Source of the DNA: Chlamydiota bacterium
GTDB taxonomy: Bacteria; Auribacterota; Tritonobacteria; UBA1439
Direction: 5' to 3'
DNA length: 64,000 nt
Assembly (NCBI GenBank): GCA_012729785.1
Contig: JAAYCL010000035.1
Coordinates: 1 to 64,000, forward strand
In this document: in pieces, positions 1-64,000 of the stretch
Numbering within the stretch: position 1 is the stretch's first letter
Layout: each line of letters starts with the position of its first letter
Made by a program: the position numbers and the translations under genes
The notes under the pieces: model-generated
Told to the model about the DNA's origin: nothing
Databases searched by the model: none
The model's input: the letters and a program-made list of their open reading frames with translations, nothing else

Positions 1-125
1 ACTTCCAGGGACGAGCAAACCTCAATTTGGCGCTGTTTACGTATGTCGTGTATAAATCCGGAGAGCTTGTGCCCGGCTATTTGACTAAGCCCTTCGGCGG
101 AAAGCCCACACTTTTTGTTGCATGA
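1..125 (+). CDS. C-terminal end of an unidentified protein (partial)
   Basis: Reading from base 3, an open frame of 40 codons runs in from the window edge and stops at TGA 123-125. The visible peptide includes GRANLNLALFTY and LTKPFGGKPTLFVA and looks like a genuine protein tail. Its base composition is clearly more AT-rich than the following genes, which may indicate recent transfer. No family is recognisable from this length, and the other two forward frames stop earlier. Confidence 0.5.
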   Translation, partial: FQGRANLNLALFTYVVYKSGELVPGYLTKPFGGKPTLFVA

Positions 126-167
126 TCAAATGGAGAGAAACAGCGCAACGGCTCCGCCCCAAAGAGG

Positions 168-196
168 TTGCGCTTCCTCTTCGGAGGGTGTAGGAT
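168..196 (+). promoter_or_regulatory. Candidate sigma-70 promoter of the caspase-like gene
   Basis: TTGCGC (168-173), a 17-bp spacer and TAGGAT (191-196) match a -35/-10 pair. A transcript would start near 203, about 27 bases before the ATG at 230, leaving room for the GGAGG at 221-225. This is a sequence match only. Confidence 0.45.
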
Positions 197-229
197 CGTG
201 GCGATAGCGCGGCGGCGCCGGGAGGGGGG

Positions 230-1024
230 ATGAGGAAGAGGGCGGTCTGCATCGGCATCGATGACTACCGCGGGGCGGGGATCGACCTGCGCGGCTGCGG
301 CAATGACGCGCGCGCCTGGGCCCGCCTCCTCGAGGACGGGTTCGGTTTCAGGCGCGGCGATATCCGGGTCATCCTCGATGCAGACGCAACGCGGCGGACT
401 ATCCTCGCGTCGCTCGAACGTCTCGTCGGGGAGGCGCGCCTCGGCGACGTTTGCGTCTTCATCTACTCCGGGCACGGCACGTGGGTTCCCGAGCGGGGCC
501 GGGGGGACGAGGCCGACGGAAGGGACGAGGCGCTGGTCCCGTGGGAGGCGGACTTCGAAAGGCTCATCACCGATGACGAGCTCCGGCCCGTCCTCGACCG
601 TATCCCCAACGGCATCGCCTTCACCGTCATCGCCGACGCGTGCTACTCGGGGACGGCGACGCGCTTTATGCCCGGGGGAAGGATCCGGTGCGTGAAACCC
701 CCCGCCGCCGTCGCGGGGAGGCTCACGGCGGCGGCCCCGATCAGGCGCAGGATCCTGGGGATCGGCGAGGAGCGGATGGCGGAGCTGTATTTGAGCGCCG
801 CCGCGGACGATGAACCGGCATCTGAGGGGGAGTTCGACGGGGTGACGCGCGGAGCCTTCAGCTGGTTCGCCGTGCGGGAGCTCGAGGCGTCGGGGCCCGG
901 GATCACGGGGGAGCAGCTCGTCGCACGCGTGCGAAGGGCTTTGGCGGCCGCGGGCTACCCGCAGCGCCCTCAGATCGAAGGCCCTGCCGCCGCCAAGCGC
1001 CGTGCCCTCTTCTCCCCTCTCTAG
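230..1024 (+). CDS. Caspase-like (metacaspase family) cysteine peptidase
   Basis: This 264-residue protein belongs to the C14 caspase/metacaspase superfamily. The catalytic His-Cys pair is visible as H82 in YSGHG and C138 in DACYSG, each at the end of a hydrophobic beta-strand (VCVFIYS and AFTVIADA). The fold begins at residue 5 with AVCIGIDDY. Type I metacaspases cleave after Arg or Lys, and bacterial members are linked to stress, programmed death or defence. There is no signal peptide, transmembrane segment or fused partner, so it is a stand-alone cytoplasmic protease domain. ATG 230 follows GGAGG closely. A transposable element begins at the base after its stop codon. Family assignment is secure; substrate and physiological role are unknown. 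Confidence 0.85.
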   Translation: MRKRAVCIGIDDYRGAGIDLRGCGNDARAWARLLEDGFGFRRGDIRVILDADATRRTILASLERLVGEARLGDVCVFIYSGHGTWVPERGRGDEADGRDEALVPWEADFERLITDDELRPVLDRIPNGIAFTVIADACYSGTATRFMPGGRIRCVKPPAAVAGRLTAAAPIRRRILGIGEERMAELYLSAAADDEPASEGEFDGVTRGAFSWFAVRELEASGPGITGEQLVARVRRALAAAGYPQRPQIEGPAAAKRRALFSPL

Positions 1025-1044
1025 CTGGGGTCAAATCTTGCCTT
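1025..1044 (+). repeat. Left terminal inverted repeat of the RAYT element
   Basis: This 20-bp sequence is the perfect inverse of 2147-2166. Similarity to the solo copy at 7096-7112 continues inward for about ten further bases (TTGTGCGTTT here, TTTTGCGTTT there on the opposite strand). The repeat unit is therefore probably about 30 bp rather than 20. Confidence 0.8.
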
Positions 1045-1146
1045 GTGCGTTTGGGTCGCGAGAGAAGCTGCAGAGGCTCGGCGTCTGGACTTCGCCGATC
1101 GGCATCGAACTTCCGCACACGAAGGCGCGTGTGCAAGGGGGGGGCT

Positions 1147-2160
1147 ATGGCGAGGCCACTCCGCATCCAGTATCCGGGGGCGTACTACCATGTGACCTGC
1201 CGGGGTAACGAACGCCGGGAGATCTTCCGCGATGATAGCGACCGGCGGAAGTTCCTCGAGCTTCTTGCGCGCTCCCTGGAGGTCTACTGCGTCACGCTCT
1301 TTGTGTACGTGCTCATGCCGAACCATTTCCACCTCGTGCTGCGCACGCTCAAAGCGAACCTCTCGGAGTTCATGCGGCACTTCAACATCTGCTACACGAT
1401 GGCGTTCAACTGGGCTCACGGGAGGGTCGGGCACCTGTACCAGGGGCGCTATAAGGCGTTCCTGATCGACGCGGATAGCCATCTGCTGGAGGTCTCGCGG
1501 TACACGCACCTGAATCCCGTGCGCGGGGAGAGGTGCAAGGGTGCCACGGTCGACAAGAAATGGCGGCACCTCTTGGGTTGCCGCGAAAGCAGCCTCCCCG
1601 GCTATCTTGGGCTCGCCCCTCGGCAGCCGTTCGTCGATTACGGGGGCGTTCTGGAGCATTTCGGCGGGGACACAGCGCGAGGGCGGAACGCATATGCGCG
1701 GTTTATCCGGGAGTGCCTGGAAGAGGACGGGCGGAATCCGCTGGAGATGGCGCGTGGGCACGGGATCGTCGGGGGGGAGGCGTTCATCGCGTGGGTGAGG
1801 GACAAGGTGGTTCCCGCGGCTGAAGACCGGCGCGAGCAGCCCGCCGCGCGTGCGCTCGGCGTCAGAATCGACCCGGAGGTCTTGATCGAGCGCTACTGTG
1901 CCGTGACGGGTTCTCAGAGGGACGAAGTCTGCAGGCGCGGGCAGCGGACCGATGGCAGGCTGCTGCTGCAGGAACTCCTCTACAGATATTGCGATCTCAC
2001 CGGGACAGAGATAGGGGTGCTGATGGGGGGACTGGATTACGCCACGATAAGCCATTGCAGGGCGGAACTCAGATCGAGGATGGAACAAGATGGGCGTCTC
2101 GCCGAGAAGTTGGAGAAGTTGGCCGTCCGGATCGCGAAAAAGGCAAAAGGCAAGATTTGA
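1147..2160 (+). CDS. REP-associated tyrosine transposase (Y1_Tnp, RAYT)
   Basis: This is a 337-residue HUH-type single-strand transposase/nickase. H60-F-H62 in MPNHFHLVL forms the HUH metal site, and Y119 in the RYxHLNPVR motif is the expected nucleophile. The N-terminus MARPLRIQYPGAYYHVT is the standard RAYT start, so ATG 1147 is preferred over an upstream ATG in the same frame. After the catalytic domain (about 1-160) a C-terminal region at about 230-325 resembles the DnaA-like HTH tail common in this family (IGVLMGGLDYATISHCR). Its terminal inverted repeats are presumably its substrates. A degraded relative of the same C-terminal domain lies at 4139-4297. Confidence 0.9.
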   Translation: MARPLRIQYPGAYYHVTCRGNERREIFRDDSDRRKFLELLARSLEVYCVTLFVYVLMPNHFHLVLRTLKANLSEFMRHFNICYTMAFNWAHGRVGHLYQGRYKAFLIDADSHLLEVSRYTHLNPVRGERCKGATVDKKWRHLLGCRESSLPGYLGLAPRQPFVDYGGVLEHFGGDTARGRNAYARFIRECLEEDGRNPLEMARGHGIVGGEAFIAWVRDKVVPAAEDRREQPAARALGVRIDPEVLIERYCAVTGSQRDEVCRRGQRTDGRLLLQELLYRYCDLTGTEIGVLMGGLDYATISHCRAELRSRMEQDGRLAEKLEKLAVRIAKKAKGKI

Positions 2161-2166
2161 CCCCAG
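2147..2166 (+). repeat. Right terminal inverted repeat of the RAYT element
   Basis: AAGGCAAGATTTGACCCCAG is the exact reverse complement of the left end. It overlaps the last codons and the stop codon of the transposase gene. Confidence 0.8.
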
Positions 2167-2214
2167 GCCCCAGGCGCTGAGGGAACGCCGATCCCCAGCG
2201 CCCGGGTCCCGCAG

Positions 2215-3966
2215 TCAACGTACCGCCGCCCCTTCCGTATCCACCGTGTAGATCGGCATCACGCGGCCGACGGCCAGTGCCGCGGATACCCTGATTTGAT
2301 ACATTCCCGGCTCGACCCCATTGAAGTTGAAATCGAGGACGGGATAGTTCGCGATCGGAGAGGCGACGGTGTGGGGCCCGCCCTTCAAATAGAAGGTCGA
2401 TGCGGACTCCGTGAACCCACCGTTCCCCGAGTACCCCAGCAGGAAGCGGTAGCTCCCGTCGGGCTGCTGCTTCCATACCTGGATGAACGGATGGAACGGA
2501 ATATCGATGGTCTGGATATCGGCCGTGACGACGATCCTGTCGTTTGTGGCGTATATGTTTTTGTTCAGTCGCAGATCGATGGGGGGCGCGGGAGCGGGCG
2601 GCGGGGCCGGCGTCGGCGTGGGGGTAGGTGTGGGCGGTTCAGGGGTGTACACCGGGTCGAGAGGGTACGGCCCCAGCCATTCCGCGCCGTTCCATGATTC
2701 GGCATACACCCGGCCGTGTTCCTGGCACAAATCGTCATACTCCACGAAGAGGGCGATCGCGTTGCCCCGGCCGTCCGAATCCAGGGCGGCGTACGGGCAA
2801 CGTCCCGTTTCGGACGCGGAGAGCACGACAGGCGCGCCCCACCCGCCACCGTCCCGGTGAAGGGCATAGAGGCGTTCGTGCTGCGCGATGAGCAGGATCG
2901 CGTGCTCGTCATCGGTCATTGCGACCGCAACACCGGTCGCATCGGCGGCGTCGATGGCGCCGGCGCTCGACCACGCGCCGCTGTTCCAGAAATTCGAGTA
3001 GAGTGTCGAGTGCGCGCCGTCCCAGGACCCGAACACCGCCACACGGCCCGCCGCGCGGCGCGCGGAAAGTTCCGACCAGTAGATGCCGTCATCGTCGCTC
3101 TCCTTGCTCCCACGGGCGCTGTACAGGGTCGTTCGCGCGCCCCAGGCCTCCCCGTTCCATTCGGATGCGTACAGGCGCTCATCGACACCGTCGTTGTCGC
3201 AGAAGATCGCCGTTGCGGTGCCGTCCCCGCGCATGGCGATATCGTGTGCGAAATCGTATTCGCCTCCGGCATCCAGCGCCTCGGGAGGCGTCCAGCCGGA
3301 GCCATTCCACACGGTTCCGCACAGGCGGGAACCGCCGAGATCGTCGGATTCCCAGAACAGCACCGCTGCCCCGCCGCCGTCTCCCGCCGCCGCCACTGGC
3401 ACTGCCCGCCAGCGATTGAGGCCGTTGTCGATTGTAACCGGTCCCGTCCAGACGGCGCCGTTCCAGCGATTCGCGTAGACCCGGTCGAATTCGCCCTCGC
3501 GGTATAGGATAAAGGCGACGACCGCCTCGCCGTTGGCACCCATCGCGAAGTCGAGGTCATAGATCTCCCCGGTCAGATCGCCGGAAACCGGCGCCGCCGA
3601 AGACCATGCCGAGCCGTCCCATCGACAGGCGTAGGGGATGTACCCCGCCACGCTGTCGTTCAGCAAAAACAGCGCCATTGCATTCCCCGCAGCGTCGATG
3701 CCCACCTGGGAGTATATCGGACTGATGTAGGTGCCCTCCTCCCGGGCGATCAGCACCGGCTCGCTCCAGACGCCGTCTCGCCGGTTCGCCGCGTACAAGT
3801 AGTTGTTCCCGAATCCGCGAATGTCGCAGAACAGCGCCACGGCATCTCCCCGCGCGTTCATTGCGACATCGGGCGCCATCGCCGCGAATAGAGTGGCCGC
3901 GCTCATCGTCATGCACGACAGGTATGTCGCCGCAACTCTCACGGAACACCGTATCCCCGCTCTCAT
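2215..3966 (-). CDS. Secreted repeat protein with beta-propeller-like N-terminus and Ig-like C-terminal domain
   Basis: This 583-residue protein has an N-terminal signal peptide (hydrophobic VAATYLSCMTMSAATLFAA). Residues about 30-435 hold at least six degenerate repeats of the form YAxxWNGxxWxxP followed by a D-x-x-G-x-A-x-A-x-F strand, the pattern of BNR/sialidase-like propellers. A Pro-Thr linker (about 440-462) separates a roughly 120-residue beta-rich tail (KNIYATNDRIVVTADI ... GMYQIRVSA) like bacterial Ig folds. I see no catalytic residues, so it is more likely a cell-surface or binding protein than an enzyme. GGGAGGTG precedes ATG 3966. It is transcribed toward the RAYT element. Confidence 0.7.
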   Translation of the reverse strand: MRAGIRCSVRVAATYLSCMTMSAATLFAAMAPDVAMNARGDAVALFCDIRGFGNNYLYAANRRDGVWSEPVLIAREEGTYISPIYSQVGIDAAGNAMALFLLNDSVAGYIPYACRWDGSAWSSAAPVSGDLTGEIYDLDFAMGANGEAVVAFILYREGEFDRVYANRWNGAVWTGPVTIDNGLNRWRAVPVAAAGDGGGAAVLFWESDDLGGSRLCGTVWNGSGWTPPEALDAGGEYDFAHDIAMRGDGTATAIFCDNDGVDERLYASEWNGEAWGARTTLYSARGSKESDDDGIYWSELSARRAAGRVAVFGSWDGAHSTLYSNFWNSGAWSSAGAIDAADATGVAVAMTDDEHAILLIAQHERLYALHRDGGGWGAPVVLSASETGRCPYAALDSDGRGNAIALFVEYDDLCQEHGRVYAESWNGAEWLGPYPLDPVYTPEPPTPTPTPTPAPPPAPAPPIDLRLNKNIYATNDRIVVTADIQTIDIPFHPFIQVWKQQPDGSYRFLLGYSGNGGFTESASTFYLKGGPHTVASPIANYPVLDFNFNGVEPGMYQIRVSAALAVGRVMPIYTVDTEGAAVR

Positions 3967-4138
3967 CGCGCACCTCCCCTTTCCGGACGTTGCTACCGCC
4001 GGGGTTCATCGATCCCCGAATGGTCTGCGGCCAGTTTCGCGGCAAGGAGGGAATCGATTGTCAGGCGCGTGTAATTGGAATGTAATTTGAAGTGCGGACG
4101 CGGCATGCCGGATACGGCGTCGATCTGAGGAGAGAATC

Positions 4139-4297
4139 ATGTTGATGGAATTGTCCTGCCGGCATCGCCTCACCGCGCGGCGCACGATCGGGAGCTTGAC
4201 GGGGAGCGTCGATTACAGCACGGTCAGCCGTGCGCGGAAGGAATTGGACTCAAGGATGCGGGTGGATTTCCGGCTCACGAAACGTTTGAGGAACTGA
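4139..4297 (+). pseudogene. Decayed C-terminal fragment of a second RAYT transposase
   Basis: A short frame starting at ATG 4139 encodes 52 residues including IGSLTGSVDYSTVSRARKEL followed by DSRM. This matches the DnaA-like C-terminal domain of RAYT proteins, and parallels IGVLMGGLDYATISHCRAEL at the end of the intact copy at 1147-2160. The catalytic HUH domain is absent, and no terminal repeats are visible around it. I read it as a remnant of an older insertion. It fills most of the gap between the secreted repeat protein and the transglutaminase-like lipoprotein. Confidence 0.7.
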
Positions 4298-4359
4298 CTG
4301 TTCGCGTCGGGGGAATGCCGATACGAAGATCTGCCCCCGCAGGGCCCCGTCAGGGCCGA

Positions 4360-5286
4360 TCAGGGTGTCCAGTCTGCGGGCATGCGGAGCGCGGTCTCGG
4401 AATCGTAGAGCGCCTTGAGTTCGTCGAACGGCACATCCCTCGCGGTAAGCTCCGCCGCCCGGTCGAGCAGACGGTACTCGTCCGCATCCGGCTCCCGCTC
4501 GCGCGACATCAGCGTGTTCCAGTCCCAGGGGAGCAGCTCGAGGCCGTTGAGCGCCATCACGTCGCGCACCAGGTCGCCCCTGACGAACCAGAGGCCGTGC
4601 ATGTCGAAGATGCCGCAGCGGTCGGGGTCGAGCGTGCCGGCCCGGCAACGACGCCACGCCTCTCCCGCGGGGATAAACGCCCCGGGGGGGAGGTCGAATG
4701 GGTCGAACGAGATGCCGAGCGCCTTCACCTGCAGCGCGTCGAGCTGCGGGTCCACGCGCACCCAGCGGCGCCGTGCCGAGTCCCAGTGCTCGACCACCCA
4801 GTGGTCCTCGTGGCGCCCCGGCGTGAAGTACGTGGCGAATCCGCACCGCGCGCGCGCCGGGATTCCCGCGTGGCGCAGCATCGAGCAAAGGAGGACCGAA
4901 TGGTCTCGGCAGTTGCCCACCAGGCGCTTCGAGGGCTCCCGCCTTTCCGCGAGCGGCCTCGGGTCGAGCTCGACGATCCTCGCGAGCATACGCTCGACGG
5001 TCCGGAGGTTCACCTCCCTCTTCCGTTCCTCGGCGAGCGTCACGCCGTGCTTCTCGGCCCAGAAGACGTGGAGCATTGCGCCCTGGACGACGCCGCAGAG
5101 CCCCCGGACGTCGCGCGGGAGGTTCGCGTAGAGGCCGGCGTGCTTCCCGGGATCCGTCACCGGGCCCTGCGCGCGGTAGAACCGCTGCGCCGCGCCGTCT
5201 GCCGACCCCGCCGGCGCGTGCCGGCACCCCGGCAGCGCGGCGGCGAAGAGGCACGACAGCGCTGCGGCGATCATGCGGGTTTCCAT
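4360..5286 (-). CDS. Transglutaminase-like lipoprotein
   Basis: This 308-residue protein has a lipoprotein-type signal (hydrophobic stretch then LPGC, acylated Cys21), so it should be anchored in a membrane facing the periplasm. The transglutaminase-like catalytic triad is visible: C126 in GNCRDHSVLLCSMLRHAGIP, H162 in HEDHWVVEHW and D179 in RRWVRVDPQLD. Members of this superfamily act as cysteine peptidases or transferases, and many bacterial members have no known substrate. GGGGGG precedes ATG 5286. It lies 9 bp downstream of a membrane-protein gene on the same strand and is probably co-transcribed with it. Confidence 0.8.
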   Translation of the reverse strand: METRMIAAALSCLFAAALPGCRHAPAGSADGAAQRFYRAQGPVTDPGKHAGLYANLPRDVRGLCGVVQGAMLHVFWAEKHGVTLAEERKREVNLRTVERMLARIVELDPRPLAERREPSKRLVGNCRDHSVLLCSMLRHAGIPARARCGFATYFTPGRHEDHWVVEHWDSARRRWVRVDPQLDALQVKALGISFDPFDLPPGAFIPAGEAWRRCRAGTLDPDRCGIFDMHGLWFVRGDLVRDVMALNGLELLPWDWNTLMSREREPDADEYRLLDRAAELTARDVPFDELKALYDSETALRMPADWTP

Positions 5287-5295
5287 GCGGCCCCC

Positions 5296-5790
5296 CTACC
5301 TGAACAACTCCGGCGTGAGCGTCCCGTCCATCAGATCCTGCAGCACCTCAGGATGCCGGCCGAACCAGTCCCACTGCCACTCCGCGTAGAGCATCGCGAG
5401 CGCGGTGAGGCCCGCCGTAATGATCTCCCCCGGACAGCCGAGGCGGACCATTCGGACGACGAAGTAGACGACGGCGAGCGTCATGAGGACGTGCCCGGCC
5501 TGCGGGATGAGATTCATCCCGTCCCAGCCGAAGACGTAGAGTCCGAGCGTCCCGTACCGGAACATCAGCCCCACGCCGACCGCCATCAGGGGGCGCTGGC
5601 GGAGGAGGTAGCCGAGGCAGAAGACGAATATGCTCGGCGCGCAGGAGTTCATCGCGAGCCACCCGTCCACGCCCGCCCCCAGCATCCGCGTGAAGTAGAT
5701 CGTCGAATTCGCCGCCATGAGAAGATTGAGGGCAACGATGACCCACCCCGCCCTGTCGCGCGTGAAGTCACCGCATGTCCGCGTGTGCAT
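5296..5790 (-). CDS. Small integral membrane protein of unknown function
   Basis: The 164-residue product has four or five hydrophobic segments (near residues 15-35, 45-62, 67-88, 97-116 and 122-140). It has few charged residues outside the ends and no motif I recognise. GAGGAGG sits seven bases upstream of ATG 5790, a strong ribosome site. The transglutaminase-like lipoprotein gene follows after 9 bp, suggesting a two-gene operon. Confidence 0.65.
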   Translation of the reverse strand: MHTRTCGDFTRDRAGWVIVALNLLMAANSTIYFTRMLGAGVDGWLAMNSCAPSIFVFCLGYLLRQRPLMAVGVGLMFRYGTLGLYVFGWDGMNLIPQAGHVLMTLAVVYFVVRMVRLGCPGEIITAGLTALAMLYAEWQWDWFGRHPEVLQDLMDGTLTPELFR

Positions 5791-5865
5791 TGATACCTCC
5801 TCTATCCGGCGCTTTTCCCCTTCGGAGGCGCGGCCCCGGATCCTCCCCGCCGCCGAGCGCGGCGA

Positions 5866-6447
5866 TCAGTTTTTGCGGACCGGAATGCAGATATCCACGA
5901 TATGCTTCTTTTCCGGATGCGTGCAGGAGTCGTTCTTCTGCAGCTCGAAGCTCAAGCCCTCCGCGGGGCGATAGCCGTTCTCCGGCAGCCAGCGGTCGTA
6001 CATGAAGCCCCACGCGTCCGCGAACTCCCGTTCCGCGATGACGAAGCCTCCGACTGCGCAGGTGTTCTCCGGAATAGTCATCGTGTTGATCCCGGCCGGC
6101 GCGGGGACGATCCTCTGAAGGGTGATCCCGAGCCAGAGCCGTTTTTCACTTTCGGGAACGCCGGGGGGATCGGGATAGATGCAGATGATCTTTGTCGTGC
6201 GCGGGAAATCCCAGTATCCGTTCGGGATGGCCCACCCGGTCAGTTTCCCGAGGAGCTCATCGTAGACCTCCCCCCCGCCCTCGTGTAATCCTTTGTGCTC
6301 CACGTAGGCCACGTGGATCTCAGGCATCTTCTGCACGCGCACCTCCCCTTTACCCGAATGATGGGGAGCTGTTGCGCAACCGAACGTAAGCAGGTTCACT
6401 GTCACTGCGAACGCAATGAACGCTGTTCTGCTGAGGGCAATCTTCAT
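5866..6447 (-). CDS. GyrI-like small-molecule-binding domain lipoprotein
   Basis: A 193-residue protein starting at ATG 6447, preferred over an upstream in-frame ATG because an AGGGA lies eight bases upstream and the lipoprotein signal (hydrophobic run then LTFGC) begins here. The mature part is a single AraC-effector-binding/GyrI-like domain: VRVQKMPEIHVAYVEHKGLH at the start and DICIPVRKN at the end are diagnostic ends of the fold. Such domains bind hydrophobic small molecules. A periplasmic, membrane-tethered version is less common than the cytoplasmic regulator form. A cytoplasmic relative is fused to an AraC HTH at 7116-8060. Confidence 0.75.
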   Translation of the reverse strand: MKIALSRTAFIAFAVTVNLLTFGCATAPHHSGKGEVRVQKMPEIHVAYVEHKGLHEGGGEVYDELLGKLTGWAIPNGYWDFPRTTKIICIYPDPPGVPESEKRLWLGITLQRIVPAPAGINTMTIPENTCAVGGFVIAEREFADAWGFMYDRWLPENGYRPAEGLSFELQKNDSCTHPEKKHIVDICIPVRKN

Positions 6448-6538
6448 GATGAATCCCTTTGCGGTGCGGGGCGCGTTCGTGCTCCCGGGGTGAAAATTCA
6501 AGAATAACGATTTGAGCCCACGCGAACCAAGCTGGCCG

Positions 6539-7024
6539 TCACCCGTGCACGATCTCCGAGCCCCAGTCGAAATCGGCCGAATCCTCGAACCATTTCGGCC
6601 AGTGCGTGCACCAGCCGGGCACGGCCGCGTTTTGCACCCGCTCCACGGAGGGGTGGTACGGCTTCAGGTCGAGGATCGGCGTCCCGTCCTCGGCGTCGAT
6701 CCACGGGACGCGGATTATGCCGGCGACGCGGTCGATGCCGAGCACGGGCGCCACGCTGGCCGCGATCGGATTGGGCCGGGCGGGCGAGCGCGTCGCGAAC
6801 ACGCCGAGCGTCGCCGGGCCTTTCCGATACGGCCGCTCGCATGTCACCGCGCCGCGCGGGCCGGCGCCGTCGAGCAGGTGGCACCACCATAGGACGTCCA
6901 CGTGGCTGAAGCCCTCCAGGCCCTCGAGGCCCGCCCGGTACTCCTCCGCGATCTCGAGCCGGAAACCGCGCTGGTCCGCCCTGACATACCCTATCGGGGA
7001 TATCCTGAATTCGCCCTTCTTCAT
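6539..7024 (-). CDS. trmO: tRNA m6t6A37 methyltransferase TrmO (TsaA)
   Basis: This 161-residue SAM-dependent enzyme N6-methylates threonylcarbamoyladenosine at position 37 of tRNAs. The TsaA beta-barrel signature is clear: FRISPIGYVR at the N-terminus, FSHVDVLWWCHLL, and the conserved block FATRSPARPNPIAASV that forms the SAM site. It lacks the small C-terminal extension found in E. coli TrmO. ATG 7024 is chosen because the family begins about six residues before the IGYVR motif. A RAYT-type repeat lies 70 bp upstream. Confidence 0.9.
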   Translation of the reverse strand: MKKGEFRISPIGYVRADQRGFRLEIAEEYRAGLEGLEGFSHVDVLWWCHLLDGAGPRGAVTCERPYRKGPATLGVFATRSPARPNPIAASVAPVLGIDRVAGIIRVPWIDAEDGTPILDLKPYHPSVERVQNAAVPGWCTHWPKWFEDSADFDWGSEIVHG

Positions 7025-7082
7025 GGTTCGTCGTCTCCCTTCTCGGTCAGGCATGGGGGGCGGAATGCCCGCCCCCCGTGGC

Positions 7083-7112
7083 GAAAACGCAAAACGCAAG
7101 ATTTGACCCCAG
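7083..7112 (-). repeat. Solo copy of the RAYT terminal repeat
   Basis: Bases 7096-7112 (GCAAGATTTGACCCCAG) match the right end of the RAYT element without mismatch. The adjoining bases (CGAAAACGCAAAAC) resemble the inner part of the left end on the opposite strand. It occupies the short gap between trmO and the AraC-GyrI gene. The next bases (AGGGGTCAAAGGGG, 7111-7124) contain GGGGTCAAA, the inverse of the TTTGACCCC just before, giving a small hairpin TTTGACCCC-AGGGGTCAAA. Confidence 0.75.
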
Positions 7113-7115
7113 GGG

Positions 7116-8060
7116 TCAAAGGGGTTTCACCGGGATGCAGATGTCGGCGTGCACCTCGCCCTTCGGATCCGAGTCGGGGTCGCCGTGGTAGAACTCGAGG
7201 CACGGCGCGTCGCCTGGCTGGTAGCCGCTCGACGGGAACCATTCGGCCATGAACCGCCCGAAGACCTCGCCGACGTCCTGCGGCCTGCCGCGCCAGCGGT
7301 GGACCGCGTACATCCCCCCCTGGAAACGCTTCTCGGAGACCGGCCCTTCCACCTTCACGCCCTCGCCGATCGTGACGCAGGCGTCGTAGCGGCACTTGGC
7401 CGCCTCGGTGATCTCCGGATTGTCGTACGACGCGCCGATGACCTGCGCGCCGGGCCCGAGGATGCCGCGCGGCCCCGCCCAGCGCATCAGCGTCTCGTAC
7501 GCCTCGTGGATCGCCTCCCCCTCGTACCCGTTTCTGCTGCTCACGTACGCGACGCGGTACGCGGGCAGCTCCTTCACCTCCACCTTCATGACGCACCTCC
7601 CTGGTTGTGGTGGCGAATCCTGTCGCGCACCACGGTACCGCGTCCGGGCGGAGGGCGCTTTCCAATCCTTGCGGTTCGCTTTGCGCATCTTGCTCTTGTT
7701 CGCCCCCCCCGACGCCCGCCATTCGGACGCGCTCGCCCCGAATCGTTCCCGGAAGGCGCGGGCGAACGCGGCGGAGGAGCCGAAGCCGCAGTCCAGGGCG
7801 ATGTCGGTGACGCTGCGCGCGGGGTCGTTGAGGAGGGTGCCCGCGGCCTTCTCGAGGCGGAGCCGCCGGATATGGTCGTAGAGCGTCTCGCCGGTCATCG
7901 CCGTGAAGAGGCGGTGGAAATGGAACGGGCTGAAGAGAGCCGAGCGGGAGACGGTTTCGACGGTGAGCTCCCCGTCGAGGTGCGCCCGGATATAGTCGCG
8001 AGCGAGGTTGATGCGCCGCGTGTACTCCTTCACGAGCGCCGGCCGCACGATCGCCTTCAT
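7116..8060 (-). CDS. AraC-family regulator with C-terminal GyrI-like effector domain
   Basis: This 314-residue transcription factor has two AraC HTH motifs in residues 12-115 (LTVETVSRSALFSPFHFHRLF and the recognition block VTDIALDCGFGSSAAFARAF). A roughly 40-residue basic linker leads to a GyrI-like ligand-binding domain from M158 (VEVKELPAYRVAYVSSR) to DICIPVKPL. This is the SoxS/Rob/BmrR-like class that senses hydrophobic compounds. ATG 8060 lacks a Shine-Dalgarno but lies eight bases after an extended -10 (TGC-TATCAT), so the message is probably leaderless. A long in-frame extension upstream has no domain content and would start before that promoter. Confidence 0.85.
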   Translation of the reverse strand: MKAIVRPALVKEYTRRINLARDYIRAHLDGELTVETVSRSALFSPFHFHRLFTAMTGETLYDHIRRLRLEKAAGTLLNDPARSVTDIALDCGFGSSAAFARAFRERFGASASEWRASGGANKSKMRKANRKDWKAPSARTRYRGARQDSPPQPGRCVMKVEVKELPAYRVAYVSSRNGYEGEAIHEAYETLMRWAGPRGILGPGAQVIGASYDNPEITEAAKCRYDACVTIGEGVKVEGPVSEKRFQGGMYAVHRWRGRPQDVGEVFGRFMAEWFPSSGYQPGDAPCLEFYHGDPDSDPKGEVHADICIPVKPL

Positions 8061-8068
8061 CGGCGGGT

Positions 8069-8077
8069 ATGATAGCA
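8069..8077 (-). promoter_or_regulatory. Extended -10 promoter giving a leaderless AraC-GyrI transcript
   Basis: On the minus strand TGC-TATCAT occupies 8077-8069, an extended -10 element. Transcription would begin at or next to the ATG at 8060. No convincing -35 is visible upstream, consistent with an extended -10 promoter. Confidence 0.5.
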
Positions 8078-8410
8078 CACGGGGCGGGGGGCGGACAGGC
8101 CGGCCTGCCGGAGCGGCGGCGCGGAGCGGGAGAGGCGTTCTCCCGGCGATTGGATGGAGAAAAGCGGAGAGCGGATATCCCGCGGACACCGTTTCGCCTC
8201 CCGCGACAGGGGCGTCGGTCCCGGCGTCCACTGCCGCGGCACGGCTCAGCATCCGGCATCGCCCGGACGAGGAAACGGCGTTTCGGCGGAGATTTGGTGT
8301 GAGGAGATCTCCCGCCATGCAGGCCGCGCCGGATGGAACGCGCTGCAGCGCACGGTGGTGCCGAAACCAACCGCCCCCTTCGCTCCGCGTGTGCCCCCCA
8401 CAGCCTTATC

Positions 8411-8489
8411 CCCGTGAAAGCGGGAATCCGAACATACATGTCGTATCTTGTATGATCCGTATGGATCCCGGCGTCTGCCGGAATGACGC
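8411..8489. repeat. Degenerate dispersed inverted-repeat element
   Basis: The left arm CCCGTGAAAGCGGGAATCC (8411-8429) contains a CCCG/CGGG hairpin. About 34 bp later GGATCCCGGCGTCTGCCGG (8463-8481), followed by AATGACG, forms a second hairpin and pairs with the left arm through GGAATCC/GGATCCC. This resembles the widespread GGATTCCCGC...GCGGGAATGACG class of intergenic repeats. There is only one copy in the window. Confidence 0.5.
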
Positions 8490-8679
8490 GGTGGAGCGCC
8501 TGGCCCGTTTCGAAATGGCCTGCGATCGGAGCATCAAATCCCGTCCGTCTCGGGTTGACACGTCACAACATGCTTTATGCGTTCGAGTTCGGGCGCGCGA
8601 CGGAACAGCCCGCACCGGCGAAGAAACCTGCCATACGTCCCGTTTCCGGGATGCGGACAAAATCCTTGCATAGTATGTC

Positions 8680-8719
8680 TTGACAATCTTCCGAAATCGA
8701 GTACATTACACCTTGTAAT
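8680..8719 (+). promoter_or_regulatory. perR promoter with Fur/PerR-type operator
   Basis: TTGACA (8680-8685), a 16-bp spacer and TACATT (8702-8707) form a strong promoter. Overlapping and following the -10 is ATTACAC-C-TTGTAAT (8705-8719), a 7-1-7 inverted repeat with six of seven pairs matching the PerR/Fur box geometry. Its position would block transcription when bound, which indicates autoregulation of the downstream PerR-like gene. Confidence 0.7.
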
Positions 8720-8746
8720 AACCATTCCTGAGGGGGGGATTGTTCG

Positions 8747-9148
8747 ATGAAAGATGTTCAGAGGTTGAGAATTACTCGGCAGCGCCAGCTTATCCTCGAC
8801 GAACTCAAAAAGGTGGTGACGCACCCCACCGCGGACGAGCTCTACCGGATGGTGCGGGAGCGGTTGCCCCGTGTCAGTCTCGGGACGATCTATAGGAATC
8901 TCGAGACGCTCTCCGGGCGGGGGGTGATACGGAAGCTCGAGCTCGCCGGGACACAGCGCCGCTACGACGCCACGACGGAGACCCACTACCATATCCGCTG
9001 CAACCGGTGCGGCTGCGTCGAGGACCTCGAGATGAAGCCGCTGGAGGCGATCGAGAGCGCCGCGAGCGCCGTCACCCGCTTCACCGTGACCGGGCACACG
9101 ATGGAGTTCGAGGGCGTCTGTCCGAACTGCGTCCCGACCGCACAGTAG
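8747..9148 (+). CDS. perR: Peroxide-responsive Fur-family repressor PerR
   Basis: A 133-residue Fur-family repressor. The winged helix spans about 8-75 (ITRQRQLILDELKK ... SLGTIYRNLETL). Structural zinc cysteines are the pairs C85/C88 and C125/C128. The regulatory metal site aligns with Bacillus PerR: H26, D74, H80, H82 and D93. Asp at the last position is typical of PerR whereas Fur has Glu, so I favour peroxide sensing over iron sensing. An inverted repeat at its own promoter suggests autorepression, and the downstream dfx, rubrerythrin-like and ferritin genes are typical PerR targets. Confidence 0.85.
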   Translation: MKDVQRLRITRQRQLILDELKKVVTHPTADELYRMVRERLPRVSLGTIYRNLETLSGRGVIRKLELAGTQRRYDATTETHYHIRCNRCGCVEDLEMKPLEAIESAASAVTRFTVTGHTMEFEGVCPNCVPTAQ

Positions 9149-9279
9149 GGCCCTTCCCGCGCCCCGCGTTTTCGCCGTGCTCTCCCCTTGGGCGCGATGC
9201 GCCCGACTCCGCGGCGGCGACGATCCCCCCGCTCCGCACATGCGGCGAAAAGTCAACACGAGGCGGAATAATAATGAGG

Positions 9280-9307
9280 TTGCCTTCAGGCCCCATTTCT
9301 CTATCAT
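9280..9307 (+). promoter_or_regulatory. Candidate promoter of the dfx operon
   Basis: TTGCCT (9280-9285), 16 bp, then TATCAT (9302-9307). Transcription would start near 9314, 29 bases before dfx, leaving the strong AAAGGAGG site in the leader. I see no clear second PerR box here. Confidence 0.45.
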
Positions 9308-9342
9308 AGGATCCGGATACCGGAGGCGGAAAGGAGGGGGCG

Positions 9343-9717
9343 ATGACGAAACGTCTGCAGGTCTACAGGTGCGATATGTGCGCCAACATCGTGGAGGTGC
9401 TCCACGAGGGGGCGGGGGCGCTTTTTTGCTGCGGCCAGGAGATGAAGCGCTTCGAGGAGAACACCGTCGACGCCTCCCGCGAGAAGCACGTGCCGGTCAT
9501 CGAGAAGACCGCCGCGGGGGTCAAGGTCCGCGTCGGAAGCGTCCCGCACCCGATGGAGGAGAAGCATTACATCGAGTGGATAGAACTCGTCGCGGACGGG
9601 GTCGTCTGCCGCCGGTTCCTCAAGCCCGGCGATCGGCCGGAGGCGGAGTTCGCCGTCTCCGGGGCGCAGCTTTCCGCGCGCGCCCTCTGCAACCTGCACG
9701 GCCTCTGGAAGGCGTGA
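9343..9717 (+). CDS. dfx: Desulfoferrodoxin (superoxide reductase)
   Basis: This 124-residue enzyme reduces superoxide to peroxide without releasing oxygen, a hallmark of anaerobes. It is the two-iron type. The N-terminal desulforedoxin-like centre I has C10, C13, C29 and C30. Centre II has H49 (EKHVPVIE), H69 and H75 ([13 protein letters not shown]), C116 and H119 (CNLHGLW). AAAGGAGG precedes ATG 9343. It leads a run with a rubrerythrin-like protein and ferritin downstream of perR. The electron donor is probably a rubredoxin such as the one fused at 18616-19335. Confidence 0.95.
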
Positions 9718-9739
9718 ACGGTTCCCGGGGAGGGTGCGG

Positions 9740-10237
9740 ATGCGCATAGAAGAGCGGTCCGGCGGGCTCGTCGTGGTCGACTTCACCGATCTCGAGGCGT
9801 GCAAGATCGCCGCGAACATAGAGCGCGAGGGGATCGCCTTCTACGAGGCGCTGGCCGGCCGGCTGGCCGGCCGCGCGGCGCGGGAGACGATCCTCGGCCT
9901 GGCGCGGCAGGAGCGTGAGCACCTCGCGTTCTTCGAGGATGAACTGGCGAGGGTCAGGCGCGAAAAGGAGGACCCGTTCGAGGAGGACGACCTCGCCGAC
10001 GTGCTCGACAGCGGGATCTTCAGGCCGTACCAAGACCTCGCCGGCGCCGTGAAGACGCCGGCGAAGGCGCTCTCTCTCGGCGTGCTGATCGAGGATCGGA
10101 CGGTGCGGTTCTACGACATCTGTCGCGAACGCACCCGGAGCGCGGCGGCGGCGCGCCAGCTCGAGCGCATCATCGGCGAGGAGCGCCTGCACGCGAAGCT
10201 GCTCCGGGAGATGCGGGAAGCGCTGCCGGCGGGCTGA
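9740..10237 (+). CDS. Rubrerythrin-like diiron protein without rubredoxin domain
   Basis: A 165-residue ferritin-like four-helix protein. Diiron ligand motifs are seen in helices: [41 protein letters not shown] and [11 protein letters not shown]. Proteins of this type reduce peroxide or store iron. The usual C-terminal rubredoxin domain of rubrerythrin is missing, so electrons must come from a separate carrier. ATG 9740 is chosen because GGGGAGGG lies six bases upstream; an in-frame GTG six bases earlier overlaps that site. It sits 22 bp after dfx, probably in the same operon. Confidence 0.8.
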
Positions 10238-10272
10238 GGGCCGGTTCGCCGCGGAAGCCGCGGGGGGGGACG

Positions 10273-10791
10273 ATGATCAATACGAAGATGCAGAACGCGC
10301 TGAACGCGCAGATGAACCGCGAGCTCTACTCGTCGTACCTGTACCTTGCGATGGCCGCCTTCTTCGAGTCGGTCAATCTGCGGGGGTTCGCCAACTGGAT
10401 GAAGGTGCAGGCGCAGGAGGAGCTCGTGCACGCCATGAAGTTCTTCAGCTACGTCGTCGACCGCGGCGGCCGCGTCACGCTCGCGGCGATCGACGCCCCG
10501 CCGGCGGCCTGGACCTCGCCCCTCAACGCCTTCGAGGAGGCCTATGCGCACGAGCAGAAGGTCACCGGCTGGATCGGCGACCTCGTCACCTTGGCCGGCA
10601 AGGAGGAGGATCACGCCACGCACAACCTCCTCCAGTGGTTCGTGAACGAGCAGGTGGAGGAGGAGGCCTCGGCGGACGGGATCGTGCAGAAGCTGCGGCT
10701 GGTCGCCGAGGCCCCCGGCGGGCTCTTCATGATCGACCGCGAGCTCGCGGCGCGCGTCTTCACGCCCCCGCCGGCCGCTCCCGCGGGCTGA
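10273..10791 (+). CDS. ftnA: Bacterial non-haem ferritin
   Basis: A 172-residue iron-storage protein of the FtnA type. The ferritin helices carry the ferroxidase residues: [22 protein letters not shown] (first Glu and following Tyr), [12 protein letters not shown] (E-x-x-H), [12 protein letters not shown] and [20 protein letters not shown]. Length and order match FtnA rather than bacterioferritin; no haem-binding Met is apparent. It is third in the perR-linked run, 35 bp downstream of the rubrerythrin-like gene. Together these genes limit superoxide, peroxide and free iron. Confidence 0.92.
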
Positions 10792-10927
10792 AAGGCCTTC
10801 GGGCCGGGGAGTTGCGCCGCTCCACGCGGATCGGCGATCGCAGGGCGCTCCGCCGCGCTCAGTGCGCGGCGAGAGCGAGTCGTTTCATCTGCGCCGTTTC
10901 GGCTGCGGCGGCGGACAGGAGGGTGCG

Positions 10928-11242
10928 GTGCTGCGCGAACTCACGGACGCCGATTTCACGCGGGAGGTCGTCGAATCAGGCCGGCCGTACGTGGTGCTCT
11001 TCTCCTCGTCCTGGTGCGGGATGTGCGCGAAGGTGGCGCCGCGGGTGCAGACCCTCGAGGAGAAGCACCGGGAGACGCGGTTCGGCAAGGTCGACATCGC
11101 CGTCTCCGCCAAGACCGCCGCCGCGTTCGGCGTCCTCGCCATCCCCGCGGTGCTCTTCTTCAAGGACGGGGCCGAGAAGGCCCGGCTCTCGGGCAACGTC
11201 TCCGACGATGATCTCGCGCGGGCGCTGGAGAGGCTGGCGTGA
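10928..11242 (+). CDS. Thioredoxin-family protein
   Basis: A 104-residue single thioredoxin domain with active site C30-G-M-C33 and the cis-proline at AIPAVLFF. GTG 10928 is taken as the start because ACAGGAGGG lies upstream; an earlier in-frame ATG adds 22 residues unrelated to the fold. It overlaps the next gene by GTGA, so the thioredoxin and the CcdA/DsbD-like membrane protein are translationally coupled. It is probably the cytoplasmic electron donor for that membrane protein. Confidence 0.85.
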   Translation: MLRELTDADFTREVVESGRPYVVLFSSSWCGMCAKVAPRVQTLEEKHRETRFGKVDIAVSAKTAAAFGVLAIPAVLFFKDGAEKARLSGNVSDDDLARALERLA

Positions 11243-11949
11243 TCCAGAACTTCCTCGACGGCCTCGATGCGTATCTCCAGGGGGCGCCGTTCCTGGCGTT
11301 CCTCGCGGCATACCTCGGCGGCTTCCTCGTCAGCCTGACGCCCTGCGTCTATCCGGTCATCCCGATCACCGTCGCCTACATCGGCGGGCAGAGCGGGGGC
11401 TCGCGCGGGAAGGCCCTGCTCCTCTCCCTGGCGTACGTGCTCGGGATGGCGGTCACCTACACCGCGCTGGGGAGCATCGCCGCCCTGACCGGGACGCTCT
11501 TCGGGAGCGTCCAGTCGAGCCCGTGGACCTACCTCGTCGTCGGGAACCTCTTTTTCCTCCTCGGCCTCTCGATGCTCGACGTCTTCGCGCTCCCGCTGCC
11601 GCGATTCCTCTCCGGCGCGGGGGCCGCGCAGGGGCGGCGCGGGTTCGCCGGGGCGTTTCTCGTCGGCGCGGCGTCCGGGTTCGTCCTGGGTCCCTGCACC
11701 GCCCCGGTGATGGCGGTGCTTTTGGGCTACGTGGCGAGCGAGGGGAACGTCGCGTTCGGCATGAGCCTGCTCTTCGTCTTCGCCCTCGGGATGGGGACGC
11801 TCCAGATACTGGTCGGGACCTTTTCCGGCCTCCTCGCCGGCCTTCCCGCCGCGGGCGCATGGATGGTGCGGATCAAGCAGTTCTTCGGATGGGTCTTGAT
11901 CGCGATGGGGGAGTATTTCGTCTTCACCGCCGGCAACCTGTGGATCTGA
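11239..11949 (+). CDS. CcdA/DsbD-type transmembrane electron transporter
   Basis: This 236-residue membrane protein has six hydrophobic helices and the two intramembrane cysteines typical of DsbD-beta/CcdA: C36 in SLTPCVYPVIPIT and a second in VLGPCTAPVMAVL. It carries reducing equivalents from cytoplasmic thioredoxin to periplasmic thiol proteins. It has no fused periplasmic domains, and these roles are supplied by the flanking thioredoxin (upstream, overlapping) and TlpA-like protein (downstream, 13 bp). Start codon is GTG 11239. Confidence 0.88.
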   Translation: MIQNFLDGLDAYLQGAPFLAFLAAYLGGFLVSLTPCVYPVIPITVAYIGGQSGGSRGKALLLSLAYVLGMAVTYTALGSIAALTGTLFGSVQSSPWTYLVVGNLFFLLGLSMLDVFALPLPRFLSGAGAAQGRRGFAGAFLVGAASGFVLGPCTAPVMAVLLGYVASEGNVAFGMSLLFVFALGMGTLQILVGTFSGLLAGLPAAGAWMVRIKQFFGWVLIAMGEYFVFTAGNLWI

Positions 11950-11962
11950 AAGGAGGGATCGA

Positions 11963-12451
11963 ATGCGTGTTTCGTGCGTCCTCGCACTATCCGTCGTCAT
12001 CGCCCTGTGCGCGGCGGGGATCGCCGCCGCCGCGCCCGCGCCCGGCGACCGGGCGCCCGATTTTTCGCTGAAGGATCTCGACGGGAAGACGGTGAAGCCG
12101 GGAGATTTCGCGGGGAAGGTCGTGCTCATCTCCTTCAACACCACCTGGTGCCCCCACTGCCGCATGGCGATCCCGGGGCTCAACGCGATCGCCGCGGCCC
12201 GCAAAGACCAGGGGTTCGTCCTCCTCAGCATCTACATCCAGGAGAGCGCGAAGAAGGTCTCCGCGTTTGCCGCCAAACACGGCATCGCGTACCGCGTACT
12301 GCTCGACGAGAGCGGCGCGACCGCCAAGGCCTACGGGGTGCGCGGCATCCCGAGCAAGACCCTCATCGGGAAGGACGGGACGATCGTCTGCCGCGACTGC
12401 CGCGACGTGGAGAAGGAGCTGGAGAAGCTTTTGGGCGGTACGGGGAAGTAG
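11963..12451 (+). CDS. Periplasmic TlpA/ResA-like thiol-disulfide oxidoreductase
   Basis: A 162-residue exported thioredoxin-fold protein. Residues 1-24 are a signal peptide ending AAAAPAPG. The AhpC/TlpA fold has active site W-C63-P-H-C66 and cis-Pro at [11 protein letters not shown] second cysteine pair near the C-terminus (VCRDCRDV) is not part of the standard fold and could be an extra redox or metal site. GGAGGG precedes ATG 11963. It forms a transmembrane thiol relay with the two upstream genes, possibly for cytochrome or disulfide maintenance. Confidence 0.85.
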
Positions 12452-12593
12452 GCGCCCGGCGTTTCCCCGCCCGCGCGACGCCGGGAAGGAAGGTGCGGCG
12501 GCCGCCGCCGTCGTCCCGTACGCCTGTTCCCCCGCCTACACGGAACGTCCCCCGGGGAGCGCCCCGCGGGGCGCTCCCGGGAGGTCCGCGCCG

Positions 12594-13166
12594 ATGGACG
12601 CCGAAGCCGTCCCCAGGCGCCTCAACCGTCTCTTCCGCGAGAAGAGCCCCTATCTGCTTCAGCACGCCTCCAACCCGGTCGATTGGCGTCCATGGGGGGG
12701 CGAGGCGTTCGCGGCGGCCCGCCGCGGACGCAAACCGCTCTTCATCTCGATCGGCTACTCGGCCTGCCACTGGTGCCACGTGATGGAGCGGGAGTCGTTC
12801 GAGGACGAGGAAATCGCCGCCCTCCTGAACGAGCATTTCATCCCGATCAAGGTGGACCGGGAGGAGCGCCCGGACGTCGACAAGGTCTACATAGAGGCGT
12901 GCGCGGCGATGACCGGGGGCGGCGGCTGGCCCCTCACCGTCCTGGCGACGCCCGACGGGAAGCCGTTCTTCGCCGGCACCTATCTCCCCGCACGGAGGCG
13001 CGGCGGGATGCCCGGCCTCGCCGAACTGCTCGCGCCGTACCTCGGCGCGATGGGGCCGGTGGGAGGAAGGGCGGCGGCGTACGTCTGCGGCGGGAGCGCC
13101 TGCGCGCTCCCGGTGACGGAGCCGGAGAGGTTCGAGGCGATGCTCGACGCGGAGGTGCGGCGATGA
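12594..13166 (+). CDS. Truncated YyaL-type protein: DUF255 thioredoxin domain with the family's C-terminal tail
   Basis: A 190-residue protein starting with the diagnostic [21 protein letters not shown] and a thioredoxin site C58-H-W-C61. Full-length members (YyaL, SPATA20) are about 600-700 residues, with a long (alpha/alpha)6 barrel after this domain. Here the thioredoxin domain ends near residue 145 and is followed directly by [18 protein letters not shown], which resembles the extreme C-terminus of the full-length family. This suggests an internal deletion that kept both ends. It is intact as a reading frame and overlaps the next gene by four bases (ATGA). Confidence 0.75.
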
Positions 13167-13693
13167 GGGACGCGGCGGTGCGGATGGCGTGCCTGGCGGC
13201 GCTCGTATGCGCGGCGCCGGGCGCGGGAGGGGAGGTGCGTATGCGGCTCACCAGTTCGGCGTTCGAGGAGGGCGGGGCGATACCGGCCAGGCACACCTGC
13301 CGGGGGGAGGATATCTCGCCGCCGCTCGCGTGGGACGGCGTTCCCGCCGCGGCGAAAAGCCTGGCGCTCATCTGCGACGACCCGGACGCGCCGATGGGCA
13401 CCTGGGTCCACTGGGTGGTGTTCGATATACCGCCCGAGACCCGCGCCTTCCGCGAGGGGGTCCCCAAGACCGACAAGCTCGAGGGCGGCGCGAGGCAGGG
13501 GATGACCGACTTCGGCGCGGTCGGCTACGGGGGGCCCTGTCCGCCGAGCGGGACGCACCGGTATTTCTTCACGCTCTACGCCCTCGACGCGAAGCTCGAT
13601 CTCGCGGGCACGGTCACCAAGGAGCGCCTCCTCGCGGCGATGAAGGGCCGCGTGCTCGCGGAGGCGCGGCTCGTCGGAACGTTCAAGAAGTAG
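13163..13693 (+). CDS. Secreted YbhB/YbcL-type PEBP protein
   Basis: A 176-residue phosphatidylethanolamine-binding-protein homolog with an N-terminal signal peptide ([16 protein letters not shown]). Family motifs are clear: [36 protein letters not shown] and the [22 protein letters not shown] ligand pocket. Bacterial members are periplasmic and their ligand is unknown. It overlaps the end of the DUF255 gene and sits eight bases before a phosphoribosyltransferase gene. Confidence 0.88.
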
Positions 13694-13701
13694 GGGGGGC
13701 G

Positions 13702-14403
13702 GTGTTCAGGGACAGGGTCGACGCGGGGCGGAGGCTCGCCTGCGCGCTCGAGAAGTACCGGGGGAGCGGCGCGTTGGTGCTCGCCATCCCGCGCGGCGGC
13801 GCGGTGGTGGGGGACGAGGTGGCGCGGCACCTCGAGGCGGATTTCTCCCTCGTGGTATCGAGAAAACTGCCGTTCCCCGCCGACCCGGAATCCGGCTTCG
13901 GGGCGATCGCCGAGGACGGGAGCGTCTTCATCCACGAGGCGGCGGCGCGGTGGGTGGCGCGGGACGAGGCGGAGGAGATCGCCCGCGCCCAGCGCAACGA
14001 GATCCGGCGCAGGATCAGGGCGCTGCGGGGCGGGCGGCCGCTTCCCCCGATCCAGGGGAGGACGGTGATCCTCGTCGACGACGGGATCGCCATGGGCTCG
14101 ACGATGCGGGCAAGCATCATGCTGTGCCGGCGGGCGGGGGCGGGGAGGATCGTGGCGGCGGCGCCTGTGGCGGGGCCCGATGTCGCCCGGGCGATCGGGC
14201 GGGAGGCGGACGAGGCGGTGATCCTCGAGATCCCGGAGGATTTTCACGCCGTCGCCCAGGCGTACGCGGACTGGCACGATCTCTCCGACAAGGAGGTTCT
14301 GGAGCTGATGCGGCGATGGGAGAAGCCGCCAAATGTGGCGCGCCATGGCGGGGAGACGGATCGAGGCGGAGGTGGCGGAGGCGTTCGGGAGAGAGTTCGT
14401 TAA
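13702..14403 (+). CDS. Phosphoribosyltransferase-domain protein
   Basis: A 233-residue type I PRTase starting at GTG 13702. The PRPP-binding loop is VILVDDGIAMGSTM (residues 122-135), and the N-terminal block VLAIPRGGAVVGDEVA is typical of the predicted phosphoribosyltransferases often found in stress gene clusters. The substrate base cannot be told from sequence. The last 20 residues are Gly/Arg-rich, run into a neighbouring frame at 14333 and are probably not part of the fold. Confidence 0.8.
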   Translation: MFRDRVDAGRRLACALEKYRGSGALVLAIPRGGAVVGDEVARHLEADFSLVVSRKLPFPADPESGFGAIAEDGSVFIHEAAARWVARDEAEEIARAQRNEIRRRIRALRGGRPLPPIQGRTVILVDDGIAMGSTMRASIMLCRRAGAGRIVAAAPVAGPDVARAIGREADEAVILEIPEDFHAVAQAYADWHDLSDKEVLELMRRWEKPPNVARHGGETDRGGGGGGVRERVR

Positions 14404-14594
14404 GGGGAACGTGCCCGAGGTGAACGAGGTGCGGTGCACTGGCCGCTCCCACTGCGCGGTCCTCTGCGGGAAACCCGGCCCAGACGCGCCCGGCATCAGG
14501 AACCGCATCGGCGACGGCGCGCGCGATGGCCTGCCCGACGGAGGCGATCTTCATCGTGAGCCGTCCGACGGGCGCGAAACCGCAGGCGCTCTGA
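14345..14594 (+). pseudogene. Possible frameshifted small cysteine-rich gene
   Basis: From ATG 14345 one frame (MAGRRIEAEVAEAFG ... CTGRSHCAVLCG) has strong G/C at third codon positions until about 14525, where the pattern moves to another frame. That frame (MACPTEAIFIVSRPTGAKP, from 14526 to TGA 14592-14594) continues it. The joined product would be about 80 residues with four or more cysteines; ACPTEAIFI resembles the tail of a ferredoxin cluster motif. It could be a decayed ferredoxin-like gene or a sequencing/assembly indel. A further coding-like scrap (EEKIRAFLARRA, stop at 14694) lies downstream. Confidence 0.3.
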
Positions 14595-14746
14595 CCTGAA
14601 AGCGCCGGCACGGGGGGGATGGGCGAATCGCCGCCCCGGCCCGCGCGACGGGCAGGGAGGAGAAGATCCGCGCCTTCCTCGCGCGGCGGGCCTAGCGCGC
14701 CGGGCGCGCCTGGGGTATACTAGTAATCTTTCCGGAAGGGGGATCG

Positions 14747-14908
14747 ATGATCAGGTTGGCGCTGGGCATCGTCATAGGGGGCGGGGCGGGGTTCGCCGTC
14801 GGGTATTTCGGCAGGTGCGCGACGGGGACCTGCCCGCTCACGAGCAACCCGTGGGTGAGCACCGTCGTCGGCGCCGTCATCGGGGCGCTCGTCGCGCGCG
14901 GGCGGTGA
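14747..14908 (+). CDS. DUF6132-type small membrane protein
   Basis: A 53-residue protein with two hydrophobic helices (LALGIVIGGGAGFAVGY and STVVGAVIGALVA) flanking the conserved CATGTCPLTSNPW loop, which identifies the DUF6132 family. Function is unknown; the paired cysteines (C24, C29) could bind a metal or take part in redox chemistry. GGAAGGGGG precedes the ATG, and a -10-like TATACT (14716-14721) lies 25 bases upstream of it. Confidence 0.8.
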   Translation: MIRLALGIVIGGGAGFAVGYFGRCATGTCPLTSNPWVSTVVGAVIGALVARGR

Positions 14909-14939
14909 TCGTTCCCGCCGCGGGGGAAAGGGGTCGACG

Positions 14940-15398
14940 ATGGAGATTCCGCACGAGGTCGCCCGCCTCTTCACCGCGCAGCACTTCGCGATCGTCGCGA
15001 CCGTCGGGAAGGACGGGACGCCGCACGCCGCCTGCAAGGGGATCGTGAAGATGGAGGCGGAGGGGCGCGTCTACCTCCTCGACCTCTACTCGGGGACCAC
15101 CTCCCGCAACCTCGAACGGAATCCGCGGATGAGCATCACCGCGGTGGACGAGGACCATTTCGCCGGCTACTGCCTGAAGGGGACCGCCCGGCTCGCGGAG
15201 GCGGATGAGATGGACCCGGCGCTGATCGAGGAGTGGCGCGGGAGGATCAGCAGGCGCATCACGCACCGGATCATCAAGAGCATCCGGGGAGAGAAGCCGC
15301 ACCCGCGGCACCCGGAGGCGCTCCTCCCCGTGCCGAAGCGGCTGATCGTCCTCGAGGTGGACGGGATCGTGGATCTCACGCCCGGGCATATGAAATGA
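14940..15398 (+). CDS. Pyridoxamine-5'-phosphate-oxidase-like flavin protein
   Basis: A 152-residue split-barrel protein: HFAIVATVGKDGTPHAACKGI followed by SGTTSRNLERNPRMSITAVD is the FMN-binding core of the PNPOx-like superfamily. It is shorter than true PdxH and lacks its substrate residues, so it is probably a small FMN or F420-like reductase of unknown substrate. It overlaps the following FMN reductase gene by four bases (ATGA), implying joint function. Confidence 0.8.
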   Translation: MEIPHEVARLFTAQHFAIVATVGKDGTPHAACKGIVKMEAEGRVYLLDLYSGTTSRNLERNPRMSITAVDEDHFAGYCLKGTARLAEADEMDPALIEEWRGRISRRITHRIIKSIRGEKPHPRHPEALLPVPKRLIVLEVDGIVDLTPGHMK

Positions 15399-15991
15399 GC
15401 GCGGCCCCGCCCCCCGATCCGACACTCGTCGCGGGCATCGCCGGGAGCCCCCGGGAGGGCGGGAACACGGACCTGCTCCTCGACGAGGCGCTGCGCGGGG
15501 CGGAGGAGGGCGGCGCCCGGACGGTGAAACTGGCGCTCCGCCGCCTTCGCATCGCCCCCTGCAACGGCCGCGAGGAGGCGGCGGCCGGCGAACCGTGCGC
15601 CGTGCGGGACGGGATGCGGGAGGTCTTCGCCGCCGTACGCGGCGCCGGGGCGGTCGTCCTCGCCTCGCCGATCTACTTCGGCAGCGTGAGCGCCCAGATG
15701 AAAACGATGATCGACCGGTTCCAGTGCGTCTGGCTCGCCGAGCACCGTCGGGGGATCCGGCTTTTTCCCGGCGAGCGGGTGTGCGGTTTCATCGCCTGCG
15801 CCGCGGGCGACCGGAGGGATTTTTTCGAGAACGCGCGCCAGGTCGTGCGGAACTGGGCCGCGACGGCGCACGCGCGGCTCTGCGAAGAGCTCTACTGCCC
15901 GGGCGTGGAGGACAAGGGGGTCGTGGCGGGGATGCCGGAGACGCTGCGGGCGGCGCGCGCGCTGGGCGCGCGGCTTGTCGGGAAAACCTAA
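15395..15991 (+). CDS. NADPH-dependent FMN reductase / flavodoxin-like protein
   Basis: A 198-residue flavodoxin-fold protein. The FMN phosphate loop is AGSPREGGNTDLLLDEAL, and ASPIYFGSVSAQMKTMIDR is the second flavin-contact segment of the NADPH-dependent FMN reductase (iron-sulfur flavoprotein-like) family. Unlike iron-sulfur flavoproteins it does not show the compact CxxCxxCx5-7C motif; only one cysteine (IAPCNGREEA) is in that region. Translationally coupled to the PNPOx-like gene upstream. Confidence 0.82.
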   Translation: MSAAPPPDPTLVAGIAGSPREGGNTDLLLDEALRGAEEGGARTVKLALRRLRIAPCNGREEAAAGEPCAVRDGMREVFAAVRGAGAVVLASPIYFGSVSAQMKTMIDRFQCVWLAEHRRGIRLFPGERVCGFIACAAGDRRDFFENARQVVRNWAATAHARLCEELYCPGVEDKGVVAGMPETLRAARALGARLVGKT

Positions 15992-15992
15992 A

Positions 15993-16100
15993 CGCCGCCA
16001 CAGAGGACACAGAGCGCGCAGAGAACACCAAAGCCTGAAGCGAGAAACAAGAAACTGTAGTTTCGGCGGCAGGTCTCTGTGTCCTCTGTGCACTCTGTGG
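15993..16100. repeat. Palindromic CACAGAGGACACAGAG dispersed repeat
   Basis: CACAGAGGACACAGAG near 15998-16013 is exactly inverted at 16074-16089, and GCCACAGAG at the outer left is inverted as CTCTGTGGC at 16092-16100. The roughly 60-bp centre is AT-richer than the neighbouring genes. This class of non-coding palindromic element is common in environmental genomes. It lies just upstream of the glutaredoxin-like gene and ends 25 bp before that ATG. Confidence 0.7.
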
Positions 16101-16124
16101 CACCTATAAAGAAAGGATGATCGT

Positions 16125-16358
16125 ATGGCGAAGGTGACGGTGTACGGCACGGCGACGTGCCCCTGGTGCACGAAGGCGAAGTCGTACCTCGAGGGGAAGG
16201 GGGTCCAATTCGAGTATGTCGACGTCGGGACCGACCGGGCGCGCGCGGAGGAGATGATGCGCAGGTCGGGCCAGATGGGCGTCCCCGTGATCGAGATCGA
16301 CAGCGCGATGATCGTCGGGTTCGACAGGGGGGCGATCGACAGCGCGCTGGGGCTCTAG
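16125..16358 (+). CDS. Glutaredoxin-family protein
   Basis: A 77-residue glutaredoxin with active site C12-P-W-C15 (TATCPWCTKAKSYL), the cis-Pro loop MGVPVIEID, and the GF-D-R tail (IVGFDRGAIDSAL) that normally contacts glutathione or a protein partner. In glutathione-free anaerobes such proteins receive electrons from thioredoxin reductase-like systems. AAAGGA lies upstream of ATG 16125, directly after the palindromic repeat. Confidence 0.88.
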   Translation: MAKVTVYGTATCPWCTKAKSYLEGKGVQFEYVDVGTDRARAEEMMRRSGQMGVPVIEIDSAMIVGFDRGAIDSALGL

Positions 16359-16365
16359 GCGGGCG

Positions 16366-16782
16366 ATGGAACGGATCGAGGTGCGGGCCGTCAGGAGGGT
16401 GCGCGGAGACGATCTGCTGCGCCTCTACCGCGAGGCGGGCTGGTGGAAGCCGTCCGCTCCGCCTCCGCCCGGATACCTGGAGGCGCTCGTGCGGGGCTCC
16501 GTCTGCTTCGTCGGGGCCTTCTGCGAACGGCGCCTCGTCGGGATGGGGAGGGCGCTCTCGGACGGGGTGAGCGACGCCTACATCCAGGACGTGACGGTCC
16601 TGCGCGACTTCAGGAACCGCGGGGTCGGCGGGCGGATCATCGCCGAGATCGTCCGGTGTCTGCGGCGCCGCGGCGTCGACTGGATCGGCCTCGTCGCCGA
16701 GCCGGGCGCGCACACCTTCTACCGGGGCCTCGGCTTCCGTGCGATGCGGGGCTTCCGCCCGATGCGATGGAGGGGGCGATGA
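16366..16782 (+). CDS. GNAT-family N-acetyltransferase
   Basis: A 138-residue GNAT protein. The acetyl-CoA pyrophosphate loop is DFRNRGVGGRIIAEIV after the strand AYIQDVTVL, and the C-terminal YRGLGFRAMRGFRPM is the usual motif B. Substrate is unknown. It starts seven bases after the glutaredoxin-like gene and overlaps the next gene by ATGA, so it belongs to a three-gene run. Confidence 0.85.
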   Translation: MERIEVRAVRRVRGDDLLRLYREAGWWKPSAPPPPGYLEALVRGSVCFVGAFCERRLVGMGRALSDGVSDAYIQDVTVLRDFRNRGVGGRIIAEIVRCLRRRGVDWIGLVAEPGAHTFYRGLGFRAMRGFRPMRWRGR

Positions 16783-17675
16783 CCCGCCTCGACCCCGGCT
16801 CCTTCAAGCGGGTGCAGCTCGACGACCGCGCGATCATCCAGCCGTTTTTCGCCGCGGCGAACCGCAACTCGTCCGACTACAACTTCGTCAACCTGTACGC
16901 GTGGGGCGAGATCTACGGACTCGGATGGAGGATCTGCGATGGCCGGCTCCTCATCTACAGCGCGAGGGACGACGTCCTCCTGATGCCGGTCGGGGCGCCG
17001 ATCTCCGCCGCGGGGATGCGCCTCCTTTCCGACGATCTCCGCGAGGCGGGGAAACGCGGCGACTTCGCGTTCGTCGACGCGGAATTCGTCGAGAAGACCC
17101 CCGCCCTCGGCGAGACGTTCGAAATGATCGTCGATACCGACAACGCCGACTACGTCTACTCGGCGAAGGCCCTGGTGGAGCTCAAGGGCAACCGGCTGCA
17201 CCGGAAGAAGAACCTGCTCTCGCAGTTCCGGCGCAACAACCCCGGGGCGCGCTGCGAGCCGATGGAGAAGCGCCACGCCGCGGACTGTTTCGCCCTGGCC
17301 GAAAAATGGTGCGAGGAGAAGTTCTGCGAGCAGCTCGCCTTCACGCACGAGACCTCCGCGATGAAGCGCGCCCTCGACGCGTTCGACGCGCTGGGCCTCG
17401 AGGGCCTTGTGCTCTTCGCGAACGGGCGGCTCGCGGGGTTCTCGGTCTTCGACCGACTGAACCAGAACACCGCCGACGTCCATTTCGAGAAGTACGACCC
17501 GTTGATCAAGGGCTCGGCGCAGGCGATCAACTGGGAGACCGCGCGCCTGCTCCAGGGCCGGTACGAGTATATCAACCGCGAGCAGGACGTCGGGATCGAG
17601 GGGCTTCGGAAGTCGAAGCGCTCGTACTGTCCCGCGTTCACGGTGAAGACATATCTGTTGCGGAGGCGCGCCTGA
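16779..17675 (+). CDS. DUF2156 (phosphatidylglycerol lysyltransferase-domain) protein
   Basis: A 298-residue protein of the DUF2156 family, a double GNAT-like fold related to the catalytic domain of MprF. Visible signatures are NSSDYNFVNLYAWGEIYGL near the start, LKGNRLHRKKNLLSQFRRNNPG in the middle and EYINREQDVGIEGLRKSKRSY near the end. There is no membrane domain. Relatives transfer aminoacyl groups, but the substrate here is unknown. It is translationally coupled to the GNAT gene upstream. Confidence 0.85.
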   Translation: MTRLDPGSFKRVQLDDRAIIQPFFAAANRNSSDYNFVNLYAWGEIYGLGWRICDGRLLIYSARDDVLLMPVGAPISAAGMRLLSDDLREAGKRGDFAFVDAEFVEKTPALGETFEMIVDTDNADYVYSAKALVELKGNRLHRKKNLLSQFRRNNPGARCEPMEKRHAADCFALAEKWCEEKFCEQLAFTHETSAMKRALDAFDALGLEGLVLFANGRLAGFSVFDRLNQNTADVHFEKYDPLIKGSAQAINWETARLLQGRYEYINREQDVGIEGLRKSKRSYCPAFTVKTYLLRRRA

Positions 17676-17763
17676 ACAGCCGCCGGTCCGGGAGGCAAAG
17701 AGCGCGCCCGGTGCAGGCTGACCGGCGCGGCGTTGCGCGCCGGGGATACGCAGGGGGGAACGG

Positions 17764-18564
17764 ATGAGGGATCTCCACCCGGTCGTCCACGCGCTGCTGG
17801 CCACCCTCTTCACGTGGGGGATGACCGCGGCCGGGGCGAGCCTCGCGCTTGTCGGGCGCGGATTCAGCCGGAAGGCGCTCGACGGAATGCTCGGGTTCGC
17901 CGCCGGGGTGATGATCGCGGCGAGCTACTGGTCGCTCCTCGCCCCCGCGATAGAGATGTCGGAGGGGAAGGCGCTGCCCGCCTGGTTTCCGGCCGCGGCC
18001 GGATTTCTCCTCGGCGGCGCCTTCCTCTGGCTCGTCGACCGGACCCTCCCGCACCTCCACCTCTTCTTCGCCGGCGAGGAGGCCGAGGGGATCCATACAA
18101 AATGGCGCAGGACCACGCTCCTCGTGACGGCGATCACCCTGCACAACATCCCCGAGGGGCTCGCCATCGGGGTCGCCTTCGGCGCGGCGGCCGCCGGCCT
18201 CCCCTCCGCCTCGTTCGCGGGGGCGGTCGCCCTCGCCCTCGGGATCGGCATCCAGAATTTTCCCGAGGGGCTCGCGGTCTCGATGCCGCTCCGCCGGGAG
18301 GGCTTGTCCAAACGGATGAGCCTCTGGTACGGGCAACTCTCCGCAACGGTCGAGCCGGTCGCGGCGGTGCTGGGCGCGGCGCTCGTCCTCGTCGCGATGC
18401 CGGTGCTCCCGTACGCGCTCGCCTTCGCGGCCGGGGCGATGATCTATGTCGTGGTCGAGGAGATCGTGCCCGAGTCGCAGCGCGGCGGCAACACCGACTT
18501 CGCCACGCTCGGCGCGATGACGGGGTTCGCCGTGATGATGGTGCTCGACGTGGGGCTGGGATAG
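17764..18564 (+). CDS. ZIP-family divalent metal transporter
   Basis: A 266-residue membrane protein with eight predicted helices. The ZIP metal-binding motifs are ITLHNIPEGLAIGVAFG in TM4 and GIGIQNFPEGLAVSMPL in TM5, with E in VVEEIVPES near the end. The short His-containing loop PHLHLFFAG precedes TM4. The family imports Zn, Fe or other divalent cations. GGGGGGAAC precedes the ATG. It is not obviously tied to its neighbours. Confidence 0.9.
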   Translation: MRDLHPVVHALLATLFTWGMTAAGASLALVGRGFSRKALDGMLGFAAGVMIAASYWSLLAPAIEMSEGKALPAWFPAAAGFLLGGAFLWLVDRTLPHLHLFFAGEEAEGIHTKWRRTTLLVTAITLHNIPEGLAIGVAFGAAAAGLPSASFAGAVALALGIGIQNFPEGLAVSMPLRREGLSKRMSLWYGQLSATVEPVAAVLGAALVLVAMPVLPYALAFAAGAMIYVVVEEIVPESQRGGNTDFATLGAMTGFAVMMVLDVGLG

Positions 18565-18568
18565 GACT

Positions 18569-18595
18569 GCCGTTTCTCGTTTTCTCGTTTCTCGT
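18569..18595. repeat. Short TTTCTCG tandem repeat
   Basis: The unit TTTCTCG recurs three times with slight spacing variation in the 50-bp gap between the ZIP gene and the rubredoxin fusion. No coding or promoter function is apparent. Confidence 0.5.
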
Positions 18596-18615
18596 TGAGA
18601 GGGAGGGGGGACAGG

Positions 18616-19335
18616 ATGCACCGGGATATCGATCCGACGGCGCTGTTCAAGGTGACGTACGGCCTCTATATCGTCTCCTCCTGCGACGGGGAGAAGGCGA
18701 CCGGCCTCATCGCCAACACCGTCAGCCAGGTGACCGCCGATCCGCCCCGGATCTCGGTCTGCATCCACAAGGACAACCTCACGCACGACTATATCGCCAA
18801 AAGCGGAACCTTCGCCGTCTCCGTCCTCGACGAATCGGCGCCGCTCAAGTTCATCGGCATCTTCGGTTTCAACTCGGGCCGGAAGATCGACAAGATACCC
18901 AAGGTCTGTTCGAGGATCGGGAAGACCGGCTGCCCGGTCGTCACCGAGAACGCCCTCGCGGTCTTCGAGGGGAGGGTCGTCTCGACGGTCGACGCCGGGA
19001 CGCACAGCATCTTCATCGCCGACCTGGTGGAGGCGGAGACCTTGAAGGCGGGGAAGCCGCTCACCTACGCCTACTACCGGGAGCATCTGCGGGGGAAGAC
19101 CCCCAAGAACGCCCCCACCTACATGCCGGCGTCCGCCTCGGGCGCCGCGGAGAACGAGCGAAAGGAGAACCCGATGCAGAAGTACATCTGCGACGTTTGC
19201 GGCTACGTGTACGACCCGGCCGAGGGCGACCCGGACAACGGCGTTGCCGCCGGCACCCCGTTCGAGAAGCTCCCCAACGCCTGGGTCTGCCCGATCTGCG
19301 GCGCGGGCAAGGACCAGTTCTCGCCCGAGGGGTGA
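18616..19335 (+). CDS. hrb: Flavin reductase-rubredoxin fusion (high-molecular-weight rubredoxin)
   Basis: A 239-residue fusion. Residues about 5-165 are a flavin reductase-like FMN-binding split barrel ([36 protein letters not shown]). After a linker, residues about 193-239 are a rubredoxin with both C-x2-C-G knuckles ([12 protein letters not shown] and [13 protein letters not shown]). This matches the NAD(P)H-dependent Hrb proteins that pass electrons to flavodiiron proteins; one such protein is encoded at 38886-40097. It could also serve the desulfoferrodoxin and rubrerythrin-like proteins. GGGAGGGGGG precedes ATG 18616. Confidence 0.9.
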
Positions 19336-19448
19336 GCCGCAGAGGGCCCGTTGTTGCACGGGAGGCATGCGGGACGCGCGTGCGGCCGGGGATGACACCC
19401 GGCCGTTTGCCGCCACGCCTTGCCGTTTCTGAACCGACAGAGGGCCGC

Positions 19449-20099
19449 ATGAGATCCGCACGCGGAAGGATCGGGGAGATCGTCGCGATCCTTCGGGAGA
19501 ACTACCCGGAGAGCCGCACGGCGCTCCGGCACGAGGACCCGTTCCAGCTGCTCGTCGCCACGATCCTCTCGGCCCAGTGCACGGACGCGCGGGTCAACAT
19601 GGTCACCCCGTCCCTCTTTGGGAAGTACCCGACCGCCGCGCACTTCGCGAGGGCGAAACAAGCCATCCTCGAGAAGGAGATCCGCTCGACGGGATTCTTC
19701 CGGAACAAGGCCAGGAATATCATCGGGGCGGCGAAGCACATCGTCGCGGAGCACGGCGGCAACGTGCCCGACACGATGGAGGAGCTGGTGGCGCTTCCGG
19801 GCGTGGCGCGCAAGACGGCGAACATCGTCCTCTCGAGCGCCTACGGGAAGGCGGAAGGGATCGCCGTGGACACGCACGTGCGCCGGCTCTCGCGGAGGCT
19901 CGGCTTGAGCGCCGAGGAGGACCCGGTGAAGATCGAGCGCGACCTGATGGCGATCGTCCCGAAGGGGGACTGGCTGGACTTCAACCACCTGCTGGTGAAC
20001 CACGGGCGGGCGATCTGCCGGGCGAAGAAGCCGCGCTGCCCCGACTGCCCCCTGAAGCGCCTCTGCCCGTCGGCGACGAAGTTCTTCCCCGAGCTCTGA
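19449..20099 (+). CDS. nth: Endonuclease III
   Basis: This 216-residue bifunctional DNA glycosylase/AP lyase removes oxidised pyrimidines. The helix-hairpin-helix is LPGVARKTANIVL with catalytic K122, and the catalytic Asp is D141 in AVDTHVRRLSRRLGL. The [4Fe-4S] ligands follow the exact C-x6-C-x2-C-x5-C pattern (C190, C197, C200, C206). Length matches the family. It is convergent with the tonB gene. Confidence 0.95.
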   Translation: MRSARGRIGEIVAILRENYPESRTALRHEDPFQLLVATILSAQCTDARVNMVTPSLFGKYPTAAHFARAKQAILEKEIRSTGFFRNKARNIIGAAKHIVAEHGGNVPDTMEELVALPGVARKTANIVLSSAYGKAEGIAVDTHVRRLSRRLGLSAEEDPVKIERDLMAIVPKGDWLDFNHLLVNHGRAICRAKKPRCPDCPLKRLCPSATKFFPEL

Positions 20100-20148
20100 C
20101 CTCCTCACGGGCGGGGCCGTTCGGACCACCTCCTGGCGGCGGGGGACG

Positions 20149-20850
20149 CTACCGCCTCTCGATCTCGAACGAGATCGGCACCCGGATCTCCAGCGGGGAG
20201 GGGCCGAGACGGGGAGGGGGCGGCGGGAACGGGGCGGCGCGGCGCACCGTCATCCCCGCCTCGGCGTCGAGGATCGGCGAGAGGGAGCTTTGCACGACCC
20301 GGACGCCGGAGACGTCCCCGTCGGTGAGTATCCTGAAGGCGACGACGGCCGTTCCGCGCTGCCCCTCGTTGAGCGCCTCGGAGGGGAATCTCTTCCGCGT
20401 GGCGATTTTGCGCCGGACCGCGGCGAGATAGTCGTCGCGCCCCCCGCCCCCCGTCATGGCCGCCCTTCCGTCGTTGCCGCGCGAGGGGAGGGACGCCAGA
20501 AAGGCGGGGGGCGCCGCGCCGCCTTCCGCCTCTTCCCGGGAGGGGGCGGACGCGGCGTCGGGCGCGATCGCCGCCGCGCGGAGGCGCCGCTCGCGGGGCC
20601 TGTCCGTTTCCGGATCGGAGTCCCGCGAAGATTCGGCCTCGCCGACCGGCCGTGGGGAAGCGGGGATAAACGCCGCGCTGGAGGGGGAGGCCGCGGCGGT
20701 CTCGCAGACGGAGCCCACGGTGAAGGCGCACGCCCACTCCTCCTCCGCCGTCCCGGCGGGGAGGCGCGCCGTCCATCCCGCCGCAAACGCGGCGGCGTGG
20801 ACGAGCAGGGAGAGCAGGAGCGCCGCCCCAAGCCTCTTGTCGCCGATCAT
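20149..20850 (-). CDS. tonB: TonB energy-transducing protein
   Basis: A 233-residue TonB. An N-terminal membrane anchor (GAALLLSLLVHAAAFAAGW) with the conserved His lies at residues 8-26. A low-complexity periplasmic spacer follows, and then the C-terminal domain from DDYLAAVRRKIATRKRFPSEA to IRVPISFEI. GGAGGCG upstream of ATG 20850 favours this start over longer versions. It links the ExbB/ExbD motor (28772-29829) to the outer-membrane receptor at 21753-24023. An inverted repeat identical to the one over the receptor promoter lies 90 bp upstream, so tonB is probably in the same regulon although transcribed in the opposite direction. Confidence 0.9.
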   Translation of the reverse strand: MIGDKRLGAALLLSLLVHAAAFAAGWTARLPAGTAEEEWACAFTVGSVCETAAASPSSAAFIPASPRPVGEAESSRDSDPETDRPRERRLRAAAIAPDAASAPSREEAEGGAAPPAFLASLPSRGNDGRAAMTGGGGRDDYLAAVRRKIATRKRFPSEALNEGQRGTAVVAFRILTDGDVSGVRVVQSSLSPILDAEAGMTVRRAAPFPPPPPRLGPSPLEIRVPISFEIERR

Positions 20851-20908
20851 GGCCCGCCTCCGCATCGCCGCATTCGGCGGGGCCCCTCGCGGAGACCCCG
20901 CCCCCCAT

Positions 20909-20923
20909 GGTATGTACCATACC
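20909..20923. repeat. GGTATG-N3-CATACC inverted repeat in the tonB leader region
   Basis: A perfect 6-bp inverted repeat with a 3-bp centre, between the operator at 20941-20966 and the tonB start. On the minus strand TTGCCT (20940-20935) is followed after 18 bp by TACATA, which falls inside this repeat. The palindrome could therefore overlap the tonB -10 and be a second regulatory site. Confidence 0.45.
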
Positions 20924-20940
20924 GGCGCCGGGCGAGGCAA

Positions 20941-20966
20941 CCGATATAGTTGGCCTTGTATATCGG
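20941..20966. promoter_or_regulatory. ModE-like operator upstream of tonB
   Basis: CCGATATA (20941-20948), a 10-bp spacer, then TATATCGG (20959-20966) form a perfect inverted repeat. The same arms with the same spacer length recur at 21657-21682 over the receptor promoter. The half-site CGnTATA agrees with the recalled ModE half-site pattern, and a ModE-type gene lies between the two sites. It is immediately upstream of a possible tonB -35. Confidence 0.75.
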
Positions 20967-21161
20967 GGGCGGCGGGCCCGTTTCCCCGCCCCGCGGGGGC
21001 GTCCGCCGGACCCTTCCGTGAAACCGGATGGCCGGCGGGGCTGTCGTTTCGCGCCGGCGCGCCGGCGCGGGTGCGCCCCCGCGGCCCCCGCAGATCCATG
21101 GCGGATCCCGGTCATGGCGCCCCGGATCGTGAAAACCGGCGTTTCCCCGGGCGCGTTCCCC

Positions 21162-21191
21162 TTGTGCCCGCGCAGGGGGAGGGGGTATACT
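21162..21191 (+). promoter_or_regulatory. Promoter producing a leaderless modE transcript
   Basis: TTGTGC (21162-21167), 18 bp, then TATACT (21186-21191). The modE ATG begins at 21200, eight bases after the -10, so transcription would start at or beside the start codon. No Shine-Dalgarno is present. Confidence 0.6.
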
Positions 21192-21199
21192 GGCGGCGT

Positions 21200-21544
21200 A
21201 TGAAACTCCGCCTGAAGGTGAGCATCGTCAACGCCCGCGGCGAGGGGTTCATGGGTATCGGGCTCGTCTGGCTGCTGCGGCGGGTCAAGCGATTCAAGTC
21301 GATCCATCGAGCCGCCGCGGACATGGAGCTCTCCTACGTCAAGGCGCTGAAGATTCTCAACCGCCTCGAGAAGAACCTGGGGCGCAAGGTCGTCATCCGC
21401 ACGAGGGGCGGCGCGAAACACGGCGGGGCGGAGATCACGCCGTTCGCCGAACGCTACATCGAGGAGTACGACCGGTTCCTCTCCGCGCTCAACGCACACG
21501 CCGAAAAGTCGTTCAGCCGCCGACGCCTCCTCTCCCGTCGCTGA
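21200..21544 (+). CDS. modE: ModE-type winged-helix regulator (single N-terminal domain)
   Basis: A 114-residue protein equal to the DNA-binding domain of ModE: helix-turn-helix FKSIHRAAADMELSYVKALKILNRLEKNLG and the wing VVIRTRGGAKHGGAEITPFAERYIEEYDRF. The C-terminal molbindin (TOBE) domains that bind molybdate in E. coli ModE are absent, so how it senses its signal is not clear. One-domain ModE proteins are known in other bacteria. It lies between two identical inverted repeats that fit a ModE operator and beside a TonB/ECF import locus, so I infer it controls that locus. Its own mRNA appears leaderless. Confidence 0.82.
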   Translation: MKLRLKVSIVNARGEGFMGIGLVWLLRRVKRFKSIHRAAADMELSYVKALKILNRLEKNLGRKVVIRTRGGAKHGGAEITPFAERYIEEYDRFLSALNAHAEKSFSRRRLLSRR

Positions 21545-21648
21545 TCCATCCCCTCCCGCCCTCCGCGCCGCGCGCGGCCTGCGCGCAGACGATCCGCACG
21601 CCCGCCGCGCCGGAAATCGCGGTGTCCAAAAATGTCCGAAAAATAATG

Positions 21649-21682
21649 TTGACACCCCGATATACATTGGTATATATATCGG
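21649..21682 (+). promoter_or_regulatory. Receptor-operon promoter with overlapping ModE-like operator
   Basis: TTGACA (21649-21654) is a perfect -35, and TATATA (starting 21671-21673) gives a 16-18 bp spacer. The inverted repeat CCGATATA (21657-21664), 10 bp, TATATCGG (21675-21682) covers the spacer and -10, so a bound protein would block RNA polymerase. The arms are identical to those upstream of tonB. The transcript would begin near 21685 and carry a 65-base leader to ATG 21753. Confidence 0.8.
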
Positions 21683-21752
21683 CCTCTAAAAATACCGCGC
21701 CGCCCCTGCGCGGGGGGTCGCGGGGGACGCCGGACAGAGGGAGGGGGCGTTG

Positions 21753-24023
21753 ATGCGCACGGGCAGGGTATCCTTGGCGGTGTCGATGATCATCCTTGGT
21801 GTCGCTCTCGCGCCATGCGGCACGGCGTTCTGCCAGGCGGCTTCGGATGCGGCCGACGCGGCGGCCCCGGCGACCGGGCCGGGCACCCCCGCTGCGGATG
21901 CGGCGGCCGTTCAGGACGCGACCGCGGAGACGGGCTCGGATCAGGCGGCCGCCCCCTCCCCGTCGCCCGCCGCCACCCCCGCGGGGCCGCTCTCCTTCAT
22001 CGCCCCCCAGGGCGCCCCCGCCGGTTTCAACGAGAGCGGCTACGTGCCGTACACCCTCGGGGAGATCGTGGTCGCGGGGCAGACGAAGGCGAACGAGATC
22101 GCCCTCTACAACGAGGTCTCCGCGGAGAAGATCGCGGCCACAAACAGCAAGACGGCGGCCGAGGCGCTGCGCTACGCCACGGGCGTGCAGGTGCTGCAGG
22201 GCGCCAAGAACGAGCCCGACGTGAGCATCCACGGGATGGGGCAGGAGAAGGTCCTGGTGCTGATCGACGGCGTCCCGTACTACGAGACGAACTACGGGAA
22301 GCTCAACCTGAGCCAGATCCCCGCCGACATCATCGCCAAGATCGAGGTGATCAAGGGAGCCCCCTCCGTCATCTACGGACCGAACGCGGAGGCAGGCGTC
22401 ATCAACATCGTCACCAAGAACGCCGGGAAGCCGTTCACGCTGGGGAGCAACGTCGAGCTCGGCGAGAAGGACCACAACCGCGTCTCGGCGACGACCGGGG
22501 GCGAGGAGGGGGTCTTCAAATACTGGTTCAATTACACGCACAACGAGACGAGCGCATGGAGGATGTCCGACAACTTCAAGGCGGCCGAGGGGACGATTTT
22601 CAGCAAGCCCGGGGGGCCGCGGCGGGCGGTCATCGACGACGGCGGTTTCCGGAGCAACTCCAGCTTCAAGACCGACAGTTTCTGGGCGAAATTCGGCGTG
22701 ACGCCTGCCGAGGACTCCGAGTATTTCGTGAACGCCTACTGGATCATGTCCAAGTGGGGCTGGCCGCCGTCGGTCGCCGATACCACCGTCTTCCCGGACC
22801 CGCCCGCCTTCTCGCAGTTCGCCCGGTTCGACAGGTACGACGACTGGGGGGTGGATTTCAACGCGAAGCAGCGGATCACGGAGAAGTTCCTCCTGCGCAA
22901 CAACGCCTATTTCCACAACCACCAGGACGCGCTCGTGTCATACACGGACGAGGACTACACGGACAAGCTCGCCCGCAGCGCCTACAGGGACTACTCGGTG
23001 GGGGACAGCGTCATCGCCGACTACGACCTGACGAAGTGGGACACGTTCCGGCTCGCCTTCCACTACAAGATCGACTCGCACCGCGAGCGCGACGACTCGT
23101 ACCTCCCGTTCTCCGAGTCGCTCTCGAACACCGGATCGGTCGCCGCCGAGAACGAGTTCCGTCTCGTCAAGAACCTGACCGCCGTCGCCGGCATGGGCTG
23201 GGACTGGTTCGACGTCTGGAAGTCGCAGCGGAACACGACGAGCAAGATGGACGGGGCGTTCACCGGGCGGCAGAACAACGAGCGGCCGAGCCTGAAGGAT
23301 ATGCTGACGCCGATGGGCGGCCTCGAGTACCGCCTTCCGGACACGACCAAGCTCTTCACCTCGCTGGCGAGGAAGGGGCGCTTCCCCACCCTGCAGCAGC
23401 TCTACTCGAGCAAGGGGGGCAACGCCGACCTCGACCCCGAGACCAGTCTCAACTACACCCTCGGCGCCTCCCGCTCCTTTTTCGACGGGATGGCGTGGGC
23501 GGAGGTCGCGTACTTCAATCACTACCTGCGGGACTACATCAGCCGCGACGGACCCGATCCCACGAATATCTACCGGAACTACGGGAAGATCATCATGAAC
23601 GGCATCGAGCTCAACACGGAGCTCAAACCGTTCGAGCGCGCCGCCTTCACCCTCGGCTATACCTACAACCACGCCCGCGACCGGAGCAGGGGTCACGCCT
23701 CCGACTATGTGGTGGACCTCCCCGCGCACAAGATCGACATGGGCCTCCGCTATACGCTCCCGTACACCGAGACCAGGATCGATCTCACGCAGCAGATCAC
23801 CAGCAAGATATTCTCGCAGCTCCCCACCGCGCAGGACCCGGAGCTTGACGAGGAGGTGGCGAAGGGCTACTATCTCTGCAACGTCAAGTTCACGCAGCCG
23901 CTCACCCGCTATCTCGACGGCTATGTCTCCCTCGAGAACATCTGGGACCGCAACTACGAGACCGTCTACGGCTTCCCGCAGCGGGGGAGGACGGTCCTCT
24001 TCGGGATCGACGCCAAGTACTGA
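21753..24023 (+). CDS. TonB-dependent outer-membrane receptor
   Basis: A 756-residue receptor. After the signal peptide (cleavage near CQA) comes an unusual 70-residue Ala/Pro/Asp-rich segment, then a TonB-box-like LGEIVVAGQT. The plug domain follows (AALRYATGVQVLQG, QEKVLVLIDGVPYYETNYGKL, IEVIKGAPSVIYGPNAEAGVINIVTK), then the beta-barrel ending in GRTVLFGIDAKY. TTG at 21750 is in frame but ATG 21753 is better placed after GAGGGAGGGGG. It heads a nine-gene run that includes an ECF importer, XdhC and ExbBD. The overlapping ModE-like operator suggests molybdate, tungstate or a chelate as cargo; a cobalamin role is less likely because I see no B12 riboswitch. Confidence 0.9.
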   Translation: MRTGRVSLAVSMIILGVALAPCGTAFCQAASDAADAAAPATGPGTPAADAAAVQDATAETGSDQAAAPSPSPAATPAGPLSFIAPQGAPAGFNESGYVPYTLGEIVVAGQTKANEIALYNEVSAEKIAATNSKTAAEALRYATGVQVLQGAKNEPDVSIHGMGQEKVLVLIDGVPYYETNYGKLNLSQIPADIIAKIEVIKGAPSVIYGPNAEAGVINIVTKNAGKPFTLGSNVELGEKDHNRVSATTGGEEGVFKYWFNYTHNETSAWRMSDNFKAAEGTIFSKPGGPRRAVIDDGGFRSNSSFKTDSFWAKFGVTPAEDSEYFVNAYWIMSKWGWPPSVADTTVFPDPPAFSQFARFDRYDDWGVDFNAKQRITEKFLLRNNAYFHNHQDALVSYTDEDYTDKLARSAYRDYSVGDSVIADYDLTKWDTFRLAFHYKIDSHRERDDSYLPFSESLSNTGSVAAENEFRLVKNLTAVAGMGWDWFDVWKSQRNTTSKMDGAFTGRQNNERPSLKDMLTPMGGLEYRLPDTTKLFTSLARKGRFPTLQQLYSSKGGNADLDPETSLNYTLGASRSFFDGMAWAEVAYFNHYLRDYISRDGPDPTNIYRNYGKIIMNGIELNTELKPFERAAFTLGYTYNHARDRSRGHASDYVVDLPAHKIDMGLRYTLPYTETRIDLTQQITSKIFSQLPTAQDPELDEEVAKGYYLCNVKFTQPLTRYLDGYVSLENIWDRNYETVYGFPQRGRTVLFGIDAKY

Positions 24024-24050
24024 GCGGCGAGGACGGCGGCGGGACGGTCT

Positions 24051-25391
24051 ATGCCCCTCACGGTGCGCGATCTTTGTTTCAGGTACGCCCCGTCCGGGGA
24101 GTTCGTCCTCGACCGGCTGAATCTCGACCTCGCCGCGGGGGAGTGCGCGGCGATCACCGGCCCCAACGGGAGCGGGAAGAGCACGCTCGTCGCGGTCCTC
24201 GCCGGGATCATCCCCGCCTTCGTCAAGGGGGAACTCTCCGGATCGATCGAGGGGCCGGGGCCGGACGCGAGACCCGCGGTCATCCTCCAGAACCCCGAGG
24301 CGCAGATCCTCTGCGACGCGGTGGAGGAGGAGATCTCGTTCTTCATCGCCTATTCCGACGGCCGCGCGAGGCCGGAGCCGGCGGCCGGGATCGCCGAGGC
24401 CGCGGGGCTCGGCGACCTGCGGAGGCGGAAGGTCTATCAGCTCTCCTACGGCGAGAAGCAGCGGCTCGTCGCGGCGTGCGCCCTCTGGTGCGGCGACGCG
24501 CGCCTCATCCTGCTCGACGAGCCGTCGGCGCACCTCGACGACGACGGCGCCGAGCGGCTCTCCCGCCTCCTCGCGCGGCGCAAGGAGGGCGGCTCGTCCA
24601 TCCTCCTCATCGGGCACGACTGCGAACGGCTCGGCGGGCTGATCGACCGCTGGTACGTCCTCGAGGGGGGGCGGCTCGTCGAGACGCGGGAGGGCGGGGG
24701 GCGCCGCGTCGCGCGCGGGAAAGGCCTGGTGCGGGGGGGGCGGGCGTTTTCGGAGCTGTGCGCCGTCGAGGAGATCACCTGGAGGAGCGAGACCGGCGAG
24801 GAGGCGTTCAGGGGCTTCTCCTGCGAGATCCGCAGGGGGGAGCTCTGCGGCCTCACCGGCCCGAACGGCTCCGGGAAGAGCTCCCTCGCGAGGATCCTCT
24901 GCGGCGCGGAGCCGCCCGCGGAGGGGACGGTCCGGTGGGAGGGGAGGGACGCGGACCCCGCCCTCCTGCGGAAACGGGTGGCGATGGTGGGCCAGAACCC
25001 GTTCCACCAGCTGCTCCACAAGTCGGTCGGGGCGAACGTCGAGTCGGCGCGCCGCCGGGCGCCCCGGGGCGCGGCCCTCGCGTTCGAGGAGGCGGTCCGT
25101 CTGCTCTCCGTGGGGCCGCTGCTCCGGCGGGACGTCGAGACGCTGAGCTTCGGGGAGGCGCAGAGGGTCGCGTTTCTCTGCGCGCTGCTCCGGGCGCCGG
25201 AGCTGTTGATCGTGGACGAGCTCTTCGCCGCGCTCGACGCGGCGGGGATCGACGCGTTCGTCGCGGCGCTCTCCGCGATGCGGGGGGCGGGGGCGGGCGC
25301 CCTCCTCATCTCGCACCTCGAGGCGGATATCGCCGCGATCGCCGACAGGGTCATCGCCATCGGATCGGGGGACCATGCACCGCGCGGATAA
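24051..25391 (+). CDS. Fused double ATPase of an ECF-type importer
   Basis: A 446-residue protein with two complete ABC ATPase domains in one chain. Domain 1 has Walker A GPNGSGKST (37-45), signature LSYGEKQR (131-138), Walker B LILLDEP (152-158) and the H-loop IGHD. Domain 2 has Walker A GPNGSGKSS (270-278), signature LSFGEAQR (365-372), Walker B LLIVDE (385-390) and SHLE. Conserved Q-loops appear as ILQNPEAQI and VGQNPFHQL, typical of EcfA/CbiO proteins. Fusion of EcfA1 and EcfA2 is known in some ECF transporters. It overlaps the following S-component gene by 17 bases. Confidence 0.88.
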   Translation: MPLTVRDLCFRYAPSGEFVLDRLNLDLAAGECAAITGPNGSGKSTLVAVLAGIIPAFVKGELSGSIEGPGPDARPAVILQNPEAQILCDAVEEEISFFIAYSDGRARPEPAAGIAEAAGLGDLRRRKVYQLSYGEKQRLVAACALWCGDARLILLDEPSAHLDDDGAERLSRLLARRKEGGSSILLIGHDCERLGGLIDRWYVLEGGRLVETREGGGRRVARGKGLVRGGRAFSELCAVEEITWRSETGEEAFRGFSCEIRRGELCGLTGPNGSGKSSLARILCGAEPPAEGTVRWEGRDADPALLRKRVAMVGQNPFHQLLHKSVGANVESARRRAPRGAALAFEEAVRLLSVGPLLRRDVETLSFGEAQRVAFLCALLRAPELLIVDELFAALDAAGIDAFVAALSAMRGAGAGALLISHLEADIAAIADRVIAIGSGDHAPRG

Positions 25392-25953
25392 TGTCAGGGT
25401 CCTCGTCTACACCACGATCTTCGGCGCGCTCTGGGGGGTCGTCGAGACGCTCCTGGGGACGTATCTCCACCTCTTCAACGTCCCGTTCAAAGGCGCTATA
25501 ATGGCGGCGATCGGCGCGATCGTCCTGTGCGCCGAGCGGCTCTATACCCCCTGTTTCGGCGCGACGCTCTCCACGGGGTTCATCGCGATGGTGCTGAAGT
25601 GCTTCTCCGCCGGGACGGTGAGGATCTGGCCGGTGATCGGGATGGGGGTGGAGACGGTTGTGGCCGAGCTGGTGTTCACCGCGCTGGGCGCGGGGCGGAT
25701 CGGCCTCTTCCTCGCCCCGGTCGTCTGCTGCATGGAGGGGGTCCCCCATATGTTCGTCGTCCAGCGCCTGATCTACGGCGAGGGGGTGTTCGACGCCTAC
25801 CTGAAGGTCGCCGCGAAGATGCAGGCGGCGTTCAACCTGAGGGAAGACCTCTGGGCGATGGTGCTGCTCGTCTGGATCGCGGGCCACCTGGCGATCGGGA
25901 TCGCCGCCGGGGTGTGCGCGATCGGCATCGGGGCCTATCTCCGACGGGAATGA
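25375..25953 (+). CDS. Putative substrate-binding (S) membrane component of the ECF importer
   Basis: A 192-residue integral membrane protein with five or six helices, the size and topology of ECF S-components. The N-terminal half (VYTTIFGALWGVVETLLGTYL) resembles the AxxxA-type helix that docks on EcfT. It matches none of the vitamin- or Ni/Co-specific S families I know, and lacks the N-terminal Met-His motif of CbiM. Cysteine and methionine residues in helices (VVCCMEGVPHMF) could line a metal or oxyanion site. It overlaps both the ATPase gene and, by ATGA, the T-component gene, so the subunits are made together. Confidence 0.65.
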   Translation: MHRADNVRVLVYTTIFGALWGVVETLLGTYLHLFNVPFKGAIMAAIGAIVLCAERLYTPCFGATLSTGFIAMVLKCFSAGTVRIWPVIGMGVETVVAELVFTALGAGRIGLFLAPVVCCMEGVPHMFVVQRLIYGEGVFDAYLKVAAKMQAAFNLREDLWAMVLLVWIAGHLAIGIAAGVCAIGIGAYLRRE

Positions 25954-26561
25954 ACAAGCTCGCGCTCGCATTCGCGTCTGTCTGTTTCGGGAGCTCGCTT
26001 CTCGCGGCCGATGCCCGCGTGCGGCTCGCAACCGGGGGCCTTCTCATTCTCGCCGCGGCGTTCGCGGACCGCCGCTCCCTCACCGCGTTCGGCTCCTGGA
26101 AACTCTGGCTCTTCCCGCTGCTCTTCATCGTCGCGTCGCCCCTCTTCCTCGGCGAGCCCCGAACCTCGCTCCTGGGCCTCCCGTACTCCCCGGAGCAGCT
26201 TGGCCGGGGCGCCCTGTTCCTGTTCCACGCCTACTGCTTCGTGGTCTTCGGGGCCCTCGTCTCGGGGGCGTTCTCCCTCCGGGAGGTGATGCGCGCCTCG
26301 GAACGTCTCGGGATGGGCGGGGTGGGCCTGCGGGTCGCGCTCGGCCCGGCGGCGGCGAAGATCGTGAGCCGCATGGTCCGCGAGACGTGGGCCACGTACC
26401 GGATGGAGAGGCCGTCGCTCCTCCCCGCGGCGCGCGACTGCCTCATCCTGTTCGGCGCGATCGCGAGGAACACCGCCTTGATCGCGGAGCGGATCTCGAT
26501 CCTCTTCTACCTCAGAAACGTGCGCGTCGGGGCCGCGGGCAGGGGCGGGAGGGGGCGATGA
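25950..26561 (+). CDS. Putative transmembrane coupling (T) component of the ECF importer
   Basis: A 203-residue membrane protein with four or five helices: an N-terminal pair (ALAFASVCFGSSLLA, LATGGLLILAAAFA), a central LWLFPLLFIVASPLFL and FLFHAYCFVVFGALVSG. A cytoplasmic segment LREVMRASERLGMGG is where EcfT/CbiQ proteins place their ATPase-coupling helices. Canonical ARG motifs are not exact, so this is a divergent CbiQ-like protein. Position between the S-component and DUF364 genes, with ATGA overlaps at both ends, supports the assignment. Confidence 0.65.
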   Translation: MNKLALAFASVCFGSSLLAADARVRLATGGLLILAAAFADRRSLTAFGSWKLWLFPLLFIVASPLFLGEPRTSLLGLPYSPEQLGRGALFLFHAYCFVVFGALVSGAFSLREVMRASERLGMGGVGLRVALGPAAAKIVSRMVRETWATYRMERPSLLPAARDCLILFGAIARNTALIAERISILFYLRNVRVGAAGRGGRGR

Positions 26562-27355
26562 GGGATCTCGGGATCCTGGAGGAGATCTGGAACGGCCTCG
26601 ACGAGGGACTGATCCTCGAGGATCTGTCCATATTCCTGCACTGGATCGTCACGAAGTCGCGGCGCTACGCCTTCTCCCATCTCTTCCAGGGGATGCCGGA
26701 CCCGGATCCGCGGCCTCACCGGGAGACGTGCCTGAAGGGGCTGCTCGGGAAACCGGTCAGGAAGATCGTCCCGGAACTGCTCGGCAGCGGCGACACCCTC
26801 AGGGAGTCGACCGGGATCTCCTGCCTCAACAGCGCGCTCCCGGTCCCGGAAGACGCCGTCGAGGGAAACGCCGTCGAGCCGTTCCTGGAGCGCGCGCGGC
26901 GGATGAAGACCTGCTTCATCGGCCATTTCCCCGACGCCGACCGGTGGCGGCGCGAGGGGTACCCGGTCGACGTCATCGAGCTCTTCCCCGAGCCGGGGGA
27001 TATCCATTGGAACGATTCGCACGCCGCCCTGGCGGCCGCGGAACTCGTCTTCATCACCGGCCTCACCTTGACGAACGGCACGTTCCCGGAGGTGATCCGG
27101 CGCACCCCGAACGCCCGGCACCGGGTGCTGATGGGGCCGACCGTTCCCCTCTCGCCGGTCTTCTTCGCGCACGGGATCGACCTCGTCGGCTCCTCGGTCA
27201 TCCTCGACATCCGACGGGCGCTCGACTGGTGCCGGTGGGGCGCGGGGAGCTGCATCTTCGAGCCGGAGGGGGTCATCCGCCGGGTGAACCTGTTCCGCGA
27301 TCCCGGGCTCAGGGAGGCCGTGACGGGGGGAGAGGCGTCGAGAAAGGCGGTTTGA
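26558..27355 (+). CDS. DUF364 (putative heavy-metal chelation domain) protein
   Basis: A 265-residue cytoplasmic protein. The N-terminal part matches DUF4213 and the C-terminal part DUF364: IGHFPDADRWRREGYPVDVIELFPEPGDIH, VFITGLTLTNGTFPEVIRR and RHRVLMGPTVPLSPVFFAHGIDLVGSSVI. The family has an enolase-like plus Rossmann-like fold and is annotated as a putative heavy-metal chelation domain, with no proven reaction. Its place in a ModE-linked import operon, between the T-component and XdhC genes, suggests handling of the imported metal or release from its carrier. Translationally coupled to the upstream gene. Confidence 0.82.
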   Translation: MRDLGILEEIWNGLDEGLILEDLSIFLHWIVTKSRRYAFSHLFQGMPDPDPRPHRETCLKGLLGKPVRKIVPELLGSGDTLRESTGISCLNSALPVPEDAVEGNAVEPFLERARRMKTCFIGHFPDADRWRREGYPVDVIELFPEPGDIHWNDSHAALAAAELVFITGLTLTNGTFPEVIRRTPNARHRVLMGPTVPLSPVFFAHGIDLVGSSVILDIRRALDWCRWGAGSCIFEPEGVIRRVNLFRDPGLREAVTGGEASRKAV

Positions 27356-27357
27356 GT

Positions 27358-28185
27358 ATGTGGCTGAAGAAGGTCAACGACTGGAAGGCGCAGGGGATCC
27401 CCTGCGCCATGCTCACCATCGTCCAGGCGGAGGGGCCGACCCCGCGCGGGGTGGGGTCCAAGATGGCGGTGAACCTGCACGGCGACAGCGCGGGGTCGAT
27501 CGGCGGGGGGCCGGTGGAGCATCTGGGCCTCGAGGAGGCGAAGAAGGCCATCCGGGACAACCGATGCCGGACGCTGAAATTCTCCCTGCGCGGGGACGAG
27601 TGGCAGGTCACGGAGGAGAAGAAGGTGCGGGGGCTGTGCGGTGGCGCCCTCACCGTCTTCATCGAGCCGATCGTGCCCCGGCACGAGGTCGTCGTCTTCG
27701 GGGCGGGCCACATCGGGGAGAAGCTCGCGGCGTTGTGCGCGGTGTTGAATCTCCCCTGCCGCGTCTACGACAATCGAAAGGATCGTCTCACCGCCGCGCG
27801 CTTTCCGCACGCGCGGAAGCTCATCCACGGCCGTTACGAGGAGCTCGCGAAGAAGATCCCCCTCTCCGCGTCGAGCTACTGCGTCATCGTGACGCACGGC
27901 CACGAGCACGACGAGGAGTGTCTCGAGCTGCTGCTGCAGAACAGGGAGATCCCGTATATCGGCATGATCGGGAGCGCGGCCAAGGTGAAGATACTTGTCG
28001 ACCGCATCCGGTCCCGGGGCACGGAGGTCGACGGCCGGCTCTACAGCCCGGTGGGGCTGAAGATCGGCAGCCATCTGCCGGAGGAGATCGCCCTCTCCAT
28101 CATGGCCGAGATCATGCTGCTCTCCGGGGGGGGATCCGGGGAGCATTACCGAATCAGGTGGCACGAGACGGCGAAGGAACGATGA
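27358..28185 (+). CDS. xdhC: XdhC/CoxI-family protein
   Basis: A 275-residue protein with the XdhC_CoxI N-terminal domain (AMLTIVQAEGPTPRGVGSKMAV, GSIGGGPVEHLGLEEAKKA, GLCGGALTVFIEPI) and the XdhC Rossmann domain (VVVFGAGHIGEKLAALC ... IPYIGMIGSAAKVK). Characterised XdhC binds molybdenum cofactor and delivers it, in sulfurated form, to xanthine dehydrogenase-type enzymes. No molybdenum hydroxylase gene is in the window. Its presence here is independent support for a Mo or W theme in this operon. It overlaps the next gene by ATGA. Confidence 0.9.
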   Translation: MWLKKVNDWKAQGIPCAMLTIVQAEGPTPRGVGSKMAVNLHGDSAGSIGGGPVEHLGLEEAKKAIRDNRCRTLKFSLRGDEWQVTEEKKVRGLCGGALTVFIEPIVPRHEVVVFGAGHIGEKLAALCAVLNLPCRVYDNRKDRLTAARFPHARKLIHGRYEELAKKIPLSASSYCVIVTHGHEHDEECLELLLQNREIPYIGMIGSAAKVKILVDRIRSRGTEVDGRLYSPVGLKIGSHLPEEIALSIMAEIMLLSGGGSGEHYRIRWHETAKER

Positions 28186-28778
28186 GCCCGCGGAAGAAGA
28201 ACATCCTCGTCACGGGCCCCCCCGGGGCGGGGAAGACGACGCTGGTGGAGGCGGTGGTCCGGTCGCTCGGGGTGCGGCCCGGCGGGTACGTCACGAAGGC
28301 GTTCCCCGCGCGCGGGAGGAAGATCCGGTGTGAGATAGAGGCGTTGACGCCCGGGGTGCGCAGGAGGAGGGGGGTAATCGCATCCGTCGACGCGCCGGGG
28401 GCGTTCCGCGTCTGCGGCATGGGGGTGGACGCGGCGGAGATCGAGGCGGTGGGGGCCGCGGCGCTGGAGAACGCGGCGGGCTCGTCGCCGCTCATCGTGA
28501 TGGACGAGATCGGGCAGATGGAGATCGCGAGCCCCCGCTTCCAGGAGGCGGTCATCGCATGCCTGGATTCCGCGACGCCGGTGCTGGGGGTGATCAAGAC
28601 GGCGCGCGGTCCGTTCGTGGACCGCATCAAGGCGCGGCCCGACATCGAGCTGGTGGAGCTGACGGAGGAGAATCGCGGCGCCGCGCGGGAGCGGGTGCGG
28701 GGGCTGCTCGCCGCCCTGGCCGGCCCCGGCGGGAGCGGGTGCGGGGCGCCGCGCGACACGGGGGAGACGGTATGTTGA
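28182..28778 (+). CDS. THEP1-like nucleoside-triphosphatase
   Basis: A 198-residue P-loop protein. Walker A is TGPPGAGKTTLVEAV, and Walker B with the THEP1 signature is LIVMDEIGQMEI. The closing strand TPVLGVIKTARGPFVDRIK also matches the family. THEP1 proteins hydrolyse NTPs in vitro and have no clear cellular role; their fold resembles the GTPase MobB used in molybdenum-cofactor synthesis. Within this operon a role in metal or cofactor processing is plausible. Stop and start codons overlap with both neighbours. Confidence 0.82.
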   Translation: MSPRKKNILVTGPPGAGKTTLVEAVVRSLGVRPGGYVTKAFPARGRKIRCEIEALTPGVRRRRGVIASVDAPGAFRVCGMGVDAAEIEAVGAAALENAAGSSPLIVMDEIGQMEIASPRFQEAVIACLDSATPVLGVIKTARGPFVDRIKARPDIELVELTEENRGAARERVRGLLAALAGPGGSGCGAPRDTGETVC

Positions 28779-29398
28779 CCATGCTCTGCAAAGGCGGCCC
28801 GCTGATGATCCCGATCATCCTCGGGTCGGTCGTTGGGTGGGCGATCGTCATCGAGCGGCTCTGGGTCTTTCGGCGCGTGCGCGAGGACGCGTTCGAATTC
28901 GTGCAGGAGGTGTTCCGGGATATCAGGAAGGGGAGGACCGACCTTGCGCTCGAGCGCTGCCGCCAACTCGGCGCGAATCCGCTGGCCGCCGTCTTCAGGA
29001 TCGGGATCGCGCGGGCGTCGCTCCCCCCCGACCGGCTCGAGAGGGTCATCGAGCAGGCCGGGAACAACCAGGTTATGCGGTTGGAGCGGCGCCTCGGGGC
29101 GCTCGTGGCGATCATCGGCGTCGAGCCGCTCCTCGGGTTTCTGGGGACCATCACGGGACTGATCCGCGCGTTCATGTCGTGGGAACGCGCGGGGGCGCAG
29201 GTGACGGTCAGCGTGCTCGCCGCGGGGATGTACGAGGCGATGCTCACCACGGCGGCGGGCCTGATCGTGGCGATCCCGCTCTACCTCTTCTACGCCTACT
29301 TCGTGAGCCGCATCGCGAACCTCTCCAACGCCCTCACCAACCACTGCATCCAGCTGGTCGAGGCGCTCTCGGAGACGCGGCAGGAGGGGAAACCGTGA
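28772..29398 (+). CDS. exbB: ExbB/TolQ/MotA-family proton channel protein
   Basis: A 208-residue three-helix membrane protein: TM1 MIPIILGSVVGWAIVIERLW, TM2 LVAIIGVEPLLGFLGTITGLI with the conserved Gly-rich and polar core, and TM3 AMLTTAAGLIVAIPLYLFYAYF. With ExbD it forms the proton-driven motor for TonB. Its location inside the receptor/importer operon indicates a dedicated motor rather than a general one. It overlaps exbD by GTGA. Confidence 0.9.
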   Translation: MLTMLCKGGPLMIPIILGSVVGWAIVIERLWVFRRVREDAFEFVQEVFRDIRKGRTDLALERCRQLGANPLAAVFRIGIARASLPPDRLERVIEQAGNNQVMRLERRLGALVAIIGVEPLLGFLGTITGLIRAFMSWERAGAQVTVSVLAAGMYEAMLTTAAGLIVAIPLYLFYAYFVSRIANLSNALTNHCIQLVEALSETRQEGKP

Positions 29399-29829
29399 AG
29401 ATCGCCGGGAGGAGACAACGCCTGGTGGCGCTCGAGTCGGTCGCGATGACCGACATCGTGCTCAACCTGTTCATATTCTTCTTCATCTCGTTCAGTCTGC
29501 TCTACACCCTCAACGCCGACCGGGCGCACGCCATCAGGATCGTGTTGCCCGCCGCGGAGAGTGCCGCCCCGCCCCCGGAGGCCCCGGAGGCGCGCGTGAC
29601 GGTGACCCAATCGGGGGAGCTGTACCTGGACGGGGAGCGGATCGGGGAGGAGGCGCTGGGCGGCGAGATCGCCCTGAGGAAGTCGGCGGATCCCGATCTG
29701 CGGATCTCCCTCCGCGCCGACAGGCAGGCGCCGTTTCAGGAGGCGGTCCGCGTCCTGTCGATCGTCTCGGCGTGCCGGGTGCGCGCGCTCGATATCGCCG
29801 TCGTGAAGGAAGGGGACGCCGACCGCTGA
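29395..29829 (+). CDS. exbD: ExbD/TolR-family proton channel protein
   Basis: A 144-residue protein starting at GTG 29395. The single transmembrane helix carries the essential Asp (AMTDIVLNLFIFFFISFSLL), followed by the periplasmic alpha/beta domain (VTVTQSGELYLDGERI ... DPDLRISLRADRQAPFQEAVRVLS). It completes the ExbBD motor and is the last gene of the operon begun by the receptor. Confidence 0.9.
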   Translation: MKIAGRRQRLVALESVAMTDIVLNLFIFFFISFSLLYTLNADRAHAIRIVLPAAESAAPPPEAPEARVTVTQSGELYLDGERIGEEALGGEIALRKSADPDLRISLRADRQAPFQEAVRVLSIVSACRVRALDIAVVKEGDADR

Positions 29830-29846
29830 CGGGCGCGCCGCCCCCC

Positions 29847-30161
29847 TCAGAGCCCCTCGAGGTCCTTCTCCCCGAGCCCCTGCCCGGGTCTTCCGTCCCG
29901 GCGCGCCCTGACCTCCCTCCCCTCGAAGACGATCAGCGTCGGCACCACCTCGACGCCGTACGTTTCCCAGAGCGGGTTCTCGAGATCGTCGAGAACCACC
30001 GTGAGGCAGCCGCGCCCCCCCGCCTTGGCCGCGGCGAACGCATCGAAACGGGGGCGGAACGCGCGGCAGTACGGGCAGGCGCTCATCACGAAGAGCACGA
30101 CGGTTTTCCCCCCCGCCGCGAGGTGGGGGGCCAGCGACGACGGATTCAGGAGCGTCTGCAT
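29847..30161 (-). CDS. Thioredoxin-fold protein
   Basis: A 104-residue protein with active site A-C29-P-Y-C32 and cis-Pro in VEVVPTLIVFEG. The CPYC motif is typical of glutaredoxins, but the size and strand order fit a thioredoxin fold. No signal peptide. It lies 21 bp downstream of cstA on the same strand and convergent with exbD. Confidence 0.78.
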   Translation of the reverse strand: MQTLLNPSSLAPHLAAGGKTVVLFVMSACPYCRAFRPRFDAFAAAKAGGRGCLTVVLDDLENPLWETYGVEVVPTLIVFEGREVRARRDGRPGQGLGEKDLEGL

Positions 30162-30182
30162 GGTTCGATCGCGGCGCCGGCG

Positions 30183-31802
30183 TCAGGCGCGCAGGGCCCT
30201 CGCGGTCTCGCGGACCAGCAGGAGCGCCATCAGGAGCAAAACCGCGGCGATGAGCCCGATCACGGACAGGCGGTACCTGCCGATGAGAAGGACGAGCGCC
30301 CAGACGGTCATGACGATCATGAACGCCATCGGAACGAGCACGATGCCGGTCCGCTTTCCTCCTTTCTTCAGCCAGAGGGTGATGACGAGGAGCGTGAGCG
30401 CCGCGAGGAGCTGGTTGGAGGCGCCGAAGGCGGGCCAGATGACCTTCCACGCCGGGACGGGGTTCCCCTGCGCGTCGCGGAGCGTGATGAGGACGAAGAT
30501 CGCGGGAAGGACGAGCGTGGCGAGGGTGGACCAGTAGCGCGTCTTCACGCCGGCGAGGCCGAAGAACTCCTCGAAGATGTACCGGCCGAGGCGCGTCGCG
30601 GTGTCGAGCGTGGTGAGGATGAAGGTTGAGAGGGCGAGGAGTCCGAACGAGTAGCCGATCCTCTGCGGGACGCGGAGGAGCGCGAGGAAGCGGCTGATGC
30701 CGGTCGCGTAGATCTCGAGCGGCGGCTTCCCCGCGAGGGCGTCGTGTCGCGAGATCATGATGACCGTGGCGAGGGCGATGACGGCGATGACCCCCTCGAC
30801 GAGCATCGCCCCGTAGCCGACGAGCCGCGCGTCCGATTCGCGGTCGAGCTGCTTCGACGACGTCCCCGAGGCGACGATGGAGTGGAACCCCGAGCAGGCG
30901 CCGCAGGCGACCGTGATGAAGAGGATCGGGAAGAGCGACCCGAGCTCCGGCGCGGTCCAGTCGACGAAGGCGGGGAAGCTCGCGGGGAAGGCGCCGAAAG
31001 AGATGCCGACGAGGCCGCCCAAAACGGAGGCGTAGAGCAGGAACGAGGAGAGGTAGTCGCGGGGCTGGAGGAGGACCCAGACGGGGGTCGTGGAGGCGAC
31101 GAAGCAATAGACGATGAGGAGGACGGCCCAGACCTTGACCGGGTCGCCGCCGGTGAGGGAGCGGACCGACTCCGCCTGGAGCGGGATGCGCTGGCCGACC
31201 CAGACCGCGAGGAAGACGAGCGGCACGAAGACGAGCGATGCGGCGAGCACGGTGAGCCGCAGCCGATAAACGCAGAGGCCGAAGCCGATCGCGAGGGCGA
31301 TGAAGATGATCGAGGAGACGGCGACCCCGCCGTCCATCGCGAAGGTGGCCGAGGTGAGATCGGTGAAGACGATCAACACATAGACCAGCGTCAGCCAGAT
31401 GAAGGAGAGGAAGAGCTTGTAGGCGAGGGGGGACATATATTCCCTCGCGATCTCCGCGATCGAGCGCGCCCGGTGGCGGATGGAGACGAAGAGCGTCGCG
31501 AAGTCGTGCACCCCGCCGATGAGGATCGAGCCCGCCACGATCCAGACGAGGGCCGGGAGCCAGCCGAAGGCGGTCGCCGCGATGATCGGGCCCACGATCG
31601 GCCCCGCCCCGGCGATCGACGAGAAGTGGTGGCCGAGGAGGACCGCCCGGTTGGCGGGCACCCGGTCCACCCCGTCGTAGTCGGTGTGCGCCGGGGTCGG
31701 GCGCGTGTTGTCGATCCCGAAGAAGCGGGCGAGGAAGCGGCCGTAGACAAGGTACGCCGCCGCGAAGGCGACGACCGCGGAGAGGAAGACGACTGTCAGC
31801 AT
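30183..31802 (-). CDS. cstA: Carbon starvation protein CstA (peptide/pyruvate transporter family)
   Basis: A 539-residue integral membrane protein with about 14-16 helices. The family signature is clear at the N-terminus: YGRFLARFFGIDNTRPTPAHT, then YDGVDRVPANRAVLLGHHFSSIAGAGPIVGP broken at helix ends. It is at the short end of the family (E. coli CstA is about 700), resembling the shorter versions common in anaerobes. Members import peptides or pyruvate. An ACGGAG site precedes ATG 31802, and TATACT (31830-31825) is a likely -10. Confidence 0.92.
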   Translation of the reverse strand: MLTVVFLSAVVAFAAAYLVYGRFLARFFGIDNTRPTPAHTDYDGVDRVPANRAVLLGHHFSSIAGAGPIVGPIIAATAFGWLPALVWIVAGSILIGGVHDFATLFVSIRHRARSIAEIAREYMSPLAYKLFLSFIWLTLVYVLIVFTDLTSATFAMDGGVAVSSIIFIALAIGFGLCVYRLRLTVLAASLVFVPLVFLAVWVGQRIPLQAESVRSLTGGDPVKVWAVLLIVYCFVASTTPVWVLLQPRDYLSSFLLYASVLGGLVGISFGAFPASFPAFVDWTAPELGSLFPILFITVACGACSGFHSIVASGTSSKQLDRESDARLVGYGAMLVEGVIAVIALATVIMISRHDALAGKPPLEIYATGISRFLALLRVPQRIGYSFGLLALSTFILTTLDTATRLGRYIFEEFFGLAGVKTRYWSTLATLVLPAIFVLITLRDAQGNPVPAWKVIWPAFGASNQLLAALTLLVITLWLKKGGKRTGIVLVPMAFMIVMTVWALVLLIGRYRLSVIGLIAAVLLLMALLLVRETARALRA

Positions 31803-32026
31803 CGGGCGGCTCCGTAAAAATACCAGTATAGCACGGAACGAGGGGGAGGAGCGGGGTGTAGCTTCTCGGGAAAGTCGGGGCTCACGGGCGTGTCGCAGCC
31901 GTCATTCCCCCCTCCGGCGGCAGGCCCGGCCTCTTGCTCCTGAAGGGCGCGGCTCCGGGCGCAGCGCGTCAGGATCGCGTCATCCGCGACGACCCCGCGG
32001 CCGCACCTGAGCGCCGAAATCCGACG
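31803..32026. other. Intergenic region without identifiable gene
   Basis: These 224 bp separate rmuC from cstA on the minus strand. They hold the probable cstA -10 (31825-31830). No conserved open frame or structured RNA is apparent. Confidence 0.5.
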
Positions 32027-33205
32027 CTAGGGGCGCGGGTCCCCCCCCTCGCCCGGGAGCGCCGCGGGGGTCCTGGGCTGGATGTCGAGCTGCGCGGGGT
32101 CGGGGATCTCGTCCCGCGCGACGCCCATCTCCTGGAATCGGCGGGCGAGCGGGATCAGGCGGCTCTCCAGCGAGGCGACCGCCCGGTTGTAGCCCTTCAC
32201 TGACTTCTCCAGCGCCTCCCCGACCCCCGAGAAGTGCCCCACGAAGGTGGCGAGCCGCCCGTACAGCTCGCGCCCCTCCTCGGCGATCCGTTCCGCGTTC
32301 TCCGCGAGGCGCTGCTGCTGCCAGCCGAAGGCGATCACCTTCAGAAGCGCGAAGAGGATGACCGGGGAGCTGATGAGGACCCGGTTGGCGATGGCGTATT
32401 CGAACAGATCCCGGTCCTGTTCGAACGCGGCGGAGAGGGACGCCTCGAGCGGCACGAACATCACCACGATCTCCGGGGCCCGCTCGAACTGGTCCCAGTA
32501 CGCCTTCCTGCCGAGGTCGTTCACCTTGCCCCGCATCGCCTTGGCGTGCTGCGCGAGTTTGGCGGCGCGCGCGGCCTCCTCCCGCGTCTCCATCGCCTCG
32601 AGGTAGGCGTCGAGCGGGACCTTCGAGTCGATCGGCAGGATGCCGCCCTGGGGCAGGCGGATCACCATGTCGGGCCGTCCGGGGCCGGCCTCGGCGGCGG
32701 CCTGCTCGTCGAAATCCACGTGTCCCGCCATCCCCGCCATCTCGACGAGGCGGCGGAGCTGGAGCTCCCCCCAGCGTCCCTTGACCGTCGGGGATCGCAG
32801 CGCCTGCGCCAGCGTGGTGGTGGTGCTCTGGAGCTGCGCGTGGAGGCGGCCGAGTTCCGTGAGCTGCTGCCCGAGGGCCTGGTACGCCCCCTCGCGCTTG
32901 CTCTCGAGCGCCCGCACCAGCATGTCCAGCGACGCGAGGTCGTTGGTGAGCGGCTTGACGAGGTTCTCCAGCGCGCTCCGGGACCGCTGTTCGAGCTGCG
33001 CGGAGTTGGCGTGCAACACGTCGCTCGCGCACGCCTTGAAGGCGTCGACGAGCGCCGCGCGGGAGGTCTCGGCCCACTGCAGCTTCTCGGCGTCCGCCTG
33101 CAGGGCGGCCCTGAGCCGGGCGCGCTCCTCCCGGTATCTAACAAGCAGCATCAGCGCCCCCGCCAGTGCCAGGCTGAGCGCGATCAGGAGTATCGTCATC
33201 ATCAT
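32027..33205 (-). CDS. rmuC: RmuC-family DNA recombination protein
   Basis: A 392-residue protein with an N-terminal membrane anchor (TILLIALSLALAGALMLLV), a long coiled coil (about 25-130) and the RmuC nuclease-like domain: KGRWGELQLRRLVEMAGM, RPDMVIRLPQGGILPIDSKVPLDAY, and FVPLEASLSAAFEQDRDLFEYAI. RmuC limits DNA inversions and restricts replication intermediates. GGGAGGTGAAG precedes ATG 33205, and TTACGG-16 bp-TATGAT (TATGAT at 33231-33226) is a plausible promoter. Confidence 0.93.
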   Translation of the reverse strand: MMMTILLIALSLALAGALMLLVRYREERARLRAALQADAEKLQWAETSRAALVDAFKACASDVLHANSAQLEQRSRSALENLVKPLTNDLASLDMLVRALESKREGAYQALGQQLTELGRLHAQLQSTTTTLAQALRSPTVKGRWGELQLRRLVEMAGMAGHVDFDEQAAAEAGPGRPDMVIRLPQGGILPIDSKVPLDAYLEAMETREEAARAAKLAQHAKAMRGKVNDLGRKAYWDQFERAPEIVVMFVPLEASLSAAFEQDRDLFEYAIANRVLISSPVILFALLKVIAFGWQQQRLAENAERIAEEGRELYGRLATFVGHFSGVGEALEKSVKGYNRAVASLESRLIPLARRFQEMGVARDEIPDPAQLDIQPRTPAALPGEGGDPRP

Positions 33206-33296
33206 GCTTCACCTCCCGTGCCGCTATCATACCCCCCGCGCCGCGTTCCGTAACCGGAAAAATCAGTTTCTTCCGCCCCCGGGGAGCGGCGCGGCT

Positions 33297-33325
33297 TTGA
33301 CGCCCCTGCGCGCACCTAGTATAGT
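33297..33325 (+). promoter_or_regulatory. Strong promoter giving a leaderless flavoprotein transcript
   Basis: TTGACG (33297-33302), a 17-bp spacer and TATAGT (33320-33325) form a near-consensus sigma-70 promoter. The ATG of the downstream gene is at 33332, six bases after the -10, so the mRNA would begin at the start codon. No Shine-Dalgarno exists between them. Confidence 0.7.
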
Positions 33326-33331
33326 AGCCAT

Positions 33332-34615
33332 ATGCCCGAGCATGCGGATATCCTCGTCGTCGGCGGAGGACCCGCCGGGATCTTCGCCGCCGTCACCGCC
33401 GCGCAGCACGGAGGGAACGCCCTCCGTGTCGCCCTCGTCGAGCACAACCACGTCCTCGGCCGGAAACTCGGAAAGACCGGGAACGGCCGCTGCAACCTCA
33501 CCAACCGAAATGTGTCGATCGAGCGCTACCACGGCGAGGAGACGCGCTTTCTCCACAACGTCCTGCCGCGCTTCACGAGCGACGATTTGCTCGCCTGGTT
33601 CGAGGAGCGCGGGGTGGAGTTCAAGGAGGAGGAGGACGGCCGCGTTTTCCCCGTGACCGACCAGGCCTCCACGATCGCGGACGTCCTGAAGGAGGAGGTC
33701 GCGCGATGCGGCGTCGCCGTCTCGCTCGGGAGGCGCGTCGAAGAGGTTGGGCGCGGAAAGGACGGGGGCTTTTTCGCGCGCTGCGCGGGAGGGGGAACAT
33801 TCCTCTGCCGGAAACTTGTCCTCGCCGCGGGAGGGCCCGCGTACCCGCAGCTCGGCGCCACGGAGGACTGCTACGCCTTCGCGAGAGCGTTCGGGCACAC
33901 GGTCGTTTCCCCGGCGCCGGCCCTCGTCGCCTTCGAGATCGCGGCCAAATCGCTCTTCGACCTCCAGGGGGTGAAAACGCGCGCGGAGGTGAAGGCATAT
34001 CAGGGCGGGAGAGTCGCTGCGACGGCCACGGACGAACTTCTCTTCACGCACTTCGGCGTATCCGGCCCCGCGGTCCTGCACGTGAGCAGCTTCGTCACGC
34101 GCGGCTTGTGCGCCGCAGCGACGGCGAAGACGGACCTGCCCGGCACGGAGACACTGCTTCGGGTCAACCTTTTCCCCGGCCTGCCGCGCGCGGATGTCGA
34201 GAAGAAGATCCTCTCGCTCTGGAAGCGCACCCCGAAGCGCTCCCTCGGCAACAGCCTGATGGGGATCCTCCCGAAGAAACTCCCGCAGGTTCTCTTCCGG
34301 AATGTCCTCGGGCTGGACGTGGAGACGCCGTCCGAGAAGATCACGCGTGAGAACCGCACCCGCATCGTGAACGTTCTGACGAATCTCGAGTTGAAGGTCG
34401 CCGGGACGCGCGGCTTCCGCGACGCGCAGGTCGTCTCCGGCGGCGTGCGCACGGCGGAGGTGGCGGGGAGGACGATGGAGTCGCGCCTTGCGAATGGCCT
34501 CCACTTCGCCGGGGAGGTGCTGGACATCGACGGCGACTGCGGCGGCTTCAACCTCCAGTTCGCCTTCGCCTCGGGATACCTCGCGGGCCTTGCGGCCGCC
34601 GCGCGCGCAACGTAA
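33332..34615 (+). CDS. BaiN/HI0933-family NAD(P)/FAD-dependent oxidoreductase
   Basis: A 427-residue flavoprotein. The FAD dinucleotide motif is ILVVGGGPAGIFAAVTAA, followed by the family hallmark GRKLGKTGNGRCNLTNRN. The C-terminal FAD contact is LHFAGEVLDIDGDCGGFNLQ. Members reduce unsaturated steroids or other enones, but most have no known substrate. The start is fixed by the family N-terminus and by the promoter just upstream. It diverges from rmuC. Confidence 0.92.
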   Translation: MPEHADILVVGGGPAGIFAAVTAAQHGGNALRVALVEHNHVLGRKLGKTGNGRCNLTNRNVSIERYHGEETRFLHNVLPRFTSDDLLAWFEERGVEFKEEEDGRVFPVTDQASTIADVLKEEVARCGVAVSLGRRVEEVGRGKDGGFFARCAGGGTFLCRKLVLAAGGPAYPQLGATEDCYAFARAFGHTVVSPAPALVAFEIAAKSLFDLQGVKTRAEVKAYQGGRVAATATDELLFTHFGVSGPAVLHVSSFVTRGLCAAATAKTDLPGTETLLRVNLFPGLPRADVEKKILSLWKRTPKRSLGNSLMGILPKKLPQVLFRNVLGLDVETPSEKITRENRTRIVNVLTNLELKVAGTRGFRDAQVVSGGVRTAEVAGRTMESRLANGLHFAGEVLDIDGDCGGFNLQFAFASGYLAGLAAAARAT

Positions 34616-34899
34616 GCGCCCGTCCCGACGAGACCGTCGCTCTTCCGGCGGTCGAGCCGGCCATTCTCGAGGGCGTCTATCCTCCACGACAGGTCCTCCC
34701 GGAAGAGTCGGAGATTCGCGTCCGGCCGCCGCGCCAGGCCCGCGCATTCGTGCGGCATCTCCGCTCGACGCCCCCGCGGCACGTCCGCCCCTCCCCACAC
34801 ACCAATCGACCTCTCCGCCTCGGCGAGCCCGGCGCGGGGCGGGGCGGTCCGCCGGCGACGCGCGGCGGGAGTGCGGAGACGGGGGGCGAAAAATATCTG
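34616..34899. other. Intergenic region with a coding-like but unidentified minus-strand stretch
   Basis: No gene can be assigned. On the minus strand a frame through about 34840-34616 (SIGVWGGADVPRGRRAEM, RRPDANLRLFREDLSWRIDA) has third-codon G/C bias but no family match, and it runs into the antisense of the flavoprotein gene. It may be a gene remnant. Confidence 0.35.
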
Positions 34900-34935
34900 T
34901 TGACGGCGGGCCCTATACTGGTATAGTGGTACCAG
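34900..34935 (+). promoter_or_regulatory. Rrf2-regulator promoter with overlapping palindromes
   Basis: TTGACG (34900-34905), 16 bp, TATAGT (34922-34927). Two inverted repeats overlap the -10: CTATAC-TG-GTATAG (34913-34926) and CTGGTA-N6-TACCAG (34918-34935). Their position suits autorepression by the Rrf2-family protein encoded immediately downstream. The local AT-rich stretch contrasts with the flanks. Confidence 0.65.
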
Positions 34936-34957
34936 AATAGTTAGAAATGAGGTATCC

Positions 34958-35407
34958 ATGGCGCAGATGCTCAGGATCTCCGAGGCGGCGGCGCTCGCGA
35001 TGCACGCGGTGGTCCTGATGGCGGCCGATTCGAAGCGTCCCCTCGCCGTCAGCCGCGCCGCGCGGCGACTCAACGTATCGGGGGCGCACCTCTCCAAGGT
35101 CCTTCAGCGCCTGGCGAAGGCCGGCCTCGTGGACTCCATCCGGGGCCCGCGCGGAGGCTTCATCCTCGCGAAGAAGCCGGGGAGGATCACGCTGCTCGAG
35201 GTCTACGAGGCGATCGAGGGGCGGCGCGAAAAGAGCGAGTGCCTCTTCGACGGGCGCGGATGCGGCGTGCCCCGCTGCATCCTCGGCGGGCTTCTCGGGA
35301 AGGTGGACGCGCAGATCGGGAGGTACCTCGCCGCGACGCGGATCTCCTCCCTGGCGGACCTGTACGCGGGGGACAACGGCGATGAAGAGACGCATCATAA
35401 GGATTGA
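34958..35407 (+). CDS. Rrf2-family iron-sulfur transcriptional regulator
   Basis: A 149-residue Rrf2 protein: winged helix at about 4-80 (LAVSRAARRLNVSGAHLSKVLQRLAKAGLVDSIRGPRGGF broken by helices). The cluster loop has three cysteines, C94, C101 and C106 (SECLFDGRGCGVPRCILG), placed as in IscR, NsrR and RsrR. It heads a run of ferredoxin, hemerythrin, Hcp and FprA genes, all tied to NO or oxygen stress, so an NsrR- or HcpR-like sensing role is likely. A palindromic operator lies over its promoter. It overlaps the next gene by 26 bases. Confidence 0.88.
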   Translation: MAQMLRISEAAALAMHAVVLMAADSKRPLAVSRAARRLNVSGAHLSKVLQRLAKAGLVDSIRGPRGGFILAKKPGRITLLEVYEAIEGRREKSECLFDGRGCGVPRCILGGLLGKVDAQIGRYLAATRISSLADLYAGDNGDEETHHKD

Positions 35408-36224
35408 CGAGGCCAGGTGCACCGGCTGCGGGCTCTGCATCCCCAACTGCCCGGAGGGGGCGCTGCAGGTCGTCGACGGGAAGGCGCGCATGCTGAGCGA
35501 CCTGTTCTGCGACGGGCTCGGCGCCTGCATCGGCCACTGCCCGGAGGGGGCGCTGTCGTTCGAGGATCGGGAGGCCGAGCCGTACGACGAGCGGCGCGCG
35601 ATGGAGAATATCGTGCGGGGCGGGGAGAAGGTCATCCGGGCGCACCTGGCGCATCTGCGGGATCACGGGGAGGAGGGCTACCTGAGGGAGGCGGTCGGAT
35701 ACCTCGAAGAGAGGGGGATACCGGTGCCCTCGGAGGAGAAGCCGGCGCGAAGAGACTCGGCGGCGGCGCCGAAGCCCCGCGTCTGTCCCGGCGCGCAGGC
35801 ATCGAAATGGGGGATGCCGCGGAAAGGCGCCGGCGCCGGGTCGGCCGGACCGGCAGCCGCGTCCCGTCTCGGCCAGTGGCCGGTGCAGTTGCACCTCGTG
35901 CCCGCGTCCGCATCGTTCCTGAAAGGGGCCGACCTGCTCGTCGCCGCCGACTGCGTGCCGTTCGCCTTCGCCGGTTTCCACGACGAGCTCCTCGCGGGCC
36001 GGGCGCTTCTCGCGGGGTGCCCGAAGCTCGACGACACGGCCGCGTATCTCGAGAAGCTGACGGAGATCTTCAGGCAGAACGAAATCCGGTCCGTGACCGT
36101 CGCCAGGATGGAGGTGCCGTGCTGCGCCGGGATCGTGCGCCTCGTCGGGGAGGCGATGCACGCGGCGGGCGTGGAGATCCCCCTGCAGGAGGTCGAGATC
36201 GGCATCCGGGGTGAGAGGAGATGA
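35382..36224 (+). CDS. Ferredoxin-domain protein of the Hcp cluster
   Basis: A 280-residue protein. The N-terminal 60 residues form a bacterial ferredoxin: C13, C16, C19, C23 for cluster one and C43, C49, C53 in CDGLGACIGHCPEGA, a variant second motif. A linker region (about 75-145) follows, then a roughly 130-residue domain with FLKGADLLVAADCVPFAFAGF and MEVPCCAGIV, found in proteins encoded next to hcp in anaerobes. It probably passes electrons to the hybrid-cluster protein. It overlaps the regulator gene upstream and the small zinc-ribbon gene downstream. Confidence 0.85.
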   Translation: MKRRIIRIDEARCTGCGLCIPNCPEGALQVVDGKARMLSDLFCDGLGACIGHCPEGALSFEDREAEPYDERRAMENIVRGGEKVIRAHLAHLRDHGEEGYLREAVGYLEERGIPVPSEEKPARRDSAAAPKPRVCPGAQASKWGMPRKGAGAGSAGPAAASRLGQWPVQLHLVPASASFLKGADLLVAADCVPFAFAGFHDELLAGRALLAGCPKLDDTAAYLEKLTEIFRQNEIRSVTVARMEVPCCAGIVRLVGEAMHAAGVEIPLQEVEIGIRGERR

Positions 36225-36487
36225 GCGGATTCAGGTGCCCGGGAACGGAGCGGATCAGGGCGTCGTATCCCGACGAGGTGCCGTGCGCGTGCGGCGGGAA
36301 GGTGGAGCTGTGGCCGGACGAGGACGGGGCGCGGTGCCCGGCGTGCGGCCGCACCGCGAAGAGGGAGATCCCCCCCTCCTGCCTCGACTGGTGCGCGGCG
36401 GCGAGGGGGTGTGTCGGGGAGGAGCGCTACGCGCGGTACCTGCGCGCGAAACAGCACAGGGCGATTGCGTCGCGGGGGAGGAGGTGA
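36221..36487 (+). CDS. Small cysteine-rich metal-binding protein
   Basis: An 88-residue protein with eight cysteines: C6, C22, C24, C39, C42, C54, C58 and C64. PCACGGKVELWPDEDG-ARCPACGRT is a zinc-ribbon-like unit, and PPSCLDWCAAARGCVG is a second cysteine group. No reaction is known to me. It overlaps the ferredoxin gene by ATGA and is followed within five bases by the hemerythrin gene, so it belongs to the same stress operon. Confidence 0.7.
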   Translation: MSGFRCPGTERIRASYPDEVPCACGGKVELWPDEDGARCPACGRTAKREIPPSCLDWCAAARGCVGEERYARYLRAKQHRAIASRGRR

Positions 36488-36491
36488 GGCC

Positions 36492-37049
36492 GTGAAGCCG
36501 ACGGAGCGGTTGAAGGAGGAGCACCAGGGGGTCAAGCTGATGCTGAGGATACTCAAGAAGGCCGCCGAGAGGATGCACGGGGGCACCGCCGTGCCGCACG
36601 AGCACCTCGGACAGATGGCGGAGTTCTTCAGGGTCTTCGTGGATCGGTGCCACCACGCGAAGGAGGAGGAGCTGCTGTTTCCCGCCATGCAGGAGGCGCG
36701 CATCCCGGAAGTCGAGGGGTTGATCCGCGCGCTGCGGGAGGAGCACGAGCGCGGCCGCGGCATCGCCGGATCGTTCGCGGACGCCGTCGTCCGCTGCGGC
36801 GCCGGCGACCACCGGGCCCCGGCGAAGATCGTCGCCGAGGCGCGCGTCTATCGCGACCTGCTTATCGCGCATATCGAGAAAGAGGACACGGTCCTCTACC
36901 CGATGGCCGACGAGAAACTCTCCGGGGAGACGCAGAAGGCCCTTCTCGACGGATTCGAACGGATCGAGGAGGAGCGGATAGGGGCGGGGACGCATGAGAG
37001 GTTCCACGGGGTGCTGCGGCATCTGCACAGCGTATACCTGAAAGGGTAG
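36492..37049 (+). CDS. Hemerythrin-domain protein
   Basis: A 185-residue hemerythrin-like protein starting at GTG 36492. Diiron ligand candidates are H11, H54/H55, E59, H85, H127 and E131, in the motifs EEHQGVKLMLRIL, DRCHHAKEEELLFPAM, REEHERGR and AHIEKEDTVLYPMAD. Such proteins bind oxygen or NO, or help repair iron centres (RIC/YtfE-like). The ScdA N-terminal domain of RIC is absent. Located between the cysteine-rich gene and hcp. Confidence 0.88.
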   Translation: MKPTERLKEEHQGVKLMLRILKKAAERMHGGTAVPHEHLGQMAEFFRVFVDRCHHAKEEELLFPAMQEARIPEVEGLIRALREEHERGRGIAGSFADAVVRCGAGDHRAPAKIVAEARVYRDLLIAHIEKEDTVLYPMADEKLSGETQKALLDGFERIEEERIGAGTHERFHGVLRHLHSVYLKG

Positions 37050-37105
37050 GGGGCACGTACACACACGGAGCGGGCGGCGCATGCCGCGTGCGCGAGGAGG
37101 GGGAG

Positions 37106-38773
37106 ATGACACAGGGGATGTTCTGCTACCAGTGTGAACAGACGGCGAAAGGGTCCGGGTGCACCGTGCAGGGGGTCTGCGGCAAGAACCCGGAGACGGC
37201 GGCGCTCCAGGACCTGCTCATCCAGGCGGCGAGGGGGATCGGCTGGTACGCGCACCTCGCGGCGGGACAGGGGGCGCGCGACCGCTCCATCGGCGTCTTT
37301 ACCGTCCGGGCGCTCTTCACGACCATCACGAACGTGGACTTCGACCCCGAGAGGATCGAGGGGCTGATCCGGGAGGCGGCGCGGGTGAAGGAATCCGCGC
37401 GCGCGCTCGCGGAGAAGGCGGGGGCGCGGATCCCCGGGGAGGTCCCCGCGGCCGCGAAATGGACGCCGGGGGAGAGCCGTGAGAGGCTCCTCGCGCAGGC
37501 GGCGAAGGCCGGTCTCTCGTCTGACCGCCCGGAAAACGAAGATCTGCGCTCGCTCGAGCACCTGCTCCTCTTCGGCCTCAAGGGGATCGCGGCGTACGCC
37601 GACCACGCGCACATCCTCGGCAGCGACTCCGACGAAATCTTTGATTTTCTTCACAAGGCGCTCGCGACGCTGGCGGAGGGGAAGGCCGGCGCGGACGAGC
37701 TCGTCGGGCTCGTGCTGGAGTGCGGGAAAATCAACATCGCCGTGATGGAGCTCCTCTCGCAGGCGCACCGCGCGCGGTTCGGCGTCCCCGTCCCCACGCC
37801 GGTCTCCCTCGGCACCAGGAAGGGGCCGGCGATCATCGTGAGCGGGCACGATCTTCTCGACCTGGAGGAGCTGCTCGCGCAGACGGAGGGGACCGGCGTC
37901 AACGTCTACACGCACGGGGAGATGCTCCCGGCGCACGGCTACCCCCGGCTGAAGAGGCACGCCCACTTCGCCGGGAACTACGGGACCGCCTGGCAGAACC
38001 AGCAGAAGGAGTTCGCGGCAGCGCCCGCCGCGGTGCTGATGACCACCAACTGCATCCAGCGGCCCGCCGCCTCCTACGCCGACCGGATCTTCACCACGGG
38101 GCTCGTCGCGTGGCCGGGCGTCGTCCACATCCCCGACCGGGCACACGGGCGCCCCAAGGACTTCTCCGCGGTGATCGCGCGGGCGAAGGAGCTCGGCGGG
38201 TTCGAGGAGAGGCCGGGGAAGACGGTCACGGTCGGCTTCGGGCACGAGGCGGTGCTCGGCGTCGCGGAGACGGTTGTCAACGCCGTGAAGACGGGGGCGA
38301 TCAGGCGCTTCTTCCTCATCGGCGGCTGCGACGGCGCCAAGCCCGGGCGGAACTACTACACCCGTTTCGCGGAACTCGTGCCGAAGGACTGCGTCATCCT
38401 CACACTGGCGTGCGGGAAGTACCGGTTCCACACGCTTGACGCCGGCGACATCGGCGGGGTGCCGCGCCTTCTCGACATGGGGCAGTGCAACGACGCCTAC
38501 TCGGCGGTGAAGGTCGCGCAGGCGCTCGCGGGGGCGTTCAGCTGCGGGGTGAACGATTTGCCGCTCACCTTCATCCTCTCCTGGTACGAGCAGAAGGCGG
38601 TGGCGATCCTGCTGTCGCTGCTCTATCTCGGCATCCGGGGAATGCGGCTGGGGCCGTCGCTGCCGGCGTTCGTCTCCCCGGGGATCCTGAAGGTGCTGGT
38701 GGAGCGATTCGACATCAGGCCGATCTCGGGCGATCCGGAAAAGGATCTGGCGGAGGCGCTGGGCGGCAGGTAA
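37106..38773 (+). CDS. hcp: Hybrid-cluster protein (hydroxylamine reductase / NO reductase)
   Basis: A 555-residue prismane protein. N-terminal cysteines C7, C10, C19 and C25 have the C-x2-C-x8-C-x5-C spacing seen in strict anaerobes, ligating a [4Fe-4S] cluster. Ligands of the hybrid 4Fe-2S-2O cluster appear as GEMLPAHGYP, TTNCIQRP, GGCDGAKPGRNYY, LACGKYRFH, MGQCNDAYSA and WYEQKAVAILL. Hcp reduces NO or hydroxylamine and acts in protein S-nitrosylation. GAGGAGGGGGAG precedes ATG 37106. Gene order with an Rrf2 regulator, ferredoxin and FprA marks a nitrosative-stress cluster. Confidence 0.96.
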   Translation: MTQGMFCYQCEQTAKGSGCTVQGVCGKNPETAALQDLLIQAARGIGWYAHLAAGQGARDRSIGVFTVRALFTTITNVDFDPERIEGLIREAARVKESARALAEKAGARIPGEVPAAAKWTPGESRERLLAQAAKAGLSSDRPENEDLRSLEHLLLFGLKGIAAYADHAHILGSDSDEIFDFLHKALATLAEGKAGADELVGLVLECGKINIAVMELLSQAHRARFGVPVPTPVSLGTRKGPAIIVSGHDLLDLEELLAQTEGTGVNVYTHGEMLPAHGYPRLKRHAHFAGNYGTAWQNQQKEFAAAPAAVLMTTNCIQRPAASYADRIFTTGLVAWPGVVHIPDRAHGRPKDFSAVIARAKELGGFEERPGKTVTVGFGHEAVLGVAETVVNAVKTGAIRRFFLIGGCDGAKPGRNYYTRFAELVPKDCVILTLACGKYRFHTLDAGDIGGVPRLLDMGQCNDAYSAVKVAQALAGAFSCGVNDLPLTFILSWYEQKAVAILLSLLYLGIRGMRLGPSLPAFVSPGILKVLVERFDIRPISGDPEKDLAEALGGR

Positions 38774-38885
38774 CCGGCGATCCGCCGGGCGGACATACGT
38801 CAACGGAAGGCGGCGTTTGGCCATTGACGCGCCGCGCGTCCGCCCGCACAATGGGCGCGTGTGCGCCGGCGCGGAGGGCTTTGCC

Positions 38886-40097
38886 ATGACGGACTCGTTC
38901 AGCGCGGTTCAGGTGACCGATCGGGTGTACTGGGTCGGGGCGACGGATTGGGCGGTGCGCAATTTCCACGGCTACGCCACGACCCGGGGCACCACCTACA
39001 ACGCCTACCTGATCGTCGCCGACAAGATCATCCTGATTGACACGGTCAAGGCCCCGTTCAGGGACGAGATGTTCGCCCGCATCGCCTCCGTGGTCCACCC
39101 CGGGCGGATCGACTATATCATCTCGAACCATTCCGAGATGGACCACTCCGGCTGCCTGCCCGAGACGATCGCCGCGGTGAAGCCCGACGCGGTCTTCGCC
39201 TCCGCGATGGGGGTGAAGGCGCTCGCGGACCATTTCCGCCTCGGCCCCGGCCTCGTCGCGGTGAAGAACGGCGAGCAGATGAACCTCGGCGGGGTGAACC
39301 TCTCCTTCCACGAGACGCGGATGCTCCACTGGCCGGACAGCATGTTCACCTGGATGCCCAACGACCGCCTCCTCTTCTCGCAGGACGCGTTCGGGATGCA
39401 CCTGGCCTCCGGCGAGCGTTTCGACGACGAGCTCCCCGCGGATCTGCTGGAGCGGGAGGCGGCGAAGTACTACGCGAACATCCTGATGCCGTTCTCCCCG
39501 CTCGTCGCGGCCCTCCTCGGAAAACTGCCGTCCCTCGGCATCTCCCCGCGGATCATCGCCCCCGACCACGGGCCGATCTGGCGGGGCAACGTCGCGGGGA
39601 TCGTCGAACGCTATGCGGCGTGGGCGAGGCGGACGCCGAGGCGCAAGGCGGTGATCATCTACGACACGATGTGGGGGAGCACGCACCGGATGGCCCGTCT
39701 GATCGGCGAGGGGGTCGTCGCGGGCGGGGCGGAGGTGAAGATCCTCCCGCTCGGGGCGAATCACCGGAGCGACGCGGCGACCGAGCTGCTCGATGCGGGC
39801 GCCCTCCTCGTCGGCTCGCCGACGCTCAACAACGACATCTTCCCGACCGTGGCGGACGCCCTCTGCTATCTGAAGGGGCTGAAGCCCAAGGGGCTCGTCG
39901 GCGCGGCGTTCGGCTCCTACGGCTGGAGCGGCGAGTCGGTGAAGATCCTGAACGGCCTCCTGAAAGAGATGCAGGTGGGGCTCGTCGGCGATGGCGTGAG
40001 CGTCCGCTATGTCCCCGATGACGGGGCGCTTGCCGAATGCGCGGCGCTCGGGCGCCGCGTCGCGGAGACGCTCCCCGCAGGCGAGGGGAAGGCGTAG
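38886..40097 (+). CDS. fprA: Flavodiiron protein FprA (oxygen/NO reductase)
   Basis: A 403-residue protein with an N-terminal metallo-beta-lactamase-like diiron domain and a C-terminal flavodoxin. Diiron ligands are H82, E84 and D86 with H87 in SNHSEMDHSG, then His in MLHWPDSMFT, Asp in FSQDAFG and His in APDHGPIWRG. The flavodoxin begins at VIIYDTMWGSTHRMARLIGEG. No rubredoxin domain is fused, so the Hrb-type fusion at 18616-19335 is a likely donor. It reduces oxygen to water or NO to nitrous oxide. ATG 38886 fits the family start. Confidence 0.95.
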   Translation: MTDSFSAVQVTDRVYWVGATDWAVRNFHGYATTRGTTYNAYLIVADKIILIDTVKAPFRDEMFARIASVVHPGRIDYIISNHSEMDHSGCLPETIAAVKPDAVFASAMGVKALADHFRLGPGLVAVKNGEQMNLGGVNLSFHETRMLHWPDSMFTWMPNDRLLFSQDAFGMHLASGERFDDELPADLLEREAAKYYANILMPFSPLVAALLGKLPSLGISPRIIAPDHGPIWRGNVAGIVERYAAWARRTPRRKAVIIYDTMWGSTHRMARLIGEGVVAGGAEVKILPLGANHRSDAATELLDAGALLVGSPTLNNDIFPTVADALCYLKGLKPKGLVGAAFGSYGWSGESVKILNGLLKEMQVGLVGDGVSVRYVPDDGALAECAALGRRVAETLPAGEGKA

Positions 40098-40140
40098 GCG
40101 TTCCCTTCCCGCACAGGGGCGCACCGGAGGAGGGATCGGC

Positions 40141-40458
40141 ATGAACAACCTTCTGGTTCGGCGGGGAGCCCTCGTACTCCTCTCGGCGCTTCTCGGGTGC
40201 GCCGCGCCCGGGGGGACCGGTGGGAAGGCGCCGGGACTCTGTCCCGCCTGCAAGGTGAAGGTGGTCATGCACCGGTTCCGGCGGCTGAGGGTGCCGGCGC
40301 ATACGCACGTCACGTACCTCTGTCCTGTATGCGAGAAGGGGTGGACCGGAAAGACGGGGGACGGCCCCTGCGCGGTCTGCCCCGCGTGCGGCACAACGGT
40401 GAAGGAGTGCCCCGGCTGCCGCGGGAAGGGAGCGGCGCATCCCGACCATGACGGATGA
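40141..40458 (+). CDS. Small cysteine-rich lipoprotein
   Basis: A 105-residue protein with a lipoprotein signal (LVLLSALLGC, Cys20). The mature part has four C-x2-C pairs (LCPACK, LCPVCE, CAVCPAC, CPGC) arranged as a double zinc ribbon. It may bind metal at the membrane surface. It overlaps the CDF transporter gene by 11 bases, suggesting a link with metal export. GGAGGAGGGA precedes the ATG. Confidence 0.75.
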   Translation: MNNLLVRRGALVLLSALLGCAAPGGTGGKAPGLCPACKVKVVMHRFRRLRVPAHTHVTYLCPVCEKGWTGKTGDGPCAVCPACGTTVKECPGCRGKGAAHPDHDG

Positions 40459-41380
40459 GTCGTCGATTCGGCCCCGCGAGGGCCGTCACGCGCACCTGCA
40501 TTTCCTCCGGGGGAGGGAGAAGGGGCAGCGCCGGCTCGGCGCCTGTGTCGCCATCACGCTCGCGGCGATGGCGGTGGAGTGCGTCGCCGGCATCCTCGCG
40601 GGGAGCCTCGCGCTCGTCAGCGACGCGGGGCACATGCTCACGCACGGCTTCTCCCTGATCGTCAGCTATTTCGCCGTCGCCGTCGCCCGGCGGCCGGCCA
40701 CGGACCGGAGAACCTTCGGTCTGTACCGCGTCGAGATCCTCGCCGCCCTCTTCAACGGGGCGACCCTCCTCGTCATCACCGGCTTCATCGTCTGGTTCGC
40801 GGTGAAGCGGCTCATCGACCCCGTCCCGGTGGCCGGGGGCTGGATGCTGGCGGTGGCCGTCGTCGGCCTCGGGGTCAACGTGGCGACCACGCTCATCCTC
40901 CGGGAATCGGCGCGCGACGATCTCAACGTCCAAAGCGCCTTCGTCCATATGCTCGGCGACCTCTTCTCGTCGGTCGTGGTCAGCGGCGGGGCGCTGGTCA
41001 TCATCCTGACGGGCTGGAACTGGATAGACCCGCTCCTGAGCGTGCTGGTCTGCGCCCTGATCCTCGCCTGGGCGTACCGGCTCATCCGGCAGTCGGTGGA
41101 GATTCTTCTCCAGTCCACGCCGGAGGGGGTGGATATCCCCGCCATCGCCGAACGGCTCTCCCGCGTGGAGGGGGTTCGGCGCGTCCACGACGTGCACGTC
41201 TGGACGATCACGTCGGGGCTTCACTCGATGAGCGGCCACATCGAGATCGACGACATGCCGATCAGCAGGTCGACCGCCATCCTCGACGCCGCGGGGAAAA
41301 TCTTGAAGTCGGAGTTCGGCATCATCCATTACACGATCCAGATCGAGTGCGGGGAGTGCCGGCACAAGATGGAGCACTGA
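40448..41380 (+). CDS. Cation diffusion facilitator (CDF) metal exporter
   Basis: A 310-residue CDF protein with six helices and a C-terminal cytoplasmic ferredoxin-like domain ([24 protein letters not shown]). A His-rich N-terminus (GRHAHLHFL) is typical of ZitB/CzcD. The TM5 site is the usual H167-x3-D171 (HMLGD), but TM2 has H62-x3-H66 (DAGHMLTHG) where Zn exporters normally have HxxxD. This changes the transport site and may alter metal selectivity. It ends 80 bp before copA. Confidence 0.9.
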
Positions 41381-41459
41381 TTCCCTGAACGAGGGATGCG
41401 GCCGGCCGGGAGGCGCCCGATCCCGGGGGATCGAAGATGCGCGAGGGCACGGGGGCGCG

Positions 41460-43682
41460 ATGAGGCGCAGGATACGGATCACGGGGCTCCACTGCGCCTC
41501 CTGCGTGCGAAGGGTCGAGGAGGCGCTCCTCGCCGTCCCCGGGGTCTCGTCGGCGCGCGCGGACCTCGTCTCGCGCGAGGTGACCGTCGACTGCGATCCC
41601 GCCGCCGCGGAGCCCGGCGCCCTCGAGCGGGCGATCGAGGGGGCCGGCTTCGGTGTGCTGCGGGCAGACGGCGGGGGGGAGGAGGCGGCGGAGCGGGAGC
41701 GCCTCCGGGAGACGGCCGGCCTCCGCGCGCGCGTCCTCGTCTCGGCGGCGTTCGCGGTTCCGCTCCTCTGGGTCTCGATGGCGCCGATGGCGGGGATCAG
41801 CCTCCCGCCGTGGATCGCCCGGCACGGCGCGCTCATCCAGTTCATCTTCTGCGTCCCGATCGTCGGGGCGGGTCTCCCGCTCTTCAGGCGGGGGCTCCTC
41901 GCGATCCTCCGCACCGGCCGCGCCACGATGGACACCCTCGTCGCCCTCGGCGCCGGCGCGGCGTTCCTCTTCAGCGTCGCGGAATCCCTCCGCCATCCCG
42001 CGTCGGGCCCGGCGCACGGCGGCGGGCACCTCTACTACGAGACGGCCGGGATGCTCATCGCGTTCATCCTCCTCGGCCGCTGGCTCGAGGCGGCGGCGAG
42101 GGGCAAAACCTCGTCGGCCCTCCGCCTCCTCGTCGGCCGGGAGTCCCGGACCGCGGTCGTGCGCACGGCGGGGGGCGAGACGGCGGTGCCGGTGGAGGAG
42201 GTCGTCCCCGGCGACGTCGTCGTGGTGAGGCCGGGGGAGAAGGTGCCGGTGGACGGCCGGGTAAAGGACGGGGAGTCGTGTATCGACGAGTCGATGGTCA
42301 CGGGGGAGCCGATGCCGGTCCCCAAGCGCCCGGGGGACGAGGTGACGGGAGGCACGATCAACGGCCCGGGCTCGTTCACCTTCGAGGCGACCAGGACGGG
42401 GAGCGACACCTTCCTCGCGCACGTGGTCGCGCTCGTGCGCGAGGCGCAGGCGTCGCGGGCGCCGGTGCAGGAGCTGGCGGATTCTGTCGCGGCGTATTTC
42501 GTCCCCGCGGTCCTCCTCGTCGCCCTCGTCTCGTTCGCGGTCTGGATCGGCGCCGGGCGGGGGCTCGGGTTCGCCCTGACCGTCGCCGTCTCGGTGCTCG
42601 TGGTCGCCTGCCCCTGCGCGCTCGGTCTCGCCACCCCGACGGCGGTCGTCGTGGGCGTCGGGATGGCCGCCGCGCGCGGGATACTGGTCAAGAGCGCCGC
42701 CGCGCTCCAGACCGCCGCCCGCGTGGACACCGTCGTCTTCGACAAGACCGGCACGCTCACCCTCGGCGCGCCCGTCGTCACCGATGTAACGCCGCTCGGC
42801 GGGCGCGGCGCGCAGGAGGTCCTGCGTCTCGCCGCCGTCGCCGAGAAGCGCTCCGAGCACCCGCTCGGCGGCGCGATCGTCGCCGAGGCGCGCGGGCGGG
42901 GGATCGAACCGCCGGATCCTGACTCGTTCGTCTCGCGGGGGGGGCGGGGCGTCGAGGCGTCGTATGGCGGGACCGCCCTGCTCGTCGGGAGCGCGGCGCT
43001 CGCCCGCGAGCGGGGGGTCGACCTGTCGGCGGCGGAGGAGGCGCTCGCCGCGCGCGAGGCGGAGGGGAAGACCGCGGTGCTTCTCGCCGCGGACAACGTC
43101 GCGGCGGGCGTCATCGCCGTCGCCGATACGGTGAAGGAAGGCGCCGCGGAAACGGTTGCGGCGCTCCGGGCGGCGGGGAAGGACGTCGCGATGATCACCG
43201 GCGACAACGCGCGAACCGCCCGCGCGGTCGCGCGGGCGGTCGGGATCGACCGGGTGCTCGCCGGGCTGCTGCCCGCGGAGAAGGCGGAGGAGATCCGGCG
43301 GCTCGGGGCCGCGGGCCGGACGGTCGCGATGGTCGGGGACGGGATCAACGACGCCCCCGCGCTCGCCGCGGCGGGGCTGGGGATCGCGCTCGGCTCGGGG
43401 ACCGACGTGGCGCGGGAGGCGGGGGGGATCGTGCTGGTGAGGGACGATCCGCGCGACGTCGCCGCCGCGCTCGGCCTCGGGAGGCTCGCGATGCGGAAGA
43501 TACGGCAGAACCTCTTCGCCGCGGTGATCTACAACCTCGCGGCGATACCGGTCGCCGCGGGGGTCCTCTACCCGGCCGCGGGCATCCTGCTCCACCCGGC
43601 GCTCGCCGCGGCGGCGATGGCGGCGAGCTCGGTCTCCGTGGTGTCGAACTCGCTGTCGATGCGGCGGGCCTGGAGAAGATGA
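41460..43682 (+). CDS. copA: Copper-translocating P1B-type ATPase
   Basis: A 740-residue heavy-metal ATPase. The N-terminal HMA domain has GLHCASC (C12, C15). The actuator domain shows [14 protein letters not shown], the transmembrane metal motif is [12 protein letters not shown] (CPC), the phosphorylation site DKTGTLT, the HP motif SEHPLGGAI and the hinge [12 protein letters not shown]. The CPC motif plus a single HMA domain indicates Cu(I) export (P1B-1). ATG 41460 fits the HMA start. A CDF transporter lies upstream; no CopZ or CsoR gene is seen nearby. Confidence 0.93.
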
Positions 43683-43754
43683 CAGGCGGGGCGGGAGGAG
43701 CGGAAAGGAATCCTTCGGGCCCCATGGGTTGTACGGGACCTGGTGCGCGAAGGG

Positions 43755-44567
43755 CTAGAAATCTATCGGCGCGTCGTCGAGGAAAAGACGGTTGATGGCG
43801 GCGTTGCCGGAGGAGTCCACGGCGGCCTCGACGGCGACCCTGCCGCCGCCGCGGGGCCGTTCGAGCTCCCGCGACTTCCCCTCGGGGACGTAGTAGCTCT
43901 CGATGCCGTACTCGACCTCCGCGACGTTCTTCCGCTCGACGGAGGCGATCGTCGCGGAGACGAGGACGCGCTCCTCATCGTTCCCTCTCCATCGGAGATT
44001 CCCCCCGAACGCTTTCTTCTTATCCTTGTCGATACCCCAAAAACGCGGCATCCAAGGCCCCTTCCCGAACCTCACGAACGGCACGTACACCGTGTCCCCC
44101 GGCTTCCAGCCCCTCCCCCGGTGCGCGATCCGCTCCGCATCCCGCACTGCATCCGGATGTTTCTCCAGCCAGCCCTCTTCCGTCACGTCCGCGAACTCCT
44201 TGAGCGCCGTGATCCGCTCCGAGCGCACTCCCTGGACCGTCCCCCGGACGATCACCCTCCCCGCAGACACGGCGGCCGGTTTCTCCACAGACGCGCCATC
44301 GACCTCCCAGACCTTCCCCTTCGGCGCGAGCGCAACGTAGACGATGCTCCCCTGCGCCGGGGTGCGGTCGGAGGGGAACTCGACGGAGGAGATCTTGTAC
44401 CGGAGGCGGGCGTACTCGCCGCGGAACAGGTCGTGCGGGTCGACCGGGGCGGTCTCGAGGAGGACCTTCGTGCCGGTCGAGAGGATGCGGGCGTTCGACC
44501 GGATCATCAGGCAGAGGAAGGCGATCTGGGCCAGGATGCATGCGCAGAAAAGCAGCCGCCGGTTCAT
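43755..44567 (-). CDS. GDYXXLXY-domain membrane-anchored protein
   Basis: A 270-residue protein with one N-terminal transmembrane helix (LLFCACILAQIAFLCLMI) and a periplasmic domain carrying the family motif in DPHDLFRGEYARLRYKIS. The remainder is beta-rich (GSIVYVALAPKG, GDTVYVPFVRFGKGPW). Function is unknown, but the family is regularly encoded with DUF2157 membrane proteins, as here, where the genes overlap by ATGA. It is convergent with copA. Confidence 0.88.
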   Translation of the reverse strand: MNRRLLFCACILAQIAFLCLMIRSNARILSTGTKVLLETAPVDPHDLFRGEYARLRYKISSVEFPSDRTPAQGSIVYVALAPKGKVWEVDGASVEKPAAVSAGRVIVRGTVQGVRSERITALKEFADVTEEGWLEKHPDAVRDAERIAHRGRGWKPGDTVYVPFVRFGKGPWMPRFWGIDKDKKKAFGGNLRWRGNDEERVLVSATIASVERKNVAEVEYGIESYYVPEGKSRELERPRGGGRVAVEAAVDSSGNAAINRLFLDDAPIDF

Positions 44568-45958
44568 GCCTTTCCCCTGATCGTATGGATGATCTTCTTG
44601 CGTTGTCGTTCCATGGAAAACGCCCCCGCGAGGAGGACGGCGCCGGTGGCGATGAAGAACGCCGAGCGCGGGAGGTAGTTCCATCCCCAGTCGCAGTAGC
44701 GGGTGAAGAACTGAAGGGCGAAGAAGGCGAAGCCGAGGTTCACCGCATGCGGCTCCTGCCGCCCGTACCCGAAGGCGATGAGGGCGACGGCGAGGGCGAG
44801 CATCATCGCGTTGGAGAGGAGGCCGGTGGAGACGGAGGAGTCGAGGCCGAGGGAGAGCATCCCCCCCGCCGCGAGGAGGATGAAGGTGAAGAGGAGTTCT
44901 CCGTCGCGCGCGCGCCCCTGCGGCCTCAAACGCACCCGGGAGACGGTGAAGGCGGTTGCGAAGGCGCCGAGGTACAGCGCGCAGAGGACGGCGAGGCACC
45001 GCCAGAACGCGGGAGGGATCGGGCGCGCGATCAGCTTCGCGAGTTCTGACGCCGGCCATCTGAAGCTCATCGTGTAGAGCACAACGAAGAGAACGACGCT
45101 CCCCAGCGCCGTGAATACCCTTCCGAACCGCGCAGCGGACGGCGAGAGGGAGTGCAGGAGGCCGAGCGCGTAGAGGAGGAGGCCGAAGACGAAGTAGGGG
45201 AGGACCATCAGGGGGAAGAGGGTCGAATCGCCGGAAGACCACCAGCGGTGCGCGATCTCCGGCTGCCGGAGGCACCAGGCCAGCGGCCCGGCGCCGAGCC
45301 AGACCGCGATCCCAACGAGACTGACGAACAGGGCGCCCGCCGATCTCTTCCTGTAGCAGAACGGAAAGACGAGCGCCGCCGCCATCGCGAGGTACGGATA
45401 GTTCGGGTAGCCGAAATAGGACGCCTTCCAGACCGCCCACGCCGAGAGGAGGGCGGAGGAGAGCGTGAGGATCGTCTCCATCCCGAGGAGCCACGCGACG
45501 GGGAGGATGCCGAGCGCCCAGTAGAGGAGGCCGTTCTGGTCGCGCGAGGAGATGTTGTAGATCTGCGCCACGAGCCAGATGCCGCCGCCGAAGAGGAGGG
45601 AGCCGAGGAAGAGGAGCGCCGCGCCGAGCCTCGGGAAGCTGCGGTCGTATTTCAGCGAGTAGCCGATGGCGTTCACGGTGAGGATCGTCAGGAAGACGAG
45701 GCCGAGCTTCGTCGGACGGGGGATGAGGCCCCAGTTGGAGGCGATGAGAAGGATGACGCCCGCGCCGAGGAGGAGGGCGCCGATGGTGGATATCGCGGCG
45801 ATGAGCTTGGAGGGGGAGACGCCCCGGCCGATCGAGTCGAGATCGTAGCGATCGGCGATCCGGCGCGCCTGTGCGGGGGTGAGGAGGCCGTCCCGGCTCC
45901 AGGCGGAGAGTTCGTCCTTCAGCCGCGAGAGGAACGCGTTCGATGGTCCGCGGTGCAT
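44564..45958 (-). CDS. DUF2157 polytopic membrane protein
   Basis: A 464-residue protein. The N-terminal soluble segment (LKDELSAWSRDGLLTPAQARRIADRY) is the DUF2157 signature and is followed by about 12 transmembrane helices, starting IAAISTIGALLLGAGVILLI. Function unknown. ATG 45958 follows CCGGAGG, and TATACT about 35 bases upstream is a likely -10; a long in-frame upstream extension is low-complexity and rejected. It forms a two-gene operon with the GDYXXLXY protein. Confidence 0.88.
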   Translation of the reverse strand: MHRGPSNAFLSRLKDELSAWSRDGLLTPAQARRIADRYDLDSIGRGVSPSKLIAAISTIGALLLGAGVILLIASNWGLIPRPTKLGLVFLTILTVNAIGYSLKYDRSFPRLGAALLFLGSLLFGGGIWLVAQIYNISSRDQNGLLYWALGILPVAWLLGMETILTLSSALLSAWAVWKASYFGYPNYPYLAMAAALVFPFCYRKRSAGALFVSLVGIAVWLGAGPLAWCLRQPEIAHRWWSSGDSTLFPLMVLPYFVFGLLLYALGLLHSLSPSAARFGRVFTALGSVVLFVVLYTMSFRWPASELAKLIARPIPPAFWRCLAVLCALYLGAFATAFTVSRVRLRPQGRARDGELLFTFILLAAGGMLSLGLDSSVSTGLLSNAMMLALAVALIAFGYGRQEPHAVNLGFAFFALQFFTRYCDWGWNYLPRSAFFIATGAVLLAGAFSMERQRKKIIHTIRGKA

Positions 45959-46083
45959 GGCGCCTCCGGCGCAGTCCGTATGTACAAGTATACGCGCGGG
46001 CGCACGTGGGGCAAAGGAAACTTGAAAAGGCGAGAAAGGTGAGAAGGGTGTGACGGGGGGGAGGGCGGGAAATGGTGCGTCTC

Positions 46084-46731
46084 TCAGACGCCGGGGCGCG
46101 GGGAGAGGAAGTCGCGGGGCGTCAGCGCGGCCAGTTCCCCCAGCGGCTCCGCCGGCGCCGCCGCGCCCGGCCTGTCGGGGCCGTGCACCGTCCCGTCCCA
46201 GTCGATCCAAATCCGGCGCGGGGGAAGGCGCCACGTCCCCGGCGGAGGGAGGTCGAGAACGGGGCGCGAGGCGCCCAGCCCCCTCAGCACCTTGCCGAAC
46301 GTGTCGAGGTTTTTCGACACGCGCGACGCCTCAGGCGTTTCGCCGGAGACGGGGAGAACGACGAGGCGGTCGGTGCCCGCGGCGACGAGGGCGCAGACGG
46401 CCCCCTCGTCGAGGAGAAGCCCGTTCGTCACCACGCAGACCTCCTTGCCGTACGAGCGGGCGGAAAGGAGCATCCCCCTGAGCCCCGCGTGGAGGAGCGG
46501 GTCGGAGCGGCCCGCGAAGAAGACCCGGCGGGCGTAGGGAAACGTCAGTCGGGCGAGGCGGCGGAACAGTTCGGGGGAGAGGATCGGGGGGGGCGCGCCG
46601 GGGCCCGCGCACTCCACGCAGACCGCGTCGAGCGGCTCGAGGCCGCGCCCGCGCCAGCGGGCGAGCGCGATCTCTGGGTGCCGAAGGCAGAGGCGGATAG
46701 TGTAGAGGCGACTGTTCAGGGATCGCCGCAT
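46084..46731 (-). CDS. Radical-SAM-like protein lacking the cluster motif
   Basis: A 215-residue protein that resembles the partial TIM barrel of radical SAM enzymes: ELFRRLARLTFPYARRVFFAGRSDPLLHAGL and SYGKEVCVVTNGLLLDEG parallel the usual GGEPLLHP and TNG strands. The CxxxCxxC cluster motif is missing; the corresponding strand reads LDAVCVECAGPG, with only two cysteines. It may be an inactive relative or a distinct metalloprotein. The resemblance is from pattern only, so this is a tentative call. GGGGGAGGAG precedes ATG 46731. Confidence 0.45.
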   Translation of the reverse strand: MRRSLNSRLYTIRLCLRHPEIALARWRGRGLEPLDAVCVECAGPGAPPPILSPELFRRLARLTFPYARRVFFAGRSDPLLHAGLRGMLLSARSYGKEVCVVTNGLLLDEGAVCALVAAGTDRLVVLPVSGETPEASRVSKNLDTFGKVLRGLGASRPVLDLPPPGTWRLPPRRIWIDWDGTVHGPDRPGAAAPAEPLGELAALTPRDFLSPRPGV

Positions 46732-46893
46732 CGCTCCTCCCCCACGGAGGATAGCACCGCGGCGAGGGGTGTCAACCCGATAAAGCGACCGGGACCAAGG
46801 CGCCCGGGGGCCTGCGGCGCACGGCGTCCCTGTCGGCCCCGAGCGGGTTGGTTTGTGCCGGGGGATCTCCGAGGGCTGCGCCTCCCGGCATGT
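46732..46893. other. Intergenic spacer with no identifiable feature
   Basis: These 162 bp lie between the radical-SAM-like gene and the sigma-54 activator gene on the minus strand. A -10-like TATCCT (minus strand, about 46757-46752) precedes the radical-SAM-like gene. Nothing else is recognisable. Confidence 0.4.
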
Positions 46894-47964
46894 CTACGGG
46901 GAAGCCCCCCGGCGCTGTTTCCGTTTGGCGGCGGGAGCGGCGAGCTTGTGGGCGGTCATCTTCTTGTAGAGGCCGAATCGGCTCAGGCCGAGCGAGGAGG
47001 CGGTGCGGCTGATATTGCCCCCGCACTCCACGAGGGCGCGCGCGATCAGGTCCCGCTCCAGCGCCCGGAGCCTGCTCCTCAGGGATGTCCCGGGAGCCGA
47101 CGGCGGCGTCCAACCGCCGCGGCGCTGCCGCCTGATCTTCTCCGAGAGGTCCGTCTCGGACACCGCGGCGTCCCCCGGGTGCAGCGCGACGATTCGCGCG
47201 ATCTCGTTTTCGAGCTCCCGCACGTTGCCGGGGTACTCGTACGCGACGAGCAGTTCCATCGCCTCGCGGGTGAACCCCTCCATCCGTTTCCCGGATCTGT
47301 CCGCGTACCGCGAGAGGAAGAACGAGGCGAGGCGCGGGATGTCGCCGCGCCGCTCCCGGAGCGGCGGAACCCGTATCGGGATGACGTTCAGGCGGTAGAA
47401 CAGGTCCTTGCGGAAGTTTCCCTCGGCGACCTCCTCCTCGATGCGGCGGTTGGTTGCGGAGATGATCCGCACGTCCAGCGCGCGCTCGCGCGTGCCGCCG
47501 ACCGGCCGGACGGCGCCGTCCTGGAGGAAGCGGAGGAGCTTTGCCTGCACCGCGGGGGAGCAATCGACGATCTCGTCGAGGAAGACGGTGCCCCTGTCCG
47601 CCATCGCGAGGAGGCCGCGCGTGCTGCGCAGGGCGCCGGTGAACGCGCCGCGCACGTGTCCGAATAGCTCGCTCTCGAGAAGCGGCTCCGGGAGCGCGGC
47701 GCAGTTCTGCGCGATGAAGACGCGCTCTCGTCGCGGGCCGTGGGAGTGGATCGCCCGGGCGATCAGCTCCTTTCCGGTGCCGGTCTCGCCCTCGATGAGG
47801 ACGGCGGAGGTCCCCGCCGCGGCCTTCTCCACGAGACGGAAAAGGTCTCGCATCGCGCCCGTGGTGCCCGCGATGCTCAGGAAGTGGGCCTCGTTGGAGG
47901 GGTGCGTGCGCGCGCGCCTTCCGGCGGAGGGGAACGCCTGGCGGAACGGAGATGAGGCTTTCAC
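46894..47964 (-). CDS. Sigma-54-dependent transcriptional activator without receiver domain
   Basis: About 356 residues from GTG 47964. A roughly 35-residue N-terminal tail leads directly into the AAA+ domain: Walker A GETGTGKE, sigma-54 contact loop GAFTGA (in HVRGAFTGALRS), Walker B GTVFLDEI and arginine region FRKDLFYRLNVIPI. The C-terminal Fis-type HTH is ERDLIARALVECGGNISRTASSLGLSRFGLYKKM. With no receiver, GAF or PAS domain it resembles PspF-like activators controlled by a partner protein. A longer frame reaches 48150 but would start upstream of the promoter at 48082-48110. GAGGA lies 11 bases before the chosen GTG. Confidence 0.85.
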   Translation of the reverse strand: MKASSPFRQAFPSAGRRARTHPSNEAHFLSIAGTTGAMRDLFRLVEKAAAGTSAVLIEGETGTGKELIARAIHSHGPRRERVFIAQNCAALPEPLLESELFGHVRGAFTGALRSTRGLLAMADRGTVFLDEIVDCSPAVQAKLLRFLQDGAVRPVGGTRERALDVRIISATNRRIEEEVAEGNFRKDLFYRLNVIPIRVPPLRERRGDIPRLASFFLSRYADRSGKRMEGFTREAMELLVAYEYPGNVRELENEIARIVALHPGDAAVSETDLSEKIRRQRRGGWTPPSAPGTSLRSRLRALERDLIARALVECGGNISRTASSLGLSRFGLYKKMTAHKLAAPAAKRKQRRGASP

Positions 47965-48081
47965 AGGGCCGTCCTCGCAGGATGGGCCGCCTGATGGAGC
48001 CGCGCGCCATGCTTCGGGAGGGTCGCCGTGGCGAGCGAAACAGGGCACCGTGGCTACAGGCGCACCCACGACAACCGCATA

Positions 48082-48110
48082 TTTATAACCTCCGCCTGCC
48101 GGGAAGTCAA
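48082..48110 (-). promoter_or_regulatory. Near-consensus sigma-70 promoter of the sigma-54 activator gene
   Basis: On the minus strand TTGACT (48110-48105), exactly 17 bp, TATAAA (48087-48082). The transcript would begin near 48075 and carry about 110 bases of leader to GTG 47964. The direct repeats at 48130-48187 lie 20-77 bases upstream of the -35. Confidence 0.7.
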
Positions 48111-48129
48111 GCGAAATCTTGGCAGTGTC

Positions 48130-48187
48130 ATTTAAGATCCAAAAGTGCACACCTTTTCAAGGATTTAAGGTTGAAAAGTGCACACCT
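48130..48187. repeat. Two 25-bp direct repeats with 33-bp period
   Basis: The unit ATTTAAG-N4-AAAAGTGCACACCT occurs at 48130-48154 and again at 48163-48187, differing only in the four central bases. The period of 33 bp is close to three helical turns, so both copies would face the same side of the DNA. GTGCAC within each is palindromic. Placed upstream of a strong promoter, they look like tandem activator or repressor sites. Confidence 0.75.
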
Positions 48188-48530
48188 GGAAAGTGCCATA
48201 ATCCACGCCTCGAAAGCTTGACGGCGAAATCTTGACATGCGTCGGCACCGGCAATGTGTCCCGTCACGTCCACCGTATCGGCACGGCATCCCTGGATTTC
48301 TGAATGACAACCCGCGGGGCGGATGAAGGGGCGCGCGGACTCCCGGACCGGCGGCCGGGCGGCTCCCGGGCCGGCAAATCGACGGCTTCCCCGTCGAATG
48401 GCCGGATCCGGCGGAAGAACCGATGCCGCGCGACGTCCGCCGGTATTCCGACGACGGCCGGCGCGGCGTCCGCCCCCCGCCGTCCATGGAAACGCATCGA
48501 CGGGAGGGTACGATCGCCCGGTGCTGCGTC
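48188..48530. other. Intergenic region without identifiable gene
   Basis: Between the direct repeats and the cmk promoter, no frame on either strand has a recognisable product. An 11-bp sequence GCGAAATCTTG appears at about 48111 and again at about 48224, both next to TTGAC-like hexamers. The significance is unclear. Confidence 0.4.
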
Positions 48531-48560
48531 TTGTGCCCCGCCCGGCGCGTCTGCTACAAT
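48531..48560 (+). promoter_or_regulatory. Candidate cmk promoter
   Basis: TTGTGC (48531-48536), 18 bp, TACAAT (48555-48560). Transcription would start near 48567, leaving a short leader with GGGAGGG before ATG 48590. Confidence 0.55.
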
Positions 48561-48589
48561 GCCGCTCCGTCCCGGGAGGGAACAAGACG

Positions 48590-49276
48590 ATGGACACGCG
48601 GATCAGGATCGCGATCGACGGGCCGGTGGGGTCCGGGAAGAGCACGGTGGCCAAGCGCGTGGCGCGCGCGATGGGGTACACCTATATCGACACGGGAGCG
48701 ATGTACCGCGCCCTCGCCCTGAAGGCGAAGCGAAAAGGGATTTCGTGGGACGACGCGGACGGGATGACGGCGCTCGCCCGCTCGACATCGGTCGCGCTCG
48801 AACCCGCCGGGGCGGAGGACGAGACGAGCGTGGTCCGCCTCGACGGGGAGGATGTGTCGCGGGCCATCCGCGAGACGGAGATCGGCGGCGGGGCGTCGAG
48901 GATCGGAACCATCCCCGGCGTGCGCCGAGCCCTCGTCGAGATGCAGCGCACAATGGCGACGGCGGGCGGCGTGGTGATGGAGGGGCGCGACATCGGCACC
49001 GTCGTCCTCCCGGACGCGGAGCTGAAGATATTCCTCTCCGGATCCGTCGAGGAGAGGGCGCGCAGGCGGTTCCTCGAACTCCAAGGCAAGGGCAAGACGC
49101 CGGTGATGGCCGAGGTGATCGAGGAGGTCAGGGCGCGCGACCACCAGGATTCGACCCGCGCCGACAGCCCCCTGAAGAAGGCCGACGACGGCGTCGAGGT
49201 GGACACGACGGCGATGACGCGGGAGCAGGTGGTCGAGGAGATCGTGCACAAGGCGCGGGATCGCGCCCGCGCCTGA
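48590..49276 (+). CDS. cmk: Cytidylate kinase
   Basis: A 228-residue enzyme that phosphorylates CMP and dCMP. Walker A is IDGPVGSGKST (9-19), the NMP-binding segment YIDTGAMYRALAL follows, and VVMEGRDIGTVVLPDAELKIFLSGSVEERARRR (broken over two structural elements) is the family signature. The ending DSTRADSPLKKADDGVEVDTT also fits. Length is normal. Confidence 0.95.
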   Translation: MDTRIRIAIDGPVGSGKSTVAKRVARAMGYTYIDTGAMYRALALKAKRKGISWDDADGMTALARSTSVALEPAGAEDETSVVRLDGEDVSRAIRETEIGGGASRIGTIPGVRRALVEMQRTMATAGGVVMEGRDIGTVVLPDAELKIFLSGSVEERARRRFLELQGKGKTPVMAEVIEEVRARDHQDSTRADSPLKKADDGVEVDTTAMTREQVVEEIVHKARDRARA

Positions 49277-49316
49277 ACGGCGCCGCGGCGCACCTCCGCG
49301 TTCCCCGTCCCCGCCC

Positions 49317-51071
49317 TCAGAGGCGGATGGGCGTCTGCGCCCCCGCCGCGGCGGCGACGCAGACCCGGTTGCGGCCGCTGCGCTTGGCCGCATAGAGCGC
49401 CTCATCGGCCCGCTTGATCAGGTCGTCCGCGGTGTCGAACTCCGAGAGCTCGGCGACGCCCAGACTCATGGTGACCGCGTACCTTCTCTCCTCGTGCACG
49501 AACGGGTGTCGTGCCACCTCGGCGCGCAACCGCTCCGCCGCCACCCGCGCCTCCGCCAGCGTCGTGTCGGGCAGCACGAGGATGAACTCCTCCCCCCCGT
49601 AACGTCCCGCGATGTCGAGCGTGCGGCACGACGAGCTGAGCACCTTCGCCGTCTCCCTCAAAACGAAATCCCCGTCCAAGTGCCCTCCCGCGTCGTTCAC
49701 CTGCTTGAAATGGTCGAGATCCGCCATGATGAGGGAGAGCGGCGAGCGGAGCCGCCGCGACTCGGAGATCTCGGCGTCGAGCAAGAGGCGCACGTGGCCC
49801 ACCAGATGGAGGCCGGTGAGGCCGTCGGTCGTGGCGAGATAGAGGAGACGCGCCCGCTCGATCGAGATGGAGATCTCGCGGTGGATGCTCATCGCGAGGT
49901 AGGCGCCGAGCGCCGCGGCGAGCGGGAAGAAGACCGCCGTATGGACCCTGAAGCGGAGATACATGACGAGGCAGAAGGCGAGGTAGCAGGCGCAGCCCGC
50001 GAGCGTTGCGGCCATCGCCGTCGCGGGTCTCAGGCGGGAGGCGGCGAGACTCACGATGAATCCCGTTATGAGGATGGCGGCGAGATTGCGGCTCCGGGGG
50101 AGCGGGGTCACGAAACGGCGCGCCAGTATCTGGGAGACGATGGTGGCGTGGACGGCGATCGAAGGCGCCGTTCCATCGAACGGCGTCCGTATGGCATCGT
50201 AGGCGCCCGGCATCGTCGGGCCGACGAGGCAGATGCGGCCCCTCAGCTCCTCGAGCGGCACGCGGGGCCGGTCTCCTTTCCCGGCGTGCGCGGCGGACTC
50301 GAGGACGTCCGCGAGCGAGTAGCGGTGGAACGAGCGCGCCCAGGGGCCGTTCCAGTCGATGACCATCGTGCGGGCGTCATCCGTCGGGATGGAGAGCGCG
50401 GATCCGCCGGGCAGGCCTATCTCGATCTGGCGGGAAGACGGGTCCCCGCCGCAACGCGCAGCCGCGCCGAAGCGGTCGCGCGCGATGAGGAGGCCGAGCT
50501 GCCAATGCAGCGCATCCTCGAACGGGATGCCGAGGACGACGCGGCGGGTGACGCCATCGGGGTCGGCGGGCATGTTCACGATCCCCTCGGCCTTCGCCGC
50601 CTCCCGCAACGGGGGGATATTGCGGATCAGGCGGACGTACCGGTTGCTCTGCGGGTCGCTCTCAAGGACGCAGGGGAGGTAGACCGTCCCGGCGCGCCGG
50701 ATCGCCGCGGCGAGCGCGAGATCCCTCTCCTGGACGCTCTCCTCGCTGAAGAATACGTTGGTGCCCACCGCCGCGGCGCCCGCGTCGGCGAGGATGTCGA
50801 CAAGCCTCGCGTAGACGTCGCGGGGAAGCGGCCACACACCGACGGACTGCGCGCTCTCCTGGTCGATGGCGATGATCGCGATCTCGGGAGGGGGAGGGAG
50901 CGGGCCGCGGAGCCGGGTCGCGAAATCCCCAAAAAAGAGATCGAAGGATTTAAAGACGCCCAGGGAGTAGAGAAGCGCGGCGACTGCGGTGACCGCAAGC
51001 CCCCAGAAGATCTCCGCACGGCTGCATTGCATCTCCTTCCGGCGGCGTTTCTTCAGCAATCGCCTGGGCAT
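49317..51071 (-). CDS. CHASE2-domain diguanylate cyclase
   Basis: About 584 residues. One N-terminal transmembrane helix (FWGLAVTAVAALLYSLGVF) precedes a periplasmic CHASE2 sensor (PEIAIIAIDQESAQSVGVWPLPRDVYARLVDIL broken at loops). Three transmembrane helices follow (about 320-400), then a cytoplasmic GGDEF domain with active-site GGEEF (RYGGEEFILV) and an inhibitory RxxD site (RTLD) five residues before it. It should make cyclic di-GMP in response to an unknown external signal, with product inhibition. An ATG at 51086 is also possible; ATG 51071 has a better-spaced GCGAGG. A -10-like TACAAT lies at 51122-51117. Confidence 0.88.
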   Translation of the reverse strand: MPRRLLKKRRRKEMQCSRAEIFWGLAVTAVAALLYSLGVFKSFDLFFGDFATRLRGPLPPPPEIAIIAIDQESAQSVGVWPLPRDVYARLVDILADAGAAAVGTNVFFSEESVQERDLALAAAIRRAGTVYLPCVLESDPQSNRYVRLIRNIPPLREAAKAEGIVNMPADPDGVTRRVVLGIPFEDALHWQLGLLIARDRFGAAARCGGDPSSRQIEIGLPGGSALSIPTDDARTMVIDWNGPWARSFHRYSLADVLESAAHAGKGDRPRVPLEELRGRICLVGPTMPGAYDAIRTPFDGTAPSIAVHATIVSQILARRFVTPLPRSRNLAAILITGFIVSLAASRLRPATAMAATLAGCACYLAFCLVMYLRFRVHTAVFFPLAAALGAYLAMSIHREISISIERARLLYLATTDGLTGLHLVGHVRLLLDAEISESRRLRSPLSLIMADLDHFKQVNDAGGHLDGDFVLRETAKVLSSSCRTLDIAGRYGGEEFILVLPDTTLAEARVAAERLRAEVARHPFVHEERRYAVTMSLGVAELSEFDTADDLIKRADEALYAAKRSGRNRVCVAAAAGAQTPIRL

Positions 51072-51122
51072 ACGGTGCCTCGCCATCCGGCCTGACGGCC
51101 CGCACTAGATATCGTTATTGTA

Positions 51123-51611
51123 TCGCAAGAGAGGGGGGATGCGGCATAAAGAGCGGAGATGCACATAACGTGAAATTCAACGCGGGATCCCGCGATTCGA
51201 AAGAGGGAAGCGGGTGTCCCGTGAGAATGCCGCGGCGGTGCCCGGCGCAGGGTGCGGGCGGGGCCTGGAGGCCCCGGTTGACGGAGAGGCGCGGGAGGTG
51301 GATCTGCGGTGCGGAACTGCCGGCGCGGGCGCATGCAGCGGGACGGGGTCGGCCTTCCGACGGGCCGCTTCGACCGCCGGGATGCGGATGGTCCATCCAC
51401 CCCCCGCGGCCGCCGGTAGTGCGGCCTTGCATGCGCGGGGTGGCGGGCGGAGCCGCCGGTCGAGACGGGGGACGGATTCGTCTTCGGCTTTGCGTGTACG
51501 GGGCGGCGTGACGATGCCGGCGTCGCCAGAAGGGCGCGGACGGCGGAGCGGGGCGGCTCGGTGCGCCCACGAACGGCGGGGCGATGCGTTGATACCGGCG
51601 TGCGACGGGAA
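51123..51611. other. Intergenic region without identifiable gene
   Basis: About 490 bp between the CHASE2-GGDEF gene and the MazG-like gene. Both strands hold only low-complexity open frames with no recognisable domain. No structured repeat is evident. Confidence 0.5.
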
Positions 51612-51947
51612 TCAGCGCGGCTTCTCCGTGTAGTCGAGCAGCAGCCGTTTCCTGAATCCCCCGCGTGCGAGGCGTTTCCTGCGCACGATCCGCTCGAATG
51701 CATCCGGACCAACGCCGAGGAGGCGCCGGAACGAGTCGAGGAGCTCGCGGAGGTCGGCGAGTTCGTTCAAGACCGCGTCGCGCCCGCGCGCTTCGACGAG
51801 TTCGCGGGCTTCCTCGAGGACCTTCTCGCGCAGGGCGCGCGCGTAGGCCGTCGGGGAGAGCGTACGCGTCCGGCAGCGAAGGCCGCCCGCGGCCACGATC
51901 TCCGGGATGCGGTCCCTGACGAGCTTGCGGTAGTAGGTGCGGGGCAC
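51612..51947 (-). CDS. MazG-like nucleotide pyrophosphohydrolase
   Basis: A 111-residue all-alpha NTP-PPase-family protein (phosphoribosyl-ATP pyrophosphohydrolase-like). Key features are YYRKLVRDRIPEIVAAGG at the start, the metal-binding helix KVLEEARELVEA (EExxE-type), NELADLRELLDSF (ExxD) and the tail KRLARGGFRKRLLL. Members hydrolyse non-canonical NTPs. GTG 51947 is chosen because AAAGGAG is seven bases upstream. Confidence 0.8.
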   Translation of the reverse strand: MPRTYYRKLVRDRIPEIVAAGGLRCRTRTLSPTAYARALREKVLEEARELVEARGRDAVLNELADLRELLDSFRRLLGVGPDAFERIVRRKRLARGGFRKRLLLDYTEKPR

Positions 51948-52076
51948 GGGACTCTCCTTTGCCGTCTCTCCGCCGCGCGAGGCGGCCGTTGTGAAACGGC
52001 GGGGCCGCCGGAAGACCGGGGTTTCAACCTTGCGCCGGGTGCGGCACACGCCGCCACGCCGGGACGGTGCGCCCCG

Positions 52077-53534
52077 TCATCGCCGCGTGAGGTAGATCAC
52101 GTCGCCCGCCCTGACCGTGTTCGGGTTGGCGATATTGTTCTCGCGCGCGATGCGGCTCATCTCGCCGGCGTCGCCCAGTTCGCGCCGGCAGATGGTCCAG
52201 AGGCTTTCGCCCTTCTTGACCGTGTAGGAGACGCGGTCGCCGGTCTCTCCCGCCGAGGCGCGCACGTCCCTCCCCGCGGCGGAGACGACCGGGGCCGGCG
52301 GGGGCCCGAGCGCGAGCGTCGACGCCTCCACGAACTGCATCTCCACGGGGAGGCTCGTCCCGGAGGAGGCCGCGGCGGCCTCCACCTCCTCAGCCGAGGC
52401 TTTCCCCTCGGGGGCGGCGAAGCCCGCTGTGGCCGCGTCCGCCACCTGCGGAGGCGGCGGGGCCGCGGCCGACGCGACCGTCTCCGCGCAGGTCAAGGCG
52501 GCTTCCGCCTCGGGGACGGGCAGGAAATCGGCGTCGCGCGGGGCGGGTCCCTTGGCGACATCGACCAGCGGGACGGTCTCCCGCGCCGCGACGAAAACCT
52601 CCGCCTGCGATTCGCCGGCCTTCGGGGGAGCCGAGTGGCGGGCCTTCATCGAGATGATGAAGATGAGGAAGACGCAGAGTCCCGCGCAGAGGCCGCGGAG
52701 TATCTGCTGGTTCTGCGTGACGCGGTGCAGTTTCGTCTGCGTCGTGCGATACGCGAGGTCGCGCTCCTCGAGTTCGGCCTCGAGGGTGCGTATCCGCTGA
52801 AGGACGGCGGGCTGCTCCTCCGCGGCCGTCCCCGCGCCTTTCGCGGCGGATTCCGCCGCCTCGTCGAGGGCGCGTTGGAGCCGGTCGATCCGCTGGTGGA
52901 GTTCGGCGAGTTCCGCGGCGTGGCCGCGGCCGGCGTCCTCGAGCCGGAGACGCGCCTCCGCGAGCTCCGCGACGAGCGCGGCCGCCTCCCCGCGCGCCTC
53001 GTCGCGCTCCGCGGCGGCGCGCTCGAGATTCGCGCGGGCGCAGCGCGACTCGCGAAGCTCTTCCCTGAGCCGTTCGATCTCGGCGCCGGCTTCCGCGTCC
53101 GTGCCGCCGGCGGGCTCCCCTCCGTCGGCCTGCCGCGCCCGGCGCGTCTCCGCGAGAAGCGCCTCCTTCTCGCGCAGCTCCTCCTCGAGCCTCTCGATTC
53201 TCTGGAGCGCATCCTCGTTTTTGGGCGCCGCCTGCGCGGGAGCGGCCTTGAGCGTGGCGATGAGCGCCTCCTTCTCTTCCAGCGCCGAGGAGAGGCGGGC
53301 GAGCTTGTCCTGCGCCTTCGCCTCCGTCTCCTTCAGGCGCGTCTTGAGAAGGGCGACCTCGGCCTTCTTATCCTCGATCTCCTTGAGCAGGCCGTCGGCG
53401 ATGGAGTCGCTGCGCCCGTCGCCGGAGGAACGTTCCGTGTCGCCCTTGAGGGCGAGCACCTCCTCCTCCTTGGCCGCGAGGAGAAGGCGGAGCTGCTGGA
53501 TGATCGTTTCCTGGTCCTGCATTAGATCTTCCAT
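52077..53534 (-). CDS. Coiled-coil membrane protein with C-terminal LysM domain
   Basis: A 485-residue protein with an unusual order. Residues about 1-275 are a long, Glu/Arg-rich coiled coil without a signal peptide, so cytoplasmic. A single transmembrane helix (GLCAGLCVFLIFIISM, about 279-296) crosses the inner membrane. A Pro/Ala-rich stalk (about 300-430) then leads to a LysM domain (VSYTVKKGESLWTICRREL ... PNTVRAGDVIYL). It could tie a cytoplasmic structure to peptidoglycan, in a FimV-like manner. Function is otherwise unknown. Confidence 0.8.
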   Translation of the reverse strand: MEDLMQDQETIIQQLRLLLAAKEEEVLALKGDTERSSGDGRSDSIADGLLKEIEDKKAEVALLKTRLKETEAKAQDKLARLSSALEEKEALIATLKAAPAQAAPKNEDALQRIERLEEELREKEALLAETRRARQADGGEPAGGTDAEAGAEIERLREELRESRCARANLERAAAERDEARGEAAALVAELAEARLRLEDAGRGHAAELAELHQRIDRLQRALDEAAESAAKGAGTAAEEQPAVLQRIRTLEAELEERDLAYRTTQTKLHRVTQNQQILRGLCAGLCVFLIFIISMKARHSAPPKAGESQAEVFVAARETVPLVDVAKGPAPRDADFLPVPEAEAALTCAETVASAAAPPPPQVADAATAGFAAPEGKASAEEVEAAAASSGTSLPVEMQFVEASTLALGPPPAPVVSAAGRDVRASAGETGDRVSYTVKKGESLWTICRRELGDAGEMSRIARENNIANPNTVRAGDVIYLTRR

Positions 53535-53745
53535 CGACGGAGCCCTCCCTTGTCGGAAGGCACACAGGTAGGGAGAATCAGGGGAGCGGTGTTAGGGGGC
53601 ACCGGTCTGAAACTTGAGATCCGCGCCAGCGTATCCTGTTGTTTCCAGATTCGCACAAATGGTAGCATACCCTATCCGATCGGGCAAGGAAAAAATCGTC
53701 TTTTTTCATTCCCTGCCGGCCCGCGACAGGAGGGCGACCGCCGCC

Positions 53746-54255
53746 GTGAAAAAGGCAGACCTGAAACCGTACTGCGGCGCCGTGCTCCGGCGCGGCTGCG
53801 GCCGAGCCGTCGTGATTCCCGCCTCGACCGTGACAACCGCCGCCTGGGTGCGCTACAAGTGCCGCTGGGGGTGTCCCGGCTGCGGCTGGACGCTGATGTG
53901 CCCGCCGCACTCCCCCACGCCCGCGGAGACCGCCGAGCTCGTACGCTGCTACCGGCGCGCGATCCTTCTCCACAGCCCCGAGCACCGCCGCCTGAACAAG
54001 GCCGCCGTATGGCTCGAGCGCGAGCTCTTTCTCGCGGGGTACTACAAGGCGTGGGCGATGGGGTCGGGGCCCTGCCGCCTCTGCACAACGTGCGCCCTCG
54101 ACAAAGGGTGCAGGCATCCGGACCTCGCGCGGCCCGCGATGGAGGCGTGCGGCGTGGATGTCTTCGAGACCGCGCGCAGAAACGGCTTCCGAGTCGACGT
54201 GGTCAAAACCCGCCGGGACCGGCAGGACTACTTCGCCCTGGTGCTGGTGGACTGA
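53746..54255 (+). CDS. DUF2284 cysteine-rich metal-binding protein
   Basis: A 169-residue protein of the DUF2284 family. Visible cysteine groups are YKCRWGCPGCGWTLMCPPHSPTP and GSGPCRLCTTCALDKGCRHPDLARPAMEACGVDV, which together probably bind iron-sulfur clusters. The family is common in anaerobes and linked to corrinoid and methyl-transfer gene neighbourhoods. GTG 53746 is preferred: AGGAGG lies 12 bases upstream and the family begins near this point. It is followed by a DUF3786 gene. Confidence 0.85.
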   Translation: MKKADLKPYCGAVLRRGCGRAVVIPASTVTTAAWVRYKCRWGCPGCGWTLMCPPHSPTPAETAELVRCYRRAILLHSPEHRRLNKAAVWLERELFLAGYYKAWAMGSGPCRLCTTCALDKGCRHPDLARPAMEACGVDVFETARRNGFRVDVVKTRRDRQDYFALVLVD

Positions 54256-54324
54256 ACGGCGCCGTCCCTTCGCGTTGCGCGCGGCAACGGCGTGGTGCGG
54301 CGTTGAAAAGGAGGGGCGTCGGGG

Positions 54325-55002
54325 GTGTGTGCCGCGGGGGGGGGCGGAAAGGGCAACGACGCCGGCGACCTGATGCGGCGGGTCGCGGGGCTCCGCCGGG
54401 AGCTCTCCTGCCTGGATCCCGCCTCGCTCGCCGCGCGGGCGGGGGGGCGGTGGCGCGCGGCGGGCCCGGGCGCGGGTGAGATCCTGCTCGCCGTCTGGAG
54501 AAAGGAGGTTTCGGTCTCCATCCCCGGCTTCGTCGCCCGGGATCCGTCGACCGGGAGGGAGTGCGATCCGGGGACGCAGGCGCTCCTGGCCTACCATCTC
54601 CGTCTCACCGACGGCTCGCCGGCGGAGGGGCGATGGGTCTCGTTCTCGGAGCTCCCCGACGGCGCGTTCTACTCCAGGGCCTTCCAGGGCTACACGGGCG
54701 ACGCGATCATCCGCGCCTTCGGCCGCGACCTGCCCCTGCTCGGGCGCGCCGCGGAGAAACTCGGCGGCGCACGCGAACAGGAGGGAGACCTCTCCTACTC
54801 GTACCGCCCGCTCCCGCGGATCCCGATCCTGCTCGTCTGCTGGCGCGGCGACGAGGAGTTCCCCCCGTTCGCGAAACTCCTTTTCGACGCCTCCGCGCCG
54901 CGCCATCTCCCGACCGACGTCTGCGCCGTCCTCGGCGGCACGCTGGCGCGGCGGCTCGCCAGGATGCGGGGGGATTTCGATGGAACCGGCGGCGCGGGAT
55001 AG
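54325..55002 (+). CDS. DUF3786 protein
   Basis: A 225-residue cytoplasmic protein starting at GTG 54325 after AAAAGGAGG. The family signature is GRWVSFSELPDGAFYSRAFQGYTGDAIIRAFG, broken over adjacent helices, with RIPILLVCWRGDEEFPPFAKLLFD near the end. Function is unknown; it occurs in anaerobes, often near corrinoid or iron-sulfur protein genes, which agrees with the DUF2284 gene just upstream. Confidence 0.82.
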   Translation: MCAAGGGGKGNDAGDLMRRVAGLRRELSCLDPASLAARAGGRWRAAGPGAGEILLAVWRKEVSVSIPGFVARDPSTGRECDPGTQALLAYHLRLTDGSPAEGRWVSFSELPDGAFYSRAFQGYTGDAIIRAFGRDLPLLGRAAEKLGGAREQEGDLSYSYRPLPRIPILLVCWRGDEEFPPFAKLLFDASAPRHLPTDVCAVLGGTLARRLARMRGDFDGTGGAG

Positions 55003-55044
55003 GATAGAATGCGTACGCGGCTTCTCCGTTACGGGAGGTGGTCG

Positions 55045-56454
55045 ATGAGACGGATCGGCGTGATCGCCGCGGCGCTGCTCGCACTCCCCGCGGCGGGGCG
55101 GGCGAGGACGGTGAATATAGAGTACATCCTCGACTCCTCCGGGAGCATGCACGGACTCGTCGGCGGGGAGACGAAGCTCGACATCGCCAGGAGAACGCTC
55201 CTGGATCTCCTAGGGCGGCTTCCCCGCGACGCCGCGGAGGTCGAGCTGAACGTGGGGCTCCGCGTCTACGGGCACCGGACCGGCGACCGGGAGGATCCCG
55301 CCGTCGGCTGCAAAGACACCGCGCTCGAGGTTCCCCTCAACGGCGTCGACGAGGCGGCGATCAGATCCAGGGTCGAGGGGCTGCGGGCGCGCGGGAGGAC
55401 GCCGATCGAGTACGCGCTCCGGGAGGCGGCGAACGACTTTCCCGCGGGACCGGGGCACGACAACATCGTGATTCTGATCAGCGACGGCAAGGAGACGTGC
55501 GGCGGCGACCCGTGCGCGGCGGCGAAAGCGCTCCGCGAGGCGGGGGTGGGGCTGCGGATCCACGTGGTCGGCTTCGACATCAAACCGGAGGAGCGGGCGG
55601 AGCTGGAGTGCATCGCCAGGGAGGGCGGGGGGGGCTATTTCCCCGCAGACTCCGCGGCGGGGCTCGCAGAGGCCCTCACGAAGGCGCAGTCGCGGGCGCT
55701 GAGAGAGGAATCCGAATCGGTCACCGTTAGGGTCGCCTCCGCCGGGACGCTCCGTTTCGATCCCGCCGATTGGGTGGCGCGGGATCCGTATACGGTGAAG
55801 ATCGTCTCCGCGGCGGACGGGCGCGAGGTAGCCGCCCGGAAGGGGACCCTCGCGGATATTTCGCTACCCCCCGGCGCGTACCGCGTCGTCTGGCGCCAGA
55901 CCGAGCACGGGACGAACGACATCGACCTCGGCGGGGAGGTGGCGGTCAAGGCGGGGGAGACCGCCGTGGTCCGGCTCAACACCGGCATCCGCCTTGTTCC
56001 CGCGCGTTGGATCGCGTCCCCCCCGTGCCAGTGGACGCTCAAGGATCCCGCGAGCGGGAAGACGATTGTCCGGGTCCGCGGGACGTGGGACGCCGTCCCC
56101 GCACCCGTCGGGGTCTACTCGCTCTGGTACCGGCAGTGGGAACACGGCTCCAGCGAGATGTGCCTGGCGAGATCGGTGACGATCGCCGACGGGAAATGCC
56201 TTGAGGTGGACGTGAACACGGGGCTCGGCATCGTCCCGCCGCAGGAGGGCGCCCCGGCGCCGTACCGGTGGGTGCTCATTGCGAAGGGGACAGGGAAGGA
56301 GGTCGTCACCGTGAACGGGGAGTGGGGCCCCGTGCCGGTGCCGCCGGGGGTCTACATCCTCAAGATGCGCCAGACCGAGCACGGGCACTCCCTCTCGGAG
56401 GTGGTTTCGGACCTCGTGATCGGGGACGGGCAGGTCGTGGAGCTGCGGCTGTAG
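55045..56454 (+). CDS. Exported von Willebrand factor A protein with three C-terminal repeats
   Basis: A 469-residue protein with a signal peptide (GVIAAALLALPAAGRA). The VWA domain has the MIDAS motif D30-S-S-G-S34 and IVILISDGKETCGGDPC. After residue about 225 come three related beta-sandwich repeats, each ending in a YxxxxRQxEHG motif (VVWRQTEHG, LWYRQWEHG, LKMRQTEHG). These look like surface-binding modules. Ligand unknown. GGGAGGTGG precedes ATG 55045. Confidence 0.85.
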   Translation: MRRIGVIAAALLALPAAGRARTVNIEYILDSSGSMHGLVGGETKLDIARRTLLDLLGRLPRDAAEVELNVGLRVYGHRTGDREDPAVGCKDTALEVPLNGVDEAAIRSRVEGLRARGRTPIEYALREAANDFPAGPGHDNIVILISDGKETCGGDPCAAAKALREAGVGLRIHVVGFDIKPEERAELECIAREGGGGYFPADSAAGLAEALTKAQSRALREESESVTVRVASAGTLRFDPADWVARDPYTVKIVSAADGREVAARKGTLADISLPPGAYRVVWRQTEHGTNDIDLGGEVAVKAGETAVVRLNTGIRLVPARWIASPPCQWTLKDPASGKTIVRVRGTWDAVPAPVGVYSLWYRQWEHGSSEMCLARSVTIADGKCLEVDVNTGLGIVPPQEGAPAPYRWVLIAKGTGKEVVTVNGEWGPVPVPPGVYILKMRQTEHGHSLSEVVSDLVIGDGQVVELRL

Positions 56455-56483
56455 AGGCAGGCGCGGAGGAGGAGGCGCGTTCG

Positions 56484-57170
56484 ATGAAGGAAGCTGACTA
56501 CGACCGGGAACTCGCGAGGCTGATCGACCACACCCTCCTGAAGACGGACGCGAAAAAGGCCGATTTCGACCGCGCCTGCGCGGAGGCGAAAAAGTACCAT
56601 TTCCGTTCGGTCTGCGTCTTCTCGGGGGACGTGGAGTACGTGGCGGGCAAGCTCCGCGGCTCCGATGTGATCCCGATCGCGGTGGTGGGCTTCCCGCACG
56701 GCCAGATGACGCCGGTCGCCAAGGCGTTCGAGGCGCACGACGCCATCGTCCGGCGGGGGGCGCAGGAGATCGACATGGTCATCAACGTCAGCGCCCTCAA
56801 GAGCAAGCACTACATCATGGTCCTCGATGATATCCAGCAGGTGGTGAAGGCGTGCGAGGGGAAGCCGGTGAAGGTGATCATCGAGACGGGGCTCCTCAGC
56901 ACCTACGAGAAGGTCTGCGCCTGCTGCCTCGCCAAGACCGCCGGCGCGCGTTTCATCAAGACCTCGACCGGGAAGGAGGAGGGGGGGGCGACGGTCGAGG
57001 ACGTGAAGCTGATGCGCGAGGTCGTGGGCGACGAGGTGCTGATCAAGGCGAGCGGGGGGATCAAGACGGCCGAGTTCGCCTACGCGCTCATCGCGGCCGG
57101 CGCGAACCGCATCGGGACGAGCCAGTCGGTCGCGATCGTGACGGGGAAGACGGCGAGAGGGGCGTACTGA
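56484..57170 (+). CDS. deoC: Deoxyribose-phosphate aldolase
   Basis: A 228-residue class I aldolase that cleaves deoxyribose-5-phosphate to glyceraldehyde-3-phosphate and acetaldehyde. The Schiff-base lysine is K159 in FIKTSTG; D97 in EIDMVINV and the second lysine in LIKASGGI complete the active site. IDHTLLK at the start is diagnostic. GAGGAGGAGG precedes ATG 56484. Confidence 0.95.
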   Translation: MKEADYDRELARLIDHTLLKTDAKKADFDRACAEAKKYHFRSVCVFSGDVEYVAGKLRGSDVIPIAVVGFPHGQMTPVAKAFEAHDAIVRRGAQEIDMVINVSALKSKHYIMVLDDIQQVVKACEGKPVKVIIETGLLSTYEKVCACCLAKTAGARFIKTSTGKEEGGATVEDVKLMREVVGDEVLIKASGGIKTAEFAYALIAAGANRIGTSQSVAIVTGKTARGAY

Positions 57171-57295
57171 AGCGGTTTCCTGTTTCCGGGTGCCGGTTCC
57201 CCGGGATGGCGCGGAAGGGCGCCCTGCGACCGGCCAGGTTTTCGTTTTTCGGGGATACGCGTGCGGTGCGCGGCGAGAGATACAGGGGGAGCCGG

Positions 57296-57787
57296 ATGAA
57301 CACGAAGGGAATCTGCGTCGGTCTGATCGCGGGGATCCTGTGGATGTCGGGCGCGTTCGCACAGGGGGAGGCGCCCGTTGCGACGCCGACCGTTCGGGCG
57401 AAGGGGACGGTCGGCGGGCCGTGCGAATACGTCGACTACCCGGGTACGGCGACCGTCACCCGGATGACGAGCACCGATCAGTCGAGACGGCAGGCCCTCA
57501 CGCCCGGCGGCGCCGGCTACCCGGGCGTCGAAATCTGGTTTTCCTTCAAGACCGACGCCAGGATCTCCCAGGACTGGGCGCGCAAGGTCGTCGACCGCGA
57601 GCATCTGTTCCGCCTCGCCAACTCCTGGTACCCGGGGGAGCGGTACATCGACAAGTACGGGATCAAGGTGGGCAACATCTACCCGTGCACGCTGAGGATC
57701 ATCACGCGCGGCACCTGCACCCCCGCCATCTTCAAGTTCCCCGGCGACAAGGACCGGGACTACTTCGAGTCGAGGCAGGAGGAGTAG
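57296..57787 (+). CDS. Exported protein of unknown function
   Basis: A 163-residue protein with a signal peptide (GLIAGILWMSGAFAQ). The mature region has two cysteine pairs (VGGPCEYVDYPG; YPCTLRIITRGTCTPAIFKFPG) and a beta-rich pattern (EIWFSFKTD). No family recognised. It starts 125 bp after deoC and precedes the PHP-APH fusion by 20 bp. Confidence 0.65.
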   Translation: MNTKGICVGLIAGILWMSGAFAQGEAPVATPTVRAKGTVGGPCEYVDYPGTATVTRMTSTDQSRRQALTPGGAGYPGVEIWFSFKTDARISQDWARKVVDREHLFRLANSWYPGERYIDKYGIKVGNIYPCTLRIITRGTCTPAIFKFPGDKDRDYFESRQEE

Positions 57788-57807
57788 CCCGCCGGAGGGG
57801 GCGCACC

Positions 57808-59385
57808 GTGCTCCTGGAACTCCACTGCCACTCCTCGAGATACTCCGCCTGCAGCACCCTCTCCCCACTGGAGCTCGTCCGCGCCGCGCGGGCGAAGGCC
57901 CTCCAGGGGATCGTCTTCACCGAGCACCACCGCCTATGGAGCGACGAGGAGCTCCGGGCGCTTCGCGTCGAGGCGGAGGTGGAGAATCAGTTCGCCATCC
58001 TCTCCGGCCAGGAGGTCTCCACCGACGGGGGGCACGTGCTCGTCTACGGCGCGGGCGAGTCGATCGCCCCGGGCGCGACGCTGGCGCAGCTGCGGAAACG
58101 GTTCCCCCGCGCGGCCCTCGTTCTGGCGCACCCGTACCGGGGCGGCGGGGCCGTCCGATCCGCGGAACTCTGCAACCCGGCGTTCGACGCGATCGAGATC
58201 TTCAGCGGCAACCAGACGGTGCGGGAGAACTGCCGCGGGCTGATGGACTGGCACCGGCACAAGTTCACCGCCGTCTCCGGCACCGACAGCCATTCCAGCG
58301 CCTTCCTGGCGGTCTACCCAGCCCAGTTCGACCACCCGGTGCGGAGCATCGAGGAACTTGCGGGGGAGATTCGAGCGGGGCGCTGCAGGCCGTTCTTCAA
58401 GGAGGTGCCGAAATCCGGCGCGAGCCTGGAGCTCGTCGAGATCACCATCGGGACCAAGGGGGAGGACGAGGCGCGCCCGCGCCTGATCTTCAGGCGCTAC
58501 GACCGGAGGACGAAGTGGGAGAAGGCGTCGCGGGCGTTCGAAATCGTCGAGGCGATATACCGTCGGGGGTTCGACGCGGGCCCGTTCCGCGTTCCCGCGC
58601 CGATTGACCGCGAACCGGAAACCCGGACGATCATCGAGGAAGGGCTCCGCGGGAGGTCCCTCTACGACCGGCTCAAGCGCGGCGCGCCGCCGGGTGGGGG
58701 CGCCCACCTCGATCTGGCGGCGCGGTGGCTCGCCCGGTTGCATTCCCTCCGGCTCCGCGTGACGCCTCCGGACGAGTTTCTCCCGAACGAGAGGCGCCGC
58801 CTCGCCCGCTACGTGACAAGCTTCTCGAGGATCGGGCACCCGGGCGCCGAAACGGCAAAGGCGATCGCCTCGGAGGTGCTCGCCTGCGAGGCGCGCATCG
58901 TCGCCGAGGCCCCGGAGGCGCTCGTGCAGTGCCACGGCGACTACCACCCGAAGAACATCCTCATCGGCCGGGACCGGGCGGATGACGAGGCGACGCGTTT
59001 CGCCTCCGCGATCGACTTCGAGAGTTCGTACGTCGCCCCCCCCGCCTTCGACGTCGGGTGCTTTCTCGCGCAGTACGAGAACCAGTGCGCCGCGCTCCCG
59101 GGGGTGCTCGCGGAATTCCCGGCGGGGCGGTTCCTCGCGCGGTACCGCCGGCATGCCGGCGGCCTGCCGCGGGAATTCTCCGCCCACGTCCGCGTCTTCC
59201 AGGCGCGCGCGAATTTGAGCATCGCCTCCTACCTGATCGCCGTGGGGAAGGGCGACAGCGCCGATCTGGAGCGGACGATGCGCCACGCGGAGACGGCGCT
59301 CGGCCGTTCGTGCGGGCGGGGCGGTCGACGGGCGCGTGCCGTAACTCCCGCCGGCCCCATCGGCCGCGGAGGAGGAGGCGGATGA
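57808..59385 (+). CDS. PHP phosphoesterase-aminoglycoside phosphotransferase fusion protein
   Basis: A 525-residue protein from GTG 57808 with two enzyme domains. Residues about 1-205 are a PHP domain: H6-C-H8-S, FTEHH, SGQEVST, VLAHPYRG and GTDSHSS supply the metal ligands. After a linker, residues about 265-500 are an APH/choline-kinase-like domain: HLDLAARWLARLHSL, the catalytic loop VQCHGDYHPKNILIG and the metal site AIDFESSYV. PHP enzymes hydrolyse phosphate esters and APH enzymes phosphorylate small molecules, so opposing or sequential steps are combined. Substrate unknown. It overlaps the next gene by ATGA. Confidence 0.85.
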   Translation: MLLELHCHSSRYSACSTLSPLELVRAARAKALQGIVFTEHHRLWSDEELRALRVEAEVENQFAILSGQEVSTDGGHVLVYGAGESIAPGATLAQLRKRFPRAALVLAHPYRGGGAVRSAELCNPAFDAIEIFSGNQTVRENCRGLMDWHRHKFTAVSGTDSHSSAFLAVYPAQFDHPVRSIEELAGEIRAGRCRPFFKEVPKSGASLELVEITIGTKGEDEARPRLIFRRYDRRTKWEKASRAFEIVEAIYRRGFDAGPFRVPAPIDREPETRTIIEEGLRGRSLYDRLKRGAPPGGGAHLDLAARWLARLHSLRLRVTPPDEFLPNERRRLARYVTSFSRIGHPGAETAKAIASEVLACEARIVAEAPEALVQCHGDYHPKNILIGRDRADDEATRFASAIDFESSYVAPPAFDVGCFLAQYENQCAALPGVLAEFPAGRFLARYRRHAGGLPREFSAHVRVFQARANLSIASYLIAVGKGDSADLERTMRHAETALGRSCGRGGRRARAVTPAGPIGRGGGGG

Positions 59386-59747
59386 AGGTGATCTGTATCT
59401 CCGAGCGCGCGCGGTTCGAGGGGGAGTTGAACGACAGCCCCGCGGCGAGGGCGATCGCCGCGGCGCTGCCGCTTGAATCGGAAACGAACCGCTGGGGGGA
59501 CGAGATCTATTTCGACATCGGGATCGCGTGCCCTCGGGGCGGAGAAACGATGGAGTTGGGGGTCGGCGATATCGCCTACTGGCCGCAGGGACGCTGCCTC
59601 TGCGTCTTCTTCGGTCCCACCCCCGCGAGCCGCGGTCCCGCGCCGGTCCCGGCGAGTCCGGTGGCGGTGGTGGGGAGGACCGGGGCGCCCCCGGAGGTCC
59701 TCCGGTCGATCGGTGACGGCGAGAGGATCAGGGTATCGGCGGGTTGA
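59382..59747 (+). CDS. TM1367-type cyclophilin-fold protein
   Basis: A 121-residue protein matching the Cyclophil_like family: FEGELNDSPAARAIAAALPLES, NRWGDEIYFDIGI and VGDIAYWPQGRCLCVFFGPTP are its conserved blocks. The structure of TM1367 is a cyclophilin barrel but without the prolyl-isomerase residues; function is unknown. Coupled by ATGA to the PHP-APH gene, with GGAGGAGGAGGCGG upstream of the start. Confidence 0.85.
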   Translation: MKVICISERARFEGELNDSPAARAIAAALPLESETNRWGDEIYFDIGIACPRGGETMELGVGDIAYWPQGRCLCVFFGPTPASRGPAPVPASPVAVVGRTGAPPEVLRSIGDGERIRVSAG

Positions 59748-59751
59748 CGGC

Positions 59752-59783
59752 GGGGGCGCGGCGTTCGATCGAACGCGCCCCCG
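59752..59783. terminator. Long GC hairpin between convergent genes
   Basis: GCGTTCGATCGAACGC (59761-59776) is a perfect palindrome, extended by GGGGGC on the left and GCCCCC on the right with a small bulge. It lies just after the TM1367-type gene and before the end of the convergent primase-like gene. There is no U-tract, so a bidirectional terminator is plausible but unproven. Confidence 0.45.
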
Positions 59784-59864
59784 GCGGGCGGGGTATTCGC
59801 GGAATCCGCGGCGAGCGGCGGAGGCGGTCTGCGACGGCGCTCGACCGGATGCATCCGGCTCGAG

Positions 59865-61307
59865 CTACCTCGTCAGGAGCGCGTTCTTTTTATCCTCGAG
59901 GTTGAAGCCGCACCAGGGGGAGGGGCAGAAGCCCTTCTCCTGCTGCGAGACGCAGTTGAAATCCTCGAGCGAATCGAGCCCCGTCGCGATGAGGCCGCAG
60001 TAGACCCGCGCCCAGAAGTTCGCCCGCGTCTCCGCGTGGTACTTCGACCAGTCGGTGCCCCAGTCGAGCGGCTGCTCGTAGTGCGAGCGGATGAGCCCGC
60101 CGATGTGCTTCGGGTGCCAGCCGATGCTCATCAAGGTCCGGCAGACCGTCTGGATGCTCGTCGGCGTCACGAGCCCCCAGGAGGAGTTGCGCACCGCCTG
60201 CCCGGCGCAGGGGGGGATGCCGCCGAGGTCGAGGCGCCAGTACGTCTCCGGCCACCGCTCCGCGGGTTCGTGCTCCACGGCGTCGAAATCCCGGTGGAAA
60301 CGGTAGAGCGGGGAGGCGAGGTAGTCTTCGATGACCCTCCCCCATCCCGCCGCGGCGTCCGGGATCGCAGAGGAGACGGCGCCGGCGTACTCGGCGGCGC
60401 GGTCCAGGTCCCTCCTGATCTCGAGGAGCTCCTTCGAGGAGAGCGTTCCCCGGGGCACGGTGGCGTAGACCGGGAGCCGGCGGGCGAGTTCCTGGCCGAT
60501 GCGCCCGACGTAGACCTTGTGTTTCTGGTGCGTGGAAAACGAGGTCCGGATGTCGCGCATGAAGAGCGGATCGGCGTATTGCGTGATGTCGAGGTTCATC
60601 CCCTCGCGCCCGCGCGGCGTCCGCGCCGACGCGACGTCGGAGATCATCACCGGGAGCGGCCCGCGGCCGGCGGAACGCTCGATGACACGGTGGCAGAGGA
60701 ATTCGGTCAGGCGGCCGATGGCGCTGTAGCCGCGGGCGTCGCGCTCCGGGAGGGGGCGCGTGCGTTTGTTGTCGCCGCCCGGGACGACGGCGTACTTCTC
60801 CATCAGGCTCCTCTCCGGCGCCCCGATCGCCTCGAGCCGCGCGTGGACCGGCGAGGAGAACGGGATGCGGGAGACGAAATGGTAGCCGGAGGCGGTCGTG
60901 TCGTTCAGGTGCGGGATGCCGTAGCCGTCCAGGAGCTCCTCGATGAGCCGGTAGGTCGGCTCCATCAGCTCGAAGTAGGCGATCTGGTCGCCGTAGAGGC
61001 CCGCCCAGGTGTCCAGGTTGAAGTACTCGACGTCCCAGACGGCGAGGGTGGCGTCCCGGTCCCAGACGGAACGGAACAGGTCGAGCCCCTCCTCCATCAG
61101 GCCCGGGAGCCCGTCCTCGTCGGCGAGGCGAAGGGGGCGCTGGTAGCCTTGGCGCACGAGGTATTCGCCGAAGCCGACGAGGTACTCGCAGGTAAACGGC
61201 CGGCCGCCGCAGAACTCCTCGACGCGGGCGCGGACGGCGTCGCGGAGGTAGTAGTTCCGGATGGCGCGGAACGCCTCTTCGGACATCACATGGCTGAGCA
61301 TCTGCAT
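59865..61307 (-). CDS. PriS/PriL-like primase-polymerase (paralog A)
   Basis: A 480-residue protein. I assign an archaeo-eukaryotic primase core from three ordered motifs: D92-V-E94 in WDVEYFNLD (motif I), SGYHF near 140-144 (motif II), and NLDITQYADPLFMRDIRTSF followed by STHQKHK (D239 region), which parallels the Asp plus RLPxSLHxKTG block of PriS. The C-terminal third has IPPC (C366), then about 85 residues later NC, GFC and PWC, a four-cysteine set like the [4Fe-4S] domain of PriL. Start could be ATG 61307 or a Met seven codons later. It lies seven bases downstream of paralog B. Confidence 0.72.
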   Translation of the reverse strand: MQMLSHVMSEEAFRAIRNYYLRDAVRARVEEFCGGRPFTCEYLVGFGEYLVRQGYQRPLRLADEDGLPGLMEEGLDLFRSVWDRDATLAVWDVEYFNLDTWAGLYGDQIAYFELMEPTYRLIEELLDGYGIPHLNDTTASGYHFVSRIPFSSPVHARLEAIGAPERSLMEKYAVVPGGDNKRTRPLPERDARGYSAIGRLTEFLCHRVIERSAGRGPLPVMISDVASARTPRGREGMNLDITQYADPLFMRDIRTSFSTHQKHKVYVGRIGQELARRLPVYATVPRGTLSSKELLEIRRDLDRAAEYAGAVSSAIPDAAAGWGRVIEDYLASPLYRFHRDFDAVEHEPAERWPETYWRLDLGGIPPCAGQAVRNSSWGLVTPTSIQTVCRTLMSIGWHPKHIGGLIRSHYEQPLDWGTDWSKYHAETRANFWARVYCGLIATGLDSLEDFNCVSQQEKGFCPSPWCGFNLEDKKNALLTR

Positions 61308-61314
61308 CGCGAAG

Positions 61315-62730
61315 TCAGAACTTGCCGTTCCAATGGTACATGCCGAGGCTGTAGCCGCAGTTGGGCTGCCAGCAGAATCCCTTCTCGAGATGGGAGACGC
61401 AGTTGTGGTCGAGCAGCCGGTCCACCCCCGCCGCCATCAGCCCCGAGAAGAGGCGCACATAGAACGAGGAGCGGGAACCGGCGTCGAAATGCGCCCACCG
61501 GTCGGGGCCCCAACCGTAGTTCCCCTCCCACTTGGAGCGAACGAGGCCGGCGATGTGCTGCGGGTGCCAGCCGAGGGCGAGGAGGCAGCGGGTGAGGGTC
61601 TGGAGGTTGGTCGGCTTGAGCAGGTTGTCGTTCGGGATGCGGAGGGAGTGCTGGACGCATGGCGGCAAGACGCGCATGTCGAAGGCGCGGTAGGTCTTGT
61701 CCCAGACGGACCACGGGTCCTGCTTCTCGCTGTCGAACCACTGGTGGAACCGGTGCAGCTTCGAGGCCTTGTACTCCTCGACGACCTTCTTGAAGTTGAC
61801 CGAGTAGTCGGGGATGAAACAGTAGGTGCTCTTGGCGTACTCCGCGCAGTTGCGGAAGTGGCGCCGCATCGCCATGCACTCGTTGAGCGACAGCTTTCCG
61901 CGCGGGATGGCGATCTGGATCGGGGTCCCGTCGGCGATGGCGTCGCCGACCTTGTAGCGCTGGACCTTGTGCTTCTGGTGCGTCGAGAAGGCGCAGCGGA
62001 TGTCGCGCATATAGATCGGATCGCCGAAGCAGGAGAGGTCGACCGAGATCGCTTCGCGCTCCCCCTCCTTGAGGCGGCCGATGGCGACGTCGGTCAGCAT
62101 CACCGGGAGCGGGGTCGCGGCCGCCGCGGCCTTGATGACCTCGTGGGCGAGGAACTCCATCACGCGTCCCATCCCGTCGAAGGAGCGCCCGTGGCGGAGC
62201 GACACGTGCCGGTGCCGCTTGCTCAGGTTGACCCGGTACTTCCCCTCGAGCGAGTCGATCAGGTTCCCCATCCCCTCGAGCATCAGATCGGTCTTCGTCC
62301 CCGACTGTATCTGGAACGAGAAATGATACCCCTGCCCGGTCATGAGGACGAGCGGCTGGATGCCGTAGCGCCCGTAGACGTCGAGGATCGCCCTGTAGAC
62401 CGGCTCGATCTTCTTGAAGACGCCGACCTGGTCGAGGTAGACCGCGCCGGGGCGGTCGAGGTTGAAATACTCCACGTCGAGCACGCCGAGGGTGTGGACG
62501 CGGTCCCACAGGGAGCGGAAGATATCGAGGCCGCTGTCGAGGATGTAGTGGAACCCCTTCTTGGGGGTCGAGACGTACGGCTCGGGGGCGAGGTTGCCGA
62601 TGAGCGCCTCCCCGTAGCCGACGAGGTACTCCGCGGTGCAGAGCTCCGGCTCCTGGGCGCTCCCCCCGCAGTATTCCGCGATCCGCTCCTGCACCTCCGG
62701 ATCGCGGTAGTACTCCTGCGCGGTCAACAT
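61315..62730 (-). CDS. PriS/PriL-like primase-polymerase (paralog B)
   Basis: A 471-residue paralog of the downstream protein. Motifs are D85-V-E87 in LDVEYFNLD, TGQGYHFSF (131-139), SVDLSCFGDPIYMRDIRCAF (D231) and STHQKHK (249-255), again in PriS order. The C-terminal region has C358 (LPPCVQHSL), NLLKPTNLQTLTRCLLALGWHPQHI, and C444, C453, C458 (NCVSHLEKGFCWQPNCGY), resembling the PriL iron-sulfur domain. This would put the catalytic and iron-sulfur functions in one chain. Role may be primer synthesis, damage bypass or a dedicated replication module. GGGGAG lies nine bases before ATG 62730. The gene pair is probably one operon. Confidence 0.75.
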   Translation of the reverse strand: MLTAQEYYRDPEVQERIAEYCGGSAQEPELCTAEYLVGYGEALIGNLAPEPYVSTPKKGFHYILDSGLDIFRSLWDRVHTLGVLDVEYFNLDRPGAVYLDQVGVFKKIEPVYRAILDVYGRYGIQPLVLMTGQGYHFSFQIQSGTKTDLMLEGMGNLIDSLEGKYRVNLSKRHRHVSLRHGRSFDGMGRVMEFLAHEVIKAAAAATPLPVMLTDVAIGRLKEGEREAISVDLSCFGDPIYMRDIRCAFSTHQKHKVQRYKVGDAIADGTPIQIAIPRGKLSLNECMAMRRHFRNCAEYAKSTYCFIPDYSVNFKKVVEEYKASKLHRFHQWFDSEKQDPWSVWDKTYRAFDMRVLPPCVQHSLRIPNDNLLKPTNLQTLTRCLLALGWHPQHIAGLVRSKWEGNYGWGPDRWAHFDAGSRSSFYVRLFSGLMAAGVDRLLDHNCVSHLEKGFCWQPNCGYSLGMYHWNGKF

Positions 62731-62945
62731 GGCGTTGCTCCCCTTCGGGATAGATCGGCGTGGTGCGGCGGACGGGACGTTCCGAGCGAGCAGCACGTGT
62801 CGCATAGTATCGCCCAAATGCCTTTCGCCTGACCAGCACTTTTTTTGTCCGCCGAGCGGTTCCGGCCCGCCGCGCCGCGCGGCGATATTCGTTGTCGAAA
62901 TGCCCCGGTCGATCTGCTACCGTTGCAGGGGATGGAGGGGCCGCC

Positions 62946-63491
62946 ATGCCGATCGCCGCCGCCGCGTTCGTCGCGGTCGCCGTCTGGGCCGTTGTCGCGT
63001 ATAACCGGCTTGTCCGCGACGCCAACCTGGTTCGCGAGGCGTGGAGCGGAATCGACGTGCAGTTCAGGATGCGCTACGACCTCGTGCCCGCGCTCGTGGA
63101 GACGGTGAAAGGGTACCGCCTGCACGAGCGCGCGCTCTTCGAGGAGGTCGCCGCGGCGCGCGCCCGCTGCGCCGGCACCGCGTCGATCGCCGACAAGGGC
63201 GCCGCGGAGAGCGCCCTCACCCGGGGGATCCGGTCGCTCTTCGCGGTGGCGGAGGCATACCCGGAGCTCAAGGCGAGCCGCAACTTCCTCGACCTCCAGA
63301 AAAGCCTGACGGAGGTCGAGGACCGGATACAGCACGCGCGGAGGTATTACAACGGCACCGTGCGCGACTACAACATCCGCGTCGAGTCGTTCCCGGGCAT
63401 GGCCGTCGCCCGCGCCGCGAGGTTCCGCCGGGCGGACTATTTCGAGCTAGAGCTCGCCACGCAGCGCGATGCGCCGGGGGTCGTCCTGTAA
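62946..63491 (+). CDS. lemA: LemA-family membrane protein
   Basis: A 181-residue protein with an N-terminal transmembrane helix (AAAAFVAVAVWAVVAYNRLV) and the LemA helical core: VREAWSGIDVQFRMRYDLVPALVETVKGY, YPELKASRNFLDLQKSLTEVEDRI and RRYYNGTVRDYNIRVESFP, each split by helix ends. GATGGAGGGG precedes ATG 62946. LemA is often paired with DUF2207 proteins, as here. Confidence 0.92.
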   Translation: MPIAAAAFVAVAVWAVVAYNRLVRDANLVREAWSGIDVQFRMRYDLVPALVETVKGYRLHERALFEEVAAARARCAGTASIADKGAAESALTRGIRSLFAVAEAYPELKASRNFLDLQKSLTEVEDRIQHARRYYNGTVRDYNIRVESFPGMAVARAARFRRADYFELELATQRDAPGVVL

Positions 63492-63525
63492 ACCTTCCGG
63501 GACCTATGGGGTCTGTGGGGCGACG

Positions 63526-64000
63526 ATGAGCGCAGGGAAAACGCCGAGAGCGAGTCTCCGCCTCTTGTGTTTCTCCGCCGCCTCCCTCTTTCTTTTCGCC
63601 CCGCTTCCGGCCCGCGGCGCCGACGAGGTCATCCGCTCCTTCCACAGCGACATCGAGGTGCGCAGCGACGGCACGATGGCGGTCGTCGAGACGATCAGGG
63701 CGGTGAGCGCGGGGCGGGAGATCCAGCGCGGGATCTACCGCGACTTCCCCACCCGCTACCGCGACCTGTACGGCAATCGGTACCGGGTGGGGTTCGCCGT
63801 CCGGGGCGCTTCGCGCGACGGGGCGCCGGAGCAGTACCGGGTGGAGCCGCGGGGGAACGGCTACCGGGTCTATCTCGGCAGGAAAGATCTGTTCCTCGCG
63901 CCGGGAGAGCATACCTGGACGCTCGACTACGTCACCGATCGCCAGCTCGGCTTCTTCGAGGCGCACGACGAACTCTACTGGAACGTGACCGGGACCGGCT
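63526..64000 (+). CDS. DUF2207 membrane protein (N-terminal part, cut by window edge)
   Basis: The first 158 codons are visible. A signal peptide (LLCFSAASLFLFAPLPARG) leads to the DUF2207 extracytoplasmic domain: IRSFHSDIEVRSDGTMAVVETIRA, GIYRDFPTRYRD and HTWTLDYVTDRQLGFF followed by DELYWNVTG. The family continues with transmembrane helices beyond the window. It is the standard partner of the LemA gene 34 bp upstream. Confidence 0.9.
   Translation, partial: MSAGKTPRASLRLLCFSAASLFLFAPLPARGADEVIRSFHSDIEVRSDGTMAVVETIRAVSAGREIQRGIYRDFPTRYRDLYGNRYRVGFAVRGASRDGAPEQYRVEPRGNGYRVYLGRKDLFLAPGEHTWTLDYVTDRQLGFFEAHDELYWNVTGTG

Follow-up and report, generated by a model that had tools for sequence, protein, structure and literature searches.

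An operon within the 64-kb stretch of DNA analysed here (the window) probably encodes a salvage importer for finished molybdenum cofactor (Moco), a reading to which we give a probability of roughly 0.6. The computed results are the gene content of the locus, the ECF folds, two ModE-type boxes, the absence of ModA, MoaA, MoaC and MoeA, the retention of Moco enzymes and the co-occurrence of these enzymes with the S component; a finished, Mo-loaded cofactor is the best reading of the cargo because synthesis genes are missing, Moco enzymes are kept and the S family co-occurs with them. In the mechanism that we infer, the receptor, powered by TonB-ExbB-ExbD, would carry the Mo-loaded pterin cofactor, as Mo-molybdopterin or possibly in a dinucleotide form, through the outer membrane, and the S and T components with the double ATPase would pass it through the inner membrane. 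In the cytoplasm, XdhC, presumably together with the DUF364 protein and the NTPase, would first accept the incoming cofactor; CMP would then be attached in a MocA-type step if required, and the cofactor passed on to enzymes of the xanthine-dehydrogenase family whose genes lie elsewhere. Free Moco is sensitive to oxidation (PMC9370521), a point against this reading as far as availability outside the cell is concerned.

A literature search for a bacterial Moco importer, or for an ECF transporter of molybdenum, retrieved no paper. The odds are somewhat better than even that this is the first dedicated importer of finished Moco in any organism and that Moco is a vitamin-like compound traded among bacteria; such a system would combine ModE-based switching with a new family of ECF S components, which occurs in no fewer than two phyla and takes several architectural forms, one of them a single S-T-NTPase chain. 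The nematode Caenorhabditis elegans takes up dietary Moco (PMC9793310), that is, finished cofactor from other organisms, as proposed here; it is an animal, however, and the searched literature held no bacterial counterpart. If the proposal is true, an unstable cofactor would be shared as vitamin B12 is, genomes with Moco enzymes and no synthesis pathway would be explained, the first protein candidates for the passage of Moco across membranes, relevant also to the nematode case, would be at hand, and the DUF364 protein, the NTPase_1 group of this operon and the unnamed S family would each receive a role.

Gene content of the locus

All eleven genes that the sequence-only reading had placed in a ModE-linked TonB-ECF locus were recovered at the same coordinates (Table 1). 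The tonB gene, whose start is most likely at 20850, lies on the opposite strand and diverges from the rest. The receptor gene is separated by 27 bp from the ATPase gene, and from there through exbD the junctions are overlaps of 17, 4 and 4 bp, a gap of 2 bp before xdhC and overlaps of 4, 7 and 4 bp, in agreement with the overlapping gene ends reported earlier. The same gene order, which the sequence-only reading suggested looking for in other genomes, is complete in a second genus (L004) and partial at L006. Since the whole order recurs in L004, it is not due to chance, and an isolated arrangement is ruled out. In L004, a Co/Ni-type ECF operon adjoins the homologous locus as a separate, convergent unit.

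Table 1. Genes and predicted regulatory boxes of the locus (positions in the window)
Feature	Position	Strand	Evidence
tonB, 233 aa	20149..20850	-	TonB_C E=2.5e-16; L004 homologue 41% identity
ModE-type box upstream of tonB, CGATATA-N10-TATATCG	20942..20965	.	0 mismatches
modE, 114 aa, DNA-binding part only	21200..21544	+	TIGR00637 (ModE_repress) E=1.1e-13, residues 18-103
ModE-type box upstream of receptor operon	21658..21681	.	0 mismatches
TonB-dependent receptor, 757 aa	21750..24023	+	Plug E=2.7e-22, barrel E=4e-29
Fused EcfA-EcfA double ATPase, 446 aa	24051..25391	+	two ABC_tran domains E=2.3e-47
S component, unnamed family	25375..25953	+	predicted structure, pLDDT 88.9
T component	25950..26561	+	predicted structure, pLDDT 87
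DUF364 protein	26558..27355	+	PF04016 E=8e-33; PDB 3l5o E=5e-13
xdhC, Moco-handling	27358..28185	+	XdhC_CoxI E=5e-18, XdhC_C E=5e-35
NTPase_1 (THEP1-like) protein	28182..28778	+	PF03266 E=1.2e-36
exbB	28772..29398	+	MotA_ExbB E=1.5e-26
exbD	29395..29829	+	ExbD_2 E=5.8e-8

The locus carries a complete set for TonB-dependent import, namely a plug-barrel receptor, TonB, ExbB and ExbD. Both halves of the double ATPase have intact Walker A, signature and Walker B motifs, and the protein matches the ECF_ATPase models with E=1e-50, below their cut-off. Neither S nor T has a Pfam or NCBIfam match above cut-off; by predicted-structure match, however, they are ECF S and T components. The best PDB match of the S model is 5edl, an ECF S component (probability 1.00, TM 0.58, with weak E-values), and its probability against TmRibU is 0.77; a sequence search of the PDB with the S profile gave no meaningful match, and a search of viral_contigs with S gave none. 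The T model finds T subunits in all of its six best PDB matches, which come from folate or pantothenate ECF transporters or from a solitary ECF module (probability 1.00 for the best). The gene content and these ECF matches support the TonB-to-ECF route, and neither gene content nor Pfam domains reveal a binding-protein gene within the operon. The group II-like ECF vitamin transporters (YkoE, RibU, FolT, PanT) likewise have paired EcfA ATPases and no binding protein, and they share the S fold (5edl, TmRibU) and the T fold (folate and pantothenate ECF). Unlike them, this system has fused ATPases, an S component of an unnamed family and dedicated genes whose operon also encodes a TonB receptor, ModE and XdhC. 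The ECF and TonB parts are therefore of known kinds; what is new is the S family and the proposed cargo.

An ordinary importer of cobalamin, cobalt or nickel, lying near modE by chance, has next to no likelihood, and we reject it. In its favour are the nearest NCBIfam model of the receptor, which is a B12 receptor (a weak match, far below cut-off), and the neighbouring ECF operon in L004; but an Rfam scan of the window found no family above its cut-off, cobalamin riboswitches included, the operon contains no cobalt or B12 genes, and the ModE boxes and the association with Moco enzymes point elsewhere. Cobalamin uptake by BtuB-TonB with BtuCDF or a vitamin ECF transporter is nevertheless a close parallel for Moco import, as it also leads from a TonB receptor to an inner-membrane importer, handles a large metal-bearing cofactor and allows salvage in place of synthesis. 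The difference is that here riboswitch and B12 genes are lacking and regulator, partners and co-occurrence indicate Moco.

Among the cytoplasmic partners, the xdhC product matches NF045664 with E=8e-59, under the cut-off of that model, and in Elusimicrobiota the NTPase_1 domain is fused to T or to S-T. For DUF364, action on a flavin or pterin derivative has been predicted from structure, and its gene neighbourhoods include transport of molybdate, tungstate, iron and vanadium (PMC2954201). The predicted kind of substrate speaks for Moco. Together with the TonB receptor, the neighbourhoods could also suit import of a molybdenum metallophore, a siderophore-like complex with DUF364 working on the chelator. 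This seems quite unlikely: Moco synthesis genes would be equally missing, no chelator synthesis genes were noticed in the operon, and vitamins are the normal cargo of ECF transporters.

Predicted ModE control

The modE product matches the winged-helix domain of TIGR00637, under the curated cut-off of the model, and ends after this DNA-binding domain, so that the molybdate-binding (Mop) domains are missing; one-domain forms of ModE occur in Desulfovibrio (PMC545781). Both boxes share the 24-bp frame of the E. coli-type operator CGNTATATA-N6-TATATANCG, with CG-N-TATA half-sites, and no other perfect copy exists in the 2.6-Mb genome (reversed control, 0). They are conserved in the genus sister and in another genus: the box on the tonB side has counterparts at L006:369 and L004:4071, and that on the receptor side has one without mismatch at L006:1094 and one with a single mismatch at L004:4686. 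The latter box sits just downstream of a TTGACA hexamer; a sigma-70 scan of the intergenic region gave no site above threshold. Two perfect predicted boxes, unique in the genome and conserved in relatives, support the earlier claim of ModE/molybdenum control, and through them the one-domain ModE would govern tonB and the operon, with a sign that we can only infer. The DNA-binding domain and the 24-bp boxes are held in common with the ModABC-ModE system, from which the locus differs in having no ModA, a ModE without molybdate-binding domain and an importer made of ECF and TonB parts.

Moco synthesis, Moco enzymes and the S family

The predicted absence of ModA holds in the host genome, where TIGR01256 has no match at E<=10 (control genomes give matches), and in its genus sister. 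MoaA and MoaC are found neither in the host genome (96.6% complete) nor in the sister, and MoeA has no significant match in either (one fragment at E=0.09 in G024); these absence calls cover ModA, MoaA, MoaC and MoeA. Other members of the family have MoaC and ModA, and MoaA and MoeA are present in both of those tested. An assembly gap is an unlikely explanation, because the four genes sit on four separate contigs in G022 and are absent from two genomes of the genus; chance absence of all four from a 96.6% complete genome has a probability of ~1.4e-6. Without MoaA, MoaC and MoeA, the host cannot make Moco by the known route, but it may have a non-homologous one.

The same genome encodes three intact, full-length Moco enzymes of the xanthine-dehydrogenase type, one of which can be aligned over its whole length with PDB 1rm6, and one of their genes has a MocA-like gene nearby. 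Compared with the G022 trio (78-84% identity, dN/dS 0.12-0.15), they are under purifying selection; contamination or gene decay is rejected in view of the long contigs, the orthologous trio and these dN/dS values.

The sequence-only reading had favoured molybdate or tungstate as cargo, brought in by an ECF importer replacing modABC. We now consider this unlikely. The ModE boxes, the lack of ModA in the genus and the presence of XdhC and DUF364 are in line with it, as is a fused S type that occurs with modE and DUF364 at L080 (where no ModE-type box was found) and with DUF364 in a MoaC-positive genome (L070). However, imported molybdate could not be converted to cofactor by the known route, since MoaA, MoaC and MoeA are missing from a genus that retains Moco enzymes. 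Small molybdate normally requires no TonB receptor; a large, rare ligand fits one better. As for replacement of modABC, it agrees with the lack of ModA in the genus but not with G022, which keeps ModA beside the operon.

The distribution of the S family lends weight to Moco as the cargo. In Elusimicrobiota, xanthine-dehydrogenase-type Moco enzymes occur in 51/51 S-positive genomes, versus 92/295 overall (P about 4e-32), the counts here and below being of genomes, mostly metagenome-assembled, and not of independent events. MoaC is missing from 11/12 genomes with the close S type (P=7e-5 against other enzyme-positive genomes) and present in 0/11 of them versus 21/38 size-matched genomes (P=1e-3). 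MoaA and MoeA are likewise missing from two Elusimicrobiota genomes (G044 and G045), which, like the host genus, keep Moco enzymes without these Moco synthesis genes. In the small phylum of the host, S and MoaC taken by themselves show no significant association (P=0.15). MoaC is present alongside the S type of this operon in G022 and G321, so the importer is not restricted to genomes that have lost synthesis; with the fused S type, most genomes keep MoaC.

An importer of a compound on which xanthine-dehydrogenase-type enzymes act, for instance a purine or some other heterocycle, would also account for the strict co-occurrence, and purine breakdown or amidohydrolase genes near fused S genes would suit it. 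We regard it as very improbable, because the ModE boxes, XdhC and DUF364 indicate a cofactor or metal, the loss of MoaC would be left unexplained, and small heterocycles have no need of a TonB receptor.

In further support of Moco as the cargo, S operons adjoin xdhC, XDH and MocA genes elsewhere (L067, L071 and L072). In a related variant, S, T and NTPase form one chain, next to modE and DUF364. The purine breakdown or amidohydrolase genes lie near two fused S genes (L068 and L069).

Operon architecture and ModE boxes

The gene set and order recorded in the sequence-only reading were correct, with the refinement that tonB lies on the opposite strand as a transcription unit separate from the receptor operon: divergent tonB, one-domain modE, TonB-dependent receptor, fused double EcfA ATPase (EcfAA), S component, T component, DUF364, xdhC, NTPase_1, exbB and exbD. 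From the ATPase gene to exbD, successive overlaps measure 17, 4, 4, 4, 7 and 4 bases, and the sole gap, of 2 bases, precedes xdhC. The fused ATPase retains two intact ATP sites. S and T matched no curated family; the S model was built on 15 relatives and the T model on 12, and the predicted structures were confident (mean pLDDT 88.9 and 87). In Foldseek searches, the closest PDB structure to S was the ECF S component 5edl (probability 1.00, TM 0.58), TmRibU being matched as well (probability 0.77), while T was closest to the T subunits of folate and pantothenate ECF transporters and of a solitary ECF module. The E-values being weak, we assign both proteins to the ECF components because these top matches agree with the operon context. 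The novelty lies in the S family, in the way the parts are combined and in the proposed cargo, the ECF and TonB machinery being of known kinds.

The two ModE-type boxes of the window share a 24-base frame with the E. coli ModE consensus, ATCGNTATATA-N6-TATATANCGAT (PMC545781). They are the only perfect CGATATA-N10-TATATCG matches in the whole 2.59-Mb genome, the reversed control giving none. Both are retained in the genus sister (L006), and the copy of the locus in another genus of the family (L004, genome G022) carries a box at each corresponding position, with different spacers and, against the degenerate pattern, 0 and 1 mismatch. Since the boxes are unique in the genome and conserved, ModE very likely controls tonB and the receptor operon and little else. 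The molybdenum link proposed earlier is confirmed by independent evidence. In the window ModE the molybdate-binding domain is missing; there are precedents for such one-domain ModE proteins (PMC545781). The second box lies directly behind a TTGACA hexamer, from which we infer repression in the replete state. As to the modE-receptor segment itself, dS between window and L006 is ~0.06, as against 0.36-0.46 for EcfAA, S and an XDH gene of the same species pair, which suggests a recent exchange. Between these two genomes dN/dS is raised for S (0.58) and EcfAA (0.47).

Features with coordinates and neighbourhoods of S relatives
Locus	Position (strand)	Feature	Remark
Window	6542-7024 (-)	TrmO_N-domain protein	E=6e-26; 13 kb from operon
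Window	20942-20965	ModE-type box CGATATAGTTGGCCTTGTATATCG	upstream of tonB
Window	21658-21681	ModE-type box CGATATACATTGGTATATATATCG	upstream of receptor
Window	21713-21695 (-)	terminator-like hairpin, antisense	between second ModE box and receptor start
Window	21200-24023	modE and receptor	nearly identical to L006:635-3462
Window	36411-40094	hemerythrin, hybrid-cluster (prismane) and flavodiiron-type protein genes	in a row
L004	469-3158	CbiM/CbiQ/CbiO-type Co/Ni ECF operon	separate; convergent to tonB; absent from window
L096	7011-9254	XDH-type gene of the genus sister (G024)	78% identity to an Elusimicrobiota gene (L071): interphylum transfer, or else contamination
L067		TrmO_N-T-S-EcfAA-NTPase	divergent from operon with MocA, xdhC, XDH
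L071, L072		receptor, TrmO_N, EcfAA, S, T-NTPase fusion, then xdhC	L071: XDH and MobA-like gene follow
L080	3023-4801 (-)	single S-T-NTPase_1 chain	with modE, DUF364
L070	10693-12360 (+)	S-T-NTPase_1 fusion	with DUF364; ~3 kb from moaC
L007	11180-12307	anmK-like gene directly 3' of T, overlapping it	one Elusimicrobiota lineage; also L075, L076, L078, L079

Molybdenum enzymes and cofactor synthesis genes

No ModA, MoaC, MoaA or MoeA was found in the genome under study, and in the genus sister ModA, MoaC and MoaA were likewise not found, MoeA appearing only as an insignificant fragment (E=0.09). The remaining family members have ModA and MoaC in 4/4 genomes, and MoaA and MoeA in both tested (G022, G023). 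Because the four genes are spread over four different contigs in G022, the probability of their chance loss from a 96.6% complete assembly is ~1.4e-6, assuming independence. Nevertheless, three enzymes of the xanthine dehydrogenase (XDH) family are encoded at full length. One of them can be aligned over its entire length with 4-hydroxybenzoyl-CoA reductase 1rm6, including the GGAFGGK and GPFGARSVAE loops, and close to the gene of one of the three is that of a MocA-like cytidylyltransferase. The XDH-family enzymes are 84, 78 and 84% identical to the G022 trio with dN/dS of 0.12-0.14, and the single enzyme pair tested inside the pathway-less genus gave 0.15. MoeA performs the molybdenum insertion step of cofactor (Moco) synthesis. 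With Moco enzymes maintained by selection and MoaA, MoaC and MoeA missing, the cell therefore needs a ready-made, Mo-loaded cofactor, unless it has a non-homologous synthesis route. The hemerythrin-to-flavodiiron row of the window reads as a cluster against oxygen or nitric oxide stress, as would suit an anaerobe.

A finished cofactor as the proposed cargo

The earlier proposal of molybdate, tungstate or a metallophore stands as to molybdenum, but we revise molybdate to the finished cofactor, with moderate confidence (probability about 0.6). The receptor with TonB-ExbB-ExbD would take up a Mo-bearing pterin, which the ECF transporter would move inward; XdhC, DUF364 and the NTPase would receive and process it, MocA would add CMP where required, and the hydroxylases would finally be filled. 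The authors of the DUF364 crystal structure suggested that its ligand is a flavin or pterin derivative, which supports a pterin at this step; they also listed molybdate and tungstate transport among DUF364 neighbourhoods (PMC2954201). Free Moco is oxidation-sensitive (PMC9370521), which would confine such import to habitats without oxygen, or to Moco that is stabilised or derived from protein. The literature searched yielded no description of a Moco importer in bacteria; a nematode eats Moco, and even there its route across membranes is unexplained (PMC9793310).

The S family in Elusimicrobiota

The S family occurs in 3/44 genomes of Auribacterota and in 51/295 of Elusimicrobiota. Moco hydroxylase genes are present in all 51 S-bearing Elusimicrobiota, against 92/295 overall (hypergeometric P=4e-32), and MoaC is absent from 11 of the 12 with the closer S type, against 24/80 other enzyme-bearing genomes (P=7e-5; P=1e-3 when size-matched), these counts being of genomes and not of independent events. 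MoaA and MoeA were also not found in two Elusimicrobiota, G044 and G045. On the S tree about five changes of MoaC label are needed and the pathway-less genus stands beside pathway-bearing G022; this fits an order in which the importer would have been gained first and synthesis lost afterwards.

The Elusimicrobiota gene neighbourhoods agree with the association of S and Moco enzymes. Weaker S matches were found in 39 genomes, most within long S-T-NTPase_1-type frames; the single chains of L080 and L070 have no neighbouring EcfA gene. Since genomes with this fused type often retain MoaC, its cargo may be the same as that of the operon, or molybdate. The anmK-like gene downstream of T has no obvious molybdenum link. 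The TrmO_N-domain protein of the window may belong to the same function as the operon, because its relatives sit inside the S operons of L067, L071 and L072.
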